Part shown: positions 1 through 64,000 of the stretch, piece by piece | Numbering within the stretch: the first letter of the stretch is position 1 | How the letters are laid out: every line of letters starts with the position of its first letter | Source of the DNA: Vulcanimicrobiota bacterium | GTDB taxonomy: Bacteria > Vulcanimicrobiota > Vulcanimicrobiia > Vulcanimicrobiales > Vulcanimicrobiaceae | DNA length: 64,000 nucleotides | Reading direction: 5' to 3' | NCBI GenBank assembly: GCA_003168375.1 | Contig: PMSI01000003.1 | Coordinates: 992,001 to 1,056,000 of the forward strand | Position numbers and translations under genes: made by a program | The notes under the pieces: model-generated | Database searches by the model: none | Seen by the model: the letters and a program-made list of their open reading frames with translations, nothing else | What the model was told of the DNA's origin: nothing

Positions 1-2
1 AG

Positions 3-593
3 CTCGGTCGCCGCCTGGACATGCCGGTCGAACTGGTACCGTTCGACACAGCCGGCAGAGTGTTCGAGGCGCTGCAGCGGGATGCGTGGGACGTCGCCTT
101 TCTTGCAATCGAGCCCGTTCGGGCCAACGAGATTACGTTCACTGCGCCGTACGTCATCCTTGAAGGCGTGTATCTCGTGCCCGAAGCATCGCCGCTGCGG
201 ACGATCGACGACGTCGACCGCGCGGGCGCTCGTGTCGCCGTCGTGCGCGGAAGCGCGTACGACCTGTATCTGACTCGGAGCCTCAAGCACGCCCAGCTCG
301 TCAGAGTCGCGACCGCGGCCGAAGCAACGGACGTCCTCGTACGCGATGGCTTGGACGCCGTCGCCGGAGTGAAACAGCCGATCGTCGCGTTCGCCGGCGC
401 ACATCCGGGATTCCGCGTGATTCCTGGCCGGTTCATGTTCATCGAGCAAGCCGTCGGGATACCGAAGGCGCGCGACGCCGCCGCTCCCTACCTGCGCGCG
501 TTCGTCGAGGAGATGAAAGCCTCCGGGTTCATCGCCCGAGCTCTCGCCGCCAGCGGCCAAGGCGACGCAACGGTGGCACCAGCGTCGAAATAG
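3..593 (+). CDS. Partial periplasmic solute-binding protein (SBP_bac_3-like), 5' end outside the window
   Basis: The frame is open from the first full codon at base 3, so the gene starts upstream of the window; 196 residues remain. The segments DVAFLAIEP and ITFTAPYV followed by a conserved-looking EGVYLVP strand are typical of the central part of family 3 extracellular solute-binding proteins (amino-acid type ABC importers). These capture a small ligand in the periplasm and hand it to a membrane permease. The C-terminal end is complete, finishing with helices around VEEMKASGFIARAL and a short polar tail. No permease or ATPase follows; the next gene is convergent. The true N-terminus and any signal peptide cannot be seen, and the ligand cannot be named. 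An ATG at 21 exists but lies inside the conserved domain, so it is unlikely to be the real start. Confidence 0.8.
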   Translation, partial: LGRRLDMPVELVPFDTAGRVFEALQRDAWDVAFLAIEPVRANEITFTAPYVILEGVYLVPEASPLRTIDDVDRAGARVAVVRGSAYDLYLTRSLKHAQLVRVATAAEATDVLVRDGLDAVAGVKQPIVAFAGAHPGFRVIPGRFMFIEQAVGIPKARDAAAPYLRAFVEEMKASGFIARALAASGQGDATVAPASK

Positions 594-618
594 CTCCGCG
601 GCGCGGTCTGTATCGTTG

Positions 619-2508
619 TCATCCTGAGCTTGACATGGTCGGGCGGGCGAGCCGGCCTCTGACGTACTCGCGCGTCTCTGCGTCCGGGATGCAGACGTAG
701 CAGCCTTGCAAGCCCCTTGTGAGCAGGACGCGGTACGTGTTCTTCACGCAGTCCGTGAACCGCGCGCCGGCGCGTGTCTTGACCGGACGGTCGTGTGACG
801 CCGAGGGTTGGCCTACCCATTCGTCGCCCCGCCGCACGAGGTCGGGACCCCAGATCACGCCCGAGAAATCGAACTCGAAGCCTTGCGCAGTGTACACGCA
901 GCCGACCTGATCGACACCGCCCGGATCGCTTGCCCAGAACGGGGCCGGAGGGATGCCCTTGCGCAGCTTCCTCGCCTCAGGCTTGGCATTCCACGGCCGA
1001 CGAAACCCGCCGAGCACGACGTCGTCAAGCAGATCGCCGTTCTCGTCGGGGTCCGACCAGGGCCAGCAGTAGCCCGCCATCAGTCGCGCCGTGTGACCTG
1101 CTGCAAGCTTCGTGCGGATGATCGCGTCGAGGTCCGTGGGATCTTCGAGCACGGCGAATTCGAACTGCTCGTCCTCGAGCCGCTCGACGCCGGTTTTCCG
1201 GATCTCGAGCGTCTGGTCGAGCCAATCGATGTATTCGTCGGAACCCGCGCAGCGGAACTGCGCCCGAAGGTCGATCTCCTCGCATCGCACGTCGTGGCGG
1301 ATAGCTGCCTCGCGGATCAGCGCCGCGCTCCCGACTTCGCCGGGTCGGACCGTTTGAAAATCGTCGATGAAGAACACCGAGACCTTCGCCACGTCGACGA
1401 GCTCATCGATCTGCGTTCGGTCCGACTTCTTAGCCGCCGGCGTAAATCGGTTGTTGCTGGTCGAACGAATGCGATGCGCTTCGTCGGCCAGCAAGACGTC
1501 GACGCCGTCAGCCGCGGTGGCGGAGTAGCTGTTGAAATACTTTACTTGCGCCTTACTGCGCGTGCCGAGGACACGCCAGATGTTCTGCGTGAACGCCTTG
1601 CTGCCGGTCGCGTGCTGCACATGGAGCCCGAATCGCGAAAGCGTCCCGAGCAGGTTGAGGGCGATGAGCGATTTCCCGGTGCCTGGGCCACCCTTCACCA
1701 GCACGACGGCCTTACCGGTCCTGCCCCGCTGCATCTTCCGCACGAGCGACAAAACCGCGTTGTACGCCACGACCTGCTCGTCGATGAGGCGATACGCCGG
1801 TTCGCCGGCGACGAGCGCCGCCGTATAGTCGAGGAGCTTCTTGCTCGGCGAATGCGGCGCGCTCAGCGCCTTCTCCATGATGCCGACGCCCTTGCCCCGG
1901 CCTACGTGGTGCCCCAAGAACGCGCCGAACCGGTCGGCATCGGAGTTGACGAAGAGCGGCGACCGCTCGAGCAGCTCCTGAAACTCCGCCCCACGCAAAA
2001 CGCCGCTGGCGCCGGGATGCATGTTGTGAAGCCACGAGCACGGCGTGAGTGGGATTCCGCCGCGATCGACGTCGTAGGCCTCGGTCATATCCTGCAGATA
2101 CTGCGCGTAGGTAAGCGCTTGAAGGGACGGGTGCAGAACCTTGCGCATTGCGCCGCCGACGTAGGACTCCACGCAGCCGTCCCACTCGCTGGGGATGGCC
2201 TCGGTCCATTGTTTCAGCTCGATCAGGACGGCGGCGGACTCATCCGCCTCAGACAGCCCGAACACAAGGCAGTCGAGGCGCGCCGAGCTCGACGGCAGTT
2301 GCAGCTCGAGGACGACACCGTGGTCGCGTATGTTCGAGTAGCGGAGCTGGTGCGCGAGCGCCGCAAGCGAGTTCTTCCACGAGGTGAACTCCGAGGCGGA
2401 CGCCCGGAACCGATAGTAGTCGTAAAACGAATCGCCAAGCTTCTCCGCGATCCGCTTCTGCACGGCTTCCTCGATGAACTCGCCGCTCGGCCCCGCAAAC
2501 AGCTGCAC
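619..2508 (-). CDS. DUF2075-type helicase with N-terminal PD-(D/E)XK-like nuclease domain
   Basis: 629 residues. The first ~130 residues contain E69, D79 (ARLDCLVFG) and E97-x-K99 (VLIELKQW), the spacing of a PD-(D/E)XK nuclease core. The middle holds a Walker A motif GGPGTGKS (273-280) and a DEAH-like Walker B, LLADEAHR, at about 339-346. The C-terminal part has CVYTAQGFEFDF and YRVLLTRGLQG, resembling superfamily 1 helicase motifs V and VI. This is the layout of DUF2075 / Schlafen-AlbA-related DNA/RNA helicase proteins, some of which sit in anti-phage islands. It is a single gene between a convergent binding-protein gene and unrelated secreted-protein genes, so no partner is evident. Biochemical role (phage restriction or RNA/DNA repair) is inference; the nuclease and helicase motifs are seen directly. 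Confidence 0.82.
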   Translation of the reverse strand: MQLFAGPSGEFIEEAVQKRIAEKLGDSFYDYYRFRASASEFTSWKNSLAALAHQLRYSNIRDHGVVLELQLPSSSARLDCLVFGLSEADESAAVLIELKQWTEAIPSEWDGCVESYVGGAMRKVLHPSLQALTYAQYLQDMTEAYDVDRGGIPLTPCSWLHNMHPGASGVLRGAEFQELLERSPLFVNSDADRFGAFLGHHVGRGKGVGIMEKALSAPHSPSKKLLDYTAALVAGEPAYRLIDEQVVAYNAVLSLVRKMQRGRTGKAVVLVKGGPGTGKSLIALNLLGTLSRFGLHVQHATGSKAFTQNIWRVLGTRSKAQVKYFNSYSATAADGVDVLLADEAHRIRSTSNNRFTPAAKKSDRTQIDELVDVAKVSVFFIDDFQTVRPGEVGSAALIREAAIRHDVRCEEIDLRAQFRCAGSDEYIDWLDQTLEIRKTGVERLEDEQFEFAVLEDPTDLDAIIRTKLAAGHTARLMAGYCWPWSDPDENGDLLDDVVLGGFRRPWNAKPEARKLRKGIPPAPFWASDPGGVDQVGCVYTAQGFEFDFSGVIWGPDLVRRGDEWVGQPSASHDRPVKTRAGARFTDCVKNTYRVLLTRGLQGCYVCIPDAETREYVRGRLARPTMSSSG

Positions 2509-2621
2509 GCGCCCCTCTTAGCGGCGGCGCGCGGAGAGCCTCCGGGGCTCGTGAAACTTTCCGCCGGTCAGGATCTAGGCCGCCTCTAATAGGGTGAGCG
2601 TGGCGCGCCTAAGGCGACGGC

Positions 2622-3386
2622 TCAGAGCGACACCGTTAGCGGGAACGGCCGGCTGAGCGGCAAGCAGCGGAGCACCGCGGGCGCGAACGATGCGCGTTGA
2701 GCCGCGGCAGCCGCCGTCCTGACGGCGGGCACGCCGAAGTTGCCGCTCAGCAGACGCAAGCGCAGACCGCCGCCTGCCATGAACGTGTACGAGTCCATGC
2801 CCAGGATCTCACCCGAGGCCAGGCTGAGGTGATCGCGCCTGCCGTCGGGTGACGTGTAGCCGCCGGGCGCGAACCGCTCCGCGCATGTCATCGGCGCATC
2901 GGCAGCGAGCGCCGACGCGATCACGACCGGACGCGCCGGACCGCCTTGGAATTCGTTGGCCGCTGCGATGCCGGTCGGCATGGGGCGCGGCACGCACGCC
3001 GCCGACGTACCGTCCTGCATCGTGACGCCGGTGACGCTCGCCGCGAGCACGTCATCGTGCGCTGCGGTATTCACGACGACGACGCTGCGTGCCGGAACGA
3101 TCGCGGTCATGTGGCCCGCGGCGGTGTCGAGCCGAACGGTGACGGTCGCCTCGGGATAACCGCTCGACAGCAACTGCCCGACGCGCAGATACCAGCGCCG
3201 CACGCCCGTCTGATCGCGCATCGGATCCACGCGCAGCACCGTGCTGAGAAGGCAGACGTCGGTCACCGAGAGCGGCGAGACCGATTGAAACGAGGGCGTA
3301 TCGCCCGGCGGCAGCGTCGCAGCGTGCGCCGGCGCCGTGAACGCGAACGTCAACGCGAGGGCAGCCGGCAAAACAAAGCGTCGCAT
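2622..3386 (-). CDS. Secreted hypothetical protein
   Basis: 254 residues. The ATG at 3386 is preferred over longer in-frame extension because it begins a clean signal peptide (MRRF, then a hydrophobic stretch ALALTFAFTAPAHA, cleavage expected after AHA) and because upstream codons overlap the neighbouring leucine-rich gene. The mature protein has four scattered cysteines and alternating beta-type segments such as ATVTVRLDTAAGH and ARSVVVVNTAA. No family was recognised. It lies 5 bases downstream of the gene ending at 3392 on the same strand, so the two may be cotranscribed. Confidence 0.7.
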   Translation of the reverse strand: MRRFVLPAALALTFAFTAPAHAATLPPGDTPSFQSVSPLSVTDVCLLSTVLRVDPMRDQTGVRRWYLRVGQLLSSGYPEATVTVRLDTAAGHMTAIVPARSVVVVNTAAHDDVLAASVTGVTMQDGTSAACVPRPMPTGIAAANEFQGGPARPVVIASALAADAPMTCAERFAPGGYTSPDGRRDHLSLASGEILGMDSYTFMAGGGLRLRLLSGNFGVPAVRTAAAAAQRASFAPAVLRCLPLSRPFPLTVSL

Positions 3387-3391
3387 TAAAG

Positions 3392-4180
3392 TCAAAAGTG
3401 ATATCGGCTGGGTGGATAGTCCTCTAGGAAATTCCAAAGGGCATGCAGCCATGTGATCTTGCCGTGGCGGGCCTCGAGTTCGGTACCGAATTCCGGCAAG
3501 TAGACGGATTCCAGCACGACCTGACCCGTCATCCAATCCCGGCCGGAACCCGCCGATCCATCGACCGGATCGCGCGTGGGATTGTTGGACAGGTCCAGCA
3601 TCTCCAGATCTTTCAAGGCCGATGAGGCGGCGAGGATTTCTACCTGGGCTTCCGTGATTTCGCCCCGCGAGAGATCCAGCCAGCGCAACGCACCCAGACG
3701 CGGCGAACCCGCCAGAGCCCGAATCGCATCGTCCGACCACGCCTGTTTGCTTCCATCAAGTGAGGCGATCTGACCGAATTGCGGCACGTCGAAGACACCG
3801 GAGAATTCGCTGATGTCCTTGAGATTCAGGTGGCGGACCGGCAAGGTCGCGACGATTTCCGCGGCGTTGCGCGCGAAGTCGGCGGCCTTGATGGTCAGCT
3901 CGATAGGCCAGCCGATGACGAATTGGATCTCGCCGGGCCATGCGTTCGTGCGAGGAGAAAAATCCGCGCGCCAGCGGGCGAGCAACGCATCGAGGCGTGG
4001 CTTCAACGCGTTCGCGGCATCGATGTAGCTGCCGGACCGAAGCCGCTTGTAGTCGGCCGCCAGCGAAAATATCTCCGCACGCCAGTCGCCCGCCTGCGCC
4101 AACGCTTCGAGGTACTGCGCTTTGAGCTCGGCATCAGACGGCGCGGCGAGAATCCGTTGCCACAGGTCGGATGGATTCAT
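3392..4180 (-). CDS. Leucine-rich-repeat protein with TIGR02996-like N-terminus
   Basis: 262 residues. The N-terminus (ILAAPSDAELKAQYLEAL, then AGDWRAEIFSLA) resembles the repeat-companion domain TIGR02996, which often precedes leucine-rich repeats in soil bacteria. Leucine-rich repeat segments are visible at VRHLNLKDI, LGALRWLDLSRGEIT and LKDLEMLDLSNNPT, about three repeats. There is no signal peptide, so a cytoplasmic role in protein-protein contact is likely. Its ATG at 4180 faces away from the small monooxygenase-like gene at 4264. The family assignment is by motif similarity only. Confidence 0.72.
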   Translation of the reverse strand: MNPSDLWQRILAAPSDAELKAQYLEALAQAGDWRAEIFSLAADYKRLRSGSYIDAANALKPRLDALLARWRADFSPRTNAWPGEIQFVIGWPIELTIKAADFARNAAEIVATLPVRHLNLKDISEFSGVFDVPQFGQIASLDGSKQAWSDDAIRALAGSPRLGALRWLDLSRGEITEAQVEILAASSALKDLEMLDLSNNPTRDPVDGSAGSGRDWMTGQVVLESVYLPEFGTELEARHGKITWLHALWNFLEDYPPSRYHF

Positions 4181-4263
4181 GGGGATGCCTGCCGCGGTTC
4201 GCTGACGAAGCCACGCATCCGCCCGGTCGGGACCGGGATGCTCTCGCTGTGGAGGAACTGCTC

Positions 4264-4569
4264 GTGGCTGCTGGCCTCATCCTCAAATTTACCGGCATCG
4301 GCCTCACCGAATATCGCGCGGTGAACGCCAAACTGAACGTCGACATGACCACGGGGATCGGCGACTGGCCGAAGGGACTCCTGAGCCATTCGGCCGGCGA
4401 GGGCGACGACGGCGCCTTCTACGTTCTCGAAGTGTGGACGTCGCGCGAAGCGCAGGGGACCTTCATGCAAACGCGCCTCGGCCGTGCGCTGCAGGAAGGC
4501 GGCATCACCAGTGCGCCGCAGATCACCTGGATCGATCCTCTCGTCGCGTATCAAACAGCGAAGAGCTAA
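4264..4569 (+). CDS. Small antibiotic-biosynthesis-monooxygenase-like (ferredoxin-fold) protein
   Basis: 101 residues from a GTG at 4264. This start is chosen because GGAGGAA at 4251-4257 sits six bases upstream; the longer in-frame ORF from 4171 would run back over the start of the leucine-rich gene. The sequence has the small dimeric alpha-beta barrel pattern: an opening strand LILKFTGIG, a helix, WPKGLLSHSAGEG, then AFYVLEVWTSREAQGTFM and a final strand. Such proteins are stand-alone ABM-fold members of unknown substrate. Its stop overlaps the stop of the convergent gene by four bases. Confidence 0.72.
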   Translation: MAAGLILKFTGIGLTEYRAVNAKLNVDMTTGIGDWPKGLLSHSAGEGDDGAFYVLEVWTSREAQGTFMQTRLGRALQEGGITSAPQITWIDPLVAYQTAKS

Positions 4570-5048
4570 TAGCTCAGCGGGACCGTCTTCTTTTCGTTGG
4601 GTGCGAAGAAGTACGTGTTCGGCGAGATGATCGTGAAGCGGATCTGCACGCTGCGGCTCGACGCGCGGTGATCGGCTGCCGGCGCGGGGACGTAGGTCGA
4701 ACCGGCGCTCGTCATGTCGACGCGCGCGTCGGCGACCAGCGCCGGGCGGAGGCGTAGCCAGACCGCCATTTGCGCGGGGACGCTGAGTGCGTAGCGGCAC
4801 GTTCCGTCCGTGTCGGTCTCCGGCTGCGTGCGTCCGATGAGGTGGTTGTCGAGCGCGTCGCGCGCTTCGACGACCAACTCGGCGCAGGTCGGACTGCGCA
4901 GGCCGGACGCTGCGTCGTGGATCGCGATCGTGCCGTTTGCCAACGCAAGTTCGCGCGCGAGCGCGGGCTGCGCGAACACGACGACTGCGATTGCGGCGAG
5001 AACACCCTTCGACAAGCTCAGGGTGACAATGGTGGGGTGGCGGCTCAC
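4566..5048 (-). CDS. Secreted hypothetical protein whose N-terminus is encoded by a dispersed repeat
   Basis: 160 residues. The first 15 residues, including VTLSLSKG, are encoded by an inverted copy of the dispersed repeat (5005-5056). They act as a positively charged n-region for the hydrophobic stretch VLAAIAVVVFAQPALA, a plausible signal peptide. There is no alternative ATG, GTG or TTG between the repeat and the hydrophobic core, so the repeat appears to supply the start codon. The mature part has two cysteines (in PTCAEL and GTCRYA) and beta-strand character; no family recognised. Convergent with the gene ending at 4569, with a four-base stop overlap. Confidence 0.6.
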   Translation of the reverse strand: MSRHPTIVTLSLSKGVLAAIAVVVFAQPALARELALANGTIAIHDAASGLRSPTCAELVVEARDALDNHLIGRTQPETDTDGTCRYALSVPAQMAVWLRLRPALVADARVDMTSAGSTYVPAPAADHRASSRSVQIRFTIISPNTYFFAPNEKKTVPLSY

Positions 5049-5056
5049 GGTGAAAG
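5005..5056 (-). repeat. Dispersed ~60-bp repeat, inverted copy
   Basis: Reading on the minus strand, the copy runs from a diverged outer end (TTTCACC instead of GCTCACC) through CCGCCACC to GTCACCCTGAGC and TTGTCGAAGGG. It covers the start codon and first 15 codons of the secreted-protein gene at 4566-5048. Confidence 0.8.
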
Positions 5057-5073
5057 GGGCCTACCCATGTGAA

Positions 5074-5098
5074 GGAGCCCGCTCTCTCGAGCGGGTCC
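5074..5098 (-). terminator. Hairpin between two same-strand genes, probable terminator of the esterase gene
   Basis: GGAGCCCGCTC, loop TCTC, GAGCGGGTCC forms a strong GC stem 30 bases beyond the esterase stop at 5128. The T-rich run is better on the plus-strand side, so minus-strand termination is only probable. Confidence 0.5.
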
Positions 5099-5127
5099 TT
5101 TCTACCAACGGGGGCGGGTCAGCGGTC

Positions 5128-6243
5128 CTACCGGTGGTAGCGGAACAGGAACGTTCGGAACGCCAGGGTCTCGTTCGGGCCTTTGGGGTCGTTGTAGTTG
5201 TTTCCGTCGGAGGCGTTCGACGAGGGGTCGGCAACGCCGCCGGACCAGGCGTGGTTCATCCCGTGCACGATCGTCCAGTCGAGCATCCCGTTGTCGGCGC
5301 TGTAGTGGTCGTAGGCGTAGCCGCCCGGCACCTGGCCGCTGTCCTGTGCGGTCGGCGTCGCGTTCCACACGCCTGGGAATCTGCCGAACGATGCGATCCC
5401 GTCGTTCATCACGGCGATCGACGTGAGCGCTTGCGGCAGGTTGAACGGCGCGACAACCGTGTCGGCGTCGCCTTGGAACAGGATCACCGGGATCGGTTTG
5501 CCGCCGCTCCCCGCCGCCGCGCGAAACGCGGCTTGTCCCGACGCTGTCGGATCTTGGTTTGGCTGCTGCACCGTCAGCGCGGCATAGCACTGCATCACGT
5601 TGTCGGTGGCGCACGGCTGATACTCGGTGCCCGAACCGACCGCGGCTGCCGCGAAGAAATCCGGATATGTCGCGGCGAGCGCGACGGTCATCGCACCGCC
5701 CGACGACATCCCCGTGACGTACATGCGCGTGCGGTCCATCGGAACGCGCCGCCCGAGATCTTTGAGCAGCCCCACCAGCACTTCCGGTTCGCCGGTCGTG
5801 CGGTAGTGATTGTTCCAGTATTCGTAGCAGCCTTTGGGATTCACGTCCGCGCCGGTCCCGACCAGATGCTGCGGCATCACGACGACGTAGCCGTTCGCCT
5901 CGGCGTCTTCGAACCAGCGCGTCCCCGCCTCGAACCCCGCCGGGTCCTCGAGGCAGCCGTGGAGCGCGAGCACGGTCGGATACGGCGGCGCGCCGTTCGA
6001 CGGCACGTAGTAGACGTACGAGAACGATCCTTGCTTATCGGTGTACGAGCCGCTCCCCGTCGGCGGTAATGCCGCCCCGACGCTCCGCGGTGCCCGTACC
6101 GCGGCCGCCGGCGCTGCCACAGGAGCCGCCGTCCCCGCAGGCATGACCGTTGGCATCAGCGTGCGAGCCCCCGGCTCTCCCGAGCAGGCGGCCAGCGTTC
6201 CCGCGAGGGTCGCGGCGGTCAAGAGGCATAGGATCCGGCTCAT
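5128..6243 (-). CDS. Lipoprotein esterase of the PHB depolymerase / CE1 feruloyl-esterase-like family
   Basis: 371 residues. The N-terminus is a lipoprotein signal with lipobox LAAC (Cys20). After a Pro/Ala-rich linker to about residue 65 comes an alpha/beta hydrolase domain: the oxyanion region LALHGCLED (92-100), nucleophile elbow G-M-S180-S-G, a probable acid in FQGDAD (around 259-261) and catalytic His331 in HGMNHAW. This matches extracellular polyhydroxybutyrate depolymerases and related esterases that cleave polymer or plant ester bonds. The protein is presumably anchored on the cell envelope. Isolated gene, divergent from the toxin-antitoxin pair; a hairpin at 5074-5098 follows its stop. 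Actual substrate is not deducible. Confidence 0.85.
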   Translation of the reverse strand: MSRILCLLTAATLAGTLAACSGEPGARTLMPTVMPAGTAAPVAAPAAAVRAPRSVGAALPPTGSGSYTDKQGSFSYVYYVPSNGAPPYPTVLALHGCLEDPAGFEAGTRWFEDAEANGYVVVMPQHLVGTGADVNPKGCYEYWNNHYRTTGEPEVLVGLLKDLGRRVPMDRTRMYVTGMSSGGAMTVALAATYPDFFAAAAVGSGTEYQPCATDNVMQCYAALTVQQPNQDPTASGQAAFRAAAGSGGKPIPVILFQGDADTVVAPFNLPQALTSIAVMNDGIASFGRFPGVWNATPTAQDSGQVPGGYAYDHYSADNGMLDWTIVHGMNHAWSGGVADPSSNASDGNNYNDPKGPNETLAFRTFLFRYHR

Positions 6244-6323
6244 GCTACCAGCCTAGCCGGCCGTGACTGCGTGCGGGATACCGTGAATCGGGTAGGTGAC
6301 GCTTGCTGGCCCCCGGCCAAATG

Positions 6324-6353
6324 AGATATAGTCTGTCTAGTCAGACTATATCT
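6324..6353. promoter_or_regulatory. 30-bp palindrome overlapping the toxin-antitoxin promoter
   Basis: Arms AGATATAGTCTG (6324-6335) and CAGACTATATCT (6342-6353) are perfect inverted repeats around a CTAG centre. A promoter TTGCTG (6303-6308), 18-base spacer, TATAGT (6327-6332) has its -10 inside the left arm. The Shine-Dalgarno sequence GGAGGTG (6354-6360) follows at once. This is the expected placement for autorepression by a Phd-type antitoxin. Confidence 0.75.
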
Positions 6354-6362
6354 GGAGGTGCG

Positions 6363-6611
6363 ATGCCGAAGAGCCAGTGGCAGGTTCAAGAGGCGAAGGG
6401 CCGATTCAGCGAGGTAATCGCTGAGGCGCAACGCGCTGGGCCGCAGTCGATCACAAAGCACGGGCGCGAAGTGGCCGTCGTCATTTCATCGGCTGACTTC
6501 GAGCGGCTGTCGGATCGCCCGAAATCCTCGCTCGTCGACTTCCTCCGATCGGGACCTGAATTCCAGATCCCAGATCGCGATCGCACACCTGTCCGAGAGA
6601 TCGATTTTTGA
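6363..6611 (+). CDS. Phd/YefM-type antitoxin
   Basis: 82 residues from the ATG at 6363, chosen because GGAGGTG lies just upstream; an in-frame upstream ATG at 6321 would read through the operator. The N-terminal half has the Phd/YefM pattern: WQVQEAKGRFSEVIAEA, then ITKHGREVAVVISSADFERL, which forms a dimeric DNA-binding fold. The C-terminal part (PKSSLVDFLRSG to the end) is a short toxin-binding tail. Its TGA overlaps the TTG start of the PIN-domain toxin, so the two are translationally coupled. It should neutralise the toxin and repress the operon through the palindrome at 6324-6353. Confidence 0.9.
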   Translation: MPKSQWQVQEAKGRFSEVIAEAQRAGPQSITKHGREVAVVISSADFERLSDRPKSSLVDFLRSGPEFQIPDRDRTPVREIDF

Positions 6612-7027
6612 GCGGCTTTCTTCTCGACACGAACGTCGTTTCGGAACCCCAGCGTCCCAGACCAGACGTCGGCGTGCTGGAATGGCTGGCGGCCACCGAC
6701 GAGGCGACACTGCACCTCAGCGTCGTCTCGATCGGCGAACTGCGAAGCGGTATCGCTTCAGCGCGTGATTCGATAAAGCAGGCTCGGCTCGAAGCCTTTT
6801 TCGCCGCCCTGGTGCGCCGGTTTTCCGGACGCATCCACCCGTTCGACCAACCGATTGCCGAGCGATGGGGCGCGCTCAACGGTGTTCTGTCGCTCCGAGG
6901 TATCAAACTGCCCGGCATCGACTCTCTCATCGCTGCAACCGCGCTTCACCACGACTTCACGGTCGTCACCCGGAACGAGGCCGACTTTCGCGCCGCCGGC
7001 GTTCCCGTCCTCAATCCGTTTTCGTAG
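6608..7027 (+). CDS. vapC: PIN-domain ribonuclease toxin (VapC/FitB type)
   Basis: 139 residues. The start is a TTG at 6608 that overlaps the antitoxin stop (TTGA). The PIN acidic residues are visible: D7 in FLLDTNVVSE, E44 in SIGELRSG, D105 in PGIDSLIAATA and D126 (with E124) in TRNEADF. PIN toxins cleave specific RNAs, often tRNA or rRNA, when the antitoxin is degraded. The combination of a Phd-type antitoxin with a FitB-like PIN toxin is common. All predicted catalytic residues are intact, so the module looks functional. Confidence 0.92.
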   Translation: MSGFLLDTNVVSEPQRPRPDVGVLEWLAATDEATLHLSVVSIGELRSGIASARDSIKQARLEAFFAALVRRFSGRIHPFDQPIAERWGALNGVLSLRGIKLPGIDSLIAATALHHDFTVVTRNEADFRAAGVPVLNPFS

Positions 7028-7035
7028 GGGTACAC

Positions 7036-9282
7036 CTACGCGATGAGCGGCAACGAAGACGCCGGTACATGACTTTCCGGGTGAGGAGCTCGTATGGCGA
7101 ACGAAAGCACTGCACGGGCATGGCTTCCGCCACCATGACGTCTCGTGACACTCAGGTCGTGTGTCAGCGACCGAACGATAAACAGCCCGCGACCGCCTTC
7201 GCTCAGCACGTCGATTGGCGGGCGCGCGCTATAGGTAAAGCCAGGACCCCGATCAAGCGCATGAAGAACGGGCGCATCACCACTGATATCGAGGGCAAAC
7301 TCCACGTCGTCACTGCCGTACCGAATGACATTGCCGAGAAGCTCGCTGAAAACGAGCTCGGCGAAATTCATCTCCGCTTCCCTTGCTCCGTATTGGTGCA
7401 GCACCCGAACGATGCCTTGCCGCGCTTCGGCAGCGGCGCTCGAATCTCGCACTGCAAAAGCCCAACGAGCGTCTCGCTCTAGCAAGCCGGCCGGGCGCGT
7501 CACCGAAACCGCCGCGCTTTCGATGCGAATCGATAGAATTGCAACGTCGTCCAGCACTTCGTCCAGGACATGATCGCTTATGACCGCTGCTGGATTCTCT
7601 GCGTTCCATACTTCTGCGCTTTGTAGCGCCTGCCGCACCTTCTGCTCCCCGACCTCAATATCGCGCGTCGCTTCTATCAGCCCATCGGTGTAGAGTACGA
7701 TCAACGATGAATCGTCCAGGATGATCGCGTGCGAAGTCTCCGATGCGTACGCGTATATCGAGCGGAGGCCGAGCGGCAACCCACTGGCGCAAAGTGTGGT
7801 AATGTCACCGGCCGCCGACCGTAGCAGCGGTGGTGGATGGCCGGCCGACGCATACGTAAGGATGAGAGTGATCGGATCAAGGATACCGACGAAGGCCGTT
7901 ACAATGCCATCGGGTTGTTCCGAACGTAATGCACGGTCGGCCGCATCGAGAATCTCGCTTGGTTCGGCAAGAATTTGAGCTGCTCCGCGAAGGGCTTGAC
8001 GAACGGCGCCCATCGTGACCGCGGCTAAAAGACCGCTTCCCATAACATCCCCAACGGAGAGAACGATTCGTCCGTCAGTGAGACGGAAGGCATCGTACCA
8101 GTCGCCGCCGACGAGCGCTTCTGCTTTTGCAGCCCGGTAAATTGCCCTGAACTGTATCCCAGGAACGATCGGCATCTGGCTGGGGAGTGCAGCTTCCTGA
8201 AATGCTGCGGACGCGCGATGCTCGCGCTCGAGCTCCCGCTTGAGATACTCCTGCGCCATATTTGTTCGCGCTAGCTCGGCGACGGCTTCGTCCCGAGCAA
8301 CGTCATCGCGTTCGGTCGTGCGCTCGGCCAGACGTTGTTCGAGTTCCGCGTTCGTGCGCGCAAGTTCGGCGATGGCGTCGTCTCGGGCAACGTCATCGCG
8401 TTCGATCGTCCGCTCCGCCAGACGTTCCTTGAGTTCCGCATTGGTTCGCGCAAGCTCGGCGAGAGCTTCGTCCCGAGCAACGACATCGCGTTCGATCGTC
8501 CGCTCGGCCAGACGCTGCTTGAGCTCCGCATTCGTTCGCGCAAGCTCGGCGAGAGCTTCGTCCCGGGCGACGTCGTCGCGCTCGATCGTCCGCTCGGCCA
8601 GACGTTGTTCGAGTTCCGCGTTCGTGCGCGCAAGCTCGGCGATGGCCTCGTCTCGGGCAGCGTCATCGCGTTCGATCGTGCGCTCCGCCAGACGTTCCTT
8701 GAGTTCCGCATTGGTTCGCGCTAGCTCGGCGAGAGCTTCGTCCCGAGCAACGACATCGCGTTCGATGGTCCGCTCGGCCAGACGCTGCTTGAGTTCCGCA
8801 TTGGTTCGCGCAAGCTCGGCGAGCGCTTCGCCCCGAGCAACGACATCGCGTTCGATCGTCCGCTCGGCCAGACGCTGCTTGAGCTCCGCATTCGTTCGCG
8901 CAAGTTCGGCGAGAGCTTCGTCCCGGGCGACGTCGTCGCGCTCGATCGTCCGCTCCGCCAGACGTTCCTTGAGTTCCGCATTGGTTCGCGCAAGCTCGGC
9001 GAGAGCTTCGTCCCGAGCAACGACATCGCGTTCGATCGTCCGCTCGGCCAGACGCTGCTTGAGCTCCGCATTCGTTCGCGCAAGCTCGGCGAGCGCTTCG
9101 TCCCGAGCAACATCGTCGCGTTCAATCGTGCGTTCGGCCAGACGCTGTTCGAGTTCCGCGTTGGTTCGCGCAAGCTCGACGATCGCTTCGTCTCGGGCAA
9201 CGTCATCGCGTTCGATCGTGCGCTCGGCCAGACGTTTTTCGACTTCTGCGTTGGTGAGCTCGGAGAACGGGTCTGGCTTCAC
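7036..9282 (-). CDS. SpoIIE-type PP2C phosphatase with giant coiled-coil repeat and C-terminal RsbW-like ATPase domain
   Basis: 748 residues. Residues 11-340 are eleven head-to-tail 30-residue units (RLAERTIERDDVARDEA and so on), strongly charged and predicted to form a long coiled coil. A linker (EYLKRELEREHR) leads into a SpoIIE/PP2C phosphatase domain with VGGDWYDAF and SVGDVMGSG, the metal-binding aspartates of RsbU-type enzymes, ending near DDVAILSIRI. The last ~130 residues form a HATPase domain (ELLGNVIRYGSDDVEF, LDRGPGFT, GGRGLFIV) like anti-sigma-factor kinase RsbW. The protein therefore combines phosphatase and kinase-like modules of a partner-switching stress pathway. The repeat array probably sets oligomer length or senses a signal. 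It ends eight bases from the convergent toxin gene. Confidence 0.88.
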   Translation of the reverse strand: MKPDPFSELTNAEVEKRLAERTIERDDVARDEAIVELARTNAELEQRLAERTIERDDVARDEALAELARTNAELKQRLAERTIERDVVARDEALAELARTNAELKERLAERTIERDDVARDEALAELARTNAELKQRLAERTIERDVVARGEALAELARTNAELKQRLAERTIERDVVARDEALAELARTNAELKERLAERTIERDDAARDEAIAELARTNAELEQRLAERTIERDDVARDEALAELARTNAELKQRLAERTIERDVVARDEALAELARTNAELKERLAERTIERDDVARDDAIAELARTNAELEQRLAERTTERDDVARDEAVAELARTNMAQEYLKRELEREHRASAAFQEAALPSQMPIVPGIQFRAIYRAAKAEALVGGDWYDAFRLTDGRIVLSVGDVMGSGLLAAVTMGAVRQALRGAAQILAEPSEILDAADRALRSEQPDGIVTAFVGILDPITLILTYASAGHPPPLLRSAAGDITTLCASGLPLGLRSIYAYASETSHAIILDDSSLIVLYTDGLIEATRDIEVGEQKVRQALQSAEVWNAENPAAVISDHVLDEVLDDVAILSIRIESAAVSVTRPAGLLERDARWAFAVRDSSAAAEARQGIVRVLHQYGAREAEMNFAELVFSELLGNVIRYGSDDVEFALDISGDAPVLHALDRGPGFTYSARPPIDVLSEGGRGLFIVRSLTHDLSVTRRHGGGSHARAVLSFAIRAPHPESHVPASSLPLIA
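8263..9252 (-). repeat. Eleven tandem 90-bp in-frame repeats
   Basis: Each 90-base unit encodes 30 residues. Units differ at few positions (mostly E/K, Q/E, I/V and L/I choices), with alternating variant types along the array, which suggests expansion by unequal recombination. The array is wholly inside the phosphatase gene and stays in frame. Confidence 0.95.
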
Positions 9283-9362
9283 CCCCTCCAGTTCCGCCCT
9301 ATTATTCGGATCGCCCCTCGAATGGTCTGTACTTTAAGCAAGTGGAACATACCGAGCCCTCA

Positions 9363-9383
9363 TTAACCGGGATTCCCCATATG
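9363..9383 (+). repeat. Dispersed motif, copy 1 (TTAACC...ATTCCCCATATG)
   Basis: TTAACCGGG followed by ATTCCCCATATG. Near-identical motifs in the same orientation occur at 56554-56575 and 58884-58905. It looks like the end of a lost mobile element, but no named insertion sequence could be assigned. Confidence 0.5.
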
Positions 9384-9714
9384 GCAAGCGTATTCGATCC
9401 GAAGTCGACGGTCCCCGTCGTCTCAGGAGGTCGTCGGCGGCCTGAACTGTAGCAGTGGCGGGTAATCGGCGGCCGAAGTGGCCACTGGGCGAAGAATAGG
9501 TCGCAGTGGTCTTGATCTCGACGACGAGCTTCCATCCGCCCGGAGAGCTCCAAAGAGCATCTTGGTTCCCCGCCGCTACCCTGCCACGATAGTATCCGGG
9601 CTCAACAGTGTAGCCGAGTCGCCTTCCGACTTCGTTGACGATATCTTGAAGCGCACGCAGAACGCCAACCCAGAGCGGTAGTAGCGGTTATTGGATATGA
9701 TCTCTAAAGTCGTA

Positions 9715-9764
9715 CAGTCGCGCGGGTTCGGCGCCGGGACTAGGGGAAGGGACCCGCGCGACTG
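9715..9764. other. 13-bp perfect inverted repeat with 24-base loop
   Basis: CAGTCGCGCGGGT and ACCCGCGCGACTG flank a G-rich loop, 40 bases upstream of the start at 9805. It could be a regulatory hairpin in the leader or an attenuator-like structure; it lacks a T-tract. Confidence 0.5.
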
Positions 9765-9804
9765 AAAGCACCAGGCGGTGCATCGGCGACGCTGGAGGAT
9801 TCGA

Positions 9805-10362
9805 ATGCGCAAAATCTCGATATCGCTTGGGCGCCGCCGCATTGCGATCATTGCCGTGCTTACCGCGGCCGTGCTCGTGGCGGCGCAATCTCGTGTCGCC
9901 GCGGCGTCGTTTTCGTATCTCGATACGGCGCAGGTCGCGCAGCTTCGCACGCTGTCGATTCCGCTTCTGCTGCCGCGCAGTTTGCCGGCGGGCTATCGGC
10001 TCTCGCATTTCAAAGCCAAGAGCTATCCGTTCGCCGGTCGCGGTACGCCGGGCGGGACGTACGAGCTGGACTTTCTGGATGCCGCGAAACACGACATCCT
10101 GCTGATCGTCAGCGACGGCGGCCTCGGCGATCCGCCGGACTACAACGATGCGTCACGGCGCTCGTTCGATGCGCCGCTGCCCGGATTCGGCCACGTGCAC
10201 TTCGACCCGATGAAGTACGACAGCGGACCGTATTGGTACGGCCAGCGCGTGCGCGTCGACCGCCCGCAGGGCACGCATGCGGTGTTCCTGACCATCACCG
10301 GCAGCGCGAGCCCGGCCTCGCTGCGCGCCTTCTGCGCGTCGATGGAACGTTTGCCGAAGTAA
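9805..10362 (+). CDS. Exported or membrane-anchored hypothetical protein
   Basis: 185 residues from the ATG at 9805, with GGAGG at 9794-9798 six bases upstream. The N-terminus has several arginines and then IAIIAVLTAAVLVAAQS, a signal peptide or uncleaved anchor. The region IPLLLPRSLPAGYRLSHF recalls the PxxLPxGY element of DUF4367-like extracytoplasmic domains, often linked to envelope sensing, but the match is weak. The stop is followed by a dispersed repeat and then the bidirectional terminator shared with rpoC. Confidence 0.75.
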   Translation: MRKISISLGRRRIAIIAVLTAAVLVAAQSRVAAASFSYLDTAQVAQLRTLSIPLLLPRSLPAGYRLSHFKAKSYPFAGRGTPGGTYELDFLDAAKHDILLIVSDGGLGDPPDYNDASRRSFDAPLPGFGHVHFDPMKYDSGPYWYGQRVRVDRPQGTHAVFLTITGSASPASLRAFCASMERLPK

Positions 10363-10369
10363 GCTCGCC

Positions 10370-10420
10370 CTTCGATGTCATCCGGAGCTTGTCGAAGGAT
10401 CAGGATGATATTGGAGGGTG
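10370..10420. repeat. Dispersed repeat, rearranged copy
   Basis: CGCCCTTCGATGTCATCC, then GGAGCTTGTCGAAGGATCAG and GATGATATTGGAGGGTGGC: the core is present in both orientations, as in the copy at 23562-23642, and is self-complementary. Confidence 0.65.
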
Positions 10421-10466
10421 GCTCGGCGTGACAACCGAGCGTGGCGATGCGCGACACGAAACAAAA

Positions 10467-10492
10467 GAGGCCCGCTCGTGAGAGCGGGCCTC
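10467..10492. terminator. Bidirectional Rho-independent terminator downstream of rpoC
   Basis: GAGGCCCGCTC, loop GTGA, GAGCGGGCCTC forms an 11-bp stem. A T-rich run follows on both strands (CTCCTTTTT on plus, TTTTGTTT on minus), so it can end rpoC from one side and the 9805-10362 gene from the other. Confidence 0.88.
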
Positions 10493-10515
10493 CTCCTTTT
10501 TCCCGTTCGCCGGGA

Positions 10516-14307
<3,792 letters not shown>

Positions 14308-14611
14308 CGATTCCTTTGCACAGCGCGCCGGCAGGACAGAGGCGGCCGAGGTGACGTCAGGAGATCCGAGTGGCTGGGGGTTTCGTTGCGGCTGTTGTCG
14401 CCCTTCGACAGGCTCAGGGTGACAACAATTTACAACAGAAAGAGACCCCAGGAGACGCCGGGTCCGACGTTCCTTGGGTCCGCGTTATCGGCCGAAGGGC
14501 ATAGGCAGGTATTGTACCAGAGAGGCCCCGGAAACTCAAGGCGGCTCATCGCCGCTTGGTCAGGCGGCTATCTGGAGGGTTGCGCGAGCGTGACCCGATA
14601 CGGCTAGGCCG
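14308..14611. other. Divergent promoter region of rpoC and the acylase gene
   Basis: 304 bases with no gene. It must hold the rpoC promoter. It contains one dispersed-repeat core (14399-14424) about 90 bases upstream of rpoC. No conserved promoter was identified with confidence. Confidence 0.6.
14399..14424 (-). repeat. Dispersed repeat core upstream of rpoC
   Basis: CGCCCTTCGACAGGCTCAGG then GTGACA; an inverted core copy lacking a clear GCTCACC outer end. Confidence 0.75.
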
Positions 14612-16942
14612 ATGGCCGGTCTGCTGATTCGCCGAGTCGCTCTTTCCCTCGGAGCCCTGGTTGGGCTCCTTGTTCTCCTCCTCGTGGTCTACGCCGGCCG
14701 CGTCGCTTGGGCGGCTCGAACCGGGGTCGCCGCAGTCCAGGGAACCCAGGCCGGCGTCCCGGTCGATGCGCCGGTGACGATCGCCCGCGACGCCCGCGGC
14801 GTGCCGCACGTGCGGGCCGGCTCGCTCCACGACCTCATGGTCGCAGAGGGCTACGCGATGGGTTCGGACCGGCTTTACCAGATGGACATGACCCGGCGCT
14901 ACGTCGACGGACGGCTCGCCGAGCTGCTCGGGAACCCGGTCGTGCGGGTCGACCGCCGGATGCGGCGTTACGGGATCCGCGAGCTGGCGGCCCAGACGTA
15001 CGCGCACTGCAGCCTCGAGGAGCGGGCGAGCATGCAGGCCTTCGCCGACGGCGTGAACGCCGCGGCCACCCACGAGCCGGCACCGCCCGAGTACGCGGCG
15101 CTGATGATCGGCTTCGAGCCCTGGCGCCCGGAGGACGCGCTGGCGGTCGGCTTCGCGACGGTGCTCGACCTGGACGACCGGCCCGACGACGTCGTCGTCC
15201 GCGACCAGGTCCGTCGGGAGCTCGGCGCGGCCGGGACCGACGCGCTCTACCCACTGACCGATCCGAAGTACGACGTCCCGACCAACGGCCGCCCCCCAGG
15301 CCCGATCGCGAACCTGCCACCGCTGCCGGGGGTCCGCGCTGCGCAGGTCGCGATCGCACCCAGCGACGAGCGCGCGCCGATCGGGAGCAACGCGTGGGCG
15401 GTCGGCGGCGACCGGACGACGACCGGCCGGGCGGTGCTCGCGAACGACCCGCACCTCGACATCGGCATCCCGGGGATCTGGTATCTCTTCGAAGGGAGCG
15501 CGCCTGGGATCCACGTCGGCGGAGCGGCGCTGGCGGGAACGCCCGGCATCACCCTCGGGCACAACGAGCACCTCGCGTGGGGCGTCACCGCCGGCGAGAC
15601 CGCGGCGATGCGCGTGATTCACGAACAGGCGCGCGGCGGCGATGAATTCTTCGAGGGTGGTCGCTGGGTGCGTGCGCGTCACCGGCACGAGGCGATCGCG
15701 GTGCGCTTCGGCGGCACCGTCGATGCGGATATTCTGGAGACCGGCCACGGCGTCGTGATCGCGCGCAGCGAAAAAGGCGGTGAAGCGTACGTGATGGACT
15801 GGCGGCTGCGCCGCCATCCGGTCTCGACGCTCGCGCCGTTCTTCACGCTGTTGCACGCACGTACCGCCGCCGACGGTATCGCGGCGATGCGCGTGTTGCC
15901 GGAACCGGCGCTCAATGTGCTGTTCGCCGACGACACGGGCCGCGTCGCCTATCACTTCGCGGGCAGCGTGCCGATGGAATCGACGTGGGGACGCTGGGCG
16001 AGCGACGAGAGCGCACCGGAACCCGCGTATCTCACCTACGATCAATCACCGCACGTTGACCCGTCGCGCAGCGCGCTGGTCGTCACGGGAAACAACCGCC
16101 CCGACGGCGCGGGCTCGCCGCGCCTCGCGCCGTTCTGGCCGCCGCCGTACCGTGCGTACGAGATCGCGCAATACTTCCGCAAACACGTCGGCCCGAGCGG
16201 CAAACTCTCACCCGATGCGATCCAGCACGAACAGTGGGACCCGGCGTCGCCGGCGGAATTCGAGTTCGCCGCGCTGGCCGCGAACGCCGCATCACGCAAG
16301 CACGGCGAGGCCGACCCGGCGGTCGCGCGCGTCATCACCGCGCTGCGCTCCTTCGACGGCGTGCTCACGCCGGACTCGCGCGGCGCAACCGCCGTCGTCG
16401 CCGTGCGCCGCGACCTGCTCAGCGCGATCGCCGCGGCGCATCTCCCGGAAAAGCTCGCGAAGGCGTATCCGCCGTCGAGCCCGGGATTCGAGGTCGTGCT
16501 CCGGTCACTGCGCGAGCGGCCGCGCGGATGGGTCCCGCACGACGACTGGGACCTTTTCGTGCTCGAATCGCTGCGGCGCGTCGCCACGCAGTTCGGCGGC
16601 GAGATTCCGACGTTCGGCACGTACGCTGCGCAGCCGCTGCTGCATCCGCTCGCCGCGTTCGGTTTCAAAGCGTGGAACGGACCGACGATGCCGGGCCGGG
16701 GCGGCAGCTTCGCGCCGGCGGTGCAGTGGAACGGACACGCGCAGTCGTTCCGCGCCGTGTGGATCGCCGGCGACTGGGACAACGGCATGATCGACATCGC
16801 CGCCGGCGAGTCCGGCGAACCCGGCTCACCGCACTACGCCGATCAGAACGCGAAGTGGATCAGCTTTGCGCGCACGACCCTGCCGTTCTCCGACGCCGCG
16901 GTCCGCGCCGCAACGAAGTCGACGCTCACGCTGACACGATGA
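14612..16942 (+). CDS. Penicillin acylase family N-terminal-nucleophile hydrolase (S45)
   Basis: 776 residues. An N-terminal membrane-spanning signal (LSLGALVGLLVLLLVVYAG) exports the precursor. The alpha-chain region has VTIARDARGVPHVRA and GYAMGSDRLYQMDMTRR, standard S45 features. The autocatalytic site is G258-S259-N-A-W-A-V-G-G: Ser259 becomes the N-terminal nucleophile of the beta chain after processing. NDPHL and GHNEHLAWG follow as expected. Such enzymes hydrolyse amides, for example beta-lactam side chains or acyl-homoserine lactones; the substrate here cannot be told. Its TGA overlaps the ATG of the M16 peptidase gene, so the two are translationally coupled. Confidence 0.93.
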   Translation: MAGLLIRRVALSLGALVGLLVLLLVVYAGRVAWAARTGVAAVQGTQAGVPVDAPVTIARDARGVPHVRAGSLHDLMVAEGYAMGSDRLYQMDMTRRYVDGRLAELLGNPVVRVDRRMRRYGIRELAAQTYAHCSLEERASMQAFADGVNAAATHEPAPPEYAALMIGFEPWRPEDALAVGFATVLDLDDRPDDVVVRDQVRRELGAAGTDALYPLTDPKYDVPTNGRPPGPIANLPPLPGVRAAQVAIAPSDERAPIGSNAWAVGGDRTTTGRAVLANDPHLDIGIPGIWYLFEGSAPGIHVGGAALAGTPGITLGHNEHLAWGVTAGETAAMRVIHEQARGGDEFFEGGRWVRARHRHEAIAVRFGGTVDADILETGHGVVIARSEKGGEAYVMDWRLRRHPVSTLAPFFTLLHARTAADGIAAMRVLPEPALNVLFADDTGRVAYHFAGSVPMESTWGRWASDESAPEPAYLTYDQSPHVDPSRSALVVTGNNRPDGAGSPRLAPFWPPPYRAYEIAQYFRKHVGPSGKLSPDAIQHEQWDPASPAEFEFAALAANAASRKHGEADPAVARVITALRSFDGVLTPDSRGATAVVAVRRDLLSAIAAAHLPEKLAKAYPPSSPGFEVVLRSLRERPRGWVPHDDWDLFVLESLRRVATQFGGEIPTFGTYAAQPLLHPLAAFGFKAWNGPTMPGRGGSFAPAVQWNGHAQSFRAVWIAGDWDNGMIDIAAGESGEPGSPHYADQNAKWISFARTTLPFSDAAVRAATKSTLTLTR

Positions 16943-19359
16943 TGCGAGTGCTCGCCGCAGCCCTGCTGGCGGCATTGCTCGCTCATCCCTCGGGAGGCGC
17001 AGCGGCGACGTTCAGCGGCCAGCCGCGCGTTACGCAGACGACCCTGACCAACGGCTTGCGGGTGGTCGTCGTCGAGAACCATGCGTTGCCGCTGGCTCAG
17101 GTCGCGATGTGGTACCGCTTCGGCAGCTCGAACGACCCGCCGGGGCGTCGCGGGCTGGCGCACGCGCTCGAGCACATGATGTTCCGGGGCACCCATGCGA
17201 TGCCGGGACCGGCGCTCGATCTCGTCGCGGCGCAGCTCGGTTTCGAAACGAACGCGGAGACGGACTTCGAGTCGACGCACTACTATCAGACCGTTCCGGT
17301 GGAGAACCTCGGCGTCGCACTGCACATCGAAGCCGACCGGATGCGCGGTCTCTTGCTACGTCCGCGTGACTGGTCGAGCGAGCGCCGAGCGGTCATCGCG
17401 GAGATCGCAGGCTACGAATCGTCGGACGCCGGCGCGTTGGAAAACGCGGTGCGTCGTACGGCGTACGGGGCTTCGCCGTTCGCGCACGATCCCGCCGGTA
17501 CCGCGGACGATCTGGCGCACACGAGCGCCGCCGATTTGCGCCGGGCGTACGATGCCGCGTACGCGCCCGACAATGCGACGCTGGTCGTCACCGGCGACGT
17601 CGAGCCAACCGCCGTGTTCGCACGGGTACGGGAGCTTTTCAGCTCGATCCGCGGTCGGTCGCGCGTGATACACGTTCCGACCGAGCGGCTTGCCGCGCGC
17701 GGCTTTACCGTCCGGCGGAAGGCCGTGAGCGAGGACGTCGTCGACGTCGCGCTGGAGTCTCAAGGGTTGCTGGCGTCGGGCGCGGCCGAGGAAGTCGCGG
17801 TGGAGTTGATCCAGCCCCGGCATGCCGCGCTGCGCGATCTCTTGGTCGGCGCCGGTCCGTGTTTGTCGTATGACGTCGACGACGATTCGCAATTGCGTGG
17901 CGGTCTGTACCACGTCATCTGCCGCGTCGACACGGAGGTGGCAACGCCTGCGATGGCCGTGCGCGCGATTCGCCGGGCACTGATCCACCTCGCCGCGCAC
18001 GTTCCCGCCAACGCAATCACCTACGCTCGCCGTCGCGATCTTGCCGAGAGCGCCTATGCTCGCGACGCGCTGGCGAGCGAAGCCGACCTGTTCGGTGAAA
18101 GCATCGGGCTGCAGCAGACCGACCCACGGGTATTTGACCGCGACGCCGCCCGCGTCTCACCCGCCGCAGTGACGGCGGTCCTGCGGCGATGGGCCAACCC
18201 GGTCGGGGTCGGCATCGCTTCCGGCGCGCGACGCTACGGCATCCGCGAAGTTGGATCGCGGAAGCCACGGTCGGAAACCGTTTCACCCGCTGCGACGAAC
18301 GATCTCCCGGTCGTGCCGAAGTGGGCGCGCGGCACGCCGCGACCGCCGCGGCCCGTGGATACCTCTGGGGTCGACACGTTCGCCCTTCCCAATGGCATGC
18401 GCGTCTTCGTCGAGCCGAGGCAGGGCAACGGGACGGTCTACATTCGCGGCGCCTTCGACCGCATGACGAACCTCGAGTTTTGGCGCGCCGACAATGCCTC
18501 TCGCCTCGCCGAGCGGTACGCGATGTCGATCGAGCTGGGTCCCCAAACCAACATGCACGGCTACGCGCGCGATCTTCGAACGATGCTGTCGGTCCTATCT
18601 GATTTCTGGCGCACCCCGTTTCGCGCGGCCGCCCTCTCGCGCGACGCGACACGTGCGCGTCGCCCGGAGCACGCGTGGATCGTCGTGACCGGCGATGTCG
18701 ATCCACTCGCGGTGCGTGCGCTGACGTCGCGGCTATTCGGCGGGTGGCAGGTGAAGGGCCCGGACGCCGATCCGCCCTCGCCCGCACCGAACGCGCTGCC
18801 GTCGCCGGGCAGCGTGATGACGTTCGGCGCTCCGGCGCCCGGCGCGATGGGCATGCTGATGCAACCCGCACCGGGTCGCGACGATCCGGATTCGAGCGCG
18901 ATGGCCATCCTCAACGCGATTCTCGGCGGGGACGGAGACTTCGACACCCGGCTCATGCGCGACGTCCGAATCCGGCGCGGCCTCGTCTACACCGTCGCCA
19001 GTCTCTACGATCCGCGCCATAGCGCGATGCTCATCGGGTTCGAGGGCAGAAGCCGCGATCTTGCGGCGACGCGCGCGGCCATCCGCGCGGTCGTCGAGGG
19101 CTTGCGGACCGGCGGCATCTCCCCCGCCGAGCGCGAGCGTGCCGTTCGAAAACTGCTCGCCAAGGCCCTGCGTCAGGAGGCGACGCCCGACGGGATTTTG
19201 GACCGGCTCAGCGCGGCCGCCCGCGAACGGCGGACGCCGGATGACCTCGAAACGCTTGCGGCTCGGTATGCGGCCGTGCGCCTGGACGATCTGGAGCGCG
19301 TCGCACGGACACGTCTGCTCCCGGATCGCATGATCGAGATCGACAAAGGCGCTCCCTAG
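16939..19359 (+). CDS. Secreted M16 (pitrilysin/insulinase-type) zinc peptidase with two fused domains
   Basis: 806 residues from the ATG at 16939, which overlaps the acylase stop (ATGA); longer in-frame extension lies inside the acylase gene and is rejected. A signal peptide (RVLAAALLAALLAHPSGG) leads to the active domain with inverted zinc motif H75-A-L-E78-H79 and third ligand E155 in VIAEIAGYE. A second homologous half starting near TFALPNGMRVFVEP lacks the motif, as is normal for the non-catalytic half. The C-terminal half has GDFDTRLMRDVRIRRGLVYTV, a typical M16 substrate-binding segment. Coupled expression with the acylase suggests a joint periplasmic degradative role; that link is inference. 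Confidence 0.93.
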   Translation: MMRVLAAALLAALLAHPSGGAAATFSGQPRVTQTTLTNGLRVVVVENHALPLAQVAMWYRFGSSNDPPGRRGLAHALEHMMFRGTHAMPGPALDLVAAQLGFETNAETDFESTHYYQTVPVENLGVALHIEADRMRGLLLRPRDWSSERRAVIAEIAGYESSDAGALENAVRRTAYGASPFAHDPAGTADDLAHTSAADLRRAYDAAYAPDNATLVVTGDVEPTAVFARVRELFSSIRGRSRVIHVPTERLAARGFTVRRKAVSEDVVDVALESQGLLASGAAEEVAVELIQPRHAALRDLLVGAGPCLSYDVDDDSQLRGGLYHVICRVDTEVATPAMAVRAIRRALIHLAAHVPANAITYARRRDLAESAYARDALASEADLFGESIGLQQTDPRVFDRDAARVSPAAVTAVLRRWANPVGVGIASGARRYGIREVGSRKPRSETVSPAATNDLPVVPKWARGTPRPPRPVDTSGVDTFALPNGMRVFVEPRQGNGTVYIRGAFDRMTNLEFWRADNASRLAERYAMSIELGPQTNMHGYARDLRTMLSVLSDFWRTPFRAAALSRDATRARRPEHAWIVVTGDVDPLAVRALTSRLFGGWQVKGPDADPPSPAPNALPSPGSVMTFGAPAPGAMGMLMQPAPGRDDPDSSAMAILNAILGGDGDFDTRLMRDVRIRRGLVYTVASLYDPRHSAMLIGFEGRSRDLAATRAAIRAVVEGLRTGGISPAERERAVRKLLAKALRQEATPDGILDRLSAAARERRTPDDLETLAARYAAVRLDDLERVARTRLLPDRMIEIDKGAP

Positions 19360-19469
19360 TCACGGTCAGGACGCAGAACGCGTCGCGGTCAGCCGGGTGA
19401 GCGTCGACTTTGTCCTGGGAAACGGTCACCGCGCGTCGAACGCTGGAACCACCTAGGGGAGTGGCTACA

Positions 19470-20456
19470 ATGAACAGCCTTTCCAAAGCAGGTCTGGCCG
19501 CGGCGGCAGCAGCGGCGTTGCTTGGGCTCTTTGCCGTTCGCGCAAATGCAGAACCCTCGGGTCTCGAGTACGATCAGATCCGGTGGAACTCCGCCGATCC
19601 CGCCTCGCATCCGCCCGGCGGCTTCCAGACCGATCTCGCCGCAATCAAGACAGCTCTGCTGAACGGCGAGTTGGGCTCCGCCGACTCTCGTAAGCGTGTG
19701 GCGGAGATATTCAAGGAAGCTGCAGATCCGAAGAGACGCCTGGAAATGAGCGCACTCGGCAGAATCCCCGGCGTCGGAATACTGGGTGTTCTCATCGCTT
19801 CGAGGGCGTTCGAGGTGAAGCTCCGCAGCGAGCTCATCGGTCCCGTGGAGGCGCAGGTCAAAGCCTTTCGCCTCGAACAACAGCTCGGGAAATGGTACCA
19901 CGTGACGTATTTCAAGGGCTGGACTCGTCGCGAGGACGTGTCGAACCAAACGGTACTCATCGTCAAGCCCGATCAAGACAAACGTATCTATCTCGATCTC
20001 GCGCTCAAGACCTATTCCACATCATCTGCAAATAAGCCGGGACTCAGCGATGCCTCGACGCGCGCAGTCCTTTGCTCACCGTCGACGACGGTCAATCGAG
20101 GAGTCCAAGTGCTCGACACCGTTTCGACGGATATCTTCGAGACGACGTTCACTGGGAGCAGCCTCTCCGTGGTGTTGACGCGATACGAATCCCCCTATAC
20201 CGAGCCCCCGAAGCGCGACCTTGACGGAAACCTGATACCGTTGGATTGCCCGGGCGCGACCCATACCGGACCTGCGATGCCCATCGACCGCGTCGCGCTG
20301 TATGAGGTGACGGTCACGCGCGCCGGCGCACGGTCCTTGTCGACCGTCGCCGAGGAGGGGAACATCGCACCCACCGATCCTGATCCAGCACTCTTCGAAG
20401 TGCCTGACGGCTTTGTCCCAAAAACGTCTCCGCTCGATATGATCCGTCACCCGTAG
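19470..20456 (+). CDS. Secreted hypothetical protein
   Basis: 328 residues from the ATG at 19470 with AGGGGAG at 19455-19461 nine bases upstream. The signal peptide is an alanine-rich run ending VRANA. The mature protein has an amphipathic region (IPGVGILGVLIASRAFEVK) and a beta-rich C-terminal half with TVLIVKPDQDKRIYLDLAL and DIFETTFTGSSLSVVLTRY. Two cysteines are well separated. No family was recognised. It stands alone, 110 bases after the peptidase gene on the same strand. Confidence 0.75.
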   Translation: MNSLSKAGLAAAAAAALLGLFAVRANAEPSGLEYDQIRWNSADPASHPPGGFQTDLAAIKTALLNGELGSADSRKRVAEIFKEAADPKRRLEMSALGRIPGVGILGVLIASRAFEVKLRSELIGPVEAQVKAFRLEQQLGKWYHVTYFKGWTRREDVSNQTVLIVKPDQDKRIYLDLALKTYSTSSANKPGLSDASTRAVLCSPSTTVNRGVQVLDTVSTDIFETTFTGSSLSVVLTRYESPYTEPPKRDLDGNLIPLDCPGATHTGPAMPIDRVALYEVTVTRAGARSLSTVAEEGNIAPTDPDPALFEVPDGFVPKTSPLDMIRHP

Positions 20457-20529
20457 GGCATTGCTCGCGCTGCCGGGCGGGGCGCCGGCGAGGAACGAGG
20501 GATGCCCGTTCTAGCCGGCGCGACCGGCC

Positions 20530-20712
20530 TCAAGGCTTGGGGCGAGCGTCCTCGAGGAGCGCATCCCCACCGGTCTCCGTGCGGAGCGCTTCCCCGGTCT
20601 CGGTGGTCAGATCGCCCGCGACCTGATCGCCGGTCGTGATCGTCTCGCCGTCGCCCCATGTCGTCACCCCGGGGTCCTCACCTTCGAGCGCCGGGTGTTT
20701 TTCTTCAGTCAT
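20530..20712 (-). CDS. Small acidic hypothetical protein
   Basis: 60 residues, rich in Glu, Asp, Thr and Gly ([30 protein letters not shown]) and without hydrophobic core, suggesting a disordered acidic peptide. The ATG at 20712 has only a weak GGGAG about twelve bases upstream. It lies in the space between two plus-strand genes and has no competing ORF of better quality. Low-complexity composition makes coding status uncertain. Confidence 0.45.
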
Positions 20713-20853
20713 GATGTATATTCGTCTCCCGCGTCTCGCGCTGCAAAACGTACCGTTCGCGTTCGAGGCCTGACCTCTGGCGCCCGAAAACGCCTCACGC
20801 TGCGTCGAGCCTGGCTATACTGCGGTCACCACCCGGCACCCAGGAGGGCCTCC

Positions 20854-22143
20854 GTGACCGAGTTCCCGACGTTCCCGAGCAATCGCAACGGCAACGGCAA
20901 CGGCACATCATCCGCGGCGGCGCGCCCGTATTCCGCCCAGGACGTTGCGCGGCTGCGCGGCAGCGTTCACATCGAACACACGCTGGCGCGCTACGGCGCG
21001 GAGAAGCTGCGCGCGCTGCTCGCCCAAGACGAGCCGGTCGCGGCGCTCGGGTGTCTCACCGGCGGTCAGGCGGTCCAGTCGGTCAAAGCCGGCCTCAAGG
21101 CGATCTATCTCTCCGGCTGGCAAGTCGCGGCCGACGCGAACACCGCCGGCCAGATCTATCCCGACCAGTCGCTCTATCCGTACGATTCGGTACCGAAAGT
21201 GGTCGAGCGCATCAACAACGCGTTCCAGCGCGCCGACCAGATCGACACGGTCGAGGGGCGCGGCGGCGAACGCGACTGGTTCGCACCGATCGTCGCCGAC
21301 ATGGAAGCCGGGTTCGGCGGGCCGCTCAACGTGTTCGAGCTGGCGAAGTCGATGATCGCCGCCGGCGCGGCGGGGATCCATCTCGAAGACCAGCTCGCGT
21401 CCGAGAAAAAATGCGGCCATCTGGGCGGCAAGGTGCTGATCCCGACCGCACAGGCGATCCGGAATCTGATCGCGGCAAGGCTCGCGACCGACGTGTGCGA
21501 CGTACCGACCGTGCTGCTCGCGCGCACCGACGCCGACGCTGCGAACCTGCTGCTCAGCGACGTCGACGATCGCGACAAACCGTTCCTCACCGGCGAACGC
21601 ACACCCGAGGGCTTCTACCGCGTGAAGCCGGGGATCGATCAGGCGATCGCGCGCGGGCTCGCCTACGCGCCGTACTGCGATCTGATCTGGTGTGAGACCT
21701 CGCATCCTTCGCTCGAGGAAGCCGAAGCCTTCGCGAAGGGGATCCACGCGAAGTTCCCGGGCAAGATGCTCGCCTATAACTGTTCGCCGTCGTTCAACTG
21801 GAAGCTCAAGATCGACGACGCCACGATCGCGCAGTACCGGCAGAAGCTGTTCGAATACGGCTACCGGTTCCAGTTCATCACGCTGGCCGGCTGGCACGCG
21901 CTGAACTACTCGATGTTTGAACTCGCGCACGACTACGCGCAGCGCGGGATGACCGCCTACGCCGAGTTCCAGCAGCGCGAGTTCGCGAGCGAGTCGCTCG
22001 GCTACACCGCAACACGCCACCAGCGCGAAGTCGGCACCGGCTACTTCGACGAGGTCGCCAAAGTCGTCAGCGGCGGCACATCCTCCACCACCGCCCTAAC
22101 CGGCTCCACCGAAGAAGCCCAGTTCACCCCAACCGCCGCGTAA
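20854..22143 (+). CDS. aceA: Isocitrate lyase
   Basis: 429 residues from a GTG at 20854 with AGGAGG at 20842-20847 upstream; the longer in-frame ORF from 20695 is rejected. Cleaves isocitrate to glyoxylate and succinate in the glyoxylate shunt, allowing growth on acetate or fatty acids. The active-site loop [10 protein letters not shown] places the catalytic cysteine at residue 187, and [27 protein letters not shown] and NCSPSFNWK are the conserved metal- and substrate-binding segments. Length equals the short bacterial form. A 20-residue Asn/Gly-rich N-terminal extension (RNGNGNG) is unusual. No malate synthase is adjacent. Confidence 0.98.
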
Positions 22144-22257
22144 GCCCGGCGTCATGCGTTGTACATCGCGCGTCAAGCCAGCCGAATAGCCGAAACTAGG
22201 TAGCCGGGGCCTCGGCGCGTTCGAAATGCCGTCTCATCGCGCTCGCTTCCAGCGGCG

Positions 22258-23001
22258 CTACGACGTGTGCGTAGCCCTCGGGGAGCAGATCGCGAAGAAC
22301 GTATACGACGTTTCGCGATAGAGCCGATAGCAGGTTCCCACAACGCTTGGTTCGGGTTCCGGCTTCGTCACGTGCTGCGGGGCGTCGTAGGACTTGTCCT
22401 CGAGGAGCCAGTGCGTTTGAAGGATCGCCGGCGTCCCGTCGGAGAGGCGGACGAAGTATTGCGCGAACCCCTGAACGCTGCCGCCTCCGACGCGGTCGAG
22501 CTCGCGCTTGAAGTGGAGCGTGCGCGTGGCTCGCGCGAAATGCTGCGCGGCAGAGATCGGCCTCGCGTCTGCGGCAACGTCGTCGACCGAATACACGGGG
22601 ACGCGGGTTGCTTTCCCGCCGCGGGCCAGGACGTAGATGTCTTCGACGGCCAGATTCCGGCCGGCATCGGCGCTCACGCTGACGCGAAAGACCGGATTCG
22701 CCTCACCCGGAACGGCGTAAAACGCGGTTACCGGATACTCGACATTCTGGAGATATTCTGCCGCTTGAGGGTGCGTGACGAGCCCCGCTTGATGACGGGC
22801 GCTATCCGTGTAGGAGATACGGACGGTCGCCGGTTCGGCATTCGGCGCCGAGACGATGCGCGCCGCGGCAGCTGCACCGAGCCCTTTGGCTTGGACAGAC
22901 GGCTGCGGCGACGCCGCCGCCAGCAGAAAAAGCGCCGCAAACGCGATCGCCGGTCGTCGGAGACGGTAACGCTGCGCCACGTCGAGGGCGGTTCCAGACA
23001 T
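22258..23001 (-). CDS. Secreted hypothetical protein
   Basis: 247 residues. N-terminal basic residues then IAFAALFLLAAAS form a signal peptide. Two cysteines near the C-terminus (GTCYRLYR, FFAICSPR) could form a disulfide. Beta-rich pattern including FRVSVSADAGRNLAVEDIYVL. No family recognised. It is convergent with aceA, and repeats and a terminator lie beyond its start. Confidence 0.7.
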   Translation of the reverse strand: MSGTALDVAQRYRLRRPAIAFAALFLLAAASPQPSVQAKGLGAAAAARIVSAPNAEPATVRISYTDSARHQAGLVTHPQAAEYLQNVEYPVTAFYAVPGEANPVFRVSVSADAGRNLAVEDIYVLARGGKATRVPVYSVDDVAADARPISAAQHFARATRTLHFKRELDRVGGGSVQGFAQYFVRLSDGTPAILQTHWLLEDKSYDAPQHVTKPEPEPSVVGTCYRLYRETSYTFFAICSPRATHTS

Positions 23002-23064
23002 CGCAGGGCACCACCCGCGTGGTTATACGATCGCTTGTAGCGAATGGCTAGATGCCTCGCCGGC

Positions 23065-23126
23065 GCTCACCTCGCGTCGCCACTTTCCCCGATGTCACCC
23101 TGAGCTTGTCGAAGGGCGAACGATCG
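23065..23126 (+). repeat. Dispersed ~62-bp repeat, full-length solo copy
   Basis: Outer end GCTCACC, middle GTCGCCAC, core GTCACCCTGAGC and TTGTCGAAGGGC, inner end GAACGATCG. One of the best-preserved copies; it is followed directly by a strong terminator hairpin. Confidence 0.88.
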
Positions 23127-23138
23127 CGACAAAAAGGA

Positions 23139-23166
23139 AGAGGCACGCTCTGCCGAGCGTGCCTCT
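23139..23166. terminator. Strong Rho-independent terminator hairpin
   Basis: AGAGGCACGCTC, loop TGCC, GAGCGTGCCTCT, a perfect 12-bp stem followed by TTGATTTT on plus and CCTTTTTG on minus. No gene ends immediately before it, so it may be the relic of a lost gene or insulate the neighbouring element. Confidence 0.8.
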
Positions 23167-23214
23167 TTGATTTTAATCGGATCATTGTCATCCTGACGCC
23201 CCAATGTCCCCCGG

Positions 23215-23642
23215 GCTCACCTCGGATCACCTACTCTCCTAATGTCACCCTGAGCTTGTCGAAGGGTGCGGTCGGCGCAGTGGTATGGCGTGAAAGACTA
23301 TTGGGTCTACATGCTGCGCTGCCGGGATGGGACATACTATGTCGGCGTCACGTCGCGCGTCGACATCCGCGTCGCGGAGCACTCGCTCGGTGTCGATCGA
23401 AGATCCTATGTTTACGGCCGCCGGCCGGTGACGCTCGTGTATTCGGAAGTCTTCCGGACGCGCTCGAGGCGATCTTCGTCGAGAAACGACTCAAGGGATG
23501 GTCGCGCGCGAAGAAAGAGGCCCTCATTCGCGGCGATTGGGACGCGATCCGAAGCTTGTCGCGATCGTTCGCCCTTCGACGTCATCCTGAGCCTGTCGAA
23601 GGATCAGGGTGACATTAGGTCAAGTGGCAGTTCGCGGTGAGC
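23215..23642 (+). mobile_element. Small element: GIY-YIG gene between ~60-bp terminal inverted repeats
   Basis: Left end 23215-23270 (GCTCACC outward, core GTCACCCTGAGC, TTGTCGAAGGG) and right end 23562-23642 (CGATCGTTCGCCCTTCGAC inward side, GGTGAGC outward) are inverted copies of the dispersed repeat. Between them lies only a GIY-YIG nuclease gene with a one-base deletion. The right repeat contains an additional nested core copy (GTCATCCTGAGC, CTGTCGAAGGAT). A 192-bp relative with the same ends and the same gene tail is at 47692-47883. Confidence 0.7.
23290..23612 (+). pseudogene. GIY-YIG (YhbQ/UvrC-like) endonuclease, frameshifted
   Basis: From the GTG at 23290 the frame reads KDYWVYMLRCRDGTYYVGVT (GIY ... 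YVG core), the helix DIRVAEH with its arginine, and VTLVYSEVF. The frame is then lost: continuing in the other frame from about 23454 gives PDALEAIFVEKRLKGWSRAK, the family's conserved C-terminal half with the catalytic glutamate. A single missing C in the run at 23453-23455 explains the shift. The last residues (SFALRRHPEPVEGSG) are encoded by the right inverted repeat, so gene and repeat are physically merged. Intact, it would be a ~107-residue single-domain nuclease. A sequencing error is possible. Confidence 0.85.
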
Positions 23643-23667
23643 TCGGGGAACGTCGCGCTACGTCGCG

Positions 23668-23690
23668 CGATCGTTCGCCCTTCGACAAGT
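23668..23690 (-). repeat. Truncated dispersed repeat
   Basis: CGATCGTTCGCCCTTCGACA then AG, cut off exactly at the stop codon of the lipoprotein gene that ends at 23690. Confidence 0.65.
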
Positions 23691-24259
23691 TAATTTGGGC
23701 CGGGGCGGCTCCATAGTTTGGGATCGCCGTTTCCGCGGTCGTGGGGGATCCACGGTCGCGGTGGACTGAAGCATTCCGGCACGCCGGTCGTTATGTCGCT
23801 CTGGCCGCTCGGCATATAGAACTCGTTGCAGCCGCCGTTGAGCACGAAGTAGCCCGGTGCGTTGCCGGTACACGGTCCCCAGACGGCATCGTAGACGATG
23901 AACCACTTCTCGTTCTTCGCGAGATAGGCGAACCGCAGGGTGCTGGAATGGACGTACCGCCGAATCTTGCGCACCATCTCCAGGTCTTTGCGATTCGGGC
24001 GCGGCTCGCCCGCGCGCCCGAGGTCGTCAACGCGATAGCTCGGCGGCGTCATCCGCACATCCTGGCCCGGGTTCAGGACCGCGCAGGTCGTTGCGAATCC
24101 GGTGTGTTTCTCGTGCATCAGGACATGGTTGGCTGCATACGCCACGTCGACGCCCGCAAATTCGGCGGTGGCGATCGCACGCGGCCCTCCGCCGTCGCCC
24201 TTCGTCGCGCACGCGGCGAGTGCGGAGCAGAGCAGTATCGCCAGCGCGCGCGAGCTCAC
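23690..24259 (-). CDS. Lipoprotein of unknown function
   Basis: 189 residues from a GTG at 24259 that overlaps the stop of the AlkB-like gene (GTGA), implying translational coupling. The signal RALAILLCSALAAC ends in a lipobox, so the mature protein is lipid-anchored in the envelope. It contains paired cysteines (ATTCAVL, GPCTGN, GGCNEF, PECFSP) and a hydrophobic strand NEKWFIVYDAVWG. No family recognised. The stop codon abuts a truncated dispersed repeat, so the C-terminus might have been altered by that insertion. Confidence 0.75.
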   Translation of the reverse strand: MSSRALAILLCSALAACATKGDGGGPRAIATAEFAGVDVAYAANHVLMHEKHTGFATTCAVLNPGQDVRMTPPSYRVDDLGRAGEPRPNRKDLEMVRKIRRYVHSSTLRFAYLAKNEKWFIVYDAVWGPCTGNAPGYFVLNGGCNEFYMPSGQSDITTGVPECFSPPRPWIPHDRGNGDPKLWSRPGPN

Positions 24260-24864
24260 CACGTCTCGCGGGCGCGGTGCTGCCTGAACGTGATGTTGAG
24301 GCGTTCGCCCGTGATGCGGGGGTCGCGGGGGACGCGGTGTTCCCAGTGGAGTTGGGTGTCGCCGGCCATCACGATCATGTCGCCGTGCGTGACGTCGATG
24401 CTGATCGGGTCGTGGCGTAGTCCGCTCTCTTTTTTTGGACGGAGTTGGAACGTGCGCGTTGCGCCGAGTGAGAGTGACGCGACGACCAGGCGCGCGTCGC
24501 GCGAACCGTCGCGGTCGCCGTGCCAGGCGACCGCATCGTTGCCGTCGCGATAGCGGTTGAGGAAGCAATAGTCGAAAGCCGTGCCGGTGTGGCGTTCCGC
24601 CATCTCCCGAACGAGCGAGAGCGCCGGGGTCCACGGCTGCGGCATCTTCTCGCCGCGGCCGGCGGTCTCGCGCGGCACCAGGACGCGCTTGCCGTACATG
24701 ATCCTGGAGTCGGCGCGCCAGCGCGTGTCGGAGCTCAGCTCGCGGAGGAGCGCGTCGGCCAGCGCGCGATCGAGGAACTCGGGGACGTAGGTGACGTCGC
24801 CCCGGTCCCCGACCAGACGCGTCGGGCTGGCGGCGGAGGCGAAGAGCGCGAGTTGCCTGGACAT
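24256..24864 (-). CDS. AlkB-like 2-oxoglutarate/Fe(II) dioxygenase
   Basis: 202 residues. The double-stranded beta-helix motifs of the AlkB/ALKBH2 group are clear: iron ligands H115-x-D117 in AVAWHGDRD and H176 in LHWEHRVPR, and the 2-oxoglutarate-binding arginines in RLNITFR. An aromatic base-recognition region FLNRYRDGND precedes the HxD. These enzymes remove alkyl groups from DNA or RNA bases such as 1-methyladenine. It is the first gene of a two-gene unit with the lipoprotein. No adaptive-response regulator is seen nearby. Confidence 0.92.
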   Translation of the reverse strand: MSRQLALFASAASPTRLVGDRGDVTYVPEFLDRALADALLRELSSDTRWRADSRIMYGKRVLVPRETAGRGEKMPQPWTPALSLVREMAERHTGTAFDYCFLNRYRDGNDAVAWHGDRDGSRDARLVVASLSLGATRTFQLRPKKESGLRHDPISIDVTHGDMIVMAGDTQLHWEHRVPRDPRITGERLNITFRQHRARETW

Positions 24865-24915
24865 GGAGAATCGAACATCCGTTCGATTCTCCTCGACCCG
24901 AATCCTTCGCGCGGG

Positions 24916-27564
24916 CTAGGGCTTGGCAGCGAGGAAGGTTCGGGCGCCCTCGGCGAGGCGGGCCTGGATCGCTGCGTCGGTGCGGGCCCGGGTCATGCCC
25001 TTGACGATGTACTCGTTCGCTTTCGGCGGGAGGTTGCTCCTCAGCCACGCCTCGATGTCGTCGGGGGTCGTCCCGTCCCAATAGGTCGTCGGCACCGAGT
25101 TCGACAGGCTGAGCATCTTTTCGAACACGGAGAAGCCGGCGGTGAGCTGGTCAGAGTGCGCCTTGAAGAACGCCCAGGCGAGTTTCGGATTCCGGTTCGC
25201 GACCGCGCCGACGTAGCGGCTGCGCAGCGAGCGCTGCTGCGGCGGGACTTCGGCGGAGACGGCGATCTGCAGCGCCTGCTCGGCGAGCTTCGGGTCGTGG
25301 ACGGTCATCAGCGCCGCGCGATACTGTCCGGCGAGGATCGAGTCTTTGGTGCTCTGTGCGAGCGCGTGCAGCTTGTCGAACGTCGCGGCGTCGGCGTTCT
25401 CGGCGACGATGCCGACGACGAGCTGCCGCAGATCCGGCGGCAGCGTGCTGCCGTCGCTCAGCGAGAGGTCGAAGCGCTTTCGCGCCTCGGCCACGGTCGC
25501 CGGGTCACCCCACGCGCCGAGCGCGCCGAGCAGCGTGCGCCGCAGTTCGCCGGTCTGCACCGACTCGCCGGGCTTCGCATCCCAGCCGAGTGCGGTGGCG
25601 AGCGGCGTCACCAGCGTGCGTGCGTACGCCACCATCGCGTCGTGCTGCGGCGTCCCGCGCGTATCGCGCTCGAGCGACTGCAACCCCTCGACGATCGTCG
25701 CCCAAGCGTGCTCGTTGCCGTTGTCGCCCATCGCGTTCGCCAGCGCGATGAACGTCGCGAGCGGCACGCGCCCGACGCGCACCAGCGCCCACTGGTCGTA
25801 CAGCATCCCGATCTTGTCGTCGTCGGGGATCGTCGCGAACGCGCGCCGATTCGTCTCGAACGTCGCGTCGTCGTACGCCACGCGGTAGTATCCGATATCC
25901 GACACGTTGGCGCGCAGCGGCTCGGCGCAGCGTCCCGCGGCGATTCCGCGCTGCTGCGCCGTGGTGAACAGCACGTAGCGCGACGCAGACGTTCCGCTGG
26001 CAATCCCGACCGGAACGTTCCAGAGCTGGCTCGCGCCGACGCTCGTTCCGTCGATGAGAAAGCGCCTCTGCGCGAGCGAGACGGTCCGGTTCCCGGCCGC
26101 GTCGCACGTCGCCGTCACCGTGATCAGCGGGTAGCCGGGCTGCTCCGTCCAGGCCTTTGCGAGCGCTCCGACGTCTTTCTTGCTCGCCGCGGTCAGCGCG
26201 TTCCACAGGTCGGCCGTCGTCGCGTTGGAGTACTTGTGCGCCTGCATGTAGGCGCGAATCCCGCCGCGGAAGGTCGTGTCGCCGAGGTAGGCCTCGAGCA
26301 TGCGCAGGAACGCTTGGCCTTTGTCGTAGGTGATCGCCGGATCGAACGACGCGTCGGCCTGCAGCTCATCGGTCACGTGCTGCTGGATCGCGTGCACGTT
26401 CGAGCGCGCGTCCGCGTTCATGGCCGACTCCTTCGAGGCGGCCTCGCCCTCCCACCAGTGCCAGTCGGGGTTGAACTTGTCGGTCGCCTTCGCCGCCATC
26501 CACGACGCGAAGCTCTCGTTGAGCCAGATATCGTCCCACCAGCCCATCGTCACGAGATCGCCGTTCCACTGATGCGCCATCTCGTGCGCGATGACGCTGT
26601 AGCCGCGCTGCTTCTGGTTGAGCGTCGCGTTGGGCCGGTGGAGGATGATGCTTTCGTTGTACGTGATCGCGCCCCAGTTTTCCATCGCGCCGCCGAAGCC
26701 GCCGGGGATCGCGATGTGGTCGAGCTTCGGGAGCGGGAACTTCACGCCGAAGTAGTCGTCGTAGTACGAGAGGATCTGCTTCGCGCTCTCGAGCGCATAG
26801 CCGCCGTTCTGCTCGTCGCCGCGCACGGCCCACACCGACTGCTTCACGCCGTTCGAGCCAAAGCCCGTGAGCGCCGCCAGATCGCCGCCGCTGAACTCAA
26901 CCAGATACGTCGGCATCCGGGGCGTGCGCGCGAAGGTCACCGTTTGCGAGGCTCTCTGCACCTTCCATGCGACCATCGGCGTGTTCGAGACGACCTTCCA
27001 CGCCCGCGGCACCGTGACGATCAGCTGGAACGTCGCCCTGAACGCCGGCTCATCCCAGCTCGGAAACATGCGGCGCGCGTCGGTCGACTCGAACTGCGTC
27101 GAGAGCATCCGCCCCAGCGTGCCGTCCGGTTTCCGGTAGTCCTGCGCGAACAGGCCGTCCGGCGAGTCCTCGATCTTTCCGGCGTAGACGAGCGTGAGCA
27201 GGTGCCGCCCGACCGTCGCCGGACGGGCCAGCGTCAGCGTCGTCAGCTGCTTCTCGTTCTCGGTCGCCACCTTCGCGACGCGCGTCCCGTCGAGGCTCGC
27301 CTCGGAGATCGTGATGTCGTGCGTGTTGAACACGATCTGCGAGGTCGGTCGCCGCACGTCGAGCGTGACCTCCTCCGTGCCGCGCAGCGTCTTGGCCTCC
27401 GCGTCAGGGGTGAGCGCGATGCGGTAGTCGGTCGGCACGACCGTCTTCGGCAGACGGCCGGGCGTCGTGTCGAAGTTGAACGGTGCGACGACGGCGGCGG
27501 CAGGCGCGGCCAGGATCACGAAGAGGCCGACCGCAAGCGCGGACCGGCACAGACGCTGGAGCAT
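24916..27564 (-). CDS. M1 family metallo-aminopeptidase (exported)
   Basis: 882 residues from the ATG at 27564, chosen because it starts a signal peptide (LCRSALAVGLFVILAAPAAA); the longer in-frame extension would cover the divergent small gene at 27638. GGAMENWG (291-298) binds the peptide N-terminus; H327-E328-x-x-H331 and E350 (WLNES) form the zinc site. The C-terminal ~400 residues are an ERAP1-like helical domain. The protein removes N-terminal amino acids from peptides, here in the periplasm or outside the cell. With the M16 and S9 enzymes of this window it indicates peptide scavenging. Confidence 0.96.
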   Translation of the reverse strand: MLQRLCRSALAVGLFVILAAPAAAVVAPFNFDTTPGRLPKTVVPTDYRIALTPDAEAKTLRGTEEVTLDVRRPTSQIVFNTHDITISEASLDGTRVAKVATENEKQLTTLTLARPATVGRHLLTLVYAGKIEDSPDGLFAQDYRKPDGTLGRMLSTQFESTDARRMFPSWDEPAFRATFQLIVTVPRAWKVVSNTPMVAWKVQRASQTVTFARTPRMPTYLVEFSGGDLAALTGFGSNGVKQSVWAVRGDEQNGGYALESAKQILSYYDDYFGVKFPLPKLDHIAIPGGFGGAMENWGAITYNESIILHRPNATLNQKQRGYSVIAHEMAHQWNGDLVTMGWWDDIWLNESFASWMAAKATDKFNPDWHWWEGEAASKESAMNADARSNVHAIQQHVTDELQADASFDPAITYDKGQAFLRMLEAYLGDTTFRGGIRAYMQAHKYSNATTADLWNALTAASKKDVGALAKAWTEQPGYPLITVTATCDAAGNRTVSLAQRRFLIDGTSVGASQLWNVPVGIASGTSASRYVLFTTAQQRGIAAGRCAEPLRANVSDIGYYRVAYDDATFETNRRAFATIPDDDKIGMLYDQWALVRVGRVPLATFIALANAMGDNGNEHAWATIVEGLQSLERDTRGTPQHDAMVAYARTLVTPLATALGWDAKPGESVQTGELRRTLLGALGAWGDPATVAEARKRFDLSLSDGSTLPPDLRQLVVGIVAENADAATFDKLHALAQSTKDSILAGQYRAALMTVHDPKLAEQALQIAVSAEVPPQQRSLRSRYVGAVANRNPKLAWAFFKAHSDQLTAGFSVFEKMLSLSNSVPTTYWDGTTPDDIEAWLRSNLPPKANEYIVKGMTRARTDAAIQARLAEGARTFLAAKP

Positions 27565-27637
27565 GGGGTCGGGATTTCCGGATGATTGCGGAGCGCCCTT
27601 TGGCGTCGAGCGCGGCCTGGGCGGGTATTGGGCGATC

Positions 27638-27823
27638 ATGGACGACGACCAAGCGACAGACGGGCTCGACGAAAAGAGTGACGATACGACCGAAGAGCCG
27701 ACCGACGGCGGCGCGCTCGACGAGTACGACGATGCCGTGCTCGCGGCGGACGACACCGGGATGCTCGCAGGCGAGCGGCAGATCACGCTCGCCGCGATCG
27801 AAGAAGGCACCTCCGGAGGCTGA
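27638..27823 (+). CDS. Small acidic hypothetical protein
   Basis: 61 residues from the ATG at 27638, dominated by Asp, Glu, Thr and Gly (LDEKSDDTTEEPTDGG, EYDDAVLAADD), with a short ending that may be helical (ERQITLAAIEEG). No strong ribosome binding site (GGGCGGGTATTGGGCG upstream). Composition resembles the small ORF at 20530-20712. Divergent from the aminopeptidase gene, so it may share its promoter region. Coding status moderate. Confidence 0.5.
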   Translation: MDDDQATDGLDEKSDDTTEEPTDGGALDEYDDAVLAADDTGMLAGERQITLAAIEEGTSGG

Positions 27824-27826
27824 CGC

Positions 27827-27865
27827 GGTTACGTGGGCAGGTAACGTGTAACCCGTGACGTAACC
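27827..27865. promoter_or_regulatory. Cluster of GTAAC/GTTAC half-sites, candidate operator
   Basis: GGTTACGT, GGTAACGTG, TGTAACCC and ACGTAACC occur in 39 bases, the outer two as an exact inverted repeat. It lies 54 bases upstream of the start at 27919. Confidence 0.4.
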
Positions 27866-27918
27866 CTTTGCTCGTGAATGGTACTCGGAGTGCGCGCGCC
27901 AATCTCTGGGAGAAGGCG

Positions 27919-28491
27919 ATGAGTCTTCCTTTGGCGCGTGACGAAAATTTTGTCGAAGCCAACCGCCGCCCGCTGGGAATCGACCCGCAGTATCTGCGGC
28001 TGATCAACGATACCGCGCTGCGCTCGCGACTAATCATGGCGGGGATCGCCGAAGGGTTACAGTCACCGAAGGGCCCGCAGCGGATCAAGTCGATCGTCCG
28101 CCTCTATCCCGACTTCGACGCGCCGCGGCCGACCAACAAGCCGCGGCCGGTCCGCGCCGCGACCCCGGCGCACGAGCCGTCGCGCACGGCCTTCGGCCTG
28201 CCGACGGTCGAGGAGCTGAACGCGCTGCTGACCCGCATCCACCAAGCCGAGCGCGAGGTGAGCCACGAGCTGCAGGGGCGGATCCACGGTGACATCGACC
28301 GGCTCAAGAAGCTGATCGCCACGCTCGAGGGCGACGACTTCGAGCGCGCCTTCCGCGACCTCGACAGCGCGATGCGCCAGCGGCGGGAGCTCGGGACGCA
28401 AATCCGCGAGGAAGCGTTCCGGCGCATCGACGCCGACGGTACGTTCGAGCCACGCCGCTATCTCCGGCTGATCGCCCGCGAGCGCGCCTAG
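27919..28491 (+). CDS. Cytoplasmic hypothetical protein with coiled coil
   Basis: 190 residues. The ATG at 27919 is preferred because GGGAGAAGG lies just upstream; an in-frame ATG-less extension from 27868 is less likely. An N-terminal charged region with IDPQYLRLINDTALRSRLI is followed by a proline-rich linker (about 70-95) and a long helical segment (EELNALLTRIHQAEREV, then IDRLKKLIATLE) that looks coiled-coil. No signal peptide, no family recognised. Precedes the LuxR regulator by 111 bases on the same strand. Confidence 0.7.
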   Translation: MSLPLARDENFVEANRRPLGIDPQYLRLINDTALRSRLIMAGIAEGLQSPKGPQRIKSIVRLYPDFDAPRPTNKPRPVRAATPAHEPSRTAFGLPTVEELNALLTRIHQAEREVSHELQGRIHGDIDRLKKLIATLEGDDFERAFRDLDSAMRQRRELGTQIREEAFRRIDADGTFEPRRYLRLIARERA

Positions 28492-28602
28492 ACGCCAACG
28501 GCGGAACTGTCGTGAGGCCGTTGAACCAAACGGCCAGAACCGGCCACGTTCGCGGGCCGGTACGAGGGGTGGCCCTCCGAGCGGGGGCAGGGAGCGCGAG
28601 CA

Positions 28603-31212
28603 GTGATCCGGAGCGTGGCGCCTGACGGCCGTCCCGATGTCGGCGGAGCGTTCCGCCCGATCGACCGTCCGCGCGTCCTCGAACGCCTGCGCACCGCCGC
28701 GCAGTACCGGATCGCGGCGATCATCGCGCCGGCGGGCTTCGGAAAATCCGTCGCGATCCGCCAGTTCATCGCCACCGTCCCGTCGGCGGTCGTCTACGAC
28801 GTGCCGCCGGACGCCGTCTCGCTCGTGCCGTTCGTGCGCGGCCTCGCCGACGCGCTACAGGAGCTGATCCCCGGCCTGCGCCGCTCGCTGGCGACCGCGC
28901 TCGACGGCGCGCGCGGCTCGGACGCGCCGGGCCGCGATCTCGCCGCCTGGGTCGCGACGCACATCCGCGCGCTCGACACGCTGATCGTCCTCGACGATCT
29001 GCACTACGGTGAGGGAGATCCCGAGATCTCGCGCTTCGTGAGCGCGCTCGTCGACCGCACCAAGGGCGGGCCGCGCTGGCTCTTCTCCTCGCGCAGCCCG
29101 CTCCAGCTCCCGGTCGCGTCGTGGCTCGCCTACGGCGACTCCGACCTCGTCGTCGACGCGGTCGATCTCCGCTTCACGATCGAGGAGGCGAAAGCGAACG
29201 CACGCGCGGCGCGCGTCGCCGTTCGCGACGACGAACTCGAAGCGATCCTCGGCATGATCGACGGCTGGCCGGCCGCGCTGACCTTTGCGCTGCGCACCTC
29301 GACGCGCGCCCGCGATCTGCGCGCGGTCTCGGCCGGGACGCGCGAGATGGTCTACCGCTATCTCGCCGAGCAGGTGTGGCACTCGCTGGACGACCGCATC
29401 CGCGGCTTCCTGCGCACGGCCGCGTTCCTGCCGCGCCTCGAGACGCGCCTCGCCGTCGCCGCCGGCTTCGACGACGCCGCCTCGATCATCGAGTCGCTGC
29501 GCGAGCGGGTCGCCTTCATCAGCGTGCTCGACGCCGGCGTCTACAAGCTGCACGACCTTTTCCGCGACTTCGTCCAGCGCCAGATCCAGCTCGAAGGCGA
29601 CGACGCGCTGCGCGAAGCGCAGGTGAGCGCGGGGCGGCTGCTCGAGCGGATGGGAATGTACGGCGAAGCGCTCGAGCGGTACGCCGACGCGCGCGCGGCG
29701 CGCGAAGTCGGGCGCGTGCTCGGCGCGCACCATTTCTCACTGCTCGAGAAGGGCTGCTTCGACATCGTCGAGCGCGCGGTGCGCTCGCTCCCCGGCGCGA
29801 TCGCATCCGGCAACCCCGCCGTGCTCGCGCTGCGCGCGGCGCTGGAAGACGCGCACGGCCGGGTCGGGCAAGCCGAACGCTGGTACGTCTCCGTACTCGA
29901 ACGCGTCGGCGACGACGTCGCGTTTCGCGTCGCGGTCGCGGGGCGCTACGCGCTGCTGCTCTTCCAACAGGGCCGCGTCGATGCGCTCCCTGTGCTCGAG
30001 ACGCTGCGCGAACGCGTCGACCTCGACTCGGCGCAGCGTGCCGGCCTGCTGGGGATGCTCGGGATGACCTACGGCCTGGCCGGACGGCTCGACGAGGCGC
30101 AGACCGCGATCGCGGAGGCGATCGAGCTCGCCGAATTCGGTGACGACGGTCTGCGCGCCCGAACCTTCGGCCGCGCAGCGACCGTCGCGTTCTACGCCGC
30201 CGACGACGCGGCGGTCGAATACTTCACTCGCGAAGCGACCCGGCTGGCGATCGAGATCGGGGAGTTCGGCGTCGCCGCCCGGTTCTTCACGACGCTCACC
30301 GCGATGCACGCGTTCGCCGGACGGATCCCGGTGGCAGCCTGGTATGCGGCGCAGGTTGCTACCAATGCCGAAAAGGCCGGCGACCCGCAGGTCCGCGTGA
30401 ACGGGCTGCGCACGCTGCTGCAGCTCGAAGCCGAACGCGGGAACGCCGAGCGCGTCGCCGACGTCGACCGCGAGCTCTCTGCGATCTCGTACCGCGGCCC
30501 GATCGCGCTGATCGCCTACCTGGTCGGAAAAACGCTGCAATTCGGCTGGGACGCACGCTTCGGTGAGGTGGAAGCGCTGCTCAAGAGTGTCGGCGATCGC
30601 GAGCTCAGCCCGCCGCAGAACCGGTTGCGCTACGCGCTGCTCGCCGCGGCGCTCGCCAAGCTCGACGCGCGCGCGGAGGCGCTCGACGCGCTGGCCCGCT
30701 ACGAGGGCGCCGTCGCATCCGATACCGATCCGCGGTCGATCTACGGGCGCCCGCGCGGCGTCGCCGACCGGTACGCCGTGCTGGCGAACATCGTGCTGCA
30801 GCGCAGCGCCATCGCGCAGAAGGGCCTGCGACAGCTGCGGCCCGGCGCGCCCGACCTCGAGCCGTTCGATGCCGCGCTCAGCGCGCTGCTCCATCGCTTG
30901 CCGGAACGCTTCGACGAAGCGCTGCGCGCGATGCGCGCGGCCGGGATCGCGGGGATCGCGCGTTTCGTCGAGGCGCTCGGCAGCGCGTCGCTGCGGCCGG
31001 AGGAAACGTCGCGCGAGCCCGAGGCGCTCACCCGGGCCGAGCAGCACGTGCTGTGTGCGATGGCGAACGGGATGAGCAATCAGGCGATCGCGGACGACCA
31101 GCGCCGTACGATTAACACGGTGCGGACCCACGTCTCGTCGATCCTTCGCAAACTCGGTTGCGCGAGCCGCGGCGAAGCGGTCGCGTCGGCACGGCGGGCA
31201 AACCTGGTCTGA
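28603..31212 (+). CDS. MalT-type LuxR-family ATP-dependent transcription regulator
   Basis: 869 residues from a GTG at 28603. Walker A APAGFGKS at 42-49 and a Walker B LIVLDDLHYG near 127-136 define an STAND-class ATPase. The middle (about 330-750) is TPR-like helical repeats (RLDEAQTAIAEAIELAEFG), the ligand-sensing part of MalT-like proteins. The C-terminal ~60 residues are a LuxR helix-turn-helix: LTRAEQHVLCAMANGMSNQAIA, then TVRTHVSSILRKLG. It is therefore an inducer- and ATP-controlled transcription activator. The inducer and target genes are unknown; the two following small genes on the same strand are candidates. Confidence 0.92.
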   Translation: MIRSVAPDGRPDVGGAFRPIDRPRVLERLRTAAQYRIAAIIAPAGFGKSVAIRQFIATVPSAVVYDVPPDAVSLVPFVRGLADALQELIPGLRRSLATALDGARGSDAPGRDLAAWVATHIRALDTLIVLDDLHYGEGDPEISRFVSALVDRTKGGPRWLFSSRSPLQLPVASWLAYGDSDLVVDAVDLRFTIEEAKANARAARVAVRDDELEAILGMIDGWPAALTFALRTSTRARDLRAVSAGTREMVYRYLAEQVWHSLDDRIRGFLRTAAFLPRLETRLAVAAGFDDAASIIESLRERVAFISVLDAGVYKLHDLFRDFVQRQIQLEGDDALREAQVSAGRLLERMGMYGEALERYADARAAREVGRVLGAHHFSLLEKGCFDIVERAVRSLPGAIASGNPAVLALRAALEDAHGRVGQAERWYVSVLERVGDDVAFRVAVAGRYALLLFQQGRVDALPVLETLRERVDLDSAQRAGLLGMLGMTYGLAGRLDEAQTAIAEAIELAEFGDDGLRARTFGRAATVAFYAADDAAVEYFTREATRLAIEIGEFGVAARFFTTLTAMHAFAGRIPVAAWYAAQVATNAEKAGDPQVRVNGLRTLLQLEAERGNAERVADVDRELSAISYRGPIALIAYLVGKTLQFGWDARFGEVEALLKSVGDRELSPPQNRLRYALLAAALAKLDARAEALDALARYEGAVASDTDPRSIYGRPRGVADRYAVLANIVLQRSAIAQKGLRQLRPGAPDLEPFDAALSALLHRLPERFDEALRAMRAAGIAGIARFVEALGSASLRPEETSREPEALTRAEQHVLCAMANGMSNQAIADDQRRTINTVRTHVSSILRKLGCASRGEAVASARRANLV

Positions 31213-31302
31213 CGCCGGAAACGGCCTCGTCCTTTCGGACGAGTGTCGGGCGATTCGCTCCTTGCTACGGTGGATGCGTTCCCGTTTCACAAGGAGAGCC
31301 CC

Positions 31303-31380
31303 GTGATCGCAGCCATCGTCGCGACCATCGCCGTCTTCGCGGCCGTCGCGGTCTGCTACGTCCCGCCGATGGGCGGCTAG
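31303..31380 (+). CDS. Possible 25-residue single-helix membrane microprotein
   Basis: GTG at 31303 after AAGGAGAG (31291-31298). The peptide is one hydrophobic helix (AAIVATIAVFAAVAVCYV) ending PPMGG and a TAG. It sits between the LuxR regulator and the HD-GYP gene on the same strand. Strong ribosome binding site, but such short ORFs can be chance. Confidence 0.45.
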   Translation: MIAAIVATIAVFAAVAVCYVPPMGG

Positions 31381-31405
31381 TACGGACCGGGTCGGCAGCA
31401 TAACG

Positions 31406-31996
31406 ATGACGGATGCCGTGGTCGACGGGATCCTCACCGTGCTGAAGGCACGCGATGAAGCGGCGTACGAGCATGCGCGCGCAACCGGTGCATGGTGCCG
31501 GCGCCTCGCCGAAACGCTGCGCCTGTCGCGTGCGAGGACGGACGCAATCGTTACCGCAGGCGTGTTGCACGACATCGGTACGATCGCGATGCCGGAAACG
31601 GTCCTCTTCAAAGCCGGTCCGCTCACCGATGCGGAGTGGATCGTTGCGCGCCGTCATGCGGAGGCCGGCGCTGCGATCCTGGCGGAGCTCCCGGCGCTCG
31701 CGGCCTACGCGCCGATCGTCCGCGCGCATCACGAGCGCTGGGACGGCAACGGTTACCCGTTCGGCCTGAAAGGCGAGCAGATCCCGTTCGAAGCGCGCGT
31801 CGTCGCGGTCGCGGACGCGTTCCACGCGATGATCAGCGACCGCCCGCATCGACCCGCCATCGCGCAACGCGACGCGATGGCGATCCTGCGCGACGGCCGT
31901 GGCACCCAATGGGACGCCACGGTGGTCGACGCCATGCTACTCCTGTTGGACGCGCCGCGAACCGCCGCTGGGCGACGGTACGTAGCGCAACGCTAG
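31406..31996 (+). CDS. HD-GYP domain protein (probable cyclic-di-GMP phosphodiesterase)
   Basis: 196 residues, essentially one HD-GYP domain. Metal site H55-D56 in VLHDIGTIA, H84 in ARRHAEAG, H108-H109 in RAHHERWDG, and the signature GNGYPFGL with GYP at 116-118, then VADAFHAM. HD-GYP proteins hydrolyse c-di-GMP, lowering the signal for sessile growth. It lacks a sensor or receiver domain, so input must come from a partner. The gene ends 22 bases before a bidirectional terminator. Confidence 0.9.
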   Translation: MTDAVVDGILTVLKARDEAAYEHARATGAWCRRLAETLRLSRARTDAIVTAGVLHDIGTIAMPETVLFKAGPLTDAEWIVARRHAEAGAAILAELPALAAYAPIVRAHHERWDGNGYPFGLKGEQIPFEARVVAVADAFHAMISDRPHRPAIAQRDAMAILRDGRGTQWDATVVDAMLLLLDAPRTAAGRRYVAQR

Positions 31997-32017
31997 CCCA
32001 AAACCGGGTGTGGGCCG

Positions 32018-32055
32018 AAAAAGGGCCGAGCGCAGGGTGTCGCTCGACCCTTTTT
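32018..32055. terminator. Bidirectional terminator between convergent genes
   Basis: AAAAAGGGCCGAGCG and CGCTCGACCCTTTTT pair with one mismatch around an 8-base loop. T-runs occur on both sides, fitting termination of the HD-GYP gene (plus) and the DUF2384 gene (minus). Confidence 0.88.
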
Positions 32056-32068
32056 CGTTTCTTGGAGT

Positions 32069-32456
32069 TCACTTCGCTATCTGGCGGACGATGGCGGCGA
32101 GAGCGGCGATCAGCGGTGCGGCACCGCGCGTCACGAGGACGTCGATTGGCCGTGCCCCATTCAGAAACGGCTCGTTCCCAACCAGCCAGTCCATCGGCGA
32201 CCCGCGGCTGAAAAACCTGGAGCGCACGAACGAACACGTCATGAAGTTCTATGATGCGCTTTGCGTATTCCGGACTGATCGCGTGCCGGCGCCGCTTCCA
32301 GTTCGTGACCGTCCCGGCCCCAACACCCAGCAGCTTCGCGATCGGCCGCGTTCCGAACGCCGCTTCAAGACGCTCGACCAGAGGAACCACATCGGCAAGC
32401 GCTCGAGGATTCTTCGGAGTGGCTATCTCAAGAACCGGCAACGCCCAAATCGCCAT
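32069..32456 (-). pseudogene. Xre/MbcA/ParS-type (DUF2384) antitoxin-like gene with a one-base frameshift
   Basis: From the ATG at 32456 the first 82 residues encode a helix-turn-helix (PIAKLLGVGAGTVTNWKRRR) and the linker helix IIELHDVFVRALQVF. A run of five T on the coding strand (32211-32215) then breaks the frame. Removing one T gives SRGSPMDWLVGNEPFLNGAR followed by PIDVLVTRGA and a stop at 32069, a textbook DUF2384 toxin-binding domain of total length 128. Without correction the frame runs into nonsense over the terminator. DUF2384 proteins usually partner RES-domain toxins, none of which is adjacent. Could be a true pseudogene, a sequencing error, or slippage. Confidence 0.85.
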
Positions 32457-32542
32457 TTTTCGACCTCCTCGCCACTGTACCCACGCGTCCCAGAACGAGA
32501 CTTCCCGCCCCCGTCAGCGGAGCGACGACTAACGTGAGCGAC

Positions 32543-32578
32543 GAAGTGCCCCGAGCGCTCACGCGCCCGGGGCACTTC
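32543..32578. terminator. Long GC hairpin downstream of rpoB
   Basis: GAAGTGCCCCG and CGGGGCACTTC, 11-bp perfect stem with a 14-base loop, 20 bases past the rpoB stop. No T-tract, so intrinsic termination is uncertain. Confidence 0.55.
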
Positions 32579-32597
32579 CGCGGAGGTCCGCGACGGC

Positions 32598-36572
<3,975 letters not shown>

Positions 36573-36747
36573 TACGTTTTTGGGGGTCTTCCTGCGTGGG
36601 ATCACGCGCGCTCGCGCTGTGAACGCGAAAAGGCAACGACCGACCCACCGGAGTGAGGGGTCCTCGCTCGTTCCGTTATGCCGCTATCCGCCGAGGGGCA
36701 TAGGGCCGTATCCTATCACCGGGCGTCCAGGGGAGTCAAGCGACAAA

Positions 36748-36772
36748 GTCACCCTGAGCCTGTCGAAGGGCG
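36748..36772 (+). repeat. Dispersed repeat core upstream of rpoB
   Basis: GTCACCCTGAGC then CTGTCGAAGGGCG, about 175 bases upstream of the rpoB start; mirrors the position of the copy upstream of rpoC. Confidence 0.8.
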
Positions 36773-36820
36773 CGTCCCGGGCCCGGCCAGTCGGCGGGCC
36801 CGGTGAGCGAGACGAGCGGG

Positions 36821-37006
36821 CTAGGCGGCGCCTTCGTTCTGGAGATAGCCGAAGACGGGGACGGTGCGAGCGCTTTCGACGGCGGCCTCGAGGGCGCAAT
36901 GGCGATCCCGGCTGCAGGCGCAGCGGCCGAGCCGGTCGCCCGAGCAGCCGGCGTAATCGTGGTTCGCGAGCGAGTGCCCGCACGGGCAAAGTACCAGATT
37001 GTCCAT
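36821..37006 (-). CDS. Small cysteine-rich, probably zinc-binding protein
   Basis: 61 residues from the ATG at 37006, with GGGAGAA about seven bases upstream. Cysteines and histidines are spaced as LCPCGHSLANHDYAGC, then GRCACSRDRHC, suggesting one or two zinc sites. The C-terminal half is an ordinary helix-strand segment (LEAAVESARTVPVFGYL). No family was recognised with certainty. Located upstream of rpoB on the same strand, 248 bases apart. Confidence 0.65.
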   Translation of the reverse strand: MDNLVLCPCGHSLANHDYAGCSGDRLGRCACSRDRHCALEAAVESARTVPVFGYLQNEGAA

Positions 37007-37126
37007 GCAGCGGTTCTCCCGTGGGTCTCGAGGTGGGTTATCCGGCGGGCTTACGCTCGCATGGTACCCGTGCCGGCGCCGCACAAACTCGCACATTTGG
37101 TTCGCTTGCTCGTATCGACGTTACGG

Positions 37127-37831
37127 TCAAGCTGCGGAGAGCCCCACGCGGAGAAACTCCACCGCCTTGCCATAGCAAGGACACGCGACGCCCTTCAGCC
37201 CGGCATCGTCGAGGACGCGCACCCGCGCGTAGCCGTGCGATACGAGCCCGTTGTCGACGAAGCGGCCGAGTGCCGTCACCACGCTCGCACGGCGCACGCC
37301 GAGCATCATTGCGACGATGTCCTGGGTGATCTGGATCTCGTCGCCGACCCGGTCGCGCGCCGCGAGCAGCCACTTTGCCAGCCGCTGCTCGATCGTGTGG
37401 CGCGCGTTGCACGCGACCCACTGGCCGCGAATCGCCCGGACCGCCGCGAAGTAGCGGCGAGCCGCGTCGCACAAGACGGCGTCGCGATCGAGCGCTTCGA
37501 GGAAGATATGCGCGTCGAGGCGCGCGAAGCGGCCGGGCGACTGCACGATCCACGTGTCGGGCGTGCTGCGGGAGCCGAGCACCAACTCGAGGCCGAGGAA
37601 GCCCTCGGCGCCTGATGCGTCGACCTCCACGTTTGTATCACCCTCGAGCGGGCGCAGCGTCGAGACGATCCCGGAGAGCGGGAACCACACGGCGTCGATG
37701 TTCGCGTCCGGCGGCTGCAGGACGTCGCCGATCCCGCCACCGTGCGCCGTCATGCGGCTCTCGAGCAGCGAGCGCGTCGGGGCCGGCAGGGCGTTCAGGA
37801 AGCGATTCTTATTCGCGGTACCGGTGAGCAT
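37127..37831 (-). CDS. Crp/Fnr family transcription regulator
   Basis: 234 residues from the ATG at 37831; longer in-frame sequence lacks family features. The N-terminal part resembles a degenerate cyclic-nucleotide-binding beta-roll (VWFPLSGIVSTLRPLEGDTN, EGFLGLELVLG). The C-terminal part is a Crp-type winged helix: TIEQRLAKWLLAARDRVGDE, then ITQDIVAMMLGVRRASVVTA. No Fnr-type cysteine cluster is present in the N-terminus. This subgroup is common in soil and root bacteria. Ligand and targets unknown. Confidence 0.88.
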   Translation of the reverse strand: MLTGTANKNRFLNALPAPTRSLLESRMTAHGGGIGDVLQPPDANIDAVWFPLSGIVSTLRPLEGDTNVEVDASGAEGFLGLELVLGSRSTPDTWIVQSPGRFARLDAHIFLEALDRDAVLCDAARRYFAAVRAIRGQWVACNARHTIEQRLAKWLLAARDRVGDEIQITQDIVAMMLGVRRASVVTALGRFVDNGLVSHGYARVRVLDDAGLKGVACPCYGKAVEFLRVGLSAA

Positions 37832-37933
37832 TGGAATGTCGTACCCCGGACATTTGCGTTTTCGCCGCCCGGTTCGTGTTAGGGACGTTCGGCCCCGTTT
37901 CCGCGTTGCGCGTATGGGGGATGCGAAGCTGTT

Positions 37934-38236
37934 ATGGCGGCCGTCCGGTTTCTCTACCTGCTGCACGTCCGCGACGTACGCTGCAGTTATTGCGACACCG
38001 CCGTCGTCGATGCCAGCGCCGCGCGCCCACAGTTGCGCGTCGCGGTCGGCGCGCACAAACGGCCGATCCGGCTGCCGGCGCTCGATGCGCTCCCCGCGCC
38101 GGTGCTGATGGCGATTCGGTGCCGCTGCGGGCGCGACGTGTTCTACGCGACGCCCGCCGACGCGGTGGCGCTGCTCTCCGATCACGCGCCGGAGTCGCGC
38201 ACGGTCGGCGACGCGTACGTGCTCTCCGGCGCGTAG
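37934..38236 (+). CDS. Small hypothetical protein with CxxC and CxCG motifs
   Basis: 100 residues. VRCSYCDTAVVD and IRCRCGRDVFYATP give two paired-cysteine knuckles that could bind one zinc ion, as in small rubredoxin-like or zinc-ribbon proteins. No signal peptide. The ATG at 37934 lies 103 bases from the divergent Crp start, so they may share a control region. Convergent with the phosphatase gene. No family recognised. Confidence 0.62.
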   Translation: MAAVRFLYLLHVRDVRCSYCDTAVVDASAARPQLRVAVGAHKRPIRLPALDALPAPVLMAIRCRCGRDVFYATPADAVALLSDHAPESRTVGDAYVLSGA

Positions 38237-38254
38237 CGCTCGCGCGATCGGCCG

Positions 38255-39727
38255 TCAGGCCGAAAGGCGGTCCTCGCTCAGCTCCATCATCAGGCGAACT
38301 TCGGTGCGGGCCTGGTGCGTGCGAATCTCTACCGCGTCCATCAGCGCGCGCATCAGCGGCAGGCCGCGGCCGCGCTCGTCGCGCCGCGTCGCCGGCTTCC
38401 ACTTTCCTTCATCCTCGACCGTCACGAGCAGCACGTCGTCGCTCAGACTCGCCTGCACGCGCACGAGGCCGGGTGCGACGCCGTAGGCGTGCTCGATCGC
38501 GTTCGCCATCGCTTCGCCGGTCGCGGTGAGCAGCGAGAAGCGGCGGTCGGCATCGAGCCCGAGCCCCTGCGCGAAGCGATCCAAACTCCGCCGCACCAGC
38601 GGGACTGCCATCGGCAGCGCCGTGAAGGTGAAGCCGAACTCGCTATCGCGCACGTCGGCGGTCGCGATCGTCAGCATCGCGACGTCGTCGTTGTTCACGT
38701 GCGTCGCGAAGACGCGCTGCAGGAGCGCGCGGGCCGGCTCGGGATCCGCCCGGCCGGCACTCTCACGGATCGCTTCGAGCAGCCGGCGCTCCCCGTCGAC
38801 GATGTCGCGCGAGTATTCGATCAGCCCGTCGGTGTAGACCGTGAAGAGCGCGCCCGGCGGCAGCGTGAACGTCCAGTCGGTGGCATCGATGCGCTCGACG
38901 ATCCCAAGCGGGACCCCGTCCTTCGGGAGGATCTGAACCGAGCCCCCGGGGAGCGCCAGGACCGGAGCGGGATGACCGGCGGACGCGTAGGTGACGGTCG
39001 CGTTGTTCGGGTCGACGATGCCGAACGTGGCGGTGACCATGACCGGGTCGGCGCGCATGTTGACGATCGTGTTCGCGCGCTCCAGCACGAGCGCGGGCGA
39101 ATTCGGGTCGAGGGCGGCGGCGCGGAACGCTTGACGCACCTCGCCCATCACGATCGCGGCGCGCAGCCCGTGCCCGGCGACGTCCCCGATCGAGAACGCG
39201 ATGCGGCCGTCGGGAAGCCGGAACGCGTCGTACCAGTCACCGCCGACGATCGCCTCTTGCGCGCCGGGCAGATACGCGGCGTCGAACACCAGCCGGTCGT
39301 CGACGGGCAACGGCTCGGGGAGCAGCGCGCGCTGCAACGTGTCGGCGACGTGATGCTCGCGCGCGTACACTTGCGCGGCGTCGATCGCGACCGCGATTCG
39401 CAGCGCCAGTTCGTCCCACACTTCGAGCCCGTGCCCGGTCTCGCTCGCAGCGGTGGGCCCGGCGATCCGCATGATGCCGAGCCGCTGACCGCGCGCAGCC
39501 AGCGGGAACGCCGGTGCGCCGCCGCCGACACGACCGGTGCGCGCCAGGGTGGTGCGAATCTCGCCCTCGTCGACCTCCACCGAGAAGCCGGCAGCGAACG
39601 CGGGCACGATCAAGCGGCCCACCGCGGTCAGCGTCTGCGCGTAGTCGAACGATGCCGCCAACTCCCGGCTCGCTGCGACCAGCAGTCGCAGCGCAGCCGC
39701 CAAACGCCGATCGTCGATCGCGCTCAC
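38255..39727 (-). CDS. GAF-like sensor, SpoIIE PP2C phosphatase and RsbW-like ATPase fusion
   Basis: 490 residues. An N-terminal ~140-residue sensor domain resembling GAF (FDYAQTLTAVGRLIVPAF, ALRIAVAIDAAQVYAREH) leads to a SpoIIE phosphatase domain (IVGGDWYDAFRLPDG, SIGDVAGHGLRAAI, FTVYTDGLIEYSRD, NNDDVAMLTIA). The C-terminal ~130 residues are a HATPase domain (LTATGEAMANAIEHAYG, VEDEGKW, RGRGLPLM). The same phosphatase-ATPase pairing occurs in the gene at 7036-9282, but here with a sensor instead of the coiled-coil repeats. It should act in a partner-switching network controlling a sigma factor or anti-sigma antagonist. Confidence 0.92.
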   Translation of the reverse strand: MSAIDDRRLAAALRLLVAASRELAASFDYAQTLTAVGRLIVPAFAAGFSVEVDEGEIRTTLARTGRVGGGAPAFPLAARGQRLGIMRIAGPTAASETGHGLEVWDELALRIAVAIDAAQVYAREHHVADTLQRALLPEPLPVDDRLVFDAAYLPGAQEAIVGGDWYDAFRLPDGRIAFSIGDVAGHGLRAAIVMGEVRQAFRAAALDPNSPALVLERANTIVNMRADPVMVTATFGIVDPNNATVTYASAGHPAPVLALPGGSVQILPKDGVPLGIVERIDATDWTFTLPPGALFTVYTDGLIEYSRDIVDGERRLLEAIRESAGRADPEPARALLQRVFATHVNNDDVAMLTIATADVRDSEFGFTFTALPMAVPLVRRSLDRFAQGLGLDADRRFSLLTATGEAMANAIEHAYGVAPGLVRVQASLSDDVLLVTVEDEGKWKPATRRDERGRGLPLMRALMDAVEIRTHQARTEVRLMMELSEDRLSA

Positions 39728-39968
39728 CGAGCCGTCCGCACGCGCAGAGACGGGCCCTCCCTCTTGGATGCGGCGTTACCCTCGCTTGCTCGCATTCAAA
39801 CATCGTCGCAATCGAACATCTCGGTGACGGAATCGAGGGCACGCCCGTAGCAATTCAGGTGCGCGAGCGAGCGCGTTTCGCGCGCATCGGCGACGGGTAG
39901 CTTGGTCTTCAAGTGGACCACGAGCTGAGCGAGACCGAACGCTTCTTCCGGCGGCTGCGGTAACCGCC

Positions 39969-40901
39969 GTGCAGCTGGAACCTCTTCCGTATGCGGCGTG
40001 GGAGCCGTCGCTGACGACGCTGCACCTGTGGAGCCAGATCGTCGGGAAGATCGCGCTGCGCTCGAGCGCGCTGCGCAACCACTGGTGGAACTGCACGCTC
40101 AAGCCGACGGCGCGCGGCGTCCGGACCGACCTGCTGCAGGCGAACGGAATCCCGTTCGACATGGAGCTCGACTTCGTCGACCACCGCGCGATCGTGCGCG
40201 CCGGCCAGCATGACGACGTCACGTTCCGGCTGCACGACGGGCTGAGCGTGGCCGAGTTCTACAGCAGCCTGCGCACAGCGCTCGCGGCGCTCTCGATCGA
40301 GGTGCCGATCCTGGCGAAACCATATGGCGTGCCGTCGCTCACGACGCCGTTCGTGGACGATCGCGAGCACCACACGTACGATCCGGTGATGGTCCGGCGC
40401 TGGTGGAACGTCACGCGCTGGACGGCGGACGTCTTCGAACGCTTCGCGAGCGAGTTCGCCGGCAAGCAAGGTCCGGTGCAGCTCTTCTGGCACGGCTTCG
40501 ATCTCGCGCTCGGCCGCTATTCCGGGCGCCGCGCCGCGGGACCGCCGAAGAGCGATCCGGTCGAGCGCGAAGCGTACTCGCACGAGGTGATCGCGTTCGG
40601 ATTCTGGCCGGGCGACCCGAACGTGCAGGCGCCGACGTACTACACGTACACTGCGCCCGAACCGGAGACCCTGACGACGTTCGCGCTGCGCCCCGCCGGC
40701 GCGGCCTGGAACGCCTCCGGGAGCGGTCACATGGGAGCGGTTCCGTACGAAGCGATTCGCAACGCGCCCGACCCGGAAGCTGCGCTGATGGACTTCCTCC
40801 ACAGCGGTTACGAAGCCGGCACCCGCGCCGCAATCTGGAACGTAGAGGAGTTGGCGCACCGTCCGAGCCGCTCGACGACAACGACGGCGAAGAGTGACTA
40901 G
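39969..40901 (+). CDS. DUF5996 family protein
   Basis: 310 residues. The opening PYAAWEPSLTTLHLWSQIVG, the NHWWNCTLKPTARGV segment and the later LFWHGFDLALGRYSGRRA, FGFWPGD and YYTYTAPEP motifs are typical of DUF5996, a conserved cytoplasmic family without known function. No signal peptide or membrane helix. Preceded by 241 bases without a gene, where only the divergent phosphatase promoter is expected. Its stop overlaps the convergent response-regulator stop by four bases. Confidence 0.85.
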   Translation: MQLEPLPYAAWEPSLTTLHLWSQIVGKIALRSSALRNHWWNCTLKPTARGVRTDLLQANGIPFDMELDFVDHRAIVRAGQHDDVTFRLHDGLSVAEFYSSLRTALAALSIEVPILAKPYGVPSLTTPFVDDREHHTYDPVMVRRWWNVTRWTADVFERFASEFAGKQGPVQLFWHGFDLALGRYSGRRAAGPPKSDPVEREAYSHEVIAFGFWPGDPNVQAPTYYTYTAPEPETLTTFALRPAGAAWNASGSGHMGAVPYEAIRNAPDPEAALMDFLHSGYEAGTRAAIWNVEELAHRPSRSTTTTAKSD

Positions 40902-41533
40902 CGGATGAGGCCGCGGCGGTAGGCGGTGACGGCGGCCTGGGCGCGGTCCGAGGCGGAGAGCTTCTCGAGGATGTCGGCGATGTGGCCTTTCACGGTGCCG
41001 AGGCCGACGTGCAACCGCTCCGCGATCTCGGCGTTGCCGGCGCCGTCCGCGACCAGCCGCAGGATCTCAGTCTCTCGCGCCGTGAGCGGCGAATCACCGG
41101 GGCGGGCCGGCGCGCCGCCGAGCCGGCGCAAGACCACGTGCGCAATCCGCGGATCGAAGTAGGCGGCGCCCGCGGCGACCGCGCGCACCGCGTCGATGAC
41201 GACGGCGGAATCCGACGACTTCACGCAATACGCGTCGGCACCGGCGGCGAGCGCGGCCAGCACCTCGTCGTCGAGCTCGTGCATGGTGAGGATCACGACG
41301 CGCGGCGGATCGGGGTGCGCCTTCAGCGCGCGCGTCAGCGCGATCCCGTCCATGCCGGGGAGACCGAGATCGATCACCGCGACGTCGGGCCGGCTTTGCA
41401 GCACGGCCTCGAGCCCGGCGACGCCGTCGGACGCCTCGGCGACGACCTCGATCCCGGCGGCTTCGAGCGACGTGCGCAGCCCGGCGCGCACGAGCGCGTG
41501 GTCTTCGACGATCGCGACGCGGACGGCGTTCAT
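40898..41533 (-). CDS. NarL/FixJ family response regulator
   Basis: 211 residues. Receiver domain with acidic pair in VAIVEDHALVR, phosphoacceptor Asp in VAVIDLGLPGMDG, the conserved Thr in VILTMHE and Lys in YCVKSSDS. A linker leads to a LuxR-type helix-turn-helix (LTARETEILRLVADGAGNAE, then GTVKGHIADILEKL). The ATG at 41533 overlaps the kinase stop (ATGA), so it is the cognate regulator of the upstream kinase. It should bind DNA after phosphorylation; targets unknown. Confidence 0.93.
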   Translation of the reverse strand: MNAVRVAIVEDHALVRAGLRTSLEAAGIEVVAEASDGVAGLEAVLQSRPDVAVIDLGLPGMDGIALTRALKAHPDPPRVVILTMHELDDEVLAALAAGADAYCVKSSDSAVVIDAVRAVAAGAAYFDPRIAHVVLRRLGGAPARPGDSPLTARETEILRLVADGAGNAEIAERLHVGLGTVKGHIADILEKLSASDRAQAAVTAYRRGLIR

Positions 41534-43065
41534 ACGCTCGCCTTCGGCAACGCGATGGTAAACACCGACCCGCGCGGCGCCCGCGGCTCGTAGCGCACGG
41601 TTCCTCCGCACTCCTCGACGATGCGGCGCACGATGTACAGGCCGAGGCCCGTGCCGCCGCCCACACGCGAAGCCGGCGAGAAGCGCTGGAACAATGCGGC
41701 CCGGGCGCCTTCCTCGATTCCGAACCCGTCGTCGGTTACCGCCGCGACGACCGATCGGCGCTCGTCGGCGACGCGGAGCTGCACGGTCCCGCCGCGCGGC
41801 GTGTGCTGCAGCGCGTTGGCGACGAGGTTGGCGATCGCGCGCTTGAGATCGCCGCGCGACCCACGGACGCTCGTCGAGGCCCGCGCGTCGACCGTCAAGA
41901 CGATGCCGCGCGACTCGGCCATCGCGTGCAGCTCGGAGCCGATCTCGCGTCCAACCGCGGCGAGGTCGAGCAGCTCGCTTTCGGCGTGCCGCTCGCCGGA
42001 TTCGAACCGCGCGACGAGCAGCAGCGTCTCGGCGAGCCGGGTCAGGTCGTCGATCGAGACGCGGCTGTCGCGCAGCACGGCTGCGTAGCGCTCCGGGAGC
42101 ACGCCGTACGCGCCGTCCGCCGCCTGGCGCAGCGTCATCGAGAGCGCGGTGAGCGGGGTGCGCAGATCGTGCGAGAGCGCGTAGACGAGATCGCGAATGA
42201 CGTCCTGGCGTTCGACCAGCGCTTCGTTGCGTTCGGCGAGCTCGCCGAACAGGCGCGCCTGCCCGAGCGCGTCGACGGCCAGCGTCGCAAAGCTGCGCGC
42301 CGCCTGCACCGTGAGATCCTCGGGCGCTTCCGCGTTCGACGCGGCGATCAGCACGCCGAAACGCATGCCGCGGTCGGCGAGCGGGATCGCGATCGCGCTG
42401 CGCGCGTTCAGCCGGTCGAGCGCGAACCGCCCGAGCGGGTCGACGGCGCGAACGACGCTGACGACGCCGTCGTCCGCGACGCGGTGGGTGAGCGAGCTGA
42501 TCTCCGGAGCCGGGCGCCCGTCGACCACCTCCACTTCCGTCGTGCCCTCGCGCGCGGCGAGGAACTCGCCGCCGGCTTGCGCCGGGTACCAGAAGGCGGC
42601 CGCGGCATCGAGCGCCTGCGGCGCCTCGCGGACGATCGCGCGAATCACCACCGCCGGCGAGAGCGAGGAACGTATGCGGTCGGCGGTCGCGGCGAGCGTC
42701 GCTTCGCGGCGCGCCCGGGCTTCCTGCGCCGCGAGCCTTCCGACTCGTTCGGCGCGTTCCTGAACCGCCGTACTGAGATAGCCGACCAGCACGATCGAGA
42801 GCATCGAGAGTGCGCGGTCGCCGAGCCCGATGGGGTCCCAGCGGTACTCGTCCTGGGCGGCGTTGATGAACGCGGCCGCCATGTCGGCGGCGAGCGCGGC
42901 GATGACGAGCGAAGCGGTGAGGCGGCGGCTCTGCGTCAGCGCGGCGAGCACGATCGGCACGTCGAGCAGGATCGCGACCACGAGCCGCTGCGGTGTGAAC
43001 GCGTCGACGACGAACGCGGCGAGCAGCAGCGCGAAGGCGGCGACGGCAACGGCTCGCGAGCGCAC
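41530..43065 (-). CDS. Membrane sensor histidine kinase (HisKA type)
   Basis: 511 residues from a GTG at 43065, the start that leaves a 78-base divergent promoter region. Three or four membrane helices (VAVAAFALLLAAFVVDAF, VVAILLDVPIVLAAL, SLVIAALAADMAAAFI, ALSMLSIVLVGYL) resemble the compact DUF4118 region of KdpD kinases. A GAF-like domain follows, then HisKA with phosphoacceptor His in ALSHDLRTPLTALS and a HATPase with NLVANALQH, DDGFGIEEG and GGTGLGLYI. HisKA kinases usually pair with OmpR-type regulators; here the partner is NarL-type. It is divergent from the tandem KdpD-sensor gene. Confidence 0.92.
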   Translation of the reverse strand: MRSRAVAVAAFALLLAAFVVDAFTPQRLVVAILLDVPIVLAALTQSRRLTASLVIAALAADMAAAFINAAQDEYRWDPIGLGDRALSMLSIVLVGYLSTAVQERAERVGRLAAQEARARREATLAATADRIRSSLSPAVVIRAIVREAPQALDAAAAFWYPAQAGGEFLAAREGTTEVEVVDGRPAPEISSLTHRVADDGVVSVVRAVDPLGRFALDRLNARSAIAIPLADRGMRFGVLIAASNAEAPEDLTVQAARSFATLAVDALGQARLFGELAERNEALVERQDVIRDLVYALSHDLRTPLTALSMTLRQAADGAYGVLPERYAAVLRDSRVSIDDLTRLAETLLLVARFESGERHAESELLDLAAVGREIGSELHAMAESRGIVLTVDARASTSVRGSRGDLKRAIANLVANALQHTPRGGTVQLRVADERRSVVAAVTDDGFGIEEGARAALFQRFSPASRVGGGTGLGLYIVRRIVEECGGTVRYEPRAPRGSVFTIALPKASV

Positions 43066-43143
43066 GTTTGGGCGCTTCGGGGAGCCGCATGCCCGCCCTG
43101 CGAACAGATCGGCGTGCGGGAGAGACCACGCTCGGATGTCCCC

Positions 43144-45240
43144 ATGTCGAAGGGAGCGGCGCTCCTCGCCGAGCTCGGCCTGTCGCCGAAGCTGACGATC
43201 TACCTGGGCAGCGTCCCCGGCGCGGGGAAGACGCACCGTCTGCTGATGGACGCGCTCGGCGAAGCGAAGGCCGGCCGGCGCGTCGCGATCGGCTGGGTCG
43301 AGACGAAGAGCCGCCCGCAGCTCGAGGCCCTTGCCGCGCCGCTCAAGCGCATCGCGCCGCGGCGCTTCGCCGCCGGAACGACGGTCGTCGAGGACTTCGA
43401 CCTCGAGGCTGCGCTCGCGAGCGACGCGGAGACGATCGTGCTCGACGAGCTCGCGCATTCGAACCCGCCCGGCGCGGCGCATGCGAAGCGCTGGCAGGAC
43501 GCGCTGGCGCTGCGCGAGGCCGGGAAGTCGGTGTTGGGCGCGTTCAACGTGATGCATCTCGACACGGTCGCGCCGGTCGCCGAGCGCATCATCGGGTATC
43601 CGGTCCGCGAGCTCGTCCCCGCCGCGTTCCTGCGCAAAGCCGACCGGGTCATCGCGCTCGACGTCGCGCCGTCGGTCATCGAGTCGCGGTTGCGGACGGG
43701 GCGCATCGTGCGCGAGGAGGACATCGAGCGCGCCGCCGCCGGGATCCTGCAGCCGAAGAACGTCGGGCTGATGCGCGAGCTGCTGCTGCGCGTCGTCGAC
43801 GACCTCACGAACCCCGTCGTCGCGCCGAGCAAAGTCTCGACCGCGCTCGCCGTCACCGTCGGTCCGAGCGATCCCGAGCCGTTCGTCCGGCGCGCCGCGG
43901 CGCTCGCCGACGCGCTCGATCTCGCGCTCGAAACCGTCGGGATCGAGGGCGTCGACCCGCGCGCGCTCGCGGACGCGACGCTGCACGCGGACGGCGGCGT
44001 CATCCCTCTCCCGCCGGGCCTGGAACGCGGCGATCTGAGCGCGGTGCGCGCTTCGCACGTCATCGTCCCGCGTGGGCCGCTCGCCGACCGCATCCTGAGC
44101 AAGCCGCTCGACCGCGAGCTGCTGATCGCCGACGCGAACGCCGGCCCCTCGGGATTCACGGCCGAGGGCGGGCGCCACCCCTACGGTTCCGCGCTCGGCG
44201 ACCGGCTGCGGATCGGCTACGGCAAGCTGACGATCTACCTCGGCTCGGTGGCGGGGAGCGGCAAGACCTACGCGATGCTGGACCGCGCGCACCAGCTCAT
44301 CGACGAGGGCATCGACGTGGTGGCGGCGCTCGTCGAGACGCACGGGCGCGCGGAGACCGCCGTTCTGCTCGCCGGGATCGAACAGATCCCGCGCCTGGCC
44401 AACGGCGAGATGGACCTCGAGACGCTGATGCTGCGCCATCCGCGCGTGGCCCTGATCGACGAGCTCGCGCACACCAATCTGAACGCGGGTGCGCGCGCGA
44501 AGCGTTACGACGACGTGATCGCGGTCCTCCGCGCTGGGATCGACGTGATCACGACGCTCAACGTCCAGCACTTCGAAGGGCTCGGCGACGCGGTCGAACG
44601 CCTCACCGGAACGCGCGTGCGCGAGACGCTGCCCGACAGCGTCCTCGAATTCGCCGACGAAGTCGTGTTCATCGACGTGACGCCCGACGTGCTGCGGCAA
44701 CGGCTGCGCGACGGGAAGATCTACCCCCGCGAGCGGGTCGACGCCGCGCTCGCGCACTTCTTCCGCACCGAGAACCTCGCGGCGCTGAGGGAGCTCGCGG
44801 TGCGCGAGATGTTGCGCGCGCGCTCGGAGCGCCCCCGCGAGCGCCCCTTCGCACGGCTCGTCCTCGGCGTCGCGCCGCGCGAACGCGACGCGGCGCTGAT
44901 CCGGCGCGCCGGGCGGCTGGCCCGCCGGCTCGACGTCGACTTGCGCGTCGTCGCGGTCACCGCGAACGACGACCCGTCGGCGCGCGCCGCGATCGATGCG
45001 CTAGCCGCCGCGACCAGCGCCGTGCACGGGACGTTCCTCGCCGACGTCGCCCCGGACGCCGCCGTTCGCATCGTCGAGACACTCGCCGACGGCGACGTCC
45101 TCGCCGTCGAGTCGCCGCGGCACAAACGCGGCTTCTTCGGAAAGCGCTCGTTCGCCGTGCGCGTCTTGGCGGCGGGAGCCCGCGAGCTGCTGGTGTTCGC
45201 GCCGCGCGACGACGATCCGTCGGCCGCGGCTCAGAGGTAG
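43144..45240 (+). CDS. Tandem KdpD sensor-domain protein with USP-like C-terminus, no kinase
   Basis: 698 residues. Two copies of the KdpD N-terminal sensor domain are present: copy 1 with Walker A GSVPGAGKT (22-30) and LDELAHSNPPGA, copy 2 with GSVAGSGKT (367-375), LIDELAHTNLNAGARAKRY and TLNVQHFEGLGD. Copy 2 matches canonical KdpD better; copy 1 has diverged. Regions after each copy resemble the universal-stress-protein-like domain of KdpD. The membrane region, HisKA and ATPase of a full KdpD are missing. In KdpD these domains bind ATP, K+ status or c-di-AMP. The divergent kinase at 41530 has KdpD-like membrane helices and may be its output partner. Ends overlap the convergent barrel gene by ten bases. 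Confidence 0.9.
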   Translation: MSKGAALLAELGLSPKLTIYLGSVPGAGKTHRLLMDALGEAKAGRRVAIGWVETKSRPQLEALAAPLKRIAPRRFAAGTTVVEDFDLEAALASDAETIVLDELAHSNPPGAAHAKRWQDALALREAGKSVLGAFNVMHLDTVAPVAERIIGYPVRELVPAAFLRKADRVIALDVAPSVIESRLRTGRIVREEDIERAAAGILQPKNVGLMRELLLRVVDDLTNPVVAPSKVSTALAVTVGPSDPEPFVRRAAALADALDLALETVGIEGVDPRALADATLHADGGVIPLPPGLERGDLSAVRASHVIVPRGPLADRILSKPLDRELLIADANAGPSGFTAEGGRHPYGSALGDRLRIGYGKLTIYLGSVAGSGKTYAMLDRAHQLIDEGIDVVAALVETHGRAETAVLLAGIEQIPRLANGEMDLETLMLRHPRVALIDELAHTNLNAGARAKRYDDVIAVLRAGIDVITTLNVQHFEGLGDAVERLTGTRVRETLPDSVLEFADEVVFIDVTPDVLRQRLRDGKIYPRERVDAALAHFFRTENLAALRELAVREMLRARSERPRERPFARLVLGVAPRERDAALIRRAGRLARRLDVDLRVVAVTANDDPSARAAIDALAAATSAVHGTFLADVAPDAAVRIVETLADGDVLAVESPRHKRGFFGKRSFAVRVLAAGARELLVFAPRDDDPSAAAQR

Positions 45241-46088
45241 AAGCTGGCGCCGAACCCGACGTACTTGTAGCGTCCGGTTGCGGCGGTCGGCGAAACGGCG
45301 AACGACGTGTCGAGCTGAACGCGCGGGCCGATATCGCGGTAGATCCCGAGCAGGTACTGCGTGCGGGTCGGCGTGCTGGGACCGTTCGCGTGGGTGAACT
45401 GTGCGATCTCGAGGTTGAGCCCGGTCGCGTTCGGCAGCGTCACGCCGAGCACGAGCGAAGGCACGAGGCTCGGCCAGCGCTGCGCACCGTTCGTCTGCGA
45501 CAGCGCGGTCACCGTCCCGGCCAACGAGAACACGGAGTTGAGCGTGTAGCCGGCGTTGAGCGCGTAGCTCGTGGTCGTGCCGCCGGCCGAAGCACCGTTC
45601 AGGCCGGTCGGCGCGGTGAAGAACACCTGACCGCCGTAGTTGAATTTCGGCGTGTACCCGAACACGTATTTCAATCCCGCGCCGACATCGGTCGACCCGG
45701 TCGTCACGGCGCCGCCGGCGTTGCCGCGCGAGATCTGCGGCGGCGTCAGATCGAACTCCAGCGCGGGGATCGGCAAGCCGACCCGAATCAGCGCTTGCGG
45801 GTAGGTGACGGCGTTGCCGCCGCCCTCGTTGCTCAGGTTCTGATAGCCCGTCTCGACCAGCACGTGATTGGGCCGCACGGTACAGACCGAATTCGTGACG
45901 CTGGGCCGCGTGACGAGCGCCGAGATCGACGTGCACGGATCGTTCGCGCCGAACGCCGGCCCGATCGGATTCGGCGAAGGCGACGGCGACGGCGATGCCG
46001 CCGGCGCGGGCGTCGACTGCGCCGAAGCGATCGCCGGCGCGAGTGCTGCAACCCCGATCGCGAACAGTACCGTCAGAAAACGCATCAT
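45231..46088 (-). CDS. Outer-membrane beta-barrel protein (phenol-degradation MetA/transporter-like)
   Basis: 285 residues. Signal peptide MMRFLTVLFAIGVAALAPAI, a Pro/Ser linker (ASPSPSPSPN), then alternating strands of about ten residues such as ALIRVGLPIPALEFDL, VGAGLKYVFGYTPKF, SYALNAGYTLN and TQYLLGIYRDI. It ends in Phe-Tyr-Leu (GFGASFYL), close to the C-terminal aromatic signature used for outer-membrane assembly. This implies a diderm cell. Transported substrate unknown. A full dispersed-repeat copy (46147-46208) lies 59 bases upstream of its start. Confidence 0.82.
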   Translation of the reverse strand: MMRFLTVLFAIGVAALAPAIASAQSTPAPAASPSPSPSPNPIGPAFGANDPCTSISALVTRPSVTNSVCTVRPNHVLVETGYQNLSNEGGGNAVTYPQALIRVGLPIPALEFDLTPPQISRGNAGGAVTTGSTDVGAGLKYVFGYTPKFNYGGQVFFTAPTGLNGASAGGTTTSYALNAGYTLNSVFSLAGTVTALSQTNGAQRWPSLVPSLVLGVTLPNATGLNLEIAQFTHANGPSTPTRTQYLLGIYRDIGPRVQLDTSFAVSPTAATGRYKYVGFGASFYL

Positions 46089-46146
46089 CTCTGCGTTTCT
46101 CCTTGGCGAACACCCCGGGGGCTCCCCCCGGAACGCGGGCGCCCGC

Positions 46147-46208
46147 GCTCACCTTGAACCGCCACCCACCCCGACGTCACCCTGAGCTTGTCGAAGGGCG
46201 AACGATCG
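46147..46208 (+). repeat. Dispersed ~62-bp repeat, full-length solo copy
   Basis: GCTCACC outer end, ACCGCCACCC, GTCACCCTGAGC, TTGTCGAAGGGC, GAACGATCG inner end. Oriented toward 46209; no nuclease remnant follows. Confidence 0.88.
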
Positions 46209-46529
46209 TCACAAAAGGGACGAGGATTCAAATCCCACTCGTCGTCGCCGTGACGTCCCAGCGCGCCCGTGCTCAAGGCTTGCTGATATTTGCCGATCAC
46301 ATCGCGCAGCGGAAGCCTCTACTGATTTGATCGCCCATCCGCTGATTTAAGGCTTCGCCTACTGGTATATTCGCGTTTCCACTGATAAAATGACGAAGAC
46401 TCCCGATCATCGGACCGCTTTTCCGCGTCCGGCACGACACGAGCCAAAACACCAACCTCTACATTATCGTCACCCCGCACGTCATTCGGGCGGCGCGGTA
46501 GCGGCGCAACCGCCGCCGAAGGAGACACG
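46209..46529. other. Intergenic region holding a phased repeat
   Basis: 321 bases, AT-richer than its surroundings, no convincing gene. Contains four CTGATTT-like words spaced exactly 20 bases (46322-46395). Confidence 0.6.
46322..46395 (+). repeat. Degenerate 20-bp phased repeat, cluster 1
   Basis: CTGATTT at 46322, CTGATTT at 46342, CTGGTAT at 46362 and CTGATAA at 46382: exact 20-base spacing with diverged sequence between. Related words with the same spacing occur at 47596-47648. Confidence 0.55.
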
Positions 46530-47315
46530 ATGCGTCGAGCCGCGTTTCTCTCGCTTTCCGTGCTGACGGGCCTTCTGACTGCAAACTGCGCCGGATCGGC
46601 GCCCGCGCAGCCGGCGCCGGCCACGCACGCGCTCCCGCTCTCACGCCTCAAACAAGAGAAGTTGACAAACGCCTTCATTCAACTCACATCCGGCTCGCCG
46701 AAGCAGGCCGCCGCACGATTCCGAGCTGTGCTCGCCTCCGGAACCGACCCGCACTATCTTCTCTACAACGACGCGCTGCGCGGCGTCTTCTTGGCCGACC
46801 TCTATGCGCGGGACGACCGAGCCGCGGCTACCGATCTCGCCGCGGCCGTCACGCGAGCGGGCGGCGCCCCGGCGGGCCGCAGCGCGGCGGTGCGCGGCAT
46901 CTGGAAGGAGGCGTGGTTGGACTTCTTGCACGATGCCGAGCCGCCCGAGGCGCCTTGTTCGGATGCGACAGTTGCCGAAGGCATCCAGTTGGCGATGGCC
47001 GGACATCTCTCCGAGGCACGCTCGGCGTGGCGCCAACGAGAACGCGACGCCGGCGCGTGCAACGTCGCCTACGATCCCTTACTGTTCGCAAATGGGAGCG
47101 ACATGAAGAGCGCGCTCACCGGCGTTTCGTACCTGCAGCAAGATCGCTGGCGAGAGGCGGAGACAACGTTGATAGCGGGCGTTCTCGCCAGCCGCACAAC
47201 CTCGGGTTACACGAAGCTCTTCGCCGGAAACGTCATTGCGATGCAGATGCTGTTCGCGTATCGGGCGCATTTCGAGCGCGGGCAAGGGCATTACCACTGG
47301 CCCGTACGGATCTGA
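46530..47315 (+). CDS. Lipoprotein with TPR-like helical body
   Basis: 261 residues. Signal with lipobox-like TANC (LSVLTGLLTANC), then helical segments of TPR character: LTNAFIQLTSGSPKQAAARF, DDRAAATDLAAAVTRAG, GIQLAMAGHLSEARSAW and QQDRWREAETTLIAGVL. AAGGAGA upstream supports the ATG at 46530. Probably an envelope scaffold or assembly protein; no named family. The gene is flanked on both sides by clusters of the 20-bp phased repeat, which suggests insertion or control by the same system. Confidence 0.72.
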   Translation: MRRAAFLSLSVLTGLLTANCAGSAPAQPAPATHALPLSRLKQEKLTNAFIQLTSGSPKQAAARFRAVLASGTDPHYLLYNDALRGVFLADLYARDDRAAATDLAAAVTRAGGAPAGRSAAVRGIWKEAWLDFLHDAEPPEAPCSDATVAEGIQLAMAGHLSEARSAWRQRERDAGACNVAYDPLLFANGSDMKSALTGVSYLQQDRWREAETTLIAGVLASRTTSGYTKLFAGNVIAMQMLFAYRAHFERGQGHYHWPVRI

Positions 47316-47595
47316 TGCCGAGGCCGATTAGGAGCCAAGCGCCTCCTAACCGCAGCGTCAGCGCGCCGCTCCCCAGTTTTCGCAGCGCTTCGATCCGGCC
47401 TCGTTTTGCGGGTTGAGTAGGAGAACGAAGCTCTTTCTGTCCCATGCATCAGCTGACAAGCCCCGGACAAGGCACGGAGTTGGCCAGCGGCGCGAGCTAA
47501 CTTTGGGCTGAGGCGTCGATCGGCAAAGAGGGATTGAAGAGCACGCGTATGCACCGGGACGCCCAAGAGCGGGAACCTCGGAGATGCGGCGTCTT

Positions 47596-47648
47596 CCGAC
47601 TTAATCGGCCGCCTCCTGATTTATTCGGTCCCTTCCTGATTTATTCGT
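47596..47648 (+). repeat. Degenerate 20-bp phased repeat, cluster 2
   Basis: CCGACTTAATCGG at 47596, CTGATTTATTCGG at 47616 and CTGATTTATTCGT at 47636, spaced exactly 20 bases. An inverted CTGATTTAAG lies at 47671-47680. Confidence 0.55.
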
Positions 47649-47691
47649 GGACGAACAACGGAGCATCGCCCTTAAATCAGCAAGCCTCCGT

Positions 47692-47883
47692 GCTCACCAT
47701 AAACCGCCACCAAACCCGATGTCACCCTGAGCCTGTCGAAGGGCGAACGATCCACCCCAAAGCGGTGCGCAAGAACGAGGCGCTGACTCGCGGCGATTGG
47801 GGCACGATTCGTCGCTTCGCGCGATCGTTCGCCCTTCGACAAGCTCAGGGTGACATTAGGATGGGTGGCGATTCAGGATGAGC
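47692..47883 (+). mobile_element. 192-bp MITE-like derivative of the GIY-YIG element
   Basis: Left repeat 47692-47752 and right repeat 47822-47883 are ~62-base inverted copies with outward GCTCA ends. The 69 internal bases still encode the nuclease tail: VRKNEALTRGDWGTIRRFAR, continuing SFALRQAQG into the right repeat, homologous to AKKEALIRGDWDAIRSLSR of the element at 23215-23642. Confidence 0.75.
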
Positions 47884-47995
47884 TCGGGCGGTGTTTGAGG
47901 TCGGGCGTCGCTTTGCGCGAACGTAGCCCTGGAGCCGAAAGGTTCGGCCGATCGGCGGATGGCGGGCGACCTAGCCGAGGCGTACGATCGCCGTG

Positions 47996-48091
47996 ATGTT
48001 GTGGATCATTCTGCTCGTCACGATCTGTCCGCTCATTGCGCTGGGCGCCGAGCGCCTAACCGTGCGCATCCCGGTGAAGGCGAAGCGATGA
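47996..48091 (+). CDS. 31-residue single-helix membrane microprotein upstream of kdp
   Basis: ATG at 47996 (or GTG at 47993). The peptide begins MLWIILLVTICPLIALGAER and ends in a basic tail, one predicted membrane helix followed by a positively charged cytoplasmic end. Its TGA overlaps the ATG of the next micro-ORF. The ribosome binding site is weak. Interpreted as coding because it is one of three consecutive one-helix ORFs joined by ATGA overlaps that lead into kdpA. Confidence 0.55.
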   Translation: MLWIILLVTICPLIALGAERLTVRIPVKAKR

Positions 48092-48183
48092 ACCCCATCG
48101 TCCTCGAGATCGGCCTCGTTGCACTCTCGGCGGTCTCGTTTTGGCTGCTCGACCGCTACGTCATCGCGTGTGACAAGATATGA
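48088..48183 (+). CDS. 31-residue single-helix membrane microprotein upstream of kdpF
   Basis: Starts MNPIVLEIGLVALSAVSFWL and ends DRYVIACDKI. A preceding GAAGG supports the ATG at 48088. Small proteins of this shape, ending in an aromatic-x-x-Cys-(D/E)-(K/R) type tail, are seen ahead of kdpF in some other bacteria from general knowledge, usually unannotated. Its TGA overlaps the kdpF ATG. Confidence 0.65.
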   Translation: MNPIVLEIGLVALSAVSFWLLDRYVIACDKI

Positions 48184-48269
48184 CAACCGATCTGCTCGTC
48201 GGTTTGCTGCTGGCAATTGCCGCGCTCGTGTACCTGACGTACGCGATGCTGCGTCCCGAACGTTTCTGA
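48180..48269 (+). CDS. kdpF: K+-transporting ATPase small subunit KdpF
   Basis: 29 residues: MTTDLLVGLLLAIAALVYLT then YAMLRPERF. The single helix ending in LxRPE(R/K)F is the KdpF signature. KdpF stabilises the KdpABC complex in the membrane. Fifteen bases separate it from kdpA; it overlaps the preceding micro-ORF by four bases. Confidence 0.92.
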   Translation: MTTDLLVGLLLAIAALVYLTYAMLRPERF

Positions 48270-48284
48270 CGAGGTAGCGATTCA

Positions 48285-49985
48285 ATGACCGTCGTGGGGT
48301 GGCTGCAAGCCGCCGTCGTTTTCGCGCTCGTCTGCCTCCTCGTGAAGCCCGTCGGCGCCTACATGGCCCGGGTCTTCGAAGGCGAGCGCGTCTTTCTCTC
48401 GCCGGTGCTCGCGCCGGTCGAGCGCGGGCTTTACCGTCTCTGCCGCATCGATCCGGCGCGCGAGATGGGCTGGAAGCCCTATGCGTTCTCCGTGGTCGCG
48501 TTCAGTTTGGTGAGCTTTCTCTATCTGTACGTGCTGCTGCGCGTCCAGGCGTTCTTGCCGCTCAACCCGCAAGGCTTCGGCAACCTCGCGCCCGATCTGG
48601 CGTGGAACACCGCAGTCTCGTTCATGACCAACACGAACTGGCAGTTCTATTCCGGCGAGTCGACGATGAGTTATCTCTCGCAGATGGCCGGCCTCGGCTG
48701 GCACATGTTCGTCTCGGCAGGGACCGGTATCGCGATCGCGATCGCGCTGATGCGTGGTTTATCGCGCCGCAGCGCCTCCACGATCGGTAACTTCTGGGTC
48801 GACCTCACGCGCGCGGTGCTCTACGTGCTGCTGCCGATCGCCGTCGTGGGATCGCTGCTGCTCCTGTGGCAGGGCGTGCCGCAGAACTTCAGCGGCTACA
48901 CCGCCGTGAAGACGCTCGAGGGCGCCGCGCAGTCGATCCCGCAAGGTCCGATGGCCTCGATGGAGATCATCAAAGAGCTGGGCACGAACGGCGGCGGCTT
49001 CGTCAACGCGAACTCCGCCTCGACTTGGGAGAACCCGACCGGCTTCTCCAATCTCATCGAGCTGGTGTGCATCTTCCTGATCGGCGGTGCGCTGACGTAC
49101 ACGTTCGGACGCTACGTGAAAGACCAGCGTCAGGGCTGGGTGCTGTTCGCCGCGATGACGACCCTGTTCGTGGCGGGCTTCACGGCGGCGTACGCAGCCG
49201 AAGCGGCCGGGAATCCGATCGTGCATGCGCTCGGCGTCGCCGGAGGCAACCTGGAGGGCAAGGAAGCGCGCTTCGGCATCGCCGCCTCGGCACTGTTCGC
49301 GACGATGACGACCGACACGTCGTGCGGCGCGGTCAACGCGGTGCACGACTCGTTCACCGCGCTCGGCGGGCTCATCCCGATGTTCGACATGCAGCTGGGA
49401 GAGGTCGTCTTCGGCGGCGTCGGCTCGGGCTTCTACGGGATCATCTACTACGCGATCCTCACCGTCTTCATCGCGGGACTGATGGTCGGCCGTACCCCCG
49501 AATACCTCGGGAAGAAGATCGAGCGCCGTGAGGTGCAGCTCGCGATCCTGGCGGCTCTCGTGGTCCCGGTTTTCGCGCTCGTCCCTGCCGGCATCGCTTC
49601 CGTCCTGCCGGCCGGTTTGGCGACGCTCAACAACGCCGGGCCGCACGGCTTCAGTGAGATCTTGTACGCGTACTCGTCGATGGTGAACAACAACGGCTCC
49701 GCGTTCGCCGGTCTCTCGGCGAACGCGTGGTGGAACGTCTCAGGCGGCGTCGTCATGCTGTTCGGCCGTATCGCCATCATGATCCCGGTGATTGCCCTTG
49801 CCGGGGCATTGGCCGCCAAGCGCGCGGTCCCCGCGACGGCCGGCACGTTCGGTACGACGTCACCGATCTTCGTCGTGCTGCTGATCGGCGTGATCCTCAT
49901 CGTCGGCGCGCTCACGTTCTTCCCCGCCGACGCGCTCGGCCCCATCGTCGAGCACCTCCTGAACCAGCAAGGAAAGCAATTCTAA
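48285..49985 (+). CDS. kdpA: K+-transporting ATPase channel-like subunit KdpA
   Basis: 566 residues, close to the E. coli length of 557, with about ten membrane helices. The four selectivity-filter-like loops are visible: [44 protein letters not shown] and [10 protein letters not shown]. KdpA binds K+ from outside and passes it through the intersubunit tunnel to KdpB. GAGGT upstream of the ATG. Its TAA shares one base with the kdpB ATG. Confidence 0.98.
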
Positions 49986-52024
49986 TGGTTAGCCGCTCGC
50001 GCTCGCTGTTCGACCGCTCGATCCTGTTCCCCGCGATCCGCGCGTCGTTCGTCAAGCTGGACCCGCGCGTCCAGCTGCGCAACCCGGTGATGTTCATCGT
50101 CGAGGTCGGCGCCCTGGTCTCGATCTTCTACGCCTTCCGCGACGCGCGCAACGGGCAAGCATCGTTCGACATCGCGATCTCGGCGTGGCTGTGGTTCACC
50201 GTCCTGTTCGCCAACTTCGCCGAGGCGATGGCGGAGGGCCGCGGGAAAGCGCAGGCGGAGTATCTGCGGCGCACCAAGACCGACACGATCGCCCGACGTC
50301 TGGCCGATGGGCGGGAGGAGCGCGTCCCCGCGACACAGCTGCGCCGCGGCGACCGCGTCGTGGCGGAGGTCAACGACCTGATCGCGACCGACGGCGAGAT
50401 CGTGGAAGGGGCGGCGACCGTCGACGAGTCGGCGATCACCGGCGAGTCCGCACCCGTCATCCGCGAAGCGGGCGGCGACCGCTCCTCCGTCACCGGCGGC
50501 ACCCGCGTGCTGTCGGATCGTATCGTCTACGTCGTCAGCGCGAACCCCGGCGAGTCGTTCCTCGACCGCATGATCTCGTTGGTCGAAGGCGCCCGCCGCC
50601 AGAAGACCCCCAACGAGATCGCGCTCTCGATCTTGCTCTCCGGCTTGACGATCATCTTCGTGATCGCGGTCGCGACGCTGGCCCCGTTCTCGATTTACGC
50701 CGGAGCCACTCCCAGCGTCGTCGTGCTGATCGCGCTGCTGGTCTGCCTGATACCGACCACGATCGGCGGACTGCTGAGCGCGATCGGGATCGCCGGCATG
50801 GACCGCGTCCTACAGCGCAACGTGCTGGCAATGTCGGGCCGTGCCGTCGAAGCGGCCGGCGACGTCGACACGCTGCTGCTCGACAAGACCGGGACGATCA
50901 CGCTGGGCAACCGGCAGGCTACCGAGATCGTGCTCGCACTAGGCGCCGACGACACGATCGTCTACCGTTCGGCGTATTTCGCCTCGCTGGCCGATGAGAC
51001 GCCGGAGGGCCGCAGCATTGTCACGCTGAGCCTGTCGAAGGGTGCGGGTGACGGTAGCACCGTCCTGCCGGCCGGCGCGGTCGTCGTGCCGTTCAGCGCC
51101 TACACCCGCATGTCCGGCGTCGACTACGCCGACGGCTCGCAGTTGCGCAAAGGCGCCCCCGACGCGATTCGCGCCTGGATCTCGCAGAACGGCGGCGGCC
51201 GGACCGACGTGCTCGCGGCCGATGTCGACCGCATCGCGCGCGCCGGCGGCACGCCGCTCCTGCTCGCCGACCGGGGGGGCATCCTCGGCTGCATCGGGCT
51301 GCGCGACATCCTCAAGCCAAACACGCGCGTGCGCTTCGACCGCCTGCGGGCGATGGGGATTCGCACGGTGATGATCACCGGCGACAACCCGCTCACCGCC
51401 AGCGCGATCGCGCGCGAGGCCGGCGTCGACGACTTCCTCGCCGAGGCGACGCCCGAGACGAAGATGACGCTGATCAAGCGCGAGCAGAGTGAAGGCCGCC
51501 TGGTCGCCATGACCGGCGACGGCACGAACGACGCGCCGGCGCTCGCGCAAGCCGACGTCGGCGTCGCGATGAACAGCGGGACCCAGGCGGCCAAAGAGGC
51601 CGGCAACATGATCGACCTCGACTCCGATCCGACGAAGCTCATCGAGATCGTCGAGGTCGGCAAGCAGCTCCTCATGACGCGCGGCTCGCTCACGACGTTC
51701 TCGATCGCGAACGACGTCGCGAAGTACTTCGCGATCCTCCCCGCGATGTTCATCGCGGCGTATCCGGCGATGGACGCCCTCAACGTCATGCGCTTGAACC
51801 CGCACAGCGCGATCCTCTCGGCGATCATCTTCAACGCACTGATCATCGTCGCGCTGATCCCGCTCGCCCTGCGCGGCGTTCCGTACCGCCCGCGCGGCGC
51901 GGACGCCGTCCTGCGCGAGAACGTCCTGATCTACGGCCTGGGCGGGATCATCGTGCCCTTCATCGGGATCAAGGCGATCGATCTCATCCTGGGCGGCCTT
52001 CTTCACCTCACCGGAGCGAACTAA
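49985..52024 (+). CDS. kdpB: K+-transporting P-type ATPase catalytic subunit KdpB
   Basis: 679 residues; start chosen at the TAATG junction with kdpA. Catalytic features: actuator TGES (in AITGESAP), phosphorylation motif D300-K-T-G-T in [10 protein letters not shown], nucleotide-binding [18 protein letters not shown] and hinge [13 protein letters not shown]. KdpB drives high-affinity K+ uptake by ATP hydrolysis. Residues 345-353 (IVTLSLSKG) are encoded by a 22/23 match to the dispersed repeat, replacing a segment that in E. coli KdpB reads IVILAK; total length between ADETPEG and RMSG is conserved, so the protein is probably active. Confidence 0.98.
51020..51042 (+). repeat. Dispersed repeat core inside kdpB
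   Basis: GTCACGCTGAGC then CTGTCGAAGGG differs from the consensus core at one base. In frame, in the nucleotide-binding domain region. Confidence 0.75.
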
Positions 52025-52026
52025 CG

Positions 52027-52698
52027 ATGTCGACCACACCGCAGACCGCGCCCGGGCGCGACAGCACCTTCCGCCATCTGGTCACGTCGGTACTCTTCAC
52101 GATCGTCACGGTGATCGCACTGGGCCTCATCTACCCGCTCGTGATCTGGGGACTGGGAACGCTGCTGTTCCATCATCAAGCCGAAGGTTCGCTGATCTCC
52201 GGTGCCAACGGCACCGTGATCGGCTCCGAACTGGTCGGTCAGAACTTCACCAAGCCGCAGTACTTCCAAGGCCGCCCGTCGGCCGCGGGCAAGGGCTACG
52301 ATCCAACCTCGACCGGCGGCACCAACTTCGGCCCGACCAGCAAGAAGCTGATCGACGGCACGAAGAGCGCGATCGCCGCCCTCAAGAAGGCGAACCCGGA
52401 CGCGGCGGGACCGATCCCGATGGATCTCGTCACCTCGAGCGCGAGCGGGATCGACCCCGACATCTCGCCCGAAGGTGCGTACTATCAAGCGCCGCGCGTC
52501 GCGAAAGCGCGCGCGATGTCGCTCGACAGCCTCAACGCGATCGTCGCCGCGCACGTGACGCCGCGTCAGTTCGGCCTGCTCGGCGAGCCGCGCGTGAACG
52601 TCCTCGAACTCAACCGCGCGCTCGACGCGCAAGGAGTCTCCACCATGTCGACCGGCAAGTATCATTATGTCGCTCTCGGCGCGAGCTACTATCTCTGA
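52027..52698 (+). CDS. kdpC: K+-transporting ATPase subunit KdpC
   Basis: 223 residues, slightly longer than the usual ~190. One N-terminal membrane helix (LVTSVLFTIVTVIALGLIYP), then the periplasmic domain with GSELVGQNFTKPQYFQGRPS, TSSASGIDPDISPEGAYYQ and a C-terminal VNVLELNRALD helix. Three bases separate it from kdpB. It completes kdpFABC. A C-terminal ~20-residue extension (STMSTGKYHYVALGASYYL) follows the conserved end and is unusual. Confidence 0.97.
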   Translation: MSTTPQTAPGRDSTFRHLVTSVLFTIVTVIALGLIYPLVIWGLGTLLFHHQAEGSLISGANGTVIGSELVGQNFTKPQYFQGRPSAAGKGYDPTSTGGTNFGPTSKKLIDGTKSAIAALKKANPDAAGPIPMDLVTSSASGIDPDISPEGAYYQAPRVAKARAMSLDSLNAIVAAHVTPRQFGLLGEPRVNVLELNRALDAQGVSTMSTGKYHYVALGASYYL

Positions 52699-52717
52699 CA
52701 CGCGACGATTCGACGAC

Positions 52718-52825
52718 ATGGACTTCTTGCCCGACGCCCTCATCGGCATCGTCTCGGCGGTGCTGATCATCCTCTTCTTCGAGGCGGTGGCGCGCAGGCT
52801 GGACTCGACCAAACGCAAACGCTGA
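52718..52825 (+). CDS. Possible 35-residue single-helix membrane microprotein after kdpC
   Basis: ATG at 52718, 19 bases after kdpC. The peptide starts MDFLPDALIGIVSAVLIILF and ends FEAVARRLDSTKRKR, one membrane helix with a basic tail. No clear ribosome binding site. Its position and topology resemble the micro-ORFs at the front of the operon. Confidence 0.5.
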   Translation: MDFLPDALIGIVSAVLIILFFEAVARRLDSTKRKR

Positions 52826-52830
52826 GCGGT

Positions 52831-53034
52831 TCAGCAGACGTCGTCGGGGACCGGCCAGGCGACCGCCGGCGTACCAGCGCGGCGGTACGCCGCTAACTCG
52901 AGCGGCGCCGACCGCAGACGCGATCGCTCGAGCAATTCCAGCTGCAGCTCGGCTTGTCGCTCGCGCAGGGCGTGGGCGATCTCTTGCGCGCGATGAAGAC
53001 GCTGCTCGTCCCGGCGCCGACGTTCGTCTGTCAT
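52831..53034 (-). CDS. Small coiled-coil hypothetical protein
   Basis: 67 residues. Arg/Glu/Leu-rich helix (EQRLHRAQEIAHALRERQ, ELQLELLERSRLR) with heptad-like spacing, then a short tail ending in VPDDVC. ATG at 53034 with GGGGA about six bases upstream. Divergent from the TetR gene and convergent with the kdp cluster. No family recognised. Confidence 0.48.
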   Translation of the reverse strand: MTDERRRRDEQRLHRAQEIAHALRERQAELQLELLERSRLRSAPLELAAYRRAGTPAVAWPVPDDVC

Positions 53035-53183
53035 GCGTCCCCGTGTACCCCGTTTCGGGCGATGCGATCCCGCTTGGTAGGCAAAGCGAGCAGCGGGTCG
53101 CTCCCCGCCGGTTCGGCGGCGCGTTCGGTAAAGTCTCGGGCAACCGCGCTGGGGGACGGAAGCAAGCTTTGCCCGCTTGTCTA

Positions 53184-53936
53184 ATGAAATTCCCAGAAAG
53201 CGAGGGGAGGTTGGCCTACGAGGTGATCAAGCGCGTCAGCGGACGCGCTTACCGCTACCGGGTCGAAAGCTTCCGCGACCCCGAGACGCGCCGCGTCCGC
53301 GGGCGCTGGACCTACCTCGGCCGTGTCGACCCCGCCGACGCCGGCCTCCCCGAGCGCCCCGTGAAGCCCAGCTCGCGCGACCGGCTCCTCGATGCCGTGG
53401 CCCGGCTGCTCGCGAACGGCGACGCCGAGTCGCTCTCGGCCGGGTCGATCGCCCGCGAGGCTGGGGTCGCGTACGGGACCTTCTACCGCTACTTCACCGA
53501 CCGCGGCCACGCGGTCCGCGAGGCGCTGCTCCGCCACGGTCCCTCGCTCGGCGACATTCATGCCCGCTTCGGGCAGCCGCCGGGGAGCCGCGACGAGGAA
53601 CGCGCGCGCGTCGCCGGCTGGCTGCGCGAGACCGCCGACAGCGCGCGCCGCGAACGCGGCGTGGTCCGCGCTTGGCACGTCTATTCGAACGCCGACGAGG
53701 CGGTCGTCAAAGCGCGCCGCGAGGCGGTCGACGCCGCCGTTGACCGGGTCGGCACGTATCTGGATGCGCTGCGCGAGCAGCACGTGACCGCGATCTCGTC
53801 CGCGCGTTTCGCCGCCTACGCGCTGGTCGCGCTGGTCGTCGCGCTCGGGCGCGACGCCGCCCTCGAGGAGAACGTCGCCGCCGCCAAGATCGAAGGGCTC
53901 GTCTCGCTCGCTTGGGAGCTCTGCGGGCTGAGCTGA
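53184..53936 (+). CDS. TetR-family regulator with an extra N-terminal domain
   Basis: 250 residues from the ATG at 53184. Residues ~10-55 (YEVIKRVSGRAYRYRVES, RGRWTYLGRV) form a beta-rich segment like the N-terminal DNA-contacting region of some transposases. A TetR helix-turn-helix follows: RDRLLDAVARLLANGD, SAGSIAREAGVAYGTFYRYF. The C-terminal ligand domain is helical and undefined. TetR proteins are usually repressors released by a small ligand. The downstream S9 peptidase gene, 18 bases away, is a natural candidate target. Confidence 0.85.
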   Translation: MKFPESEGRLAYEVIKRVSGRAYRYRVESFRDPETRRVRGRWTYLGRVDPADAGLPERPVKPSSRDRLLDAVARLLANGDAESLSAGSIAREAGVAYGTFYRYFTDRGHAVREALLRHGPSLGDIHARFGQPPGSRDEERARVAGWLRETADSARRERGVVRAWHVYSNADEAVVKARREAVDAAVDRVGTYLDALREQHVTAISSARFAAYALVALVVALGRDAALEENVAAAKIEGLVSLAWELCGLS

Positions 53937-53954
53937 CCGCCGTCCGTAGGACGG

Positions 53955-56396
53955 ATGCCGCCGGTACCGAAGCGGCGCCGGATGCTCGCGCGCCGCCTTA
54001 CGATCGCCGCCGCCCTCTGCACGTCGCTCGCGGCGCCGGCCTTCGCCGACGCGACCCACTATCGGAAGCCGCCGCCGGCGATCGAAGCGGCGCTCGTGGC
54101 GCCGCCGATCCCGATCGTCTCGACCGGGCCTCGGCGCGGTGTTCTGGCGCTCAAGACGCCGCTGCGGTATCCGCCGGTCGCCGACCTCGCGCGTCCGATG
54201 CTCCGGCTCGCCGGACTGCGGATCGATCCCGCGACCAACGGGATCCACCATGCGCGCGCGACGACCTCGGTCGCACTCGAGCGCGTTGCCGACGGCCGCG
54301 TCGTCCGCGTCGCGCTCCCGCCGGGCGCGCACGTGACCGCGCTCGAGTTCTCGCCCGACGAGTCGCGCTTTGCGCTGACGAACGCCACCCCGTCCGGCAC
54401 CGAGCTATGGCTGGGCACGACCGCCGACGGACACGCCGCGCCGGTCGCCAAGCTGGCGGTCAACGACGTCTTTCCGAACGCGTTCGCCTGGACGCCCGAC
54501 GCGACGCACCTCGTCGTGCGTGCCGTCGACCGCACCGGTGCGGCACCCGCCCTCGGCGTCGCGGACGGTCCGGCGGTACAAGAGACCAGCGGCAAAGCCG
54601 GCCAGATCGTGACGTACGAGGATATGCTCGCCAACGCACGCGACGAGTCGCTGTTCGAGTACTACGCGACCTCGCGGATCGCGGTGGTCGACGCGCGCAC
54701 CGGCGCGGTCGCACGCAGCGCGGCGCGTGGGGTTTTCACGTCGGTCGTTCCCTCGCCCGACGGACGGTATCTGCTCGCGTCGCGCGTGCACCAGCCGTAC
54801 TCGTATCTGTTCCCGTACGAGCGCTTCCCGCAGACGACCGAGGTCCTCGACCTGCGCGGCCGGCACGTCGCGACCGTCGCCGACCGTCCATTAGCCGACC
54901 GCGTCCCGGCCGACGGCGTCCCGACCGGTCCGCGCGACGTCGCCTGGAAGCCGTCGTCGCCGGCGACGCTGGCCTGGGCCGAGGCGCTCGACGGCGGAGA
55001 TCCGCGCACGAAGACGCCCGCGCGCGATCGCATCGTCACGCTCGCGGCACCGTTCACGAGCGCGCCCGCCGAGCTCGCGCGTACCGCGGCCCGCACGTCG
55101 TTGGTGGTGTGGCTCGACCGCGACGAGCGTGCCCTCGTCTCGACGTACGATCGCGCGACGCGCACCCGCACCGCGCTGCTCGTCGACACGCACAGCGCGG
55201 GCACCGAACCCAAGAGCCTTTGGACGCTGCGCGACGGCGACGTCTACAGCGATCCGGGGACGCCGGTCACCGCGAGCGCCCCCAACGGCGAGGCGGTCGT
55301 GGCGCACGCCGGCGACGCGATCTGGCTGCGCGGTGCGGGCTACGGTCCCGACGGGCGGCGCCCGTTCCTCGACCGCCTCGATCTGAGCACCGGCGCGAAG
55401 ACGCGGCTGTTCCGGTCGGACCTCGCGCCGCTCGAGCAGCCGCTGTTCCCGCTCGATCCCGGGGCGGACCGCATCCTCACCCAGCGCCAGTCGCCGGCCG
55501 ATCCGCCGAACGTCTACGTGCGGACGCGCGCGACCGGAGCGCTGCGCGCCCTGACCGCGTTCGCCGATCCCGCGCCACAGCTGCGCGCGATCGGGCGCCG
55601 CCTGGTGACGTACAAACGCCCTGACGGCGTCGATCTTTCCTTCACGCTGTACACGCCGCCGGGCTGGAAAGAGGGGACCCACCTTCCCACCTTCGTGTGG
55701 GCGTATCCCCTCGAGTACCTCGACCGCGGCACCGCCTCGCAGAACACGAACACGACGCAAACGTTCGTCGGCGTCACCGGCCCCTCGCCGCTGTTCCTCG
55801 CGCTCGCCGGATACGCGGTGCTCGACAACGCCTCGATGCCGATCGTCGGCGATCCGGCGACGGTGAACGACACCTACGTCGAGCAGCTCGTCGCCGACGC
55901 GAAGGCGGCGGTCGACGAGGCGGTGCGCATCGGCGTCACCGACCCCGATCGCGTCGCGGTCGGCGGCCATTCGTACGGCGCCTTCATGACCGCCAACCTG
56001 CTCGCGCACTCACGTCTGTTCAAGGCCGGGATCGCGCGCAGCGGAGCCTACAACCGCACCCTCACGCCGTTCGGATTCCAGAACGAGCGGCGCAGCTATT
56101 GGGACGCAACCGACCTCTACACCAAGATGTCGCCGTTCACGTACGCGAACGCGATCAAGGATCCGCTGCTCTTGATCCACGGCATGGCCGACGACAACAC
56201 CGGCACGTTTCCGATCCAGTCGGAGCGTCTGTACGCTGCAATCCAAGGGAACGGCGGAACGGCGCGGCTGGTGATGCTGCCGTACGAAGCGCACGGCTAC
56301 GTCGGCCGCGAGAGCGTCGAGACGACGCTCGCCGAGATGCTCGACTGGCTGAACCGCTGGATCGGCATGTCGCGGATCACCGCGACCGCGCGCTGA
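53955..56396 (+). CDS. Exported S9 family prolyl-oligopeptidase-like (glutamyl endopeptidase type) peptidase
   Basis: 813 residues. A signal peptide begins near LARRLTIAAALCTSLAAPAF (an ATG at 53982 is an alternative start). The N-terminal ~580 residues form a beta-propeller with repeated strand motifs (LEFSPDESRFALTN, VPSPDGRYLLASR). The C-terminal hydrolase domain has VAVGGHSYGAFM with catalytic Ser673, Asp in HGMADDNTG and His in YEAHGYVGRES. It resembles the S9D glutamyl endopeptidase group. Expected to cut peptides in the periplasm. Follows the TetR gene closely. Confidence 0.9.
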   Translation: MPPVPKRRRMLARRLTIAAALCTSLAAPAFADATHYRKPPPAIEAALVAPPIPIVSTGPRRGVLALKTPLRYPPVADLARPMLRLAGLRIDPATNGIHHARATTSVALERVADGRVVRVALPPGAHVTALEFSPDESRFALTNATPSGTELWLGTTADGHAAPVAKLAVNDVFPNAFAWTPDATHLVVRAVDRTGAAPALGVADGPAVQETSGKAGQIVTYEDMLANARDESLFEYYATSRIAVVDARTGAVARSAARGVFTSVVPSPDGRYLLASRVHQPYSYLFPYERFPQTTEVLDLRGRHVATVADRPLADRVPADGVPTGPRDVAWKPSSPATLAWAEALDGGDPRTKTPARDRIVTLAAPFTSAPAELARTAARTSLVVWLDRDERALVSTYDRATRTRTALLVDTHSAGTEPKSLWTLRDGDVYSDPGTPVTASAPNGEAVVAHAGDAIWLRGAGYGPDGRRPFLDRLDLSTGAKTRLFRSDLAPLEQPLFPLDPGADRILTQRQSPADPPNVYVRTRATGALRALTAFADPAPQLRAIGRRLVTYKRPDGVDLSFTLYTPPGWKEGTHLPTFVWAYPLEYLDRGTASQNTNTTQTFVGVTGPSPLFLALAGYAVLDNASMPIVGDPATVNDTYVEQLVADAKAAVDEAVRIGVTDPDRVAVGGHSYGAFMTANLLAHSRLFKAGIARSGAYNRTLTPFGFQNERRSYWDATDLYTKMSPFTYANAIKDPLLLIHGMADDNTGTFPIQSERLYAAIQGNGGTARLVMLPYEAHGYVGRESVETTLAEMLDWLNRWIGMSRITATAR

Positions 56397-56553
56397 ACCG
56401 GGAGGAAGCGAGCGCTGCCCCGTTGACTGGGCAATCCTTGCGGGCGTAGTGCGGGCGGGGCGCGTTCCACCGCTCGGCGGTAGAAGCGTGCGCCATTTTC
56501 GGCGGTGAGCGTAAGGCGGCAATTCTCTGCATGATTTGCCGCGAATTTTTTAC

Positions 56554-56575
56554 TTAACCCGGATTCGCCAGATGA
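56554..56575 (+). repeat. Dispersed motif, copy 2
   Basis: TTAACCCGGATTCGCCAGAT then GA; related to the copies at 9363 and 58884, same orientation. Confidence 0.45.
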
Positions 56576-56654
56576 ACCACGCAAAAATCATCTAAGTGGG
56601 GATCGGTCCGATGGGCAATCGAGAGTAACGTTCGATCCGGTTGCGCAAGAAAAA

Positions 56655-56680
56655 GAACCCGGGACGAGTGTCCCAGGTTC
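56655..56680 (-). terminator. Rho-independent terminator of the lipoprotein gene
   Basis: GAACCCGGGAC, loop GAGT on the plus strand, GTCCCAGGTTC; on the minus strand TTTTTCTT follows directly. Located 36 bases beyond the stop at 56716. Confidence 0.85.
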
Positions 56681-56715
56681 CCTTTCTTACGTTGGGCTAA
56701 GCGGTTCTGAGTCTG

Positions 56716-57522
56716 CTACTTACCGTTGTTGAAGTAGCTGACGCAGTCGCCTTGGTTCTTGAACGGTCCCGGTGGGCTCGTGAACTGTTGCCAGCCGCCG
56801 TCCATACACGTGTCCTTACTCTCGTAAGTAAACAACAGATTGTTGATCGCCGTGTTGTCGAACTGCACGTCTTCCGCGCCGTTCGATGGGTCGACGACGA
56901 TTGCGATGTCCGTTACCGTGTAGCTACCGTAAAAGCCCTCGGCCTGCGCGTACGTCATGCCCTGGTAGCAGATCGGAACCGAGCTGCCGCAGATGCCGCC
57001 CGACGGGAAGATACATGTCGGCGCTCCGTTCAGCGGATCGGTGCAGTTGAAGACGTTTCCGGAATTACTCCACGTCCCGACTGGAACCGTATCGCAAGGA
57101 ATCGTCACAAAGAGATCCCCGGACGCGGTTCCGTTCGTGACGCCGACATCGAAGCGCGGCGACCCGAAGGCACAACTGTTCGCGCCCGAAACGAGCCGGA
57201 CATCCGTGCTAAGATTGGTCAAATCATGGAAGGTCGCCACCGGCGCGCCGAAATCAACGCCTCCGTAGGTCGAGCTACCGTTGGTAGAAGCGTCGACTCC
57301 GGTCGGCGAGTTGTGGCCAGGGTGGACGAGAACGCCGTCCCCGAATAACGTGAAACCGCCTGCGGGTGGTTTGTTGTGGTTCTGAAGTACGCGAGATTGC
57401 GATTGCGCGGCCGATTGACCCGACGATCCCGTGGGGACCGCAGAGTTCGAACTTCCGGCTCCGCTACACGCAGCCACAGAAAAAAGCGCAACGAGCGCAA
57501 GAGGTTGGTAAATGGTTCTCAA
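56716..57522 (-). CDS. Lipoprotein with C-terminal GGWQ...GDCVSYFNNGK motif, paralogue A
   Basis: 268 residues. Lipobox VAAC at about residue 19, then a Ser/Gln-rich linker. The body includes LFGDGVLVHPGHNSPTGV and FDNTAINNLLFTYESKDTC. The last 30 residues contain CMDGGWQQFTSPPGPFKNQG and DCVSYFNNGK, nearly identical to the end of paralogue B (57685-58443). Such Cys-GGW...FKNxGxCVxF endings occur in secreted proteins of other soil bacteria, probably a disulfide-bonded surface motif. Start is a TTG or CTG-type codon region at 57522 after AGGAGCAA. Function unknown. Confidence 0.78.
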   Translation of the reverse strand: MRTIYQPLALVALFSVAACSGAGSSNSAVPTGSSGQSAAQSQSRVLQNHNKPPAGGFTLFGDGVLVHPGHNSPTGVDASTNGSSTYGGVDFGAPVATFHDLTNLSTDVRLVSGANSCAFGSPRFDVGVTNGTASGDLFVTIPCDTVPVGTWSNSGNVFNCTDPLNGAPTCIFPSGGICGSSVPICYQGMTYAQAEGFYGSYTVTDIAIVVDPSNGAEDVQFDNTAINNLLFTYESKDTCMDGGWQQFTSPPGPFKNQGDCVSYFNNGK

Positions 57523-57684
57523 GTGTTGCTCCTAGTTTAATGTGCGAAAATCGTTCCCTGAAATAGAAGAGACATTAGCCTCGTCTTCTACACGAAGGTC
57601 GGCTCGATGTTCTGGCTCGTCCTCGGCGTCGCCGTCGCGAGCATCGCGCGCACCGCCCACGCGCGATCCTCCACGACCTAGGGG

Positions 57685-58443
57685 TTACTTCCCGTTGTTG
57701 AAGTACGAAACGCAGTCGCCCTCATTCTTGAACGGGCCGGGCGACGTGAACGCCTGCCAGCCGCCGTCCTTGCACGAGTCGGCGCTCTCGTAGGTAAACG
57801 TTTGCGCGTTGATCTGCGTATTATCGAACTGTGCCGTAATGTAGGGCGTGGTGAAGCCGTCGACGACGAGCTGGATCCCCGTCACGACGTCGCTGCCGTG
57901 TTGCACCTGAAACGCCGCCCAGGGTTCGTATCCGTTCCCGAGCTGCGTCGCGTCGACCATGCTCGTCGGAGAGATGAGATTCGTCGAGTTGCTGTACGTC
58001 GCACCGGCGCACGGGTCGGTGAAATTCGGGAACTGTCCGAGGTTCGCGAAGACGTTCTTCCCGAGTACGTTGATCTGGAATCGAGGGGATCCGTTACTAC
58101 AGGTTCCCTGCGTGAACTTGTAATCGGTGCTGAGGTTGTTCAGTTGGCTGACGGTCAGCCCCGCCGGGATCCCATAATCGACGTAACCATCCGGCTGGGA
58201 CGGCGACCACACGAGCTGGACCGCGGTCGGAGAATTGTTCCCGGGATGCACGAGCGTCGCGTCATCGAACAGCGCGTACGAGCCGCCGGTCACCTTCTTG
58301 TTCCCCTGCGGGGTTCTGGCCTGAGTTTGTTGCGCTGCCGCGTGACCGCCCGCGACGGGCGTTGGGCCGGACGTCCCCGCGCCGCTACACGCCGCGAGTG
58401 CCAGGGCCGCAGCGACGACGAGAACCGACGATGCTTTTCGCAA
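57685..58443 (-). CDS. Lipoprotein with C-terminal GGWQ...GDCVSYFNNGK motif, paralogue B
   Basis: 252 residues, starting at a TTG (58443) with AAGGAAGG just upstream. Lipobox LAAC, linker, then YALFDDATLVHPGNNSPTAV and FDNTQINAQTFTYESADSC, aligned with paralogue A. The C-terminal DGGWQAFTSPGPFKNEGDC and VSYFNNGK are shared. The two genes arose by duplication and have diverged mainly in the middle. A (CGAT)n microsatellite touches the upstream side of its ribosome binding site, which could vary its translation or transcription. Confidence 0.8.
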   Translation of the reverse strand: MRKASSVLVVAAALALAACSGAGTSGPTPVAGGHAAAQQTQARTPQGNKKVTGGSYALFDDATLVHPGNNSPTAVQLVWSPSQPDGYVDYGIPAGLTVSQLNNLSTDYKFTQGTCSNGSPRFQINVLGKNVFANLGQFPNFTDPCAGATYSNSTNLISPTSMVDATQLGNGYEPWAAFQVQHGSDVVTGIQLVVDGFTTPYITAQFDNTQINAQTFTYESADSCKDGGWQAFTSPGPFKNEGDCVSYFNNGK

Positions 58444-58828
58444 GGTGACCTTCCTTCGATCGATCGATCGATCGATCGATCGAATCGGTGGTCGTAGCTT
58501 TTGCCGCGAAGACCGGTCCCGTTCCTTGAGCTAAAAGCCCCACTCCATTCTGGCCGTGAGCCGCCGTTTCCACCCCGTTTGCGTCCGGGAAACTCCGCTC
58601 CTCACGAACATACAGGTTTGGCTTCTTGGCGCGTTCAGCGGCGGCGGCGGCGGCTTCTCGCTTGGTTAACGCCAGCGTGTCATTCGCCGCCCTGACTCCC
58701 GCGAGCGCCCGGATGGCGGCCCAGGCGCTGACGATAGCGGCAAGTACACTTAGGGACGGTACGATGTAGGTCAGGAAGAAGTTCGCGGAATCAGCGATGT
58801 GCACCGGCAATGGGGAAGGGATCGTCAA
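58385..58828 (-). CDS. Possible membrane protein, C-terminus running through a microsatellite
   Basis: 147 residues if read to the stop at 58385. The first ~85 residues look genuine: a membrane helix (FFLTYIVPSLSVLAAIVSAW) and a helical segment (ALAGVRAANDTLALTKREAA). The end passes through the CGAT repeat (SIDRSIDRS) and overlaps paralogue B by 59 bases, which is not credible as conserved protein. Either the gene is truncated by the repeat or its length varies with repeat number. Confidence 0.42.
   Translation of the reverse strand: MTIPSPLPVHIADSANFFLTYIVPSLSVLAAIVSAWAAIRALAGVRAANDTLALTKREAAAAAAERAKKPNLYVREERSFPDANGVETAAHGQNGVGLLAQGTGPVFAAKATTTDSIDRSIDRSKEGHLAKSIVGSRRRCGPGTRGV
58457..58483. 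repeat. (CGAT)6 tetranucleotide microsatellite
   Basis: Six full CGAT units plus CGA, immediately upstream of the Shine-Dalgarno of paralogue B and inside the reading frame of the ORF at 58385-58828. Gain or loss of a unit would shift that frame. Confidence 0.95.
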
Positions 58829-58883
58829 TGGGTTGCTGACGTAAAGGGGAAGGGGCGTCGGTCCAAGGATCGCGTGAACCGGA

Positions 58884-58905
58884 TTAAGCGGGGATTCCCC
58901 ATATG
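58884..58905 (+). repeat. Dispersed motif, copy 3
   Basis: TTAAGCGGGG then ATTCCCCATATG; with copy 2 it brackets the lipoprotein pair as direct repeats. Confidence 0.48.
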
Positions 58906-59043
58906 ACCCTGCTATTCGAGTCGCCGCCGGATGATTCCGGCGGTTTCCGGGCGTCTCGGCGACCGGCTCGGTTCGATCGGCACGAAACGGACCAGCTTTT
59001 GGGCCTCTGGACGTCCCAAAACCACGTTAAGGGGATATTGACG

Positions 59044-59979
59044 ATGCTAAAGCGCCGAAAATTCATCCAGGGCGTCGGCACTGCCGCCGCCGCTGCGCTT
59101 GGGCCTTTCCCGGCCGTTGCCGCGCCGGTCTCGCCGGTCAATGGTTATCAGCCGCCGGCTCTAGACCTGGATTTGACGTACCGCGACACAGTACACCTAG
59201 CGCCCCCGCCAAATCCCTTTGCATCAAATCACAATTACTTTATCTACGGCGGCGGCCAACCAATACGGGGGCTCGTCGTGACGATCGAGGTGACGGAGGA
59301 CATCGTCGCACCGCAAGGCCTGGGGATGCAGTTGAATGCGTATTCGCCGACGGGCGCCAATTGCAAATGGCAGCAATATACGACCGGCTTCAATCCGTCG
59401 AAGTCGGCGAAGCTAACGATCGGCTGGGGCTTGGAAAATTGGGCATCGGCGGACTATCAAACATTCTTGATCGAGACGCTCGGCCAACCAAAAGGCAACA
59501 ACATTTTCAACGTGAATGGCACTATCGGCACCTTCCCCGCCCCGAGCGATCGCATTCCTGCGGGATACAAGATCAGGTACGAACTCCTCTATGATGCAAA
59601 TGATCCCGGTGGCGCGATCATCGGCGCAAACTACACGGTCCGGGACAAACACTGGTATAAGACGACCGGCCCCCGGGATATCCTTGCATACAAGGTCGCG
59701 AAAACCGATCAGCCGGTGCCAAAGGGAGCCTTGGCGCCGATCGTTGCGCTCCAACTCAATCTCGTCGGAAGAACCAACGGCGAGCAGACGTTCGTCCGCA
59801 CCGGCGCCGGCACGATTACGTATGAAGCGACGGGACCGTTGACACCGCAAGGGAAGCACCCCAGAACCGCCGCCTACCTAGGCGGGTTCACGGCGGAATC
59901 GTCGCACATTAGGTACGCCGAGTTAGGATCGTTTCCGAGCCGCCGGATCGTCCAAAAGTTCCGCGCGAAGACGCCCTAG
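59044..59979 (+). CDS. Tat-exported hypothetical protein
   Basis: 311 residues from the ATG at 59044 (AAGGGG upstream); a longer in-frame ORF from 58903 starts inside the dispersed motif and is rejected. The N-terminus LKRRKFIQGVGTAAAAAL is a twin-arginine signal, so the protein is exported folded. The mature part is beta-rich with NYFIYGGGQPIRGLVVTIEV, GMQLNAYSPTGANCKWQQY and YKIRYELLYDANDP, resembling a jelly-roll or carbohydrate-binding fold, but no family could be named. GC content is slightly lower than in neighbours. Fate: periplasmic or surface. Confidence 0.78.
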   Translation: MLKRRKFIQGVGTAAAAALGPFPAVAAPVSPVNGYQPPALDLDLTYRDTVHLAPPPNPFASNHNYFIYGGGQPIRGLVVTIEVTEDIVAPQGLGMQLNAYSPTGANCKWQQYTTGFNPSKSAKLTIGWGLENWASADYQTFLIETLGQPKGNNIFNVNGTIGTFPAPSDRIPAGYKIRYELLYDANDPGGAIIGANYTVRDKHWYKTTGPRDILAYKVAKTDQPVPKGALAPIVALQLNLVGRTNGEQTFVRTGAGTITYEATGPLTPQGKHPRTAAYLGGFTAESSHIRYAELGSFPSRRIVQKFRAKTP

Positions 59980-59983
59980 ATCG

Positions 59984-60014
59984 TTCGCCTTCGACAAGCT
60001 CCGGGTCGACATCG
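59984..60014 (-). repeat. Dispersed repeat core, diverged
   Basis: CGTTCGCCTTCGACAAGCTC then CGGGTCGACAT, between the Tat protein and the convergent acetyltransferase; several substitutions. Confidence 0.6.
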
Positions 60015-60020
60015 GGGCGG

Positions 60021-60608
60021 TTAGCGTTGCGACTGGAGCCTTCCGTTGTTCGAGAGGTTCTCGCGGCGGGCGCGGTCCCAGCTCGCGCGCGTCAGCGAGA
60101 ACAGCAGCACGTCGACGTGCCGGCCGCGAATGACGGCGCCGCTGCGCAGCATCCGCTCCTCGCGAAATCCGGTTCGGTCGAGGACCGAGCGCGAAGCGAC
60201 GTTCTCCGGCACGATACAGGCTTGGATCTCGTCGAGCTCGGCCGATTCGAACGTCTCGTCGATCACCGCGCCCAGCGCTTCGCTCGCGTACCCGTTTCCG
60301 CGCGCCTCCATCACCAGGCTGTAGCCGACCTCGCCGACGCGCGGGCTGCGGTCGTTCACGCGCAGCGAGATCCAGCCGACCGGAGTCGGCGGGTCGCCCG
60401 CCCTCACCAGCCATTCGAAGCGGCCCGTTGCGCCGGGGCGCAGCGTCTTGGGTCGCGTGCGCACCTGGCTCTCGAACTCTTCCGGGCGCACGCGCGGGAT
60501 GTCCTGATACTTGCGAAGGTCGGGCCCGTTGAGGACGCCCCACAGCTCGCGCGCGTTGCGGCCCTCGACGGGGATCAGCGTGATCCGCTCGGCCTGCAGG
60601 GTTCTCAT
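60021..60608 (-). CDS. GNAT family N-acetyltransferase (RimJ/RimL type)
   Basis: 195 residues. ERITLIPVEGRNARELW opening, VGWISLRVND strand, VGEVGYSLVMEARGNGYASE with the acetyl-CoA pyrophosphate loop (RGNGYA), and VPENVASRSVLDRTGF with the conserved Asn before FREER. These enzymes acetylate protein N-termini or small amines. The ATG at 60608 overlaps the stop of the upstream membrane-protein gene (ATGA), so they form a coupled pair. Confidence 0.88.
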   Translation of the reverse strand: MRTLQAERITLIPVEGRNARELWGVLNGPDLRKYQDIPRVRPEEFESQVRTRPKTLRPGATGRFEWLVRAGDPPTPVGWISLRVNDRSPRVGEVGYSLVMEARGNGYASEALGAVIDETFESAELDEIQACIVPENVASRSVLDRTGFREERMLRSGAVIRGRHVDVLLFSLTRASWDRARRENLSNNGRLQSQR

Positions 60609-62278
60609 CGTGCGATCGACGTGTCCGCAAAGCCGCGCACCAGGCTCGCGCCGCTCTCGTCGCTCGTGGTCTCGAAGCTCACTTTGTCGCCCGGTCGCGC
60701 CAGCAGCACGTCGGGACCGGTCTGGTCGACGATCGTGTAGACGCCGCGGCGCTCGCGCAGCGTGAACCAGACCCGCCCGTTCGCGAACGCGAAGCGGTCG
60801 ATCGTTCCGCTCACGCGCGGCGTCGTATTCGCGCCCGCGGTGCGATCGCCGAGATACGCGCGATAGGATGCGAACGCGTCCTGCGCCGGCGAGGGCGCGC
60901 CGCTATTCCCGACGACCACGTGTCCGCCCGCGGCCTGCACCAGCGCGAGCGTCTGAAACTTCCCGTTGTCGGCGACCGCCGGAACCACCCACGTATTCTG
61001 CCCGAAGAGCGAGTACAGGATCGGTTGGGTGGGGAGCAGGCGGCCTTGCTTGATCACCGGGTTTCCGCCGACTGCATCCTCCGCCGCCTTCGAGTTGTAC
61101 TCGCCCCCGCTCGAAGTGTAGTACGTCATCTCACCGGTCCGGCTGTCGGTGTAGGTGAACCCGGTCATCGATGCGTCGGTACGGTTCGGCGACGTGTGGT
61201 CGACGAACCACACGAACCGCTTGTCCGCGAGCAGGATGCCGAAGACGTCGTCGCGGGCGGGGAGGTGGACGTCGCGCTTGGCGACCTGCGCGTTCCACCA
61301 GCCGTGCACGTAGCGCCCGAACCAGTCGTTGTACTCGACGACGAGATCGGGCGGATAGACGCGGCTCACCCAGGCAGGGAGCCGGTCGAACTGCTCGCGC
61401 GGGATCCGCTCCATCGCGCCGCTGGTGGGGTTGACGAGAACGACGGCGGTGACGCGCTCGCCGCTCCAGCCGATCGTCGGCCGCCCGAGCGTGACGAGAT
61501 ACCAGGGATCGCCTTTGGTGTCGAGCTGCAGCGTCTCCTCGAGCAGCAGCTCGTCCCCGTAGCGCAGCCAGACATGGCGGCGAAGGTTCTCGTTGAAGAG
61601 CGCCGAGGGCACGAATCGCAGCGGCGCACGGGTCCGCAATTCGGCCGCTGCGTCGGGGTTCTCCGCGTCGACGATCACGACGCCGGGTGAGGTGCGCCGC
61701 GAGATCCACTGGACGACGCCTTGGAAGTTGAGCGGGGCGACCCAGACCAGCCGGCCGTTCTCGGACTGCACGTTGTAGATGCCGACGCGGTAATATGCGC
61801 CGAGCTGGCCGACGACTTTCTCGCCGGCGAAGATCGCCGACTCTTCGGGGACGACGCGGACGTGGCGCGGATCGGCGGCCGGCGCCGCGGCGGCGGAGAT
61901 CTTGGTGCCGGTGACGTCGCGCAACCCGCTCGCATCGACGACGGGCGCGACCAGCATCGCGACCGCGAACAGCCCGAGGATACCGACCGCGGCGATCAGC
62001 GGCCACGCCGGCGTGCGGCGCAGCGAGACGACGCGGCGCGAGATCACCATCGTACGTGCCGCGGTGACCGTGGTGATCAGCACGTTTGGCACCAGCGTGA
62101 TCAGCAGCAACGCCAGCGCCTGCGGGAAGACGAGCGGCGGCAGCGTCAGGTAGCAGTAGGCGCCGACCAGCGGCACGCCGGCGGCGAGCCGGCGGAGCTG
62201 TCCGCGCCACCAGCCGCGCGAGAAGTCGAGATTGACGAGTCCCAGCGAAAGAAAGACCGTCGCGAACAGCCAGATCAC
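60605..62278 (-). CDS. Large membrane protein of unknown function
   Basis: 557 residues. Three or four N-terminal membrane helices (MIWLFATVFLSLGLVNL, VGAYCYLTLPPLVF, ALALLLITLVPNVLI, LIAAVGILGLFAVAML) precede a ~430-residue extracytoplasmic domain. Conserved-looking segments there include DPWYLVTLGRPTIGWSGERV, VVLVNPTSGAME, YVHGWWNAQVAKRD, FVDHTSPN and SMTGFTYTDSRTGE. A similar long-domain membrane family exists in Firmicutes without assigned function; recognition is from memory only. Cotranscribed with the GNAT gene. Confidence 0.78.
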   Translation of the reverse strand: MIWLFATVFLSLGLVNLDFSRGWWRGQLRRLAAGVPLVGAYCYLTLPPLVFPQALALLLITLVPNVLITTVTAARTMVISRRVVSLRRTPAWPLIAAVGILGLFAVAMLVAPVVDASGLRDVTGTKISAAAAPAADPRHVRVVPEESAIFAGEKVVGQLGAYYRVGIYNVQSENGRLVWVAPLNFQGVVQWISRRTSPGVVIVDAENPDAAAELRTRAPLRFVPSALFNENLRRHVWLRYGDELLLEETLQLDTKGDPWYLVTLGRPTIGWSGERVTAVVLVNPTSGAMERIPREQFDRLPAWVSRVYPPDLVVEYNDWFGRYVHGWWNAQVAKRDVHLPARDDVFGILLADKRFVWFVDHTSPNRTDASMTGFTYTDSRTGEMTYYTSSGGEYNSKAAEDAVGGNPVIKQGRLLPTQPILYSLFGQNTWVVPAVADNGKFQTLALVQAAGGHVVVGNSGAPSPAQDAFASYRAYLGDRTAGANTTPRVSGTIDRFAFANGRVWFTLRERRGVYTIVDQTGPDVLLARPGDKVSFETTSDESGASLVRGFADTSIAR

Positions 62279-62346
62279 GCCCGTCGCCCTTGGGCGCTCC
62301 CTTGCCGCGCGCCTCCCTGGGCGTGAACGAACGGCGGAGGTGCCCC

Positions 62347-62643
62347 TTGGAGGTTCGCTACAGCGGGACGGTCACGACGCCGCCCACGTTTTTCAGCTCG
62401 CGCCGCAACCATCGCACGCACGAGCAATTCGACGTCCGCGCCGACGACGGCTCGACGTTCCGCGTGATCGACAACGTGAGCATTTCACCGCGGGTCCCGG
62501 CGCGGCCGGGCGACCACGTGACGGTGCAGGGCGAACTCGTCCACGACCGCGGAAAGCCGCCGATCGTGCACTGGACGCACCACGATCCAGGCCGCCGACA
62601 CGTCGACGGTTTCGTCGAGCTCGGCGGCCGGATCTATGCGTGA
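62347..62643 (+). CDS. DUF3465 family protein
   Basis: 98 residues from a TTG at 62347, preferred because GGAGG (62336-62340) lies six bases upstream; the longer frame from 62290 overlaps the divergent gene's promoter. The motifs IDNVSISPRVPARPGDHVTV, GELVHDRG and IVHWTHHDPGRRHVDGFVEL are diagnostic of DUF3465, a small OB-like domain of unknown function. Stop lies three bases from the convergent HU stop. Confidence 0.82.
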   Translation: MEVRYSGTVTTPPTFFSSRRNHRTHEQFDVRADDGSTFRVIDNVSISPRVPARPGDHVTVQGELVHDRGKPPIVHWTHHDPGRRHVDGFVELGGRIYA

Positions 62644-62646
62644 GGG

Positions 62647-63156
62647 TTAGCGGCGGCCCTTTTTCGCGCTCGTCGCCTTGCGGGCCGGCGCGGCCTTCTT
62701 CGCGGCGGTCTTCTTGGCCGGAGCGGCCTTACGGGCCGGGGCCTTCTTCGCGACGGCCTTCTTTGCGCCGCCGACGGCCTTTTTCGCCGCGCCCGAGGTC
62801 TTCTTCGCCGCGCCCGAGGTCTTCTTCGCCGCGCCCGAGGCCTTTTTCGCCGGGCCGGACGCCTTTTTCGCGCCGCGCTTGGCCGTTCCGACGGCTTCCT
62901 TGAGGACACGGCCGGCGATGAATTTCAGCACGCGCTTCGCGGGGACGTTCACCGGCTCGCCGGTCTGCGGGTTGCGGGCGACGCGCGCCGCGCGGTCGCG
63001 GATCTTGAACTGGCCGAAGGGGGTCAGCTGCACCTTGTCGCCCGACTTGAGCACGGCCGTGATCCGGTCGAGCAGTGCCTCGACGATCTCGGTCATCTGC
63101 CGGCGCGGGAGCTCGAAGTCGTCGGCAAGCTCTCTCGCCAGTTCGTTTTTGGTCAT
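62647..63156 (-). CDS. HU-family DNA-binding protein with histone-H1-like lysine tail
   Basis: 169 residues from the ATG at 63156 (AAAGGA upstream); longer in-frame sequence is rejected. The first ~90 residues are an HU/IHF fold: MTKNELARELADDF, VQLTPFGQFKIRDRAARVAR, NPQTGEPVNVPAKRVLKFI. The remaining ~80 residues are Ala/Lys repeats (SGAAKKTSGAAKK, KKAPARKAAPAKKTAAKKA). This two-part design equals mycobacterial HupB and links nucleoid compaction to a disordered basic tail. Repetitive codons in the tail could make its length variable. Divergent from the dioxygenase-like gene. Confidence 0.95.
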   Translation of the reverse strand: MTKNELARELADDFELPRRQMTEIVEALLDRITAVLKSGDKVQLTPFGQFKIRDRAARVARNPQTGEPVNVPAKRVLKFIAGRVLKEAVGTAKRGAKKASGPAKKASGAAKKTSGAAKKTSGAAKKAVGGAKKAVAKKAPARKAAPAKKTAAKKAAPARKATSAKKGRR

Positions 63157-63295
63157 AGGGTCCTTTCGTAGTCGCGGTTCGGCTCGTACCCGAGCCGTGT
63201 TGCCCGCAGTATACGCCGAAAAACCCCTATTTCCGGCCATTTTCGCAGAAATTCTCCCCCCAGCGGCCTCGGAGCGTTGGGAGTACAATCGCTGT

Positions 63296-64000
63296 ATGAA
63301 ACCGGACGAAGGGCATCGCTTCAGCCGCGCCGCGGCACTCGGCCTGCTCGGCGGTGCCGTCGGCGTTCTCGCCGCCCGGACCGGCTCCGCGGCGAGCGGC
63401 TGCGCCGTGACGCCGGAGGGCGAGATCGGACCGTTCTTCGCCGACGACAGCTTGGCGGGATTCAATCGCAGCAACATCCTGGCCAACCTCGACGGGAGGT
63501 CGGTGCAGTCCGGCGTCAAGCTGACGCTCACCGTGCACGTCTACGACACGCGAGCGAGTTGCGCCGCGATGCCGGGCGTGCAGGTCGATCTTTGGCACTG
63601 CAACGCCGCCGGCGTCTATTCGGATGAAGCGAGCGAAGGCACCACGTCGCAAACATGGCTGCGCGGCTATCAGCTCACCGATTCCGGCGGGAAGGCGGCG
63701 TTCACGACGATCTTCCCGGGCTGGTACGGCGGGCGCACGACGCACATCCACGTACGCGCGCGATCGAAGTACAACTCGGCATCCTCGACCGCGGACGGTT
63801 CGAACACGACGCAAGTGTTCTTCCGGCAAGCGATGATCGACACGATCAACACGACGATCGCGCCGTACAGCGCGAAAGGCGCGAACCCGACGACGAACGC
63901 GAACGACCACGTCTACACCCGGGAGACGAAAGGTCAGACCGAACTGGCGCTATCGGGCAGCGCCGCGGCCGGATTCTCGGCGACGGTGTCGATCGGGCTA
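63296..64000 (+). CDS. Intradiol ring-cleavage dioxygenase-like protein, 3' end cut by window edge
   Basis: 235 residues are visible from the ATG at 63296 and no stop is reached. A Tat- or Sec-like export signal (RFSRAAALGLLGGAVGVLAA) is followed by an intradiol dioxygenase fold: EGEIGPFFADD, VDLWHCNAAGVYSDEA, WLRGYQLTDSGGKAAFTTIF, PGWYGGRTTHIHVRA. The tyrosines in GVYSD and GWY and both histidines in THIH are the expected Fe(III) ligands of protocatechuate/catechol dioxygenases. Export makes an aromatic-degradation role outside the cytoplasm, or on a bound substrate, possible. Substrate unknown. Confidence 0.88.
   Translation, partial: MKPDEGHRFSRAAALGLLGGAVGVLAARTGSAASGCAVTPEGEIGPFFADDSLAGFNRSNILANLDGRSVQSGVKLTLTVHVYDTRASCAAMPGVQVDLWHCNAAGVYSDEASEGTTSQTWLRGYQLTDSGGKAAFTTIFPGWYGGRTTHIHVRARSKYNSASSTADGSNTTQVFFRQAMIDTINTTIAPYSAKGANPTTNANDHVYTRETKGQTELALSGSAAAGFSATVSIGL

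Follow-up and report, generated by a model that had tools for sequence, protein, structure and literature searches.

In REP/REPIN systems with RAYT (TnpA-REP) enzymes, known as REPtrons, many copies of tagged imperfect hairpins form inverted doublets, the gene of the cognate enzyme lies between inverted copies, and several enzyme/repeat pairs are found per genome. The tag of these repeats is GTAG and their enzyme is a Y1 HUH transposase. In Neisseria, site-specific single-stranded GIY-YIG nucleases (Ssn) reportedly accompany NTS/dRS3-type repeats, and this family is presumably the nearest kind to the enzyme of the present locus. A further group, the CGTC-tagged REPs, carries the tag CGTC, TGTC or CCTC on a hairpin with a stem of 8-9 bp beginning with AT, a loop of 4-5 nt and a CCA tail, forms inverted dimers, inserts into reading frames and was described in 2013 as having no dedicated transposase (Di Nocera et al. 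2013, PMC3733652).

The locus presented here lies in a 64-kb window, that is, the whole stretch of DNA that was analysed, from the genome of an uncultured bacterium (G000; 4.4 Mb, 7 contigs, 97% complete). The system works like the REP/RAYT system without being one. This parallel, drawn in the first-pass annotation, holds for the inverted flanks, the dispersed repeats and the doublets (the last in the congener G006). The enzyme, however, belongs to the GIY-YIG nucleases and not to the Y1 HUH transposases, and the tag is GTC(A) instead of GTAG. The tag is shared with the CGTC-tagged REPs (PMC3733652), whose 8-9 bp stems and 4-5 nt loops differ from the covarying 4-5 bp stem and the conserved, asymmetric 11-nt loop of the repeats in question; longer forms occur in Bradyrhizobium. 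Among the papers available to a literature search, none gave a GIY-YIG/repeat link. With Ssn the system has in common a bare GIY-YIG protein, abundant cognate repeats and more than one homologue, each paired with a repeat variant of its own, whereas the bracketing of the gene by a repeat pair, the covarying stem, the doublets and deleted derivatives, and the occurrence in Eremiobacterota and other phyla set it apart. The window copy is best explained as a minimal unit that has decayed or has only recently acquired its frameshift, and that consists of a single small GIY-YIG gene within two inverted hairpin repeats; this explanation, including a putative cutting of hairpins, joining by the host and spread of the repeats, is favored with modest confidence as a whole.

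The GIY-YIG gene occupies positions 23290-23612 and starts with a GTG at 23290, 23 bp past the end of the left repeat core. Its N-terminal part (23290-23454, forward strand; VYM...YVG, R and H) is open, matches the Pfam domain PF01541 at 5.4e-8 and shows 89% identity with the intact orthologue of G004, which is found at the same locus with aceA on one side and an AlkB-like gene on the other. The C-terminal part (23463-23612, forward strand) includes the catalytic Glu and the KGW motif in a second frame, with 92.5% identity to the corresponding part of G004. In this second frame, the stop and the ~16 codons before it fall within the right repeat, in agreement with the ~15 codons noticed at first. 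The missing base previously noticed is also confirmed as a single frameshift in the assembly. Substitutions between the two orthologues by codon position amount to 4/3/19 before the frameshift and 1/0/6 after it; since the differences fall mainly at third positions on both sides, the frameshift is, on this comparison, recent or an assembly error. An intact, active source copy elsewhere had been expected, but in the 97%-complete assembly of G000 only UvrC (a match on contig C2, taken as such from its 828-aa frame) and the frameshifted gene itself match the GIY-YIG family.

In the predicted structure (pLDDT 95), the protein has a GIY-YIG domain as its only domain, followed by helices. The UPF0213/YhbQ proteins (PDB 1zg2 and 1ywl) share domain and fold and are the top matches in both sequence and structure, followed in structure by Slx1 and the nuclease domain of UvrC. 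YhbQ-type paralogues from the same genomes differ from the subfamily of the window in having neither the KGW motif nor bracketing repeats (flanking inverted-repeat scores of 10-12). All 21 aligned proteins are GIY-YIG, with one marginal T5orf172 as the sole further Pfam match; NCBIfam gave no match, and PADLOC no defence system match worth keeping. A survey, which retained the 80 best among several hundred matches, showed no variation at the Tyr, Gly, Arg, His and Glu positions in 80/80 proteins, and the subfamily is for this reason probably active as a nuclease. The Ssn enzymes are likewise small GIY-YIG proteins in which the catalytic residues are conserved.

The dispersed hairpin repeat GTCAYCCTGAGCYTGTCGAAGG brackets the nuclease gene in inverted copies, with the GTCA tags outermost. 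In detail, the left repeat (23207-23266, forward strand, core 23244-23266) was recognized by repeat comparison and core match, and the right repeat (23570-23613, reverse strand) by inverted-repeat search and the G000/G004 alignment. Inverted arms of 48 nt with 75% identity were found at 23206-23253 and 23604-23651, and arms of 25 nt with 100% identity at 23108-23132 and 23556-23580 when an extra left copy is used. These arms, together with the domain match, bear out the outward-facing inverted pair enclosing a GIY-YIG gene that was proposed initially, but for the shared arm a length of about 25-48 nt fits better than the ~60 bp then assigned to it. The pair is also less simple than was proposed. 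The left side consists of two direct copies, the extra one (23057-23116, forward strand, core GTCACCCTGAGCTTGTCGAAGGG at 23094-23116) being a direct repeat with 78% over 60 nt and a core match. The right repeat is split by a nested 23-nt copy of opposite orientation (23581-23603, forward strand), which replaces its 4-nt centre and, according to the G000/G004 alignment, is missing in G004. A further, truncated copy, CGCGATCGTTCGCCCTTCGACAAG, with inverted and direct repeat matches, lies at 23666-23689 on the reverse strand.

Across G000, GTCAYCCTGAGCYTGTCGAAGG is present in 169 copies at ≤3 mismatches, as opposed to 0 for a reversed-pattern control, and 12 repeat cores were found in the window where 0.02 are expected. 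Among these, dispersed copies recognized by core match are located at 5006-5022 and 14402-14418 on the reverse strand and at 36753-36769, 46181-46197 and 51025-51041 on the forward strand. The presence of repeats varies between G000 and G004: the copy at 51025-51041 is common to both, and the counterpart of that at 14402-14418 is rearranged in G004. Opposite position 15344, an apparently clean 24-bp insertion was rejected, as finer alignment showed a messy replacement. At locus L219 (4337-4430), repeat copies appear to lie in frame within a coding region and are missing in the G004 orthologue.

A terminator-like hairpin, AGGCACGCTC...GAGCGTGCCT, accompanies the repeats as an inverted repeat at 23131-23174 (no strand assigned), with similar hairpins in G004. 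There (L073) it recurs beside repeats, like a second repeat element. This hairpin, the position of hairpins near gene ends and the intergenic location of other repeats would suit a reading by coincidence or regulatory hitchhiking, in which the repeats are terminators or mRNA stabilizers gathering at small, often transferred genes. Such a reading is very improbable and already strongly disfavored by the comparison of relatives. Of 113 relatives, which represent six phyla or more, 78 carry a tagged repeat on both flanks, as against only 6/449 shifted control windows. Other GIY-YIG genes carry no such repeats, and in the 3.9-Mb genome of Eudoraea the sole two copies of the scanned pattern GTCANNNTGAGCN{3,4}TCGAA flank the gene, a number that departs from the many genomic copies of the window system and of Ssn. 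The matching of stems and the abundance of the cognate stem, described below, also stand against hitchhiking.

Among the 78 loci with both flanks tagged, both tags point outward in 60, and the left stem equals the right one in 36, as compared to 14.8 by shuffling (maximum 30 in 2000 shuffles). The survey loci span Bacteroidota, Alphaproteobacteria, Actinomycetota, Nitrospinota, Ignavibacteria, Eremiobacterota and others. The comparison with controls is limited in that only the 80 best among several hundred matches entered the survey and that the controls are mostly coding windows. A flanking inverted-repeat score of at least 20 was reached by 40% of 78 survey loci versus 0/421 shifted windows, and a score of at least 15 by 68% versus 1.9% of the 421. 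A set of 98 relatives showed strong subfamily homologues to be widespread in the family. Nearly all family homologues with both flanks in hand sit in an inverted pair, whose repeat variant matches between left and right and differs among genomes. The GIY-YIG gene and the repeat are associated, with stem variants matched between the flanks and the genome. Subfamily genes are flanked far above the control windows, and the initial proposal that gene and repeat form one unit stands on the tagged flanks and on the scores of at least 20.

A recognizable flanking repeat is missing in about one third of the 80 survey genes, also at the rnc-era locus of Sphingomonas. In four Actinobacterial relatives (L127, L146, L154 and L158) hairpins of other sequence, for example CTGGTCGAG...TCGAGACC, are located at the flanks, and the tag is therefore not universal. 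Plasmid-borne relatives were found in 8 records, including megaplasmids of Methylobacterium and Sphingomonas, with mixed flanks. Phages were considered as carriers of the unit and rejected: only distant GIY-YIG relatives (~35-44% identity) were found in them, none with flanking repeats (scores ≤13).

Genomes that have the gene tend to be rich in repeats. A common-stem repeat in at least 10 copies is present in 18/28 genomes with the gene and in 6/33 without it (P = 5e-4, indicative only, as the genomes are related). An abundance of repeats where no nuclease exists would speak against a unit, and these counts run the other way, yet G008 has 33 repeat copies with no gene found, and in G002 the repeats persist although only a remnant of the gene is left.

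The repeat consists of a GTCA tag, a variable stem of 4-5 bp and the conserved loop TGAGCYTGTCGA. GTC occupies the tag position in 178/219 repeat cores examined; in most relatives the tag is TGTC or CGTC, and in Methylobacterium CCTC. In 37 distinct gene-flank sequences, picked because they carry the GTCA tag and this loop, so that tag and loop are fixed by the choice of sequences and only the stem is free, 41 double-change cells were counted versus 11.8 after shuffling, and none of 500 shuffles reached 41. In a wider count, the second variable stem position is paired in 86/93 versus 36 by shuffling. Stems also correspond to genomes. In G006 the gene is flanked by GCT/AGC stems, and this genome has 61 copies of that stem versus 0-12 in its congeners. 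In G045, each of two paralogues is accompanied by a different repeat variant. The pairing of gene and repeat, with the stem varying in step on both sides in many phyla, points to a specialized enzyme that would act on its own repeats and probably spread them.

These cognate pairings (the stem of G006, the covariation and the tagged flanks) would also fit a repeat-guided nuclease of genome traffic. Such an enzyme would cut its own single-stranded repeats without moving them and would modulate the uptake of DNA, recombination or the removal of hairpins; recombination would spread the repeats, and the gene would travel by horizontal transfer. A role of this kind is reported for Ssn and NTS in Neisseria, and the position of the gene in the congeners is consistent with it too. 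At the site between aceA and the AlkB-like gene, G000 and G004 carry the unit and G002 retains a remnant; the site is empty in G003, G006 and G010. The unit of G010 is found at another locus, where G000, G002, G003, G004 and G009 have only a short spacer (that of G002 retains a single repeat), and those of G003 and G006 sit at further loci. Congener proteins at different loci share ~60% identity, and both this divergence and the different loci fit horizontal gain. A traffic nuclease alone, however, leaves unexplained the doublets of fixed length, the internally deleted derivative and the repeats with the 3' end of the gene (see below); it is considered possible but rather unlikely.

The comparison of empty and filled sites proposed earlier has thus located the unit at different loci in congeners and found empty sites. 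As judged from these sequences, gene and repeat co-evolve as a single unit, which has been mobile in the past. It has moved or been transferred; horizontal transfer, without any transposition, could account for the different loci. A homing endonuclease, whose gene would enter existing repeat pairs by cleavage of DNA that carries the repeat and by copying through host recombination, is improbable. The GIY-YIG fold, the place of the gene within a repeat doublet and the existence of gene-free doublets agree with it, but flanking stems track the gene, and the empty aceA-AlkB sites of G003 and G006 contain no repeat at all, whereas empty alleles of a homing endonuclease keep the recognition site. 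Terminal inverted repeats are shared with insertion sequences, but a recognized transposase is missing, GIY-YIG being the only enzyme, and neither target-site duplication nor a clean excision footprint was seen by eye at the empty and filled sites or doublets. The genes at 22258-23001 and 23690-24240, which flank the unit in G000, were both not found at the G004 locus, and the spacer is therefore especially prone to gains and losses. In G010 the aceA-AlkB spacer (L197), without the unit, has another cluster, of GTCACGGTGAGATAATCGC repeats with the same tag type.

The preferred reading, a minimal nuclease and repeat-pair unit, accommodates several derivatives. Dispersed copies in G006 form inverted, REPIN-like doublets, several of them exactly 74 bp from tag to tag with a related spacer. 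In the window, a 134-bp internally deleted derivative (47721-47854, forward strand; tblastn 1.5e-10) consists of an inverted repeat pair around the 3' end of the GIY-YIG gene (KNEALTRGDWGTIRRFARSF) and is also present in G004. Some dispersed copies carry the last codons of the nuclease gene. Under this reading, the repeats would become single-stranded during replication, repair or transformation; the nuclease would recognize its own stem variant together with the loop and cut at the hairpin; paired inverted hairpins, either empty (the REPIN-like doublets) or holding the gene, would be set free or copied, and host enzymes would join them to DNA at another site. No GIY-YIG enzyme is known to hold a covalent DNA intermediate, so the joining would have to be done by the host. 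Repeats would spread in gene-bearing genomes and remain after the death of the gene.

With a one-domain nuclease gene inside an inverted hairpin pair, whose stem is common to the gene flank and the genome, a candidate enzyme for the CGTC-tagged palindromes is at hand. More tentatively, and with some doubt, this nuclease may be the missing mobilizer of the CGTC/TGTC-tagged REP superfamily, a transposase-free autonomous element that cuts stem-specific hairpins and seeds doublets and deleted derivatives across phyla. If true, REP-like systems, which now rest on RAYT transposases, would have a second class of enzyme, and the many natural enzyme/repeat pairs would offer material for a specificity code.

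In G004 (L223, 2583-2900), several copies of the repeat with the tail of the GIY-YIG gene follow each other with a spacing of ~79 bp. Between positions 46275 and 47928 of the window and locus L214, segments of 1.4-1.8 kb are swapped between repeat copies in G000 versus G004, possibly by recombination at the repeats.

Follow-up and report, generated by a model that had tools for sequence, protein, structure and literature searches.

REPs are among the commonest repeats of bacteria, and one superfamily of them, that of the GTAG-REPs, has a known enzyme, the RAYT. The REP/REPIN and RAYT systems (GTAG-REPs; Bertels and Rainey 2011, PMC3116915; TnpA-REP, PMC8266576) share several properties with the repeats described here. 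In both, short palindromes occur in tens to hundreds of copies, the gene for one related enzyme lies between palindromes, and there are gene-less, non-autonomous copies. Inverted doublets at a fixed spacing, as in REPINs, are numerous in a Caulobacter genome, and two-ended units are few in the genome analysed here. However, the gene in our case is a GIY-YIG nuclease and not a Y1/HUH transposase, and the tag is TGTC/CGTC and not GTAG. The CGTC-REPs are described as having a CGTC tag, an 8-bp stem starting with AT or AC, a loop of 4-5 nt (CTTGT or GAAG) and a CCA tail (PMC3733652). The same 2013 survey (Di Nocera et al.) reports no dedicated transposase or other enzyme for them and no RAYT gene that is flanked by CGTC-REPs (PMC3733652).

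The stretch analysed here, referred to as the window, consists of 64,000 nucleotides of a Vulcanimicrobiota bacterium. A sequence-only reading had placed a MITE-like deletion derivative of a GIY-YIG element at 47692-47883, with two inverted repeats around sequence that still translates as the end of the nuclease. The unit is indeed there, and an inverted-repeat search of the window showed each end to have been set about 4 bp too short. With the refined ends, 47688-47887, the two arms are 65 nt each, 85% complementary and 70 nt apart. The parts of the derivative are as follows.

47688 to 47752, forward strand: left terminal inverted repeat, with outer end CCGTGCTCACC, a REP core and inner part GCGAACGATC
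47722 to 47742, reverse strand: REP core of the left arm (CCTTCGACAGGCTCAGGGTGA), from the core motif search
47753 to 47822, forward strand: spacer, of which about 47767-47812 is the remnant of the nuclease gene 3' end (KNEALTRGDWGTIR...)
47823 to 47887, reverse strand: right terminal inverted repeat, the inner half of which codes for 10 residues in the frame of the remnant
47833 to 47853, forward strand: REP core of the right arm, from the core motif search

Folded as single-stranded DNA, the derivative (206 nt) forms a long hairpin of -72.2 kcal/mol (z = -10.6). The spacer aligns to the 3' end of the GIY-YIG gene at 23.5 kb over 46 columns with 82.6% identity (BLAST 1.4e-7). The score of this alignment is 50 and the best score among 2000 dinucleotide shuffles is 35 (0/2000 reach it). 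Translated in the frame and orientation of the nuclease, the remnant has 76% identity over the 29 residues compared (E 2e-12). It is the inverted repeat that codes for the final residues of the match (11 letters; about a dozen), and only about 15 residues (about 45 bp) match outside of the repeats; the arm thus combines the 3' end of the gene itself with a REP. With the ends that it has in common with other copies and the 3'-end remnant, the derivative is a genuine two-ended, internally deleted copy of the GIY-YIG element, in which most of the gene is gone and its 3' end has survived.

The full element has the following features in the window.

23057 to 23116, forward strand: extra repeat unit adjoining the full element, from the repeat search
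23131 to 23174, no strand assigned: bidirectional terminator-like hairpin that recurs beside ends
23206 to 23253, forward strand: left inverted repeat, with a REP core at 23245-23265
23290 to 23579, forward strand: GIY-YIG nuclease gene, frameshifted, with 23290-23460 and 23451-23579 in different frames
23560 to 23651, reverse strand: right inverted repeat, the loop of which contains a second REP (23577-23602), i.e. a compound REP

The gene at 23290-23579 is the only member of its clade that was found in the 4.43-Mb genome. In a close relative (G095), which is about 94% identical to this genome (G000) in aligned stretches, the nuclease gene is open, 88% identical and at the same locus, between an isocitrate lyase-like gene and an AlkB-like gene. 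The derivative is also present in G095, where it is 98.7% identical over 237 bp. Since both genomes have it, the deletion is old and predates their split, barring transfer of the copy, and the present broken copy of the nuclease did not give rise to the derivative.

Window positions 47688-47923 are 98.7% identical to G095 and the DNA on either side is 93-94% identical, for which constraint, conversion or transfer are conceivable. The 1.4 kb at 46276-47687 (with an ORF at 46530-47315) are missing from G095, where 46275 joins straight to the left end of the derivative at 47688. The terminator-like hairpin (GAGGCACGCTC..GAGCGTGCCTC) recurs beside ends at L202, L214 and L217, and may insulate the gene or be part of a longer end.

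Both units belong to a much larger population of repeats. The core CCTTCGACAAGCTCAGGGTGA has 12 copies in the window, with 0 expected, and the core CCTGAGCNTGTCGAAGG has 168 exact copies in the genome, with 0 for the reversed control pattern; the derivative unit gives 107 BLAST pieces across the genome. Apart from the full element and the derivative, the window contains the following units.

5006 to 5026, forward strand: solo REP core, from the core motif search
10378 to 10398, reverse strand: REP core within a compound REP-like unit, from the core motif search
14402 to 14422, forward strand: solo REP core; G095 carries a compound form at the same site
36749 to 36769, reverse strand: solo REP core, from the core motif search
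46140 to 46208, forward strand: single end (solo unit), 88-90% identical to the arms of the derivative
51021 to 51041, reverse strand: REP core inside a kdpB-like reading frame, read through in frame and translated TLSLSKGAG

Across the genome the repeats take the form of single cores, single ends (65-80 nt, with the common outer edge CCCGNGCTCA), arrays of ends (as in G095 C383), compound REPs in which one REP lies within the loop of another, and few two-ended units. There are 9 compound REPs in this genome and 5 in G095. Their interpretation as independent loop insertions was rejected as far as separate events are concerned, given that some go back to a single 52-bp compound unit that has been dispersed; several junction types nevertheless exist. 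Comparison of G095 C194:17600-30806 to G000 C4:1258400-1271190 shows several REP-related length differences, among them an array in G095 with units of about 42 bp.

The REP of the window reads TGTC-AYCCTGAG-CTTGT-CGAAGGRT. Its tag, stem length and CTTGT loop are those of the CGTC-REPs; unlike them, it does not have an uninterrupted stem of 8-9 bp, having two G-A mismatches as a tandem G.A/A.G (ATCCTGAG/CGAAGGAT). The free energy of a single REP core of the window is not unusual, so that support for the stem comes from covariation: stem pairs covary across genomes, with 86% and 96% paired compared to 66% and 69% in the best shuffles, and the outer pairs of the window REP covary over 77 hairpins. 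No published description of a REP of this type, with a G-A mismatched stem, was found in the open-access literature.

Further genome copies with the same ends, which the sequence-only reading had proposed to look for, do exist, namely C6:1089470-1089667, C6:1092653-1093309 and about 12 single ends of 65-80 nt. The former is a further, weaker deletion derivative; its remnant alone is weak (12/2000 shuffles reach its score), and its assignment is supported chiefly by the common ends and the common compound right end. The unit at C6:1092653-1093309 (L033:3654-4310) has 657 bp between two inverted 65-nt ends, carries no nuclease remnant, and contains, on the reverse strand, an antitoxin-like reading frame of about 80 aa. 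Target-site duplications had also been suggested as a check, and comparison of the flanks revealed none at any of the four two-ended copies. At a collinear gene junction, G095 has a single end of about 80 bp that G000 lacks, so that ends come or go as units; here, too, no target-site duplication was seen. This is the only clean presence/absence case and could be a deletion. No clean empty site was found for the derivative; the kdp upstream region is unalignable in most of the genus and the copy is present in G095. A single insertion event could not be read for the full element, because the aceA-AlkB gap, a hotspot, differs at several points.

The term MITE-like therefore holds in part. Similar to MITEs, the derivative has terminal inverted repeats in common with a gene-bearing copy, an internal deletion and a remnant of the parent gene. 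In contrast to MITEs, it has no target-site duplication, single ends and arrays are far commoner than two-ended copies, the parent corresponds to no known transposon, and the window's full copy carries a frameshift of its own. Strictly speaking, the derivative is not a MITE. A description as an element and its MITE also misses the genome-wide REP family, which is tied to GIY-YIG genes across phyla and is related to the CGTC-REPs.

We compared the flanks of clade genes and of other genes. Protein matches were found in 70 of the 99 genomes of the same family as the window's genome, mostly from the same clade. For the clade genes of this family with enough flanking sequence, inverted repeats between the 150-bp flanks were present in 40/44 and the core motif in 36/44; for other GIY-YIG genes in the same family of genomes, both values were 0/19. 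In a global sample (Pseudomonadota, Bacteroidota, Chloroflexota, Ignavibacteriota, Cloacimonadota, Myxococcota and others), 56/74 clade genes had inverted flanks and 71/74 the core motif, compared to about 4% for offset positions in the same loci. Clade genes between inverted core copies occur in at least six phyla. Over the 99 genomes, the clade gene and at least three cores co-occur (44/52 vs 15/47, Fisher p = 1.3e-7), where the p value is only indicative since the genomes are related. The association of gene and repeat is strong. Within the open-access literature we found no published link between GIY-YIG genes and REPs, and the association appears not to have been described there previously.

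The clade proteins match PF01541 over the cut-off, and Y7, Y17, R27, H31 and E65 are invariant in the intact relatives (36 sequences). With the catalytic Tyr, Tyr, Arg and Glu kept, these relatives are, as judged from their residues, members of the GIY-YIG nuclease superfamily. Neither NCBIfam nor PHROGs gave a family assignment of the clade. The nearest relatives with solved structures, according to a sequence profile, are the UPF0213 proteins 1zg2 and 1ywl and then, more distantly, SLX1. The UPF0213/YhbQ-type proteins and SLX1 have the GIY-YIG catalytic domain in common with the REP-linked clade, but the latter has an invariant KGWSRAKK motif, and a related non-REP clade is without flanking repeats.

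Sphingomonas sp. 7/4-4 has one GIY-YIG gene between CCGTCACCCCGGCCTTGTGCCGGGGTCCACC repeats, and a protein search with this query yielded a second clade of 30 loci, mostly in alphaproteobacterial genomes. Inverted flanks were found in 24/30 of these loci vs 3/116 controls. Many of the second clade's repeats fit the published CGTC-REP definition in tag, 8-bp stem, GAAG or CTTGT loop and CCA tail. Examples are the right repeat of L309, CGTC-ACCCCGGA-CTTGT-TCCGGGGT-CCA, and the left repeat of L317, CGTC-ATTCCCGC-GAAG-GCGGGAAT-CCA. A tree of 171 proteins (93 columns; single forks are often weak) separates the CCTGAG clade, the CGTC clade and a REP-free clade. The flanking-repeat label changes 26 times on this tree compared to a shuffled mean of 67, and 0/200 shuffles are as low. 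In genomes holding two clades, each gene has its own repeat type, i.e. the repeat follows the protein. Two further genomes, Winogradskyella (G104) and Robiginitomaculum (G112), have about seven short GIY-YIG genes each, some of which adjoin other palindromes (e.g. TCATTCTGAACTTGTTTCAGAATC and GGTCGAGCGCAGTCGAGACC); this suggests further repeat types.

The layout of REPINs around RAYTs is found in Caulobacter sp. Root1455 (G100). Among the 100 cores listed of its 144, 76 form 38 close inverted pairs, of which 33 are 55-61 bp apart and all in one orientation. The GIY-YIG gene of this genome lies between two such doublets.

The inverted ends, the internal remnant and the ends common to several copies would also be expected from a classical DNA transposon with a nuclease-like transposase, the 200-bp unit being its MITE. 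We consider this very improbable, given that target-site duplications are lacking and solo ends and arrays dominate; moreover, GIY-YIG enzymes are not known to have strand-transfer chemistry. As an artefact of replication or recombination, slippage and template switching could instead have multiplied palindromes and short arrays, with two solo ends falling inverted around unrelated DNA. The tandem arrays of ends in G095 and the exact join of G095 sequence at the left end of the derivative would be in line with such an origin. Against it, the spacer carries nuclease 3'-end sequence that is ordered and oriented correctly with respect to the right arm, and the repeats are dispersed over the genome and common to several phyla; we regard this origin, too, as very improbable.

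The remaining alternative is unlikely, though less so. RAYT or IS200-type transposases would mobilise the REPs, and GIY-YIG genes would only land in or near them, for instance as REP-targeting homing genes. RAYT-REP systems are known, homing nucleases often lie within their own targets, and some core-rich genomes have no clade gene. Against it, the repeats stand on both sides of the gene and are inverted, the repeat type tracks the protein clade within one genome, and no RAYT gene was flanked by CGTC-REPs in the 2013 survey (PMC3733652).

Our preferred reading, which we hold to be likely, is that the derivative is a non-autonomous copy, with an internal deletion, of an element in which inverted REP-bearing ends enclose a small, single-domain GIY-YIG nuclease gene, and a member of a genome-wide REP population tied to a nuclease clade, with cutting or copying by the nuclease as the proposed activity. 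The wider proposal we consider rather probable: small GIY-YIG nucleases would be the enzymes dedicated to mobilising a second large REP superfamily (CGTC-REPs and their CCTGAG/CGAAGG relatives), parallel to RAYT-REP with an unrelated enzyme, and the 200-bp unit would be its non-autonomous element.

In the mechanism that we propose, the REP, with its palindromic stem and CTTGT-type loop, would be extruded as a hairpin or cruciform, which the cognate GIY-YIG nuclease would recognise and cut. Such a structure would be a fitting substrate. The clade keeps the catalytic residues, and one of its more distant solved relatives, SLX1, cuts branched DNA. Repair of the break by the host, or capture of the released end elsewhere, would then create an additional REP, end or doublet, and gene-less copies would spread in trans, as is thought for REPINs with RAYTs. 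We infer the cutting of REPs by the nuclease, the copying route and the mobilisation in trans. Having no known strand-transfer activity, the nuclease would have to depend on host repair. The two-ended derivative has neither a complete empty site nor a target-site duplication, the clean presence/absence case concerns a single end, the remnant outside of the repeats is short, this genome has only a broken nuclease, and 14 genomes with at least five cores have no detectable clade gene (some assemblies are incomplete); these observations count against the preferred reading. REPs might also attract the nucleases and not be mobilised by them.

The best reading of the comparison is that GIY-YIG nucleases would have the role for these REPs that RAYT transposases have for GTAG-REPs. 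If true, this would give a likely role to many genes that are annotated only as 'GIY-YIG nuclease family protein', and the clade-by-clade pairing of GIY-YIG genes with CGTC-type REPs makes the question of the CGTC-REP enzyme directly testable on short hairpins with small purified proteins.
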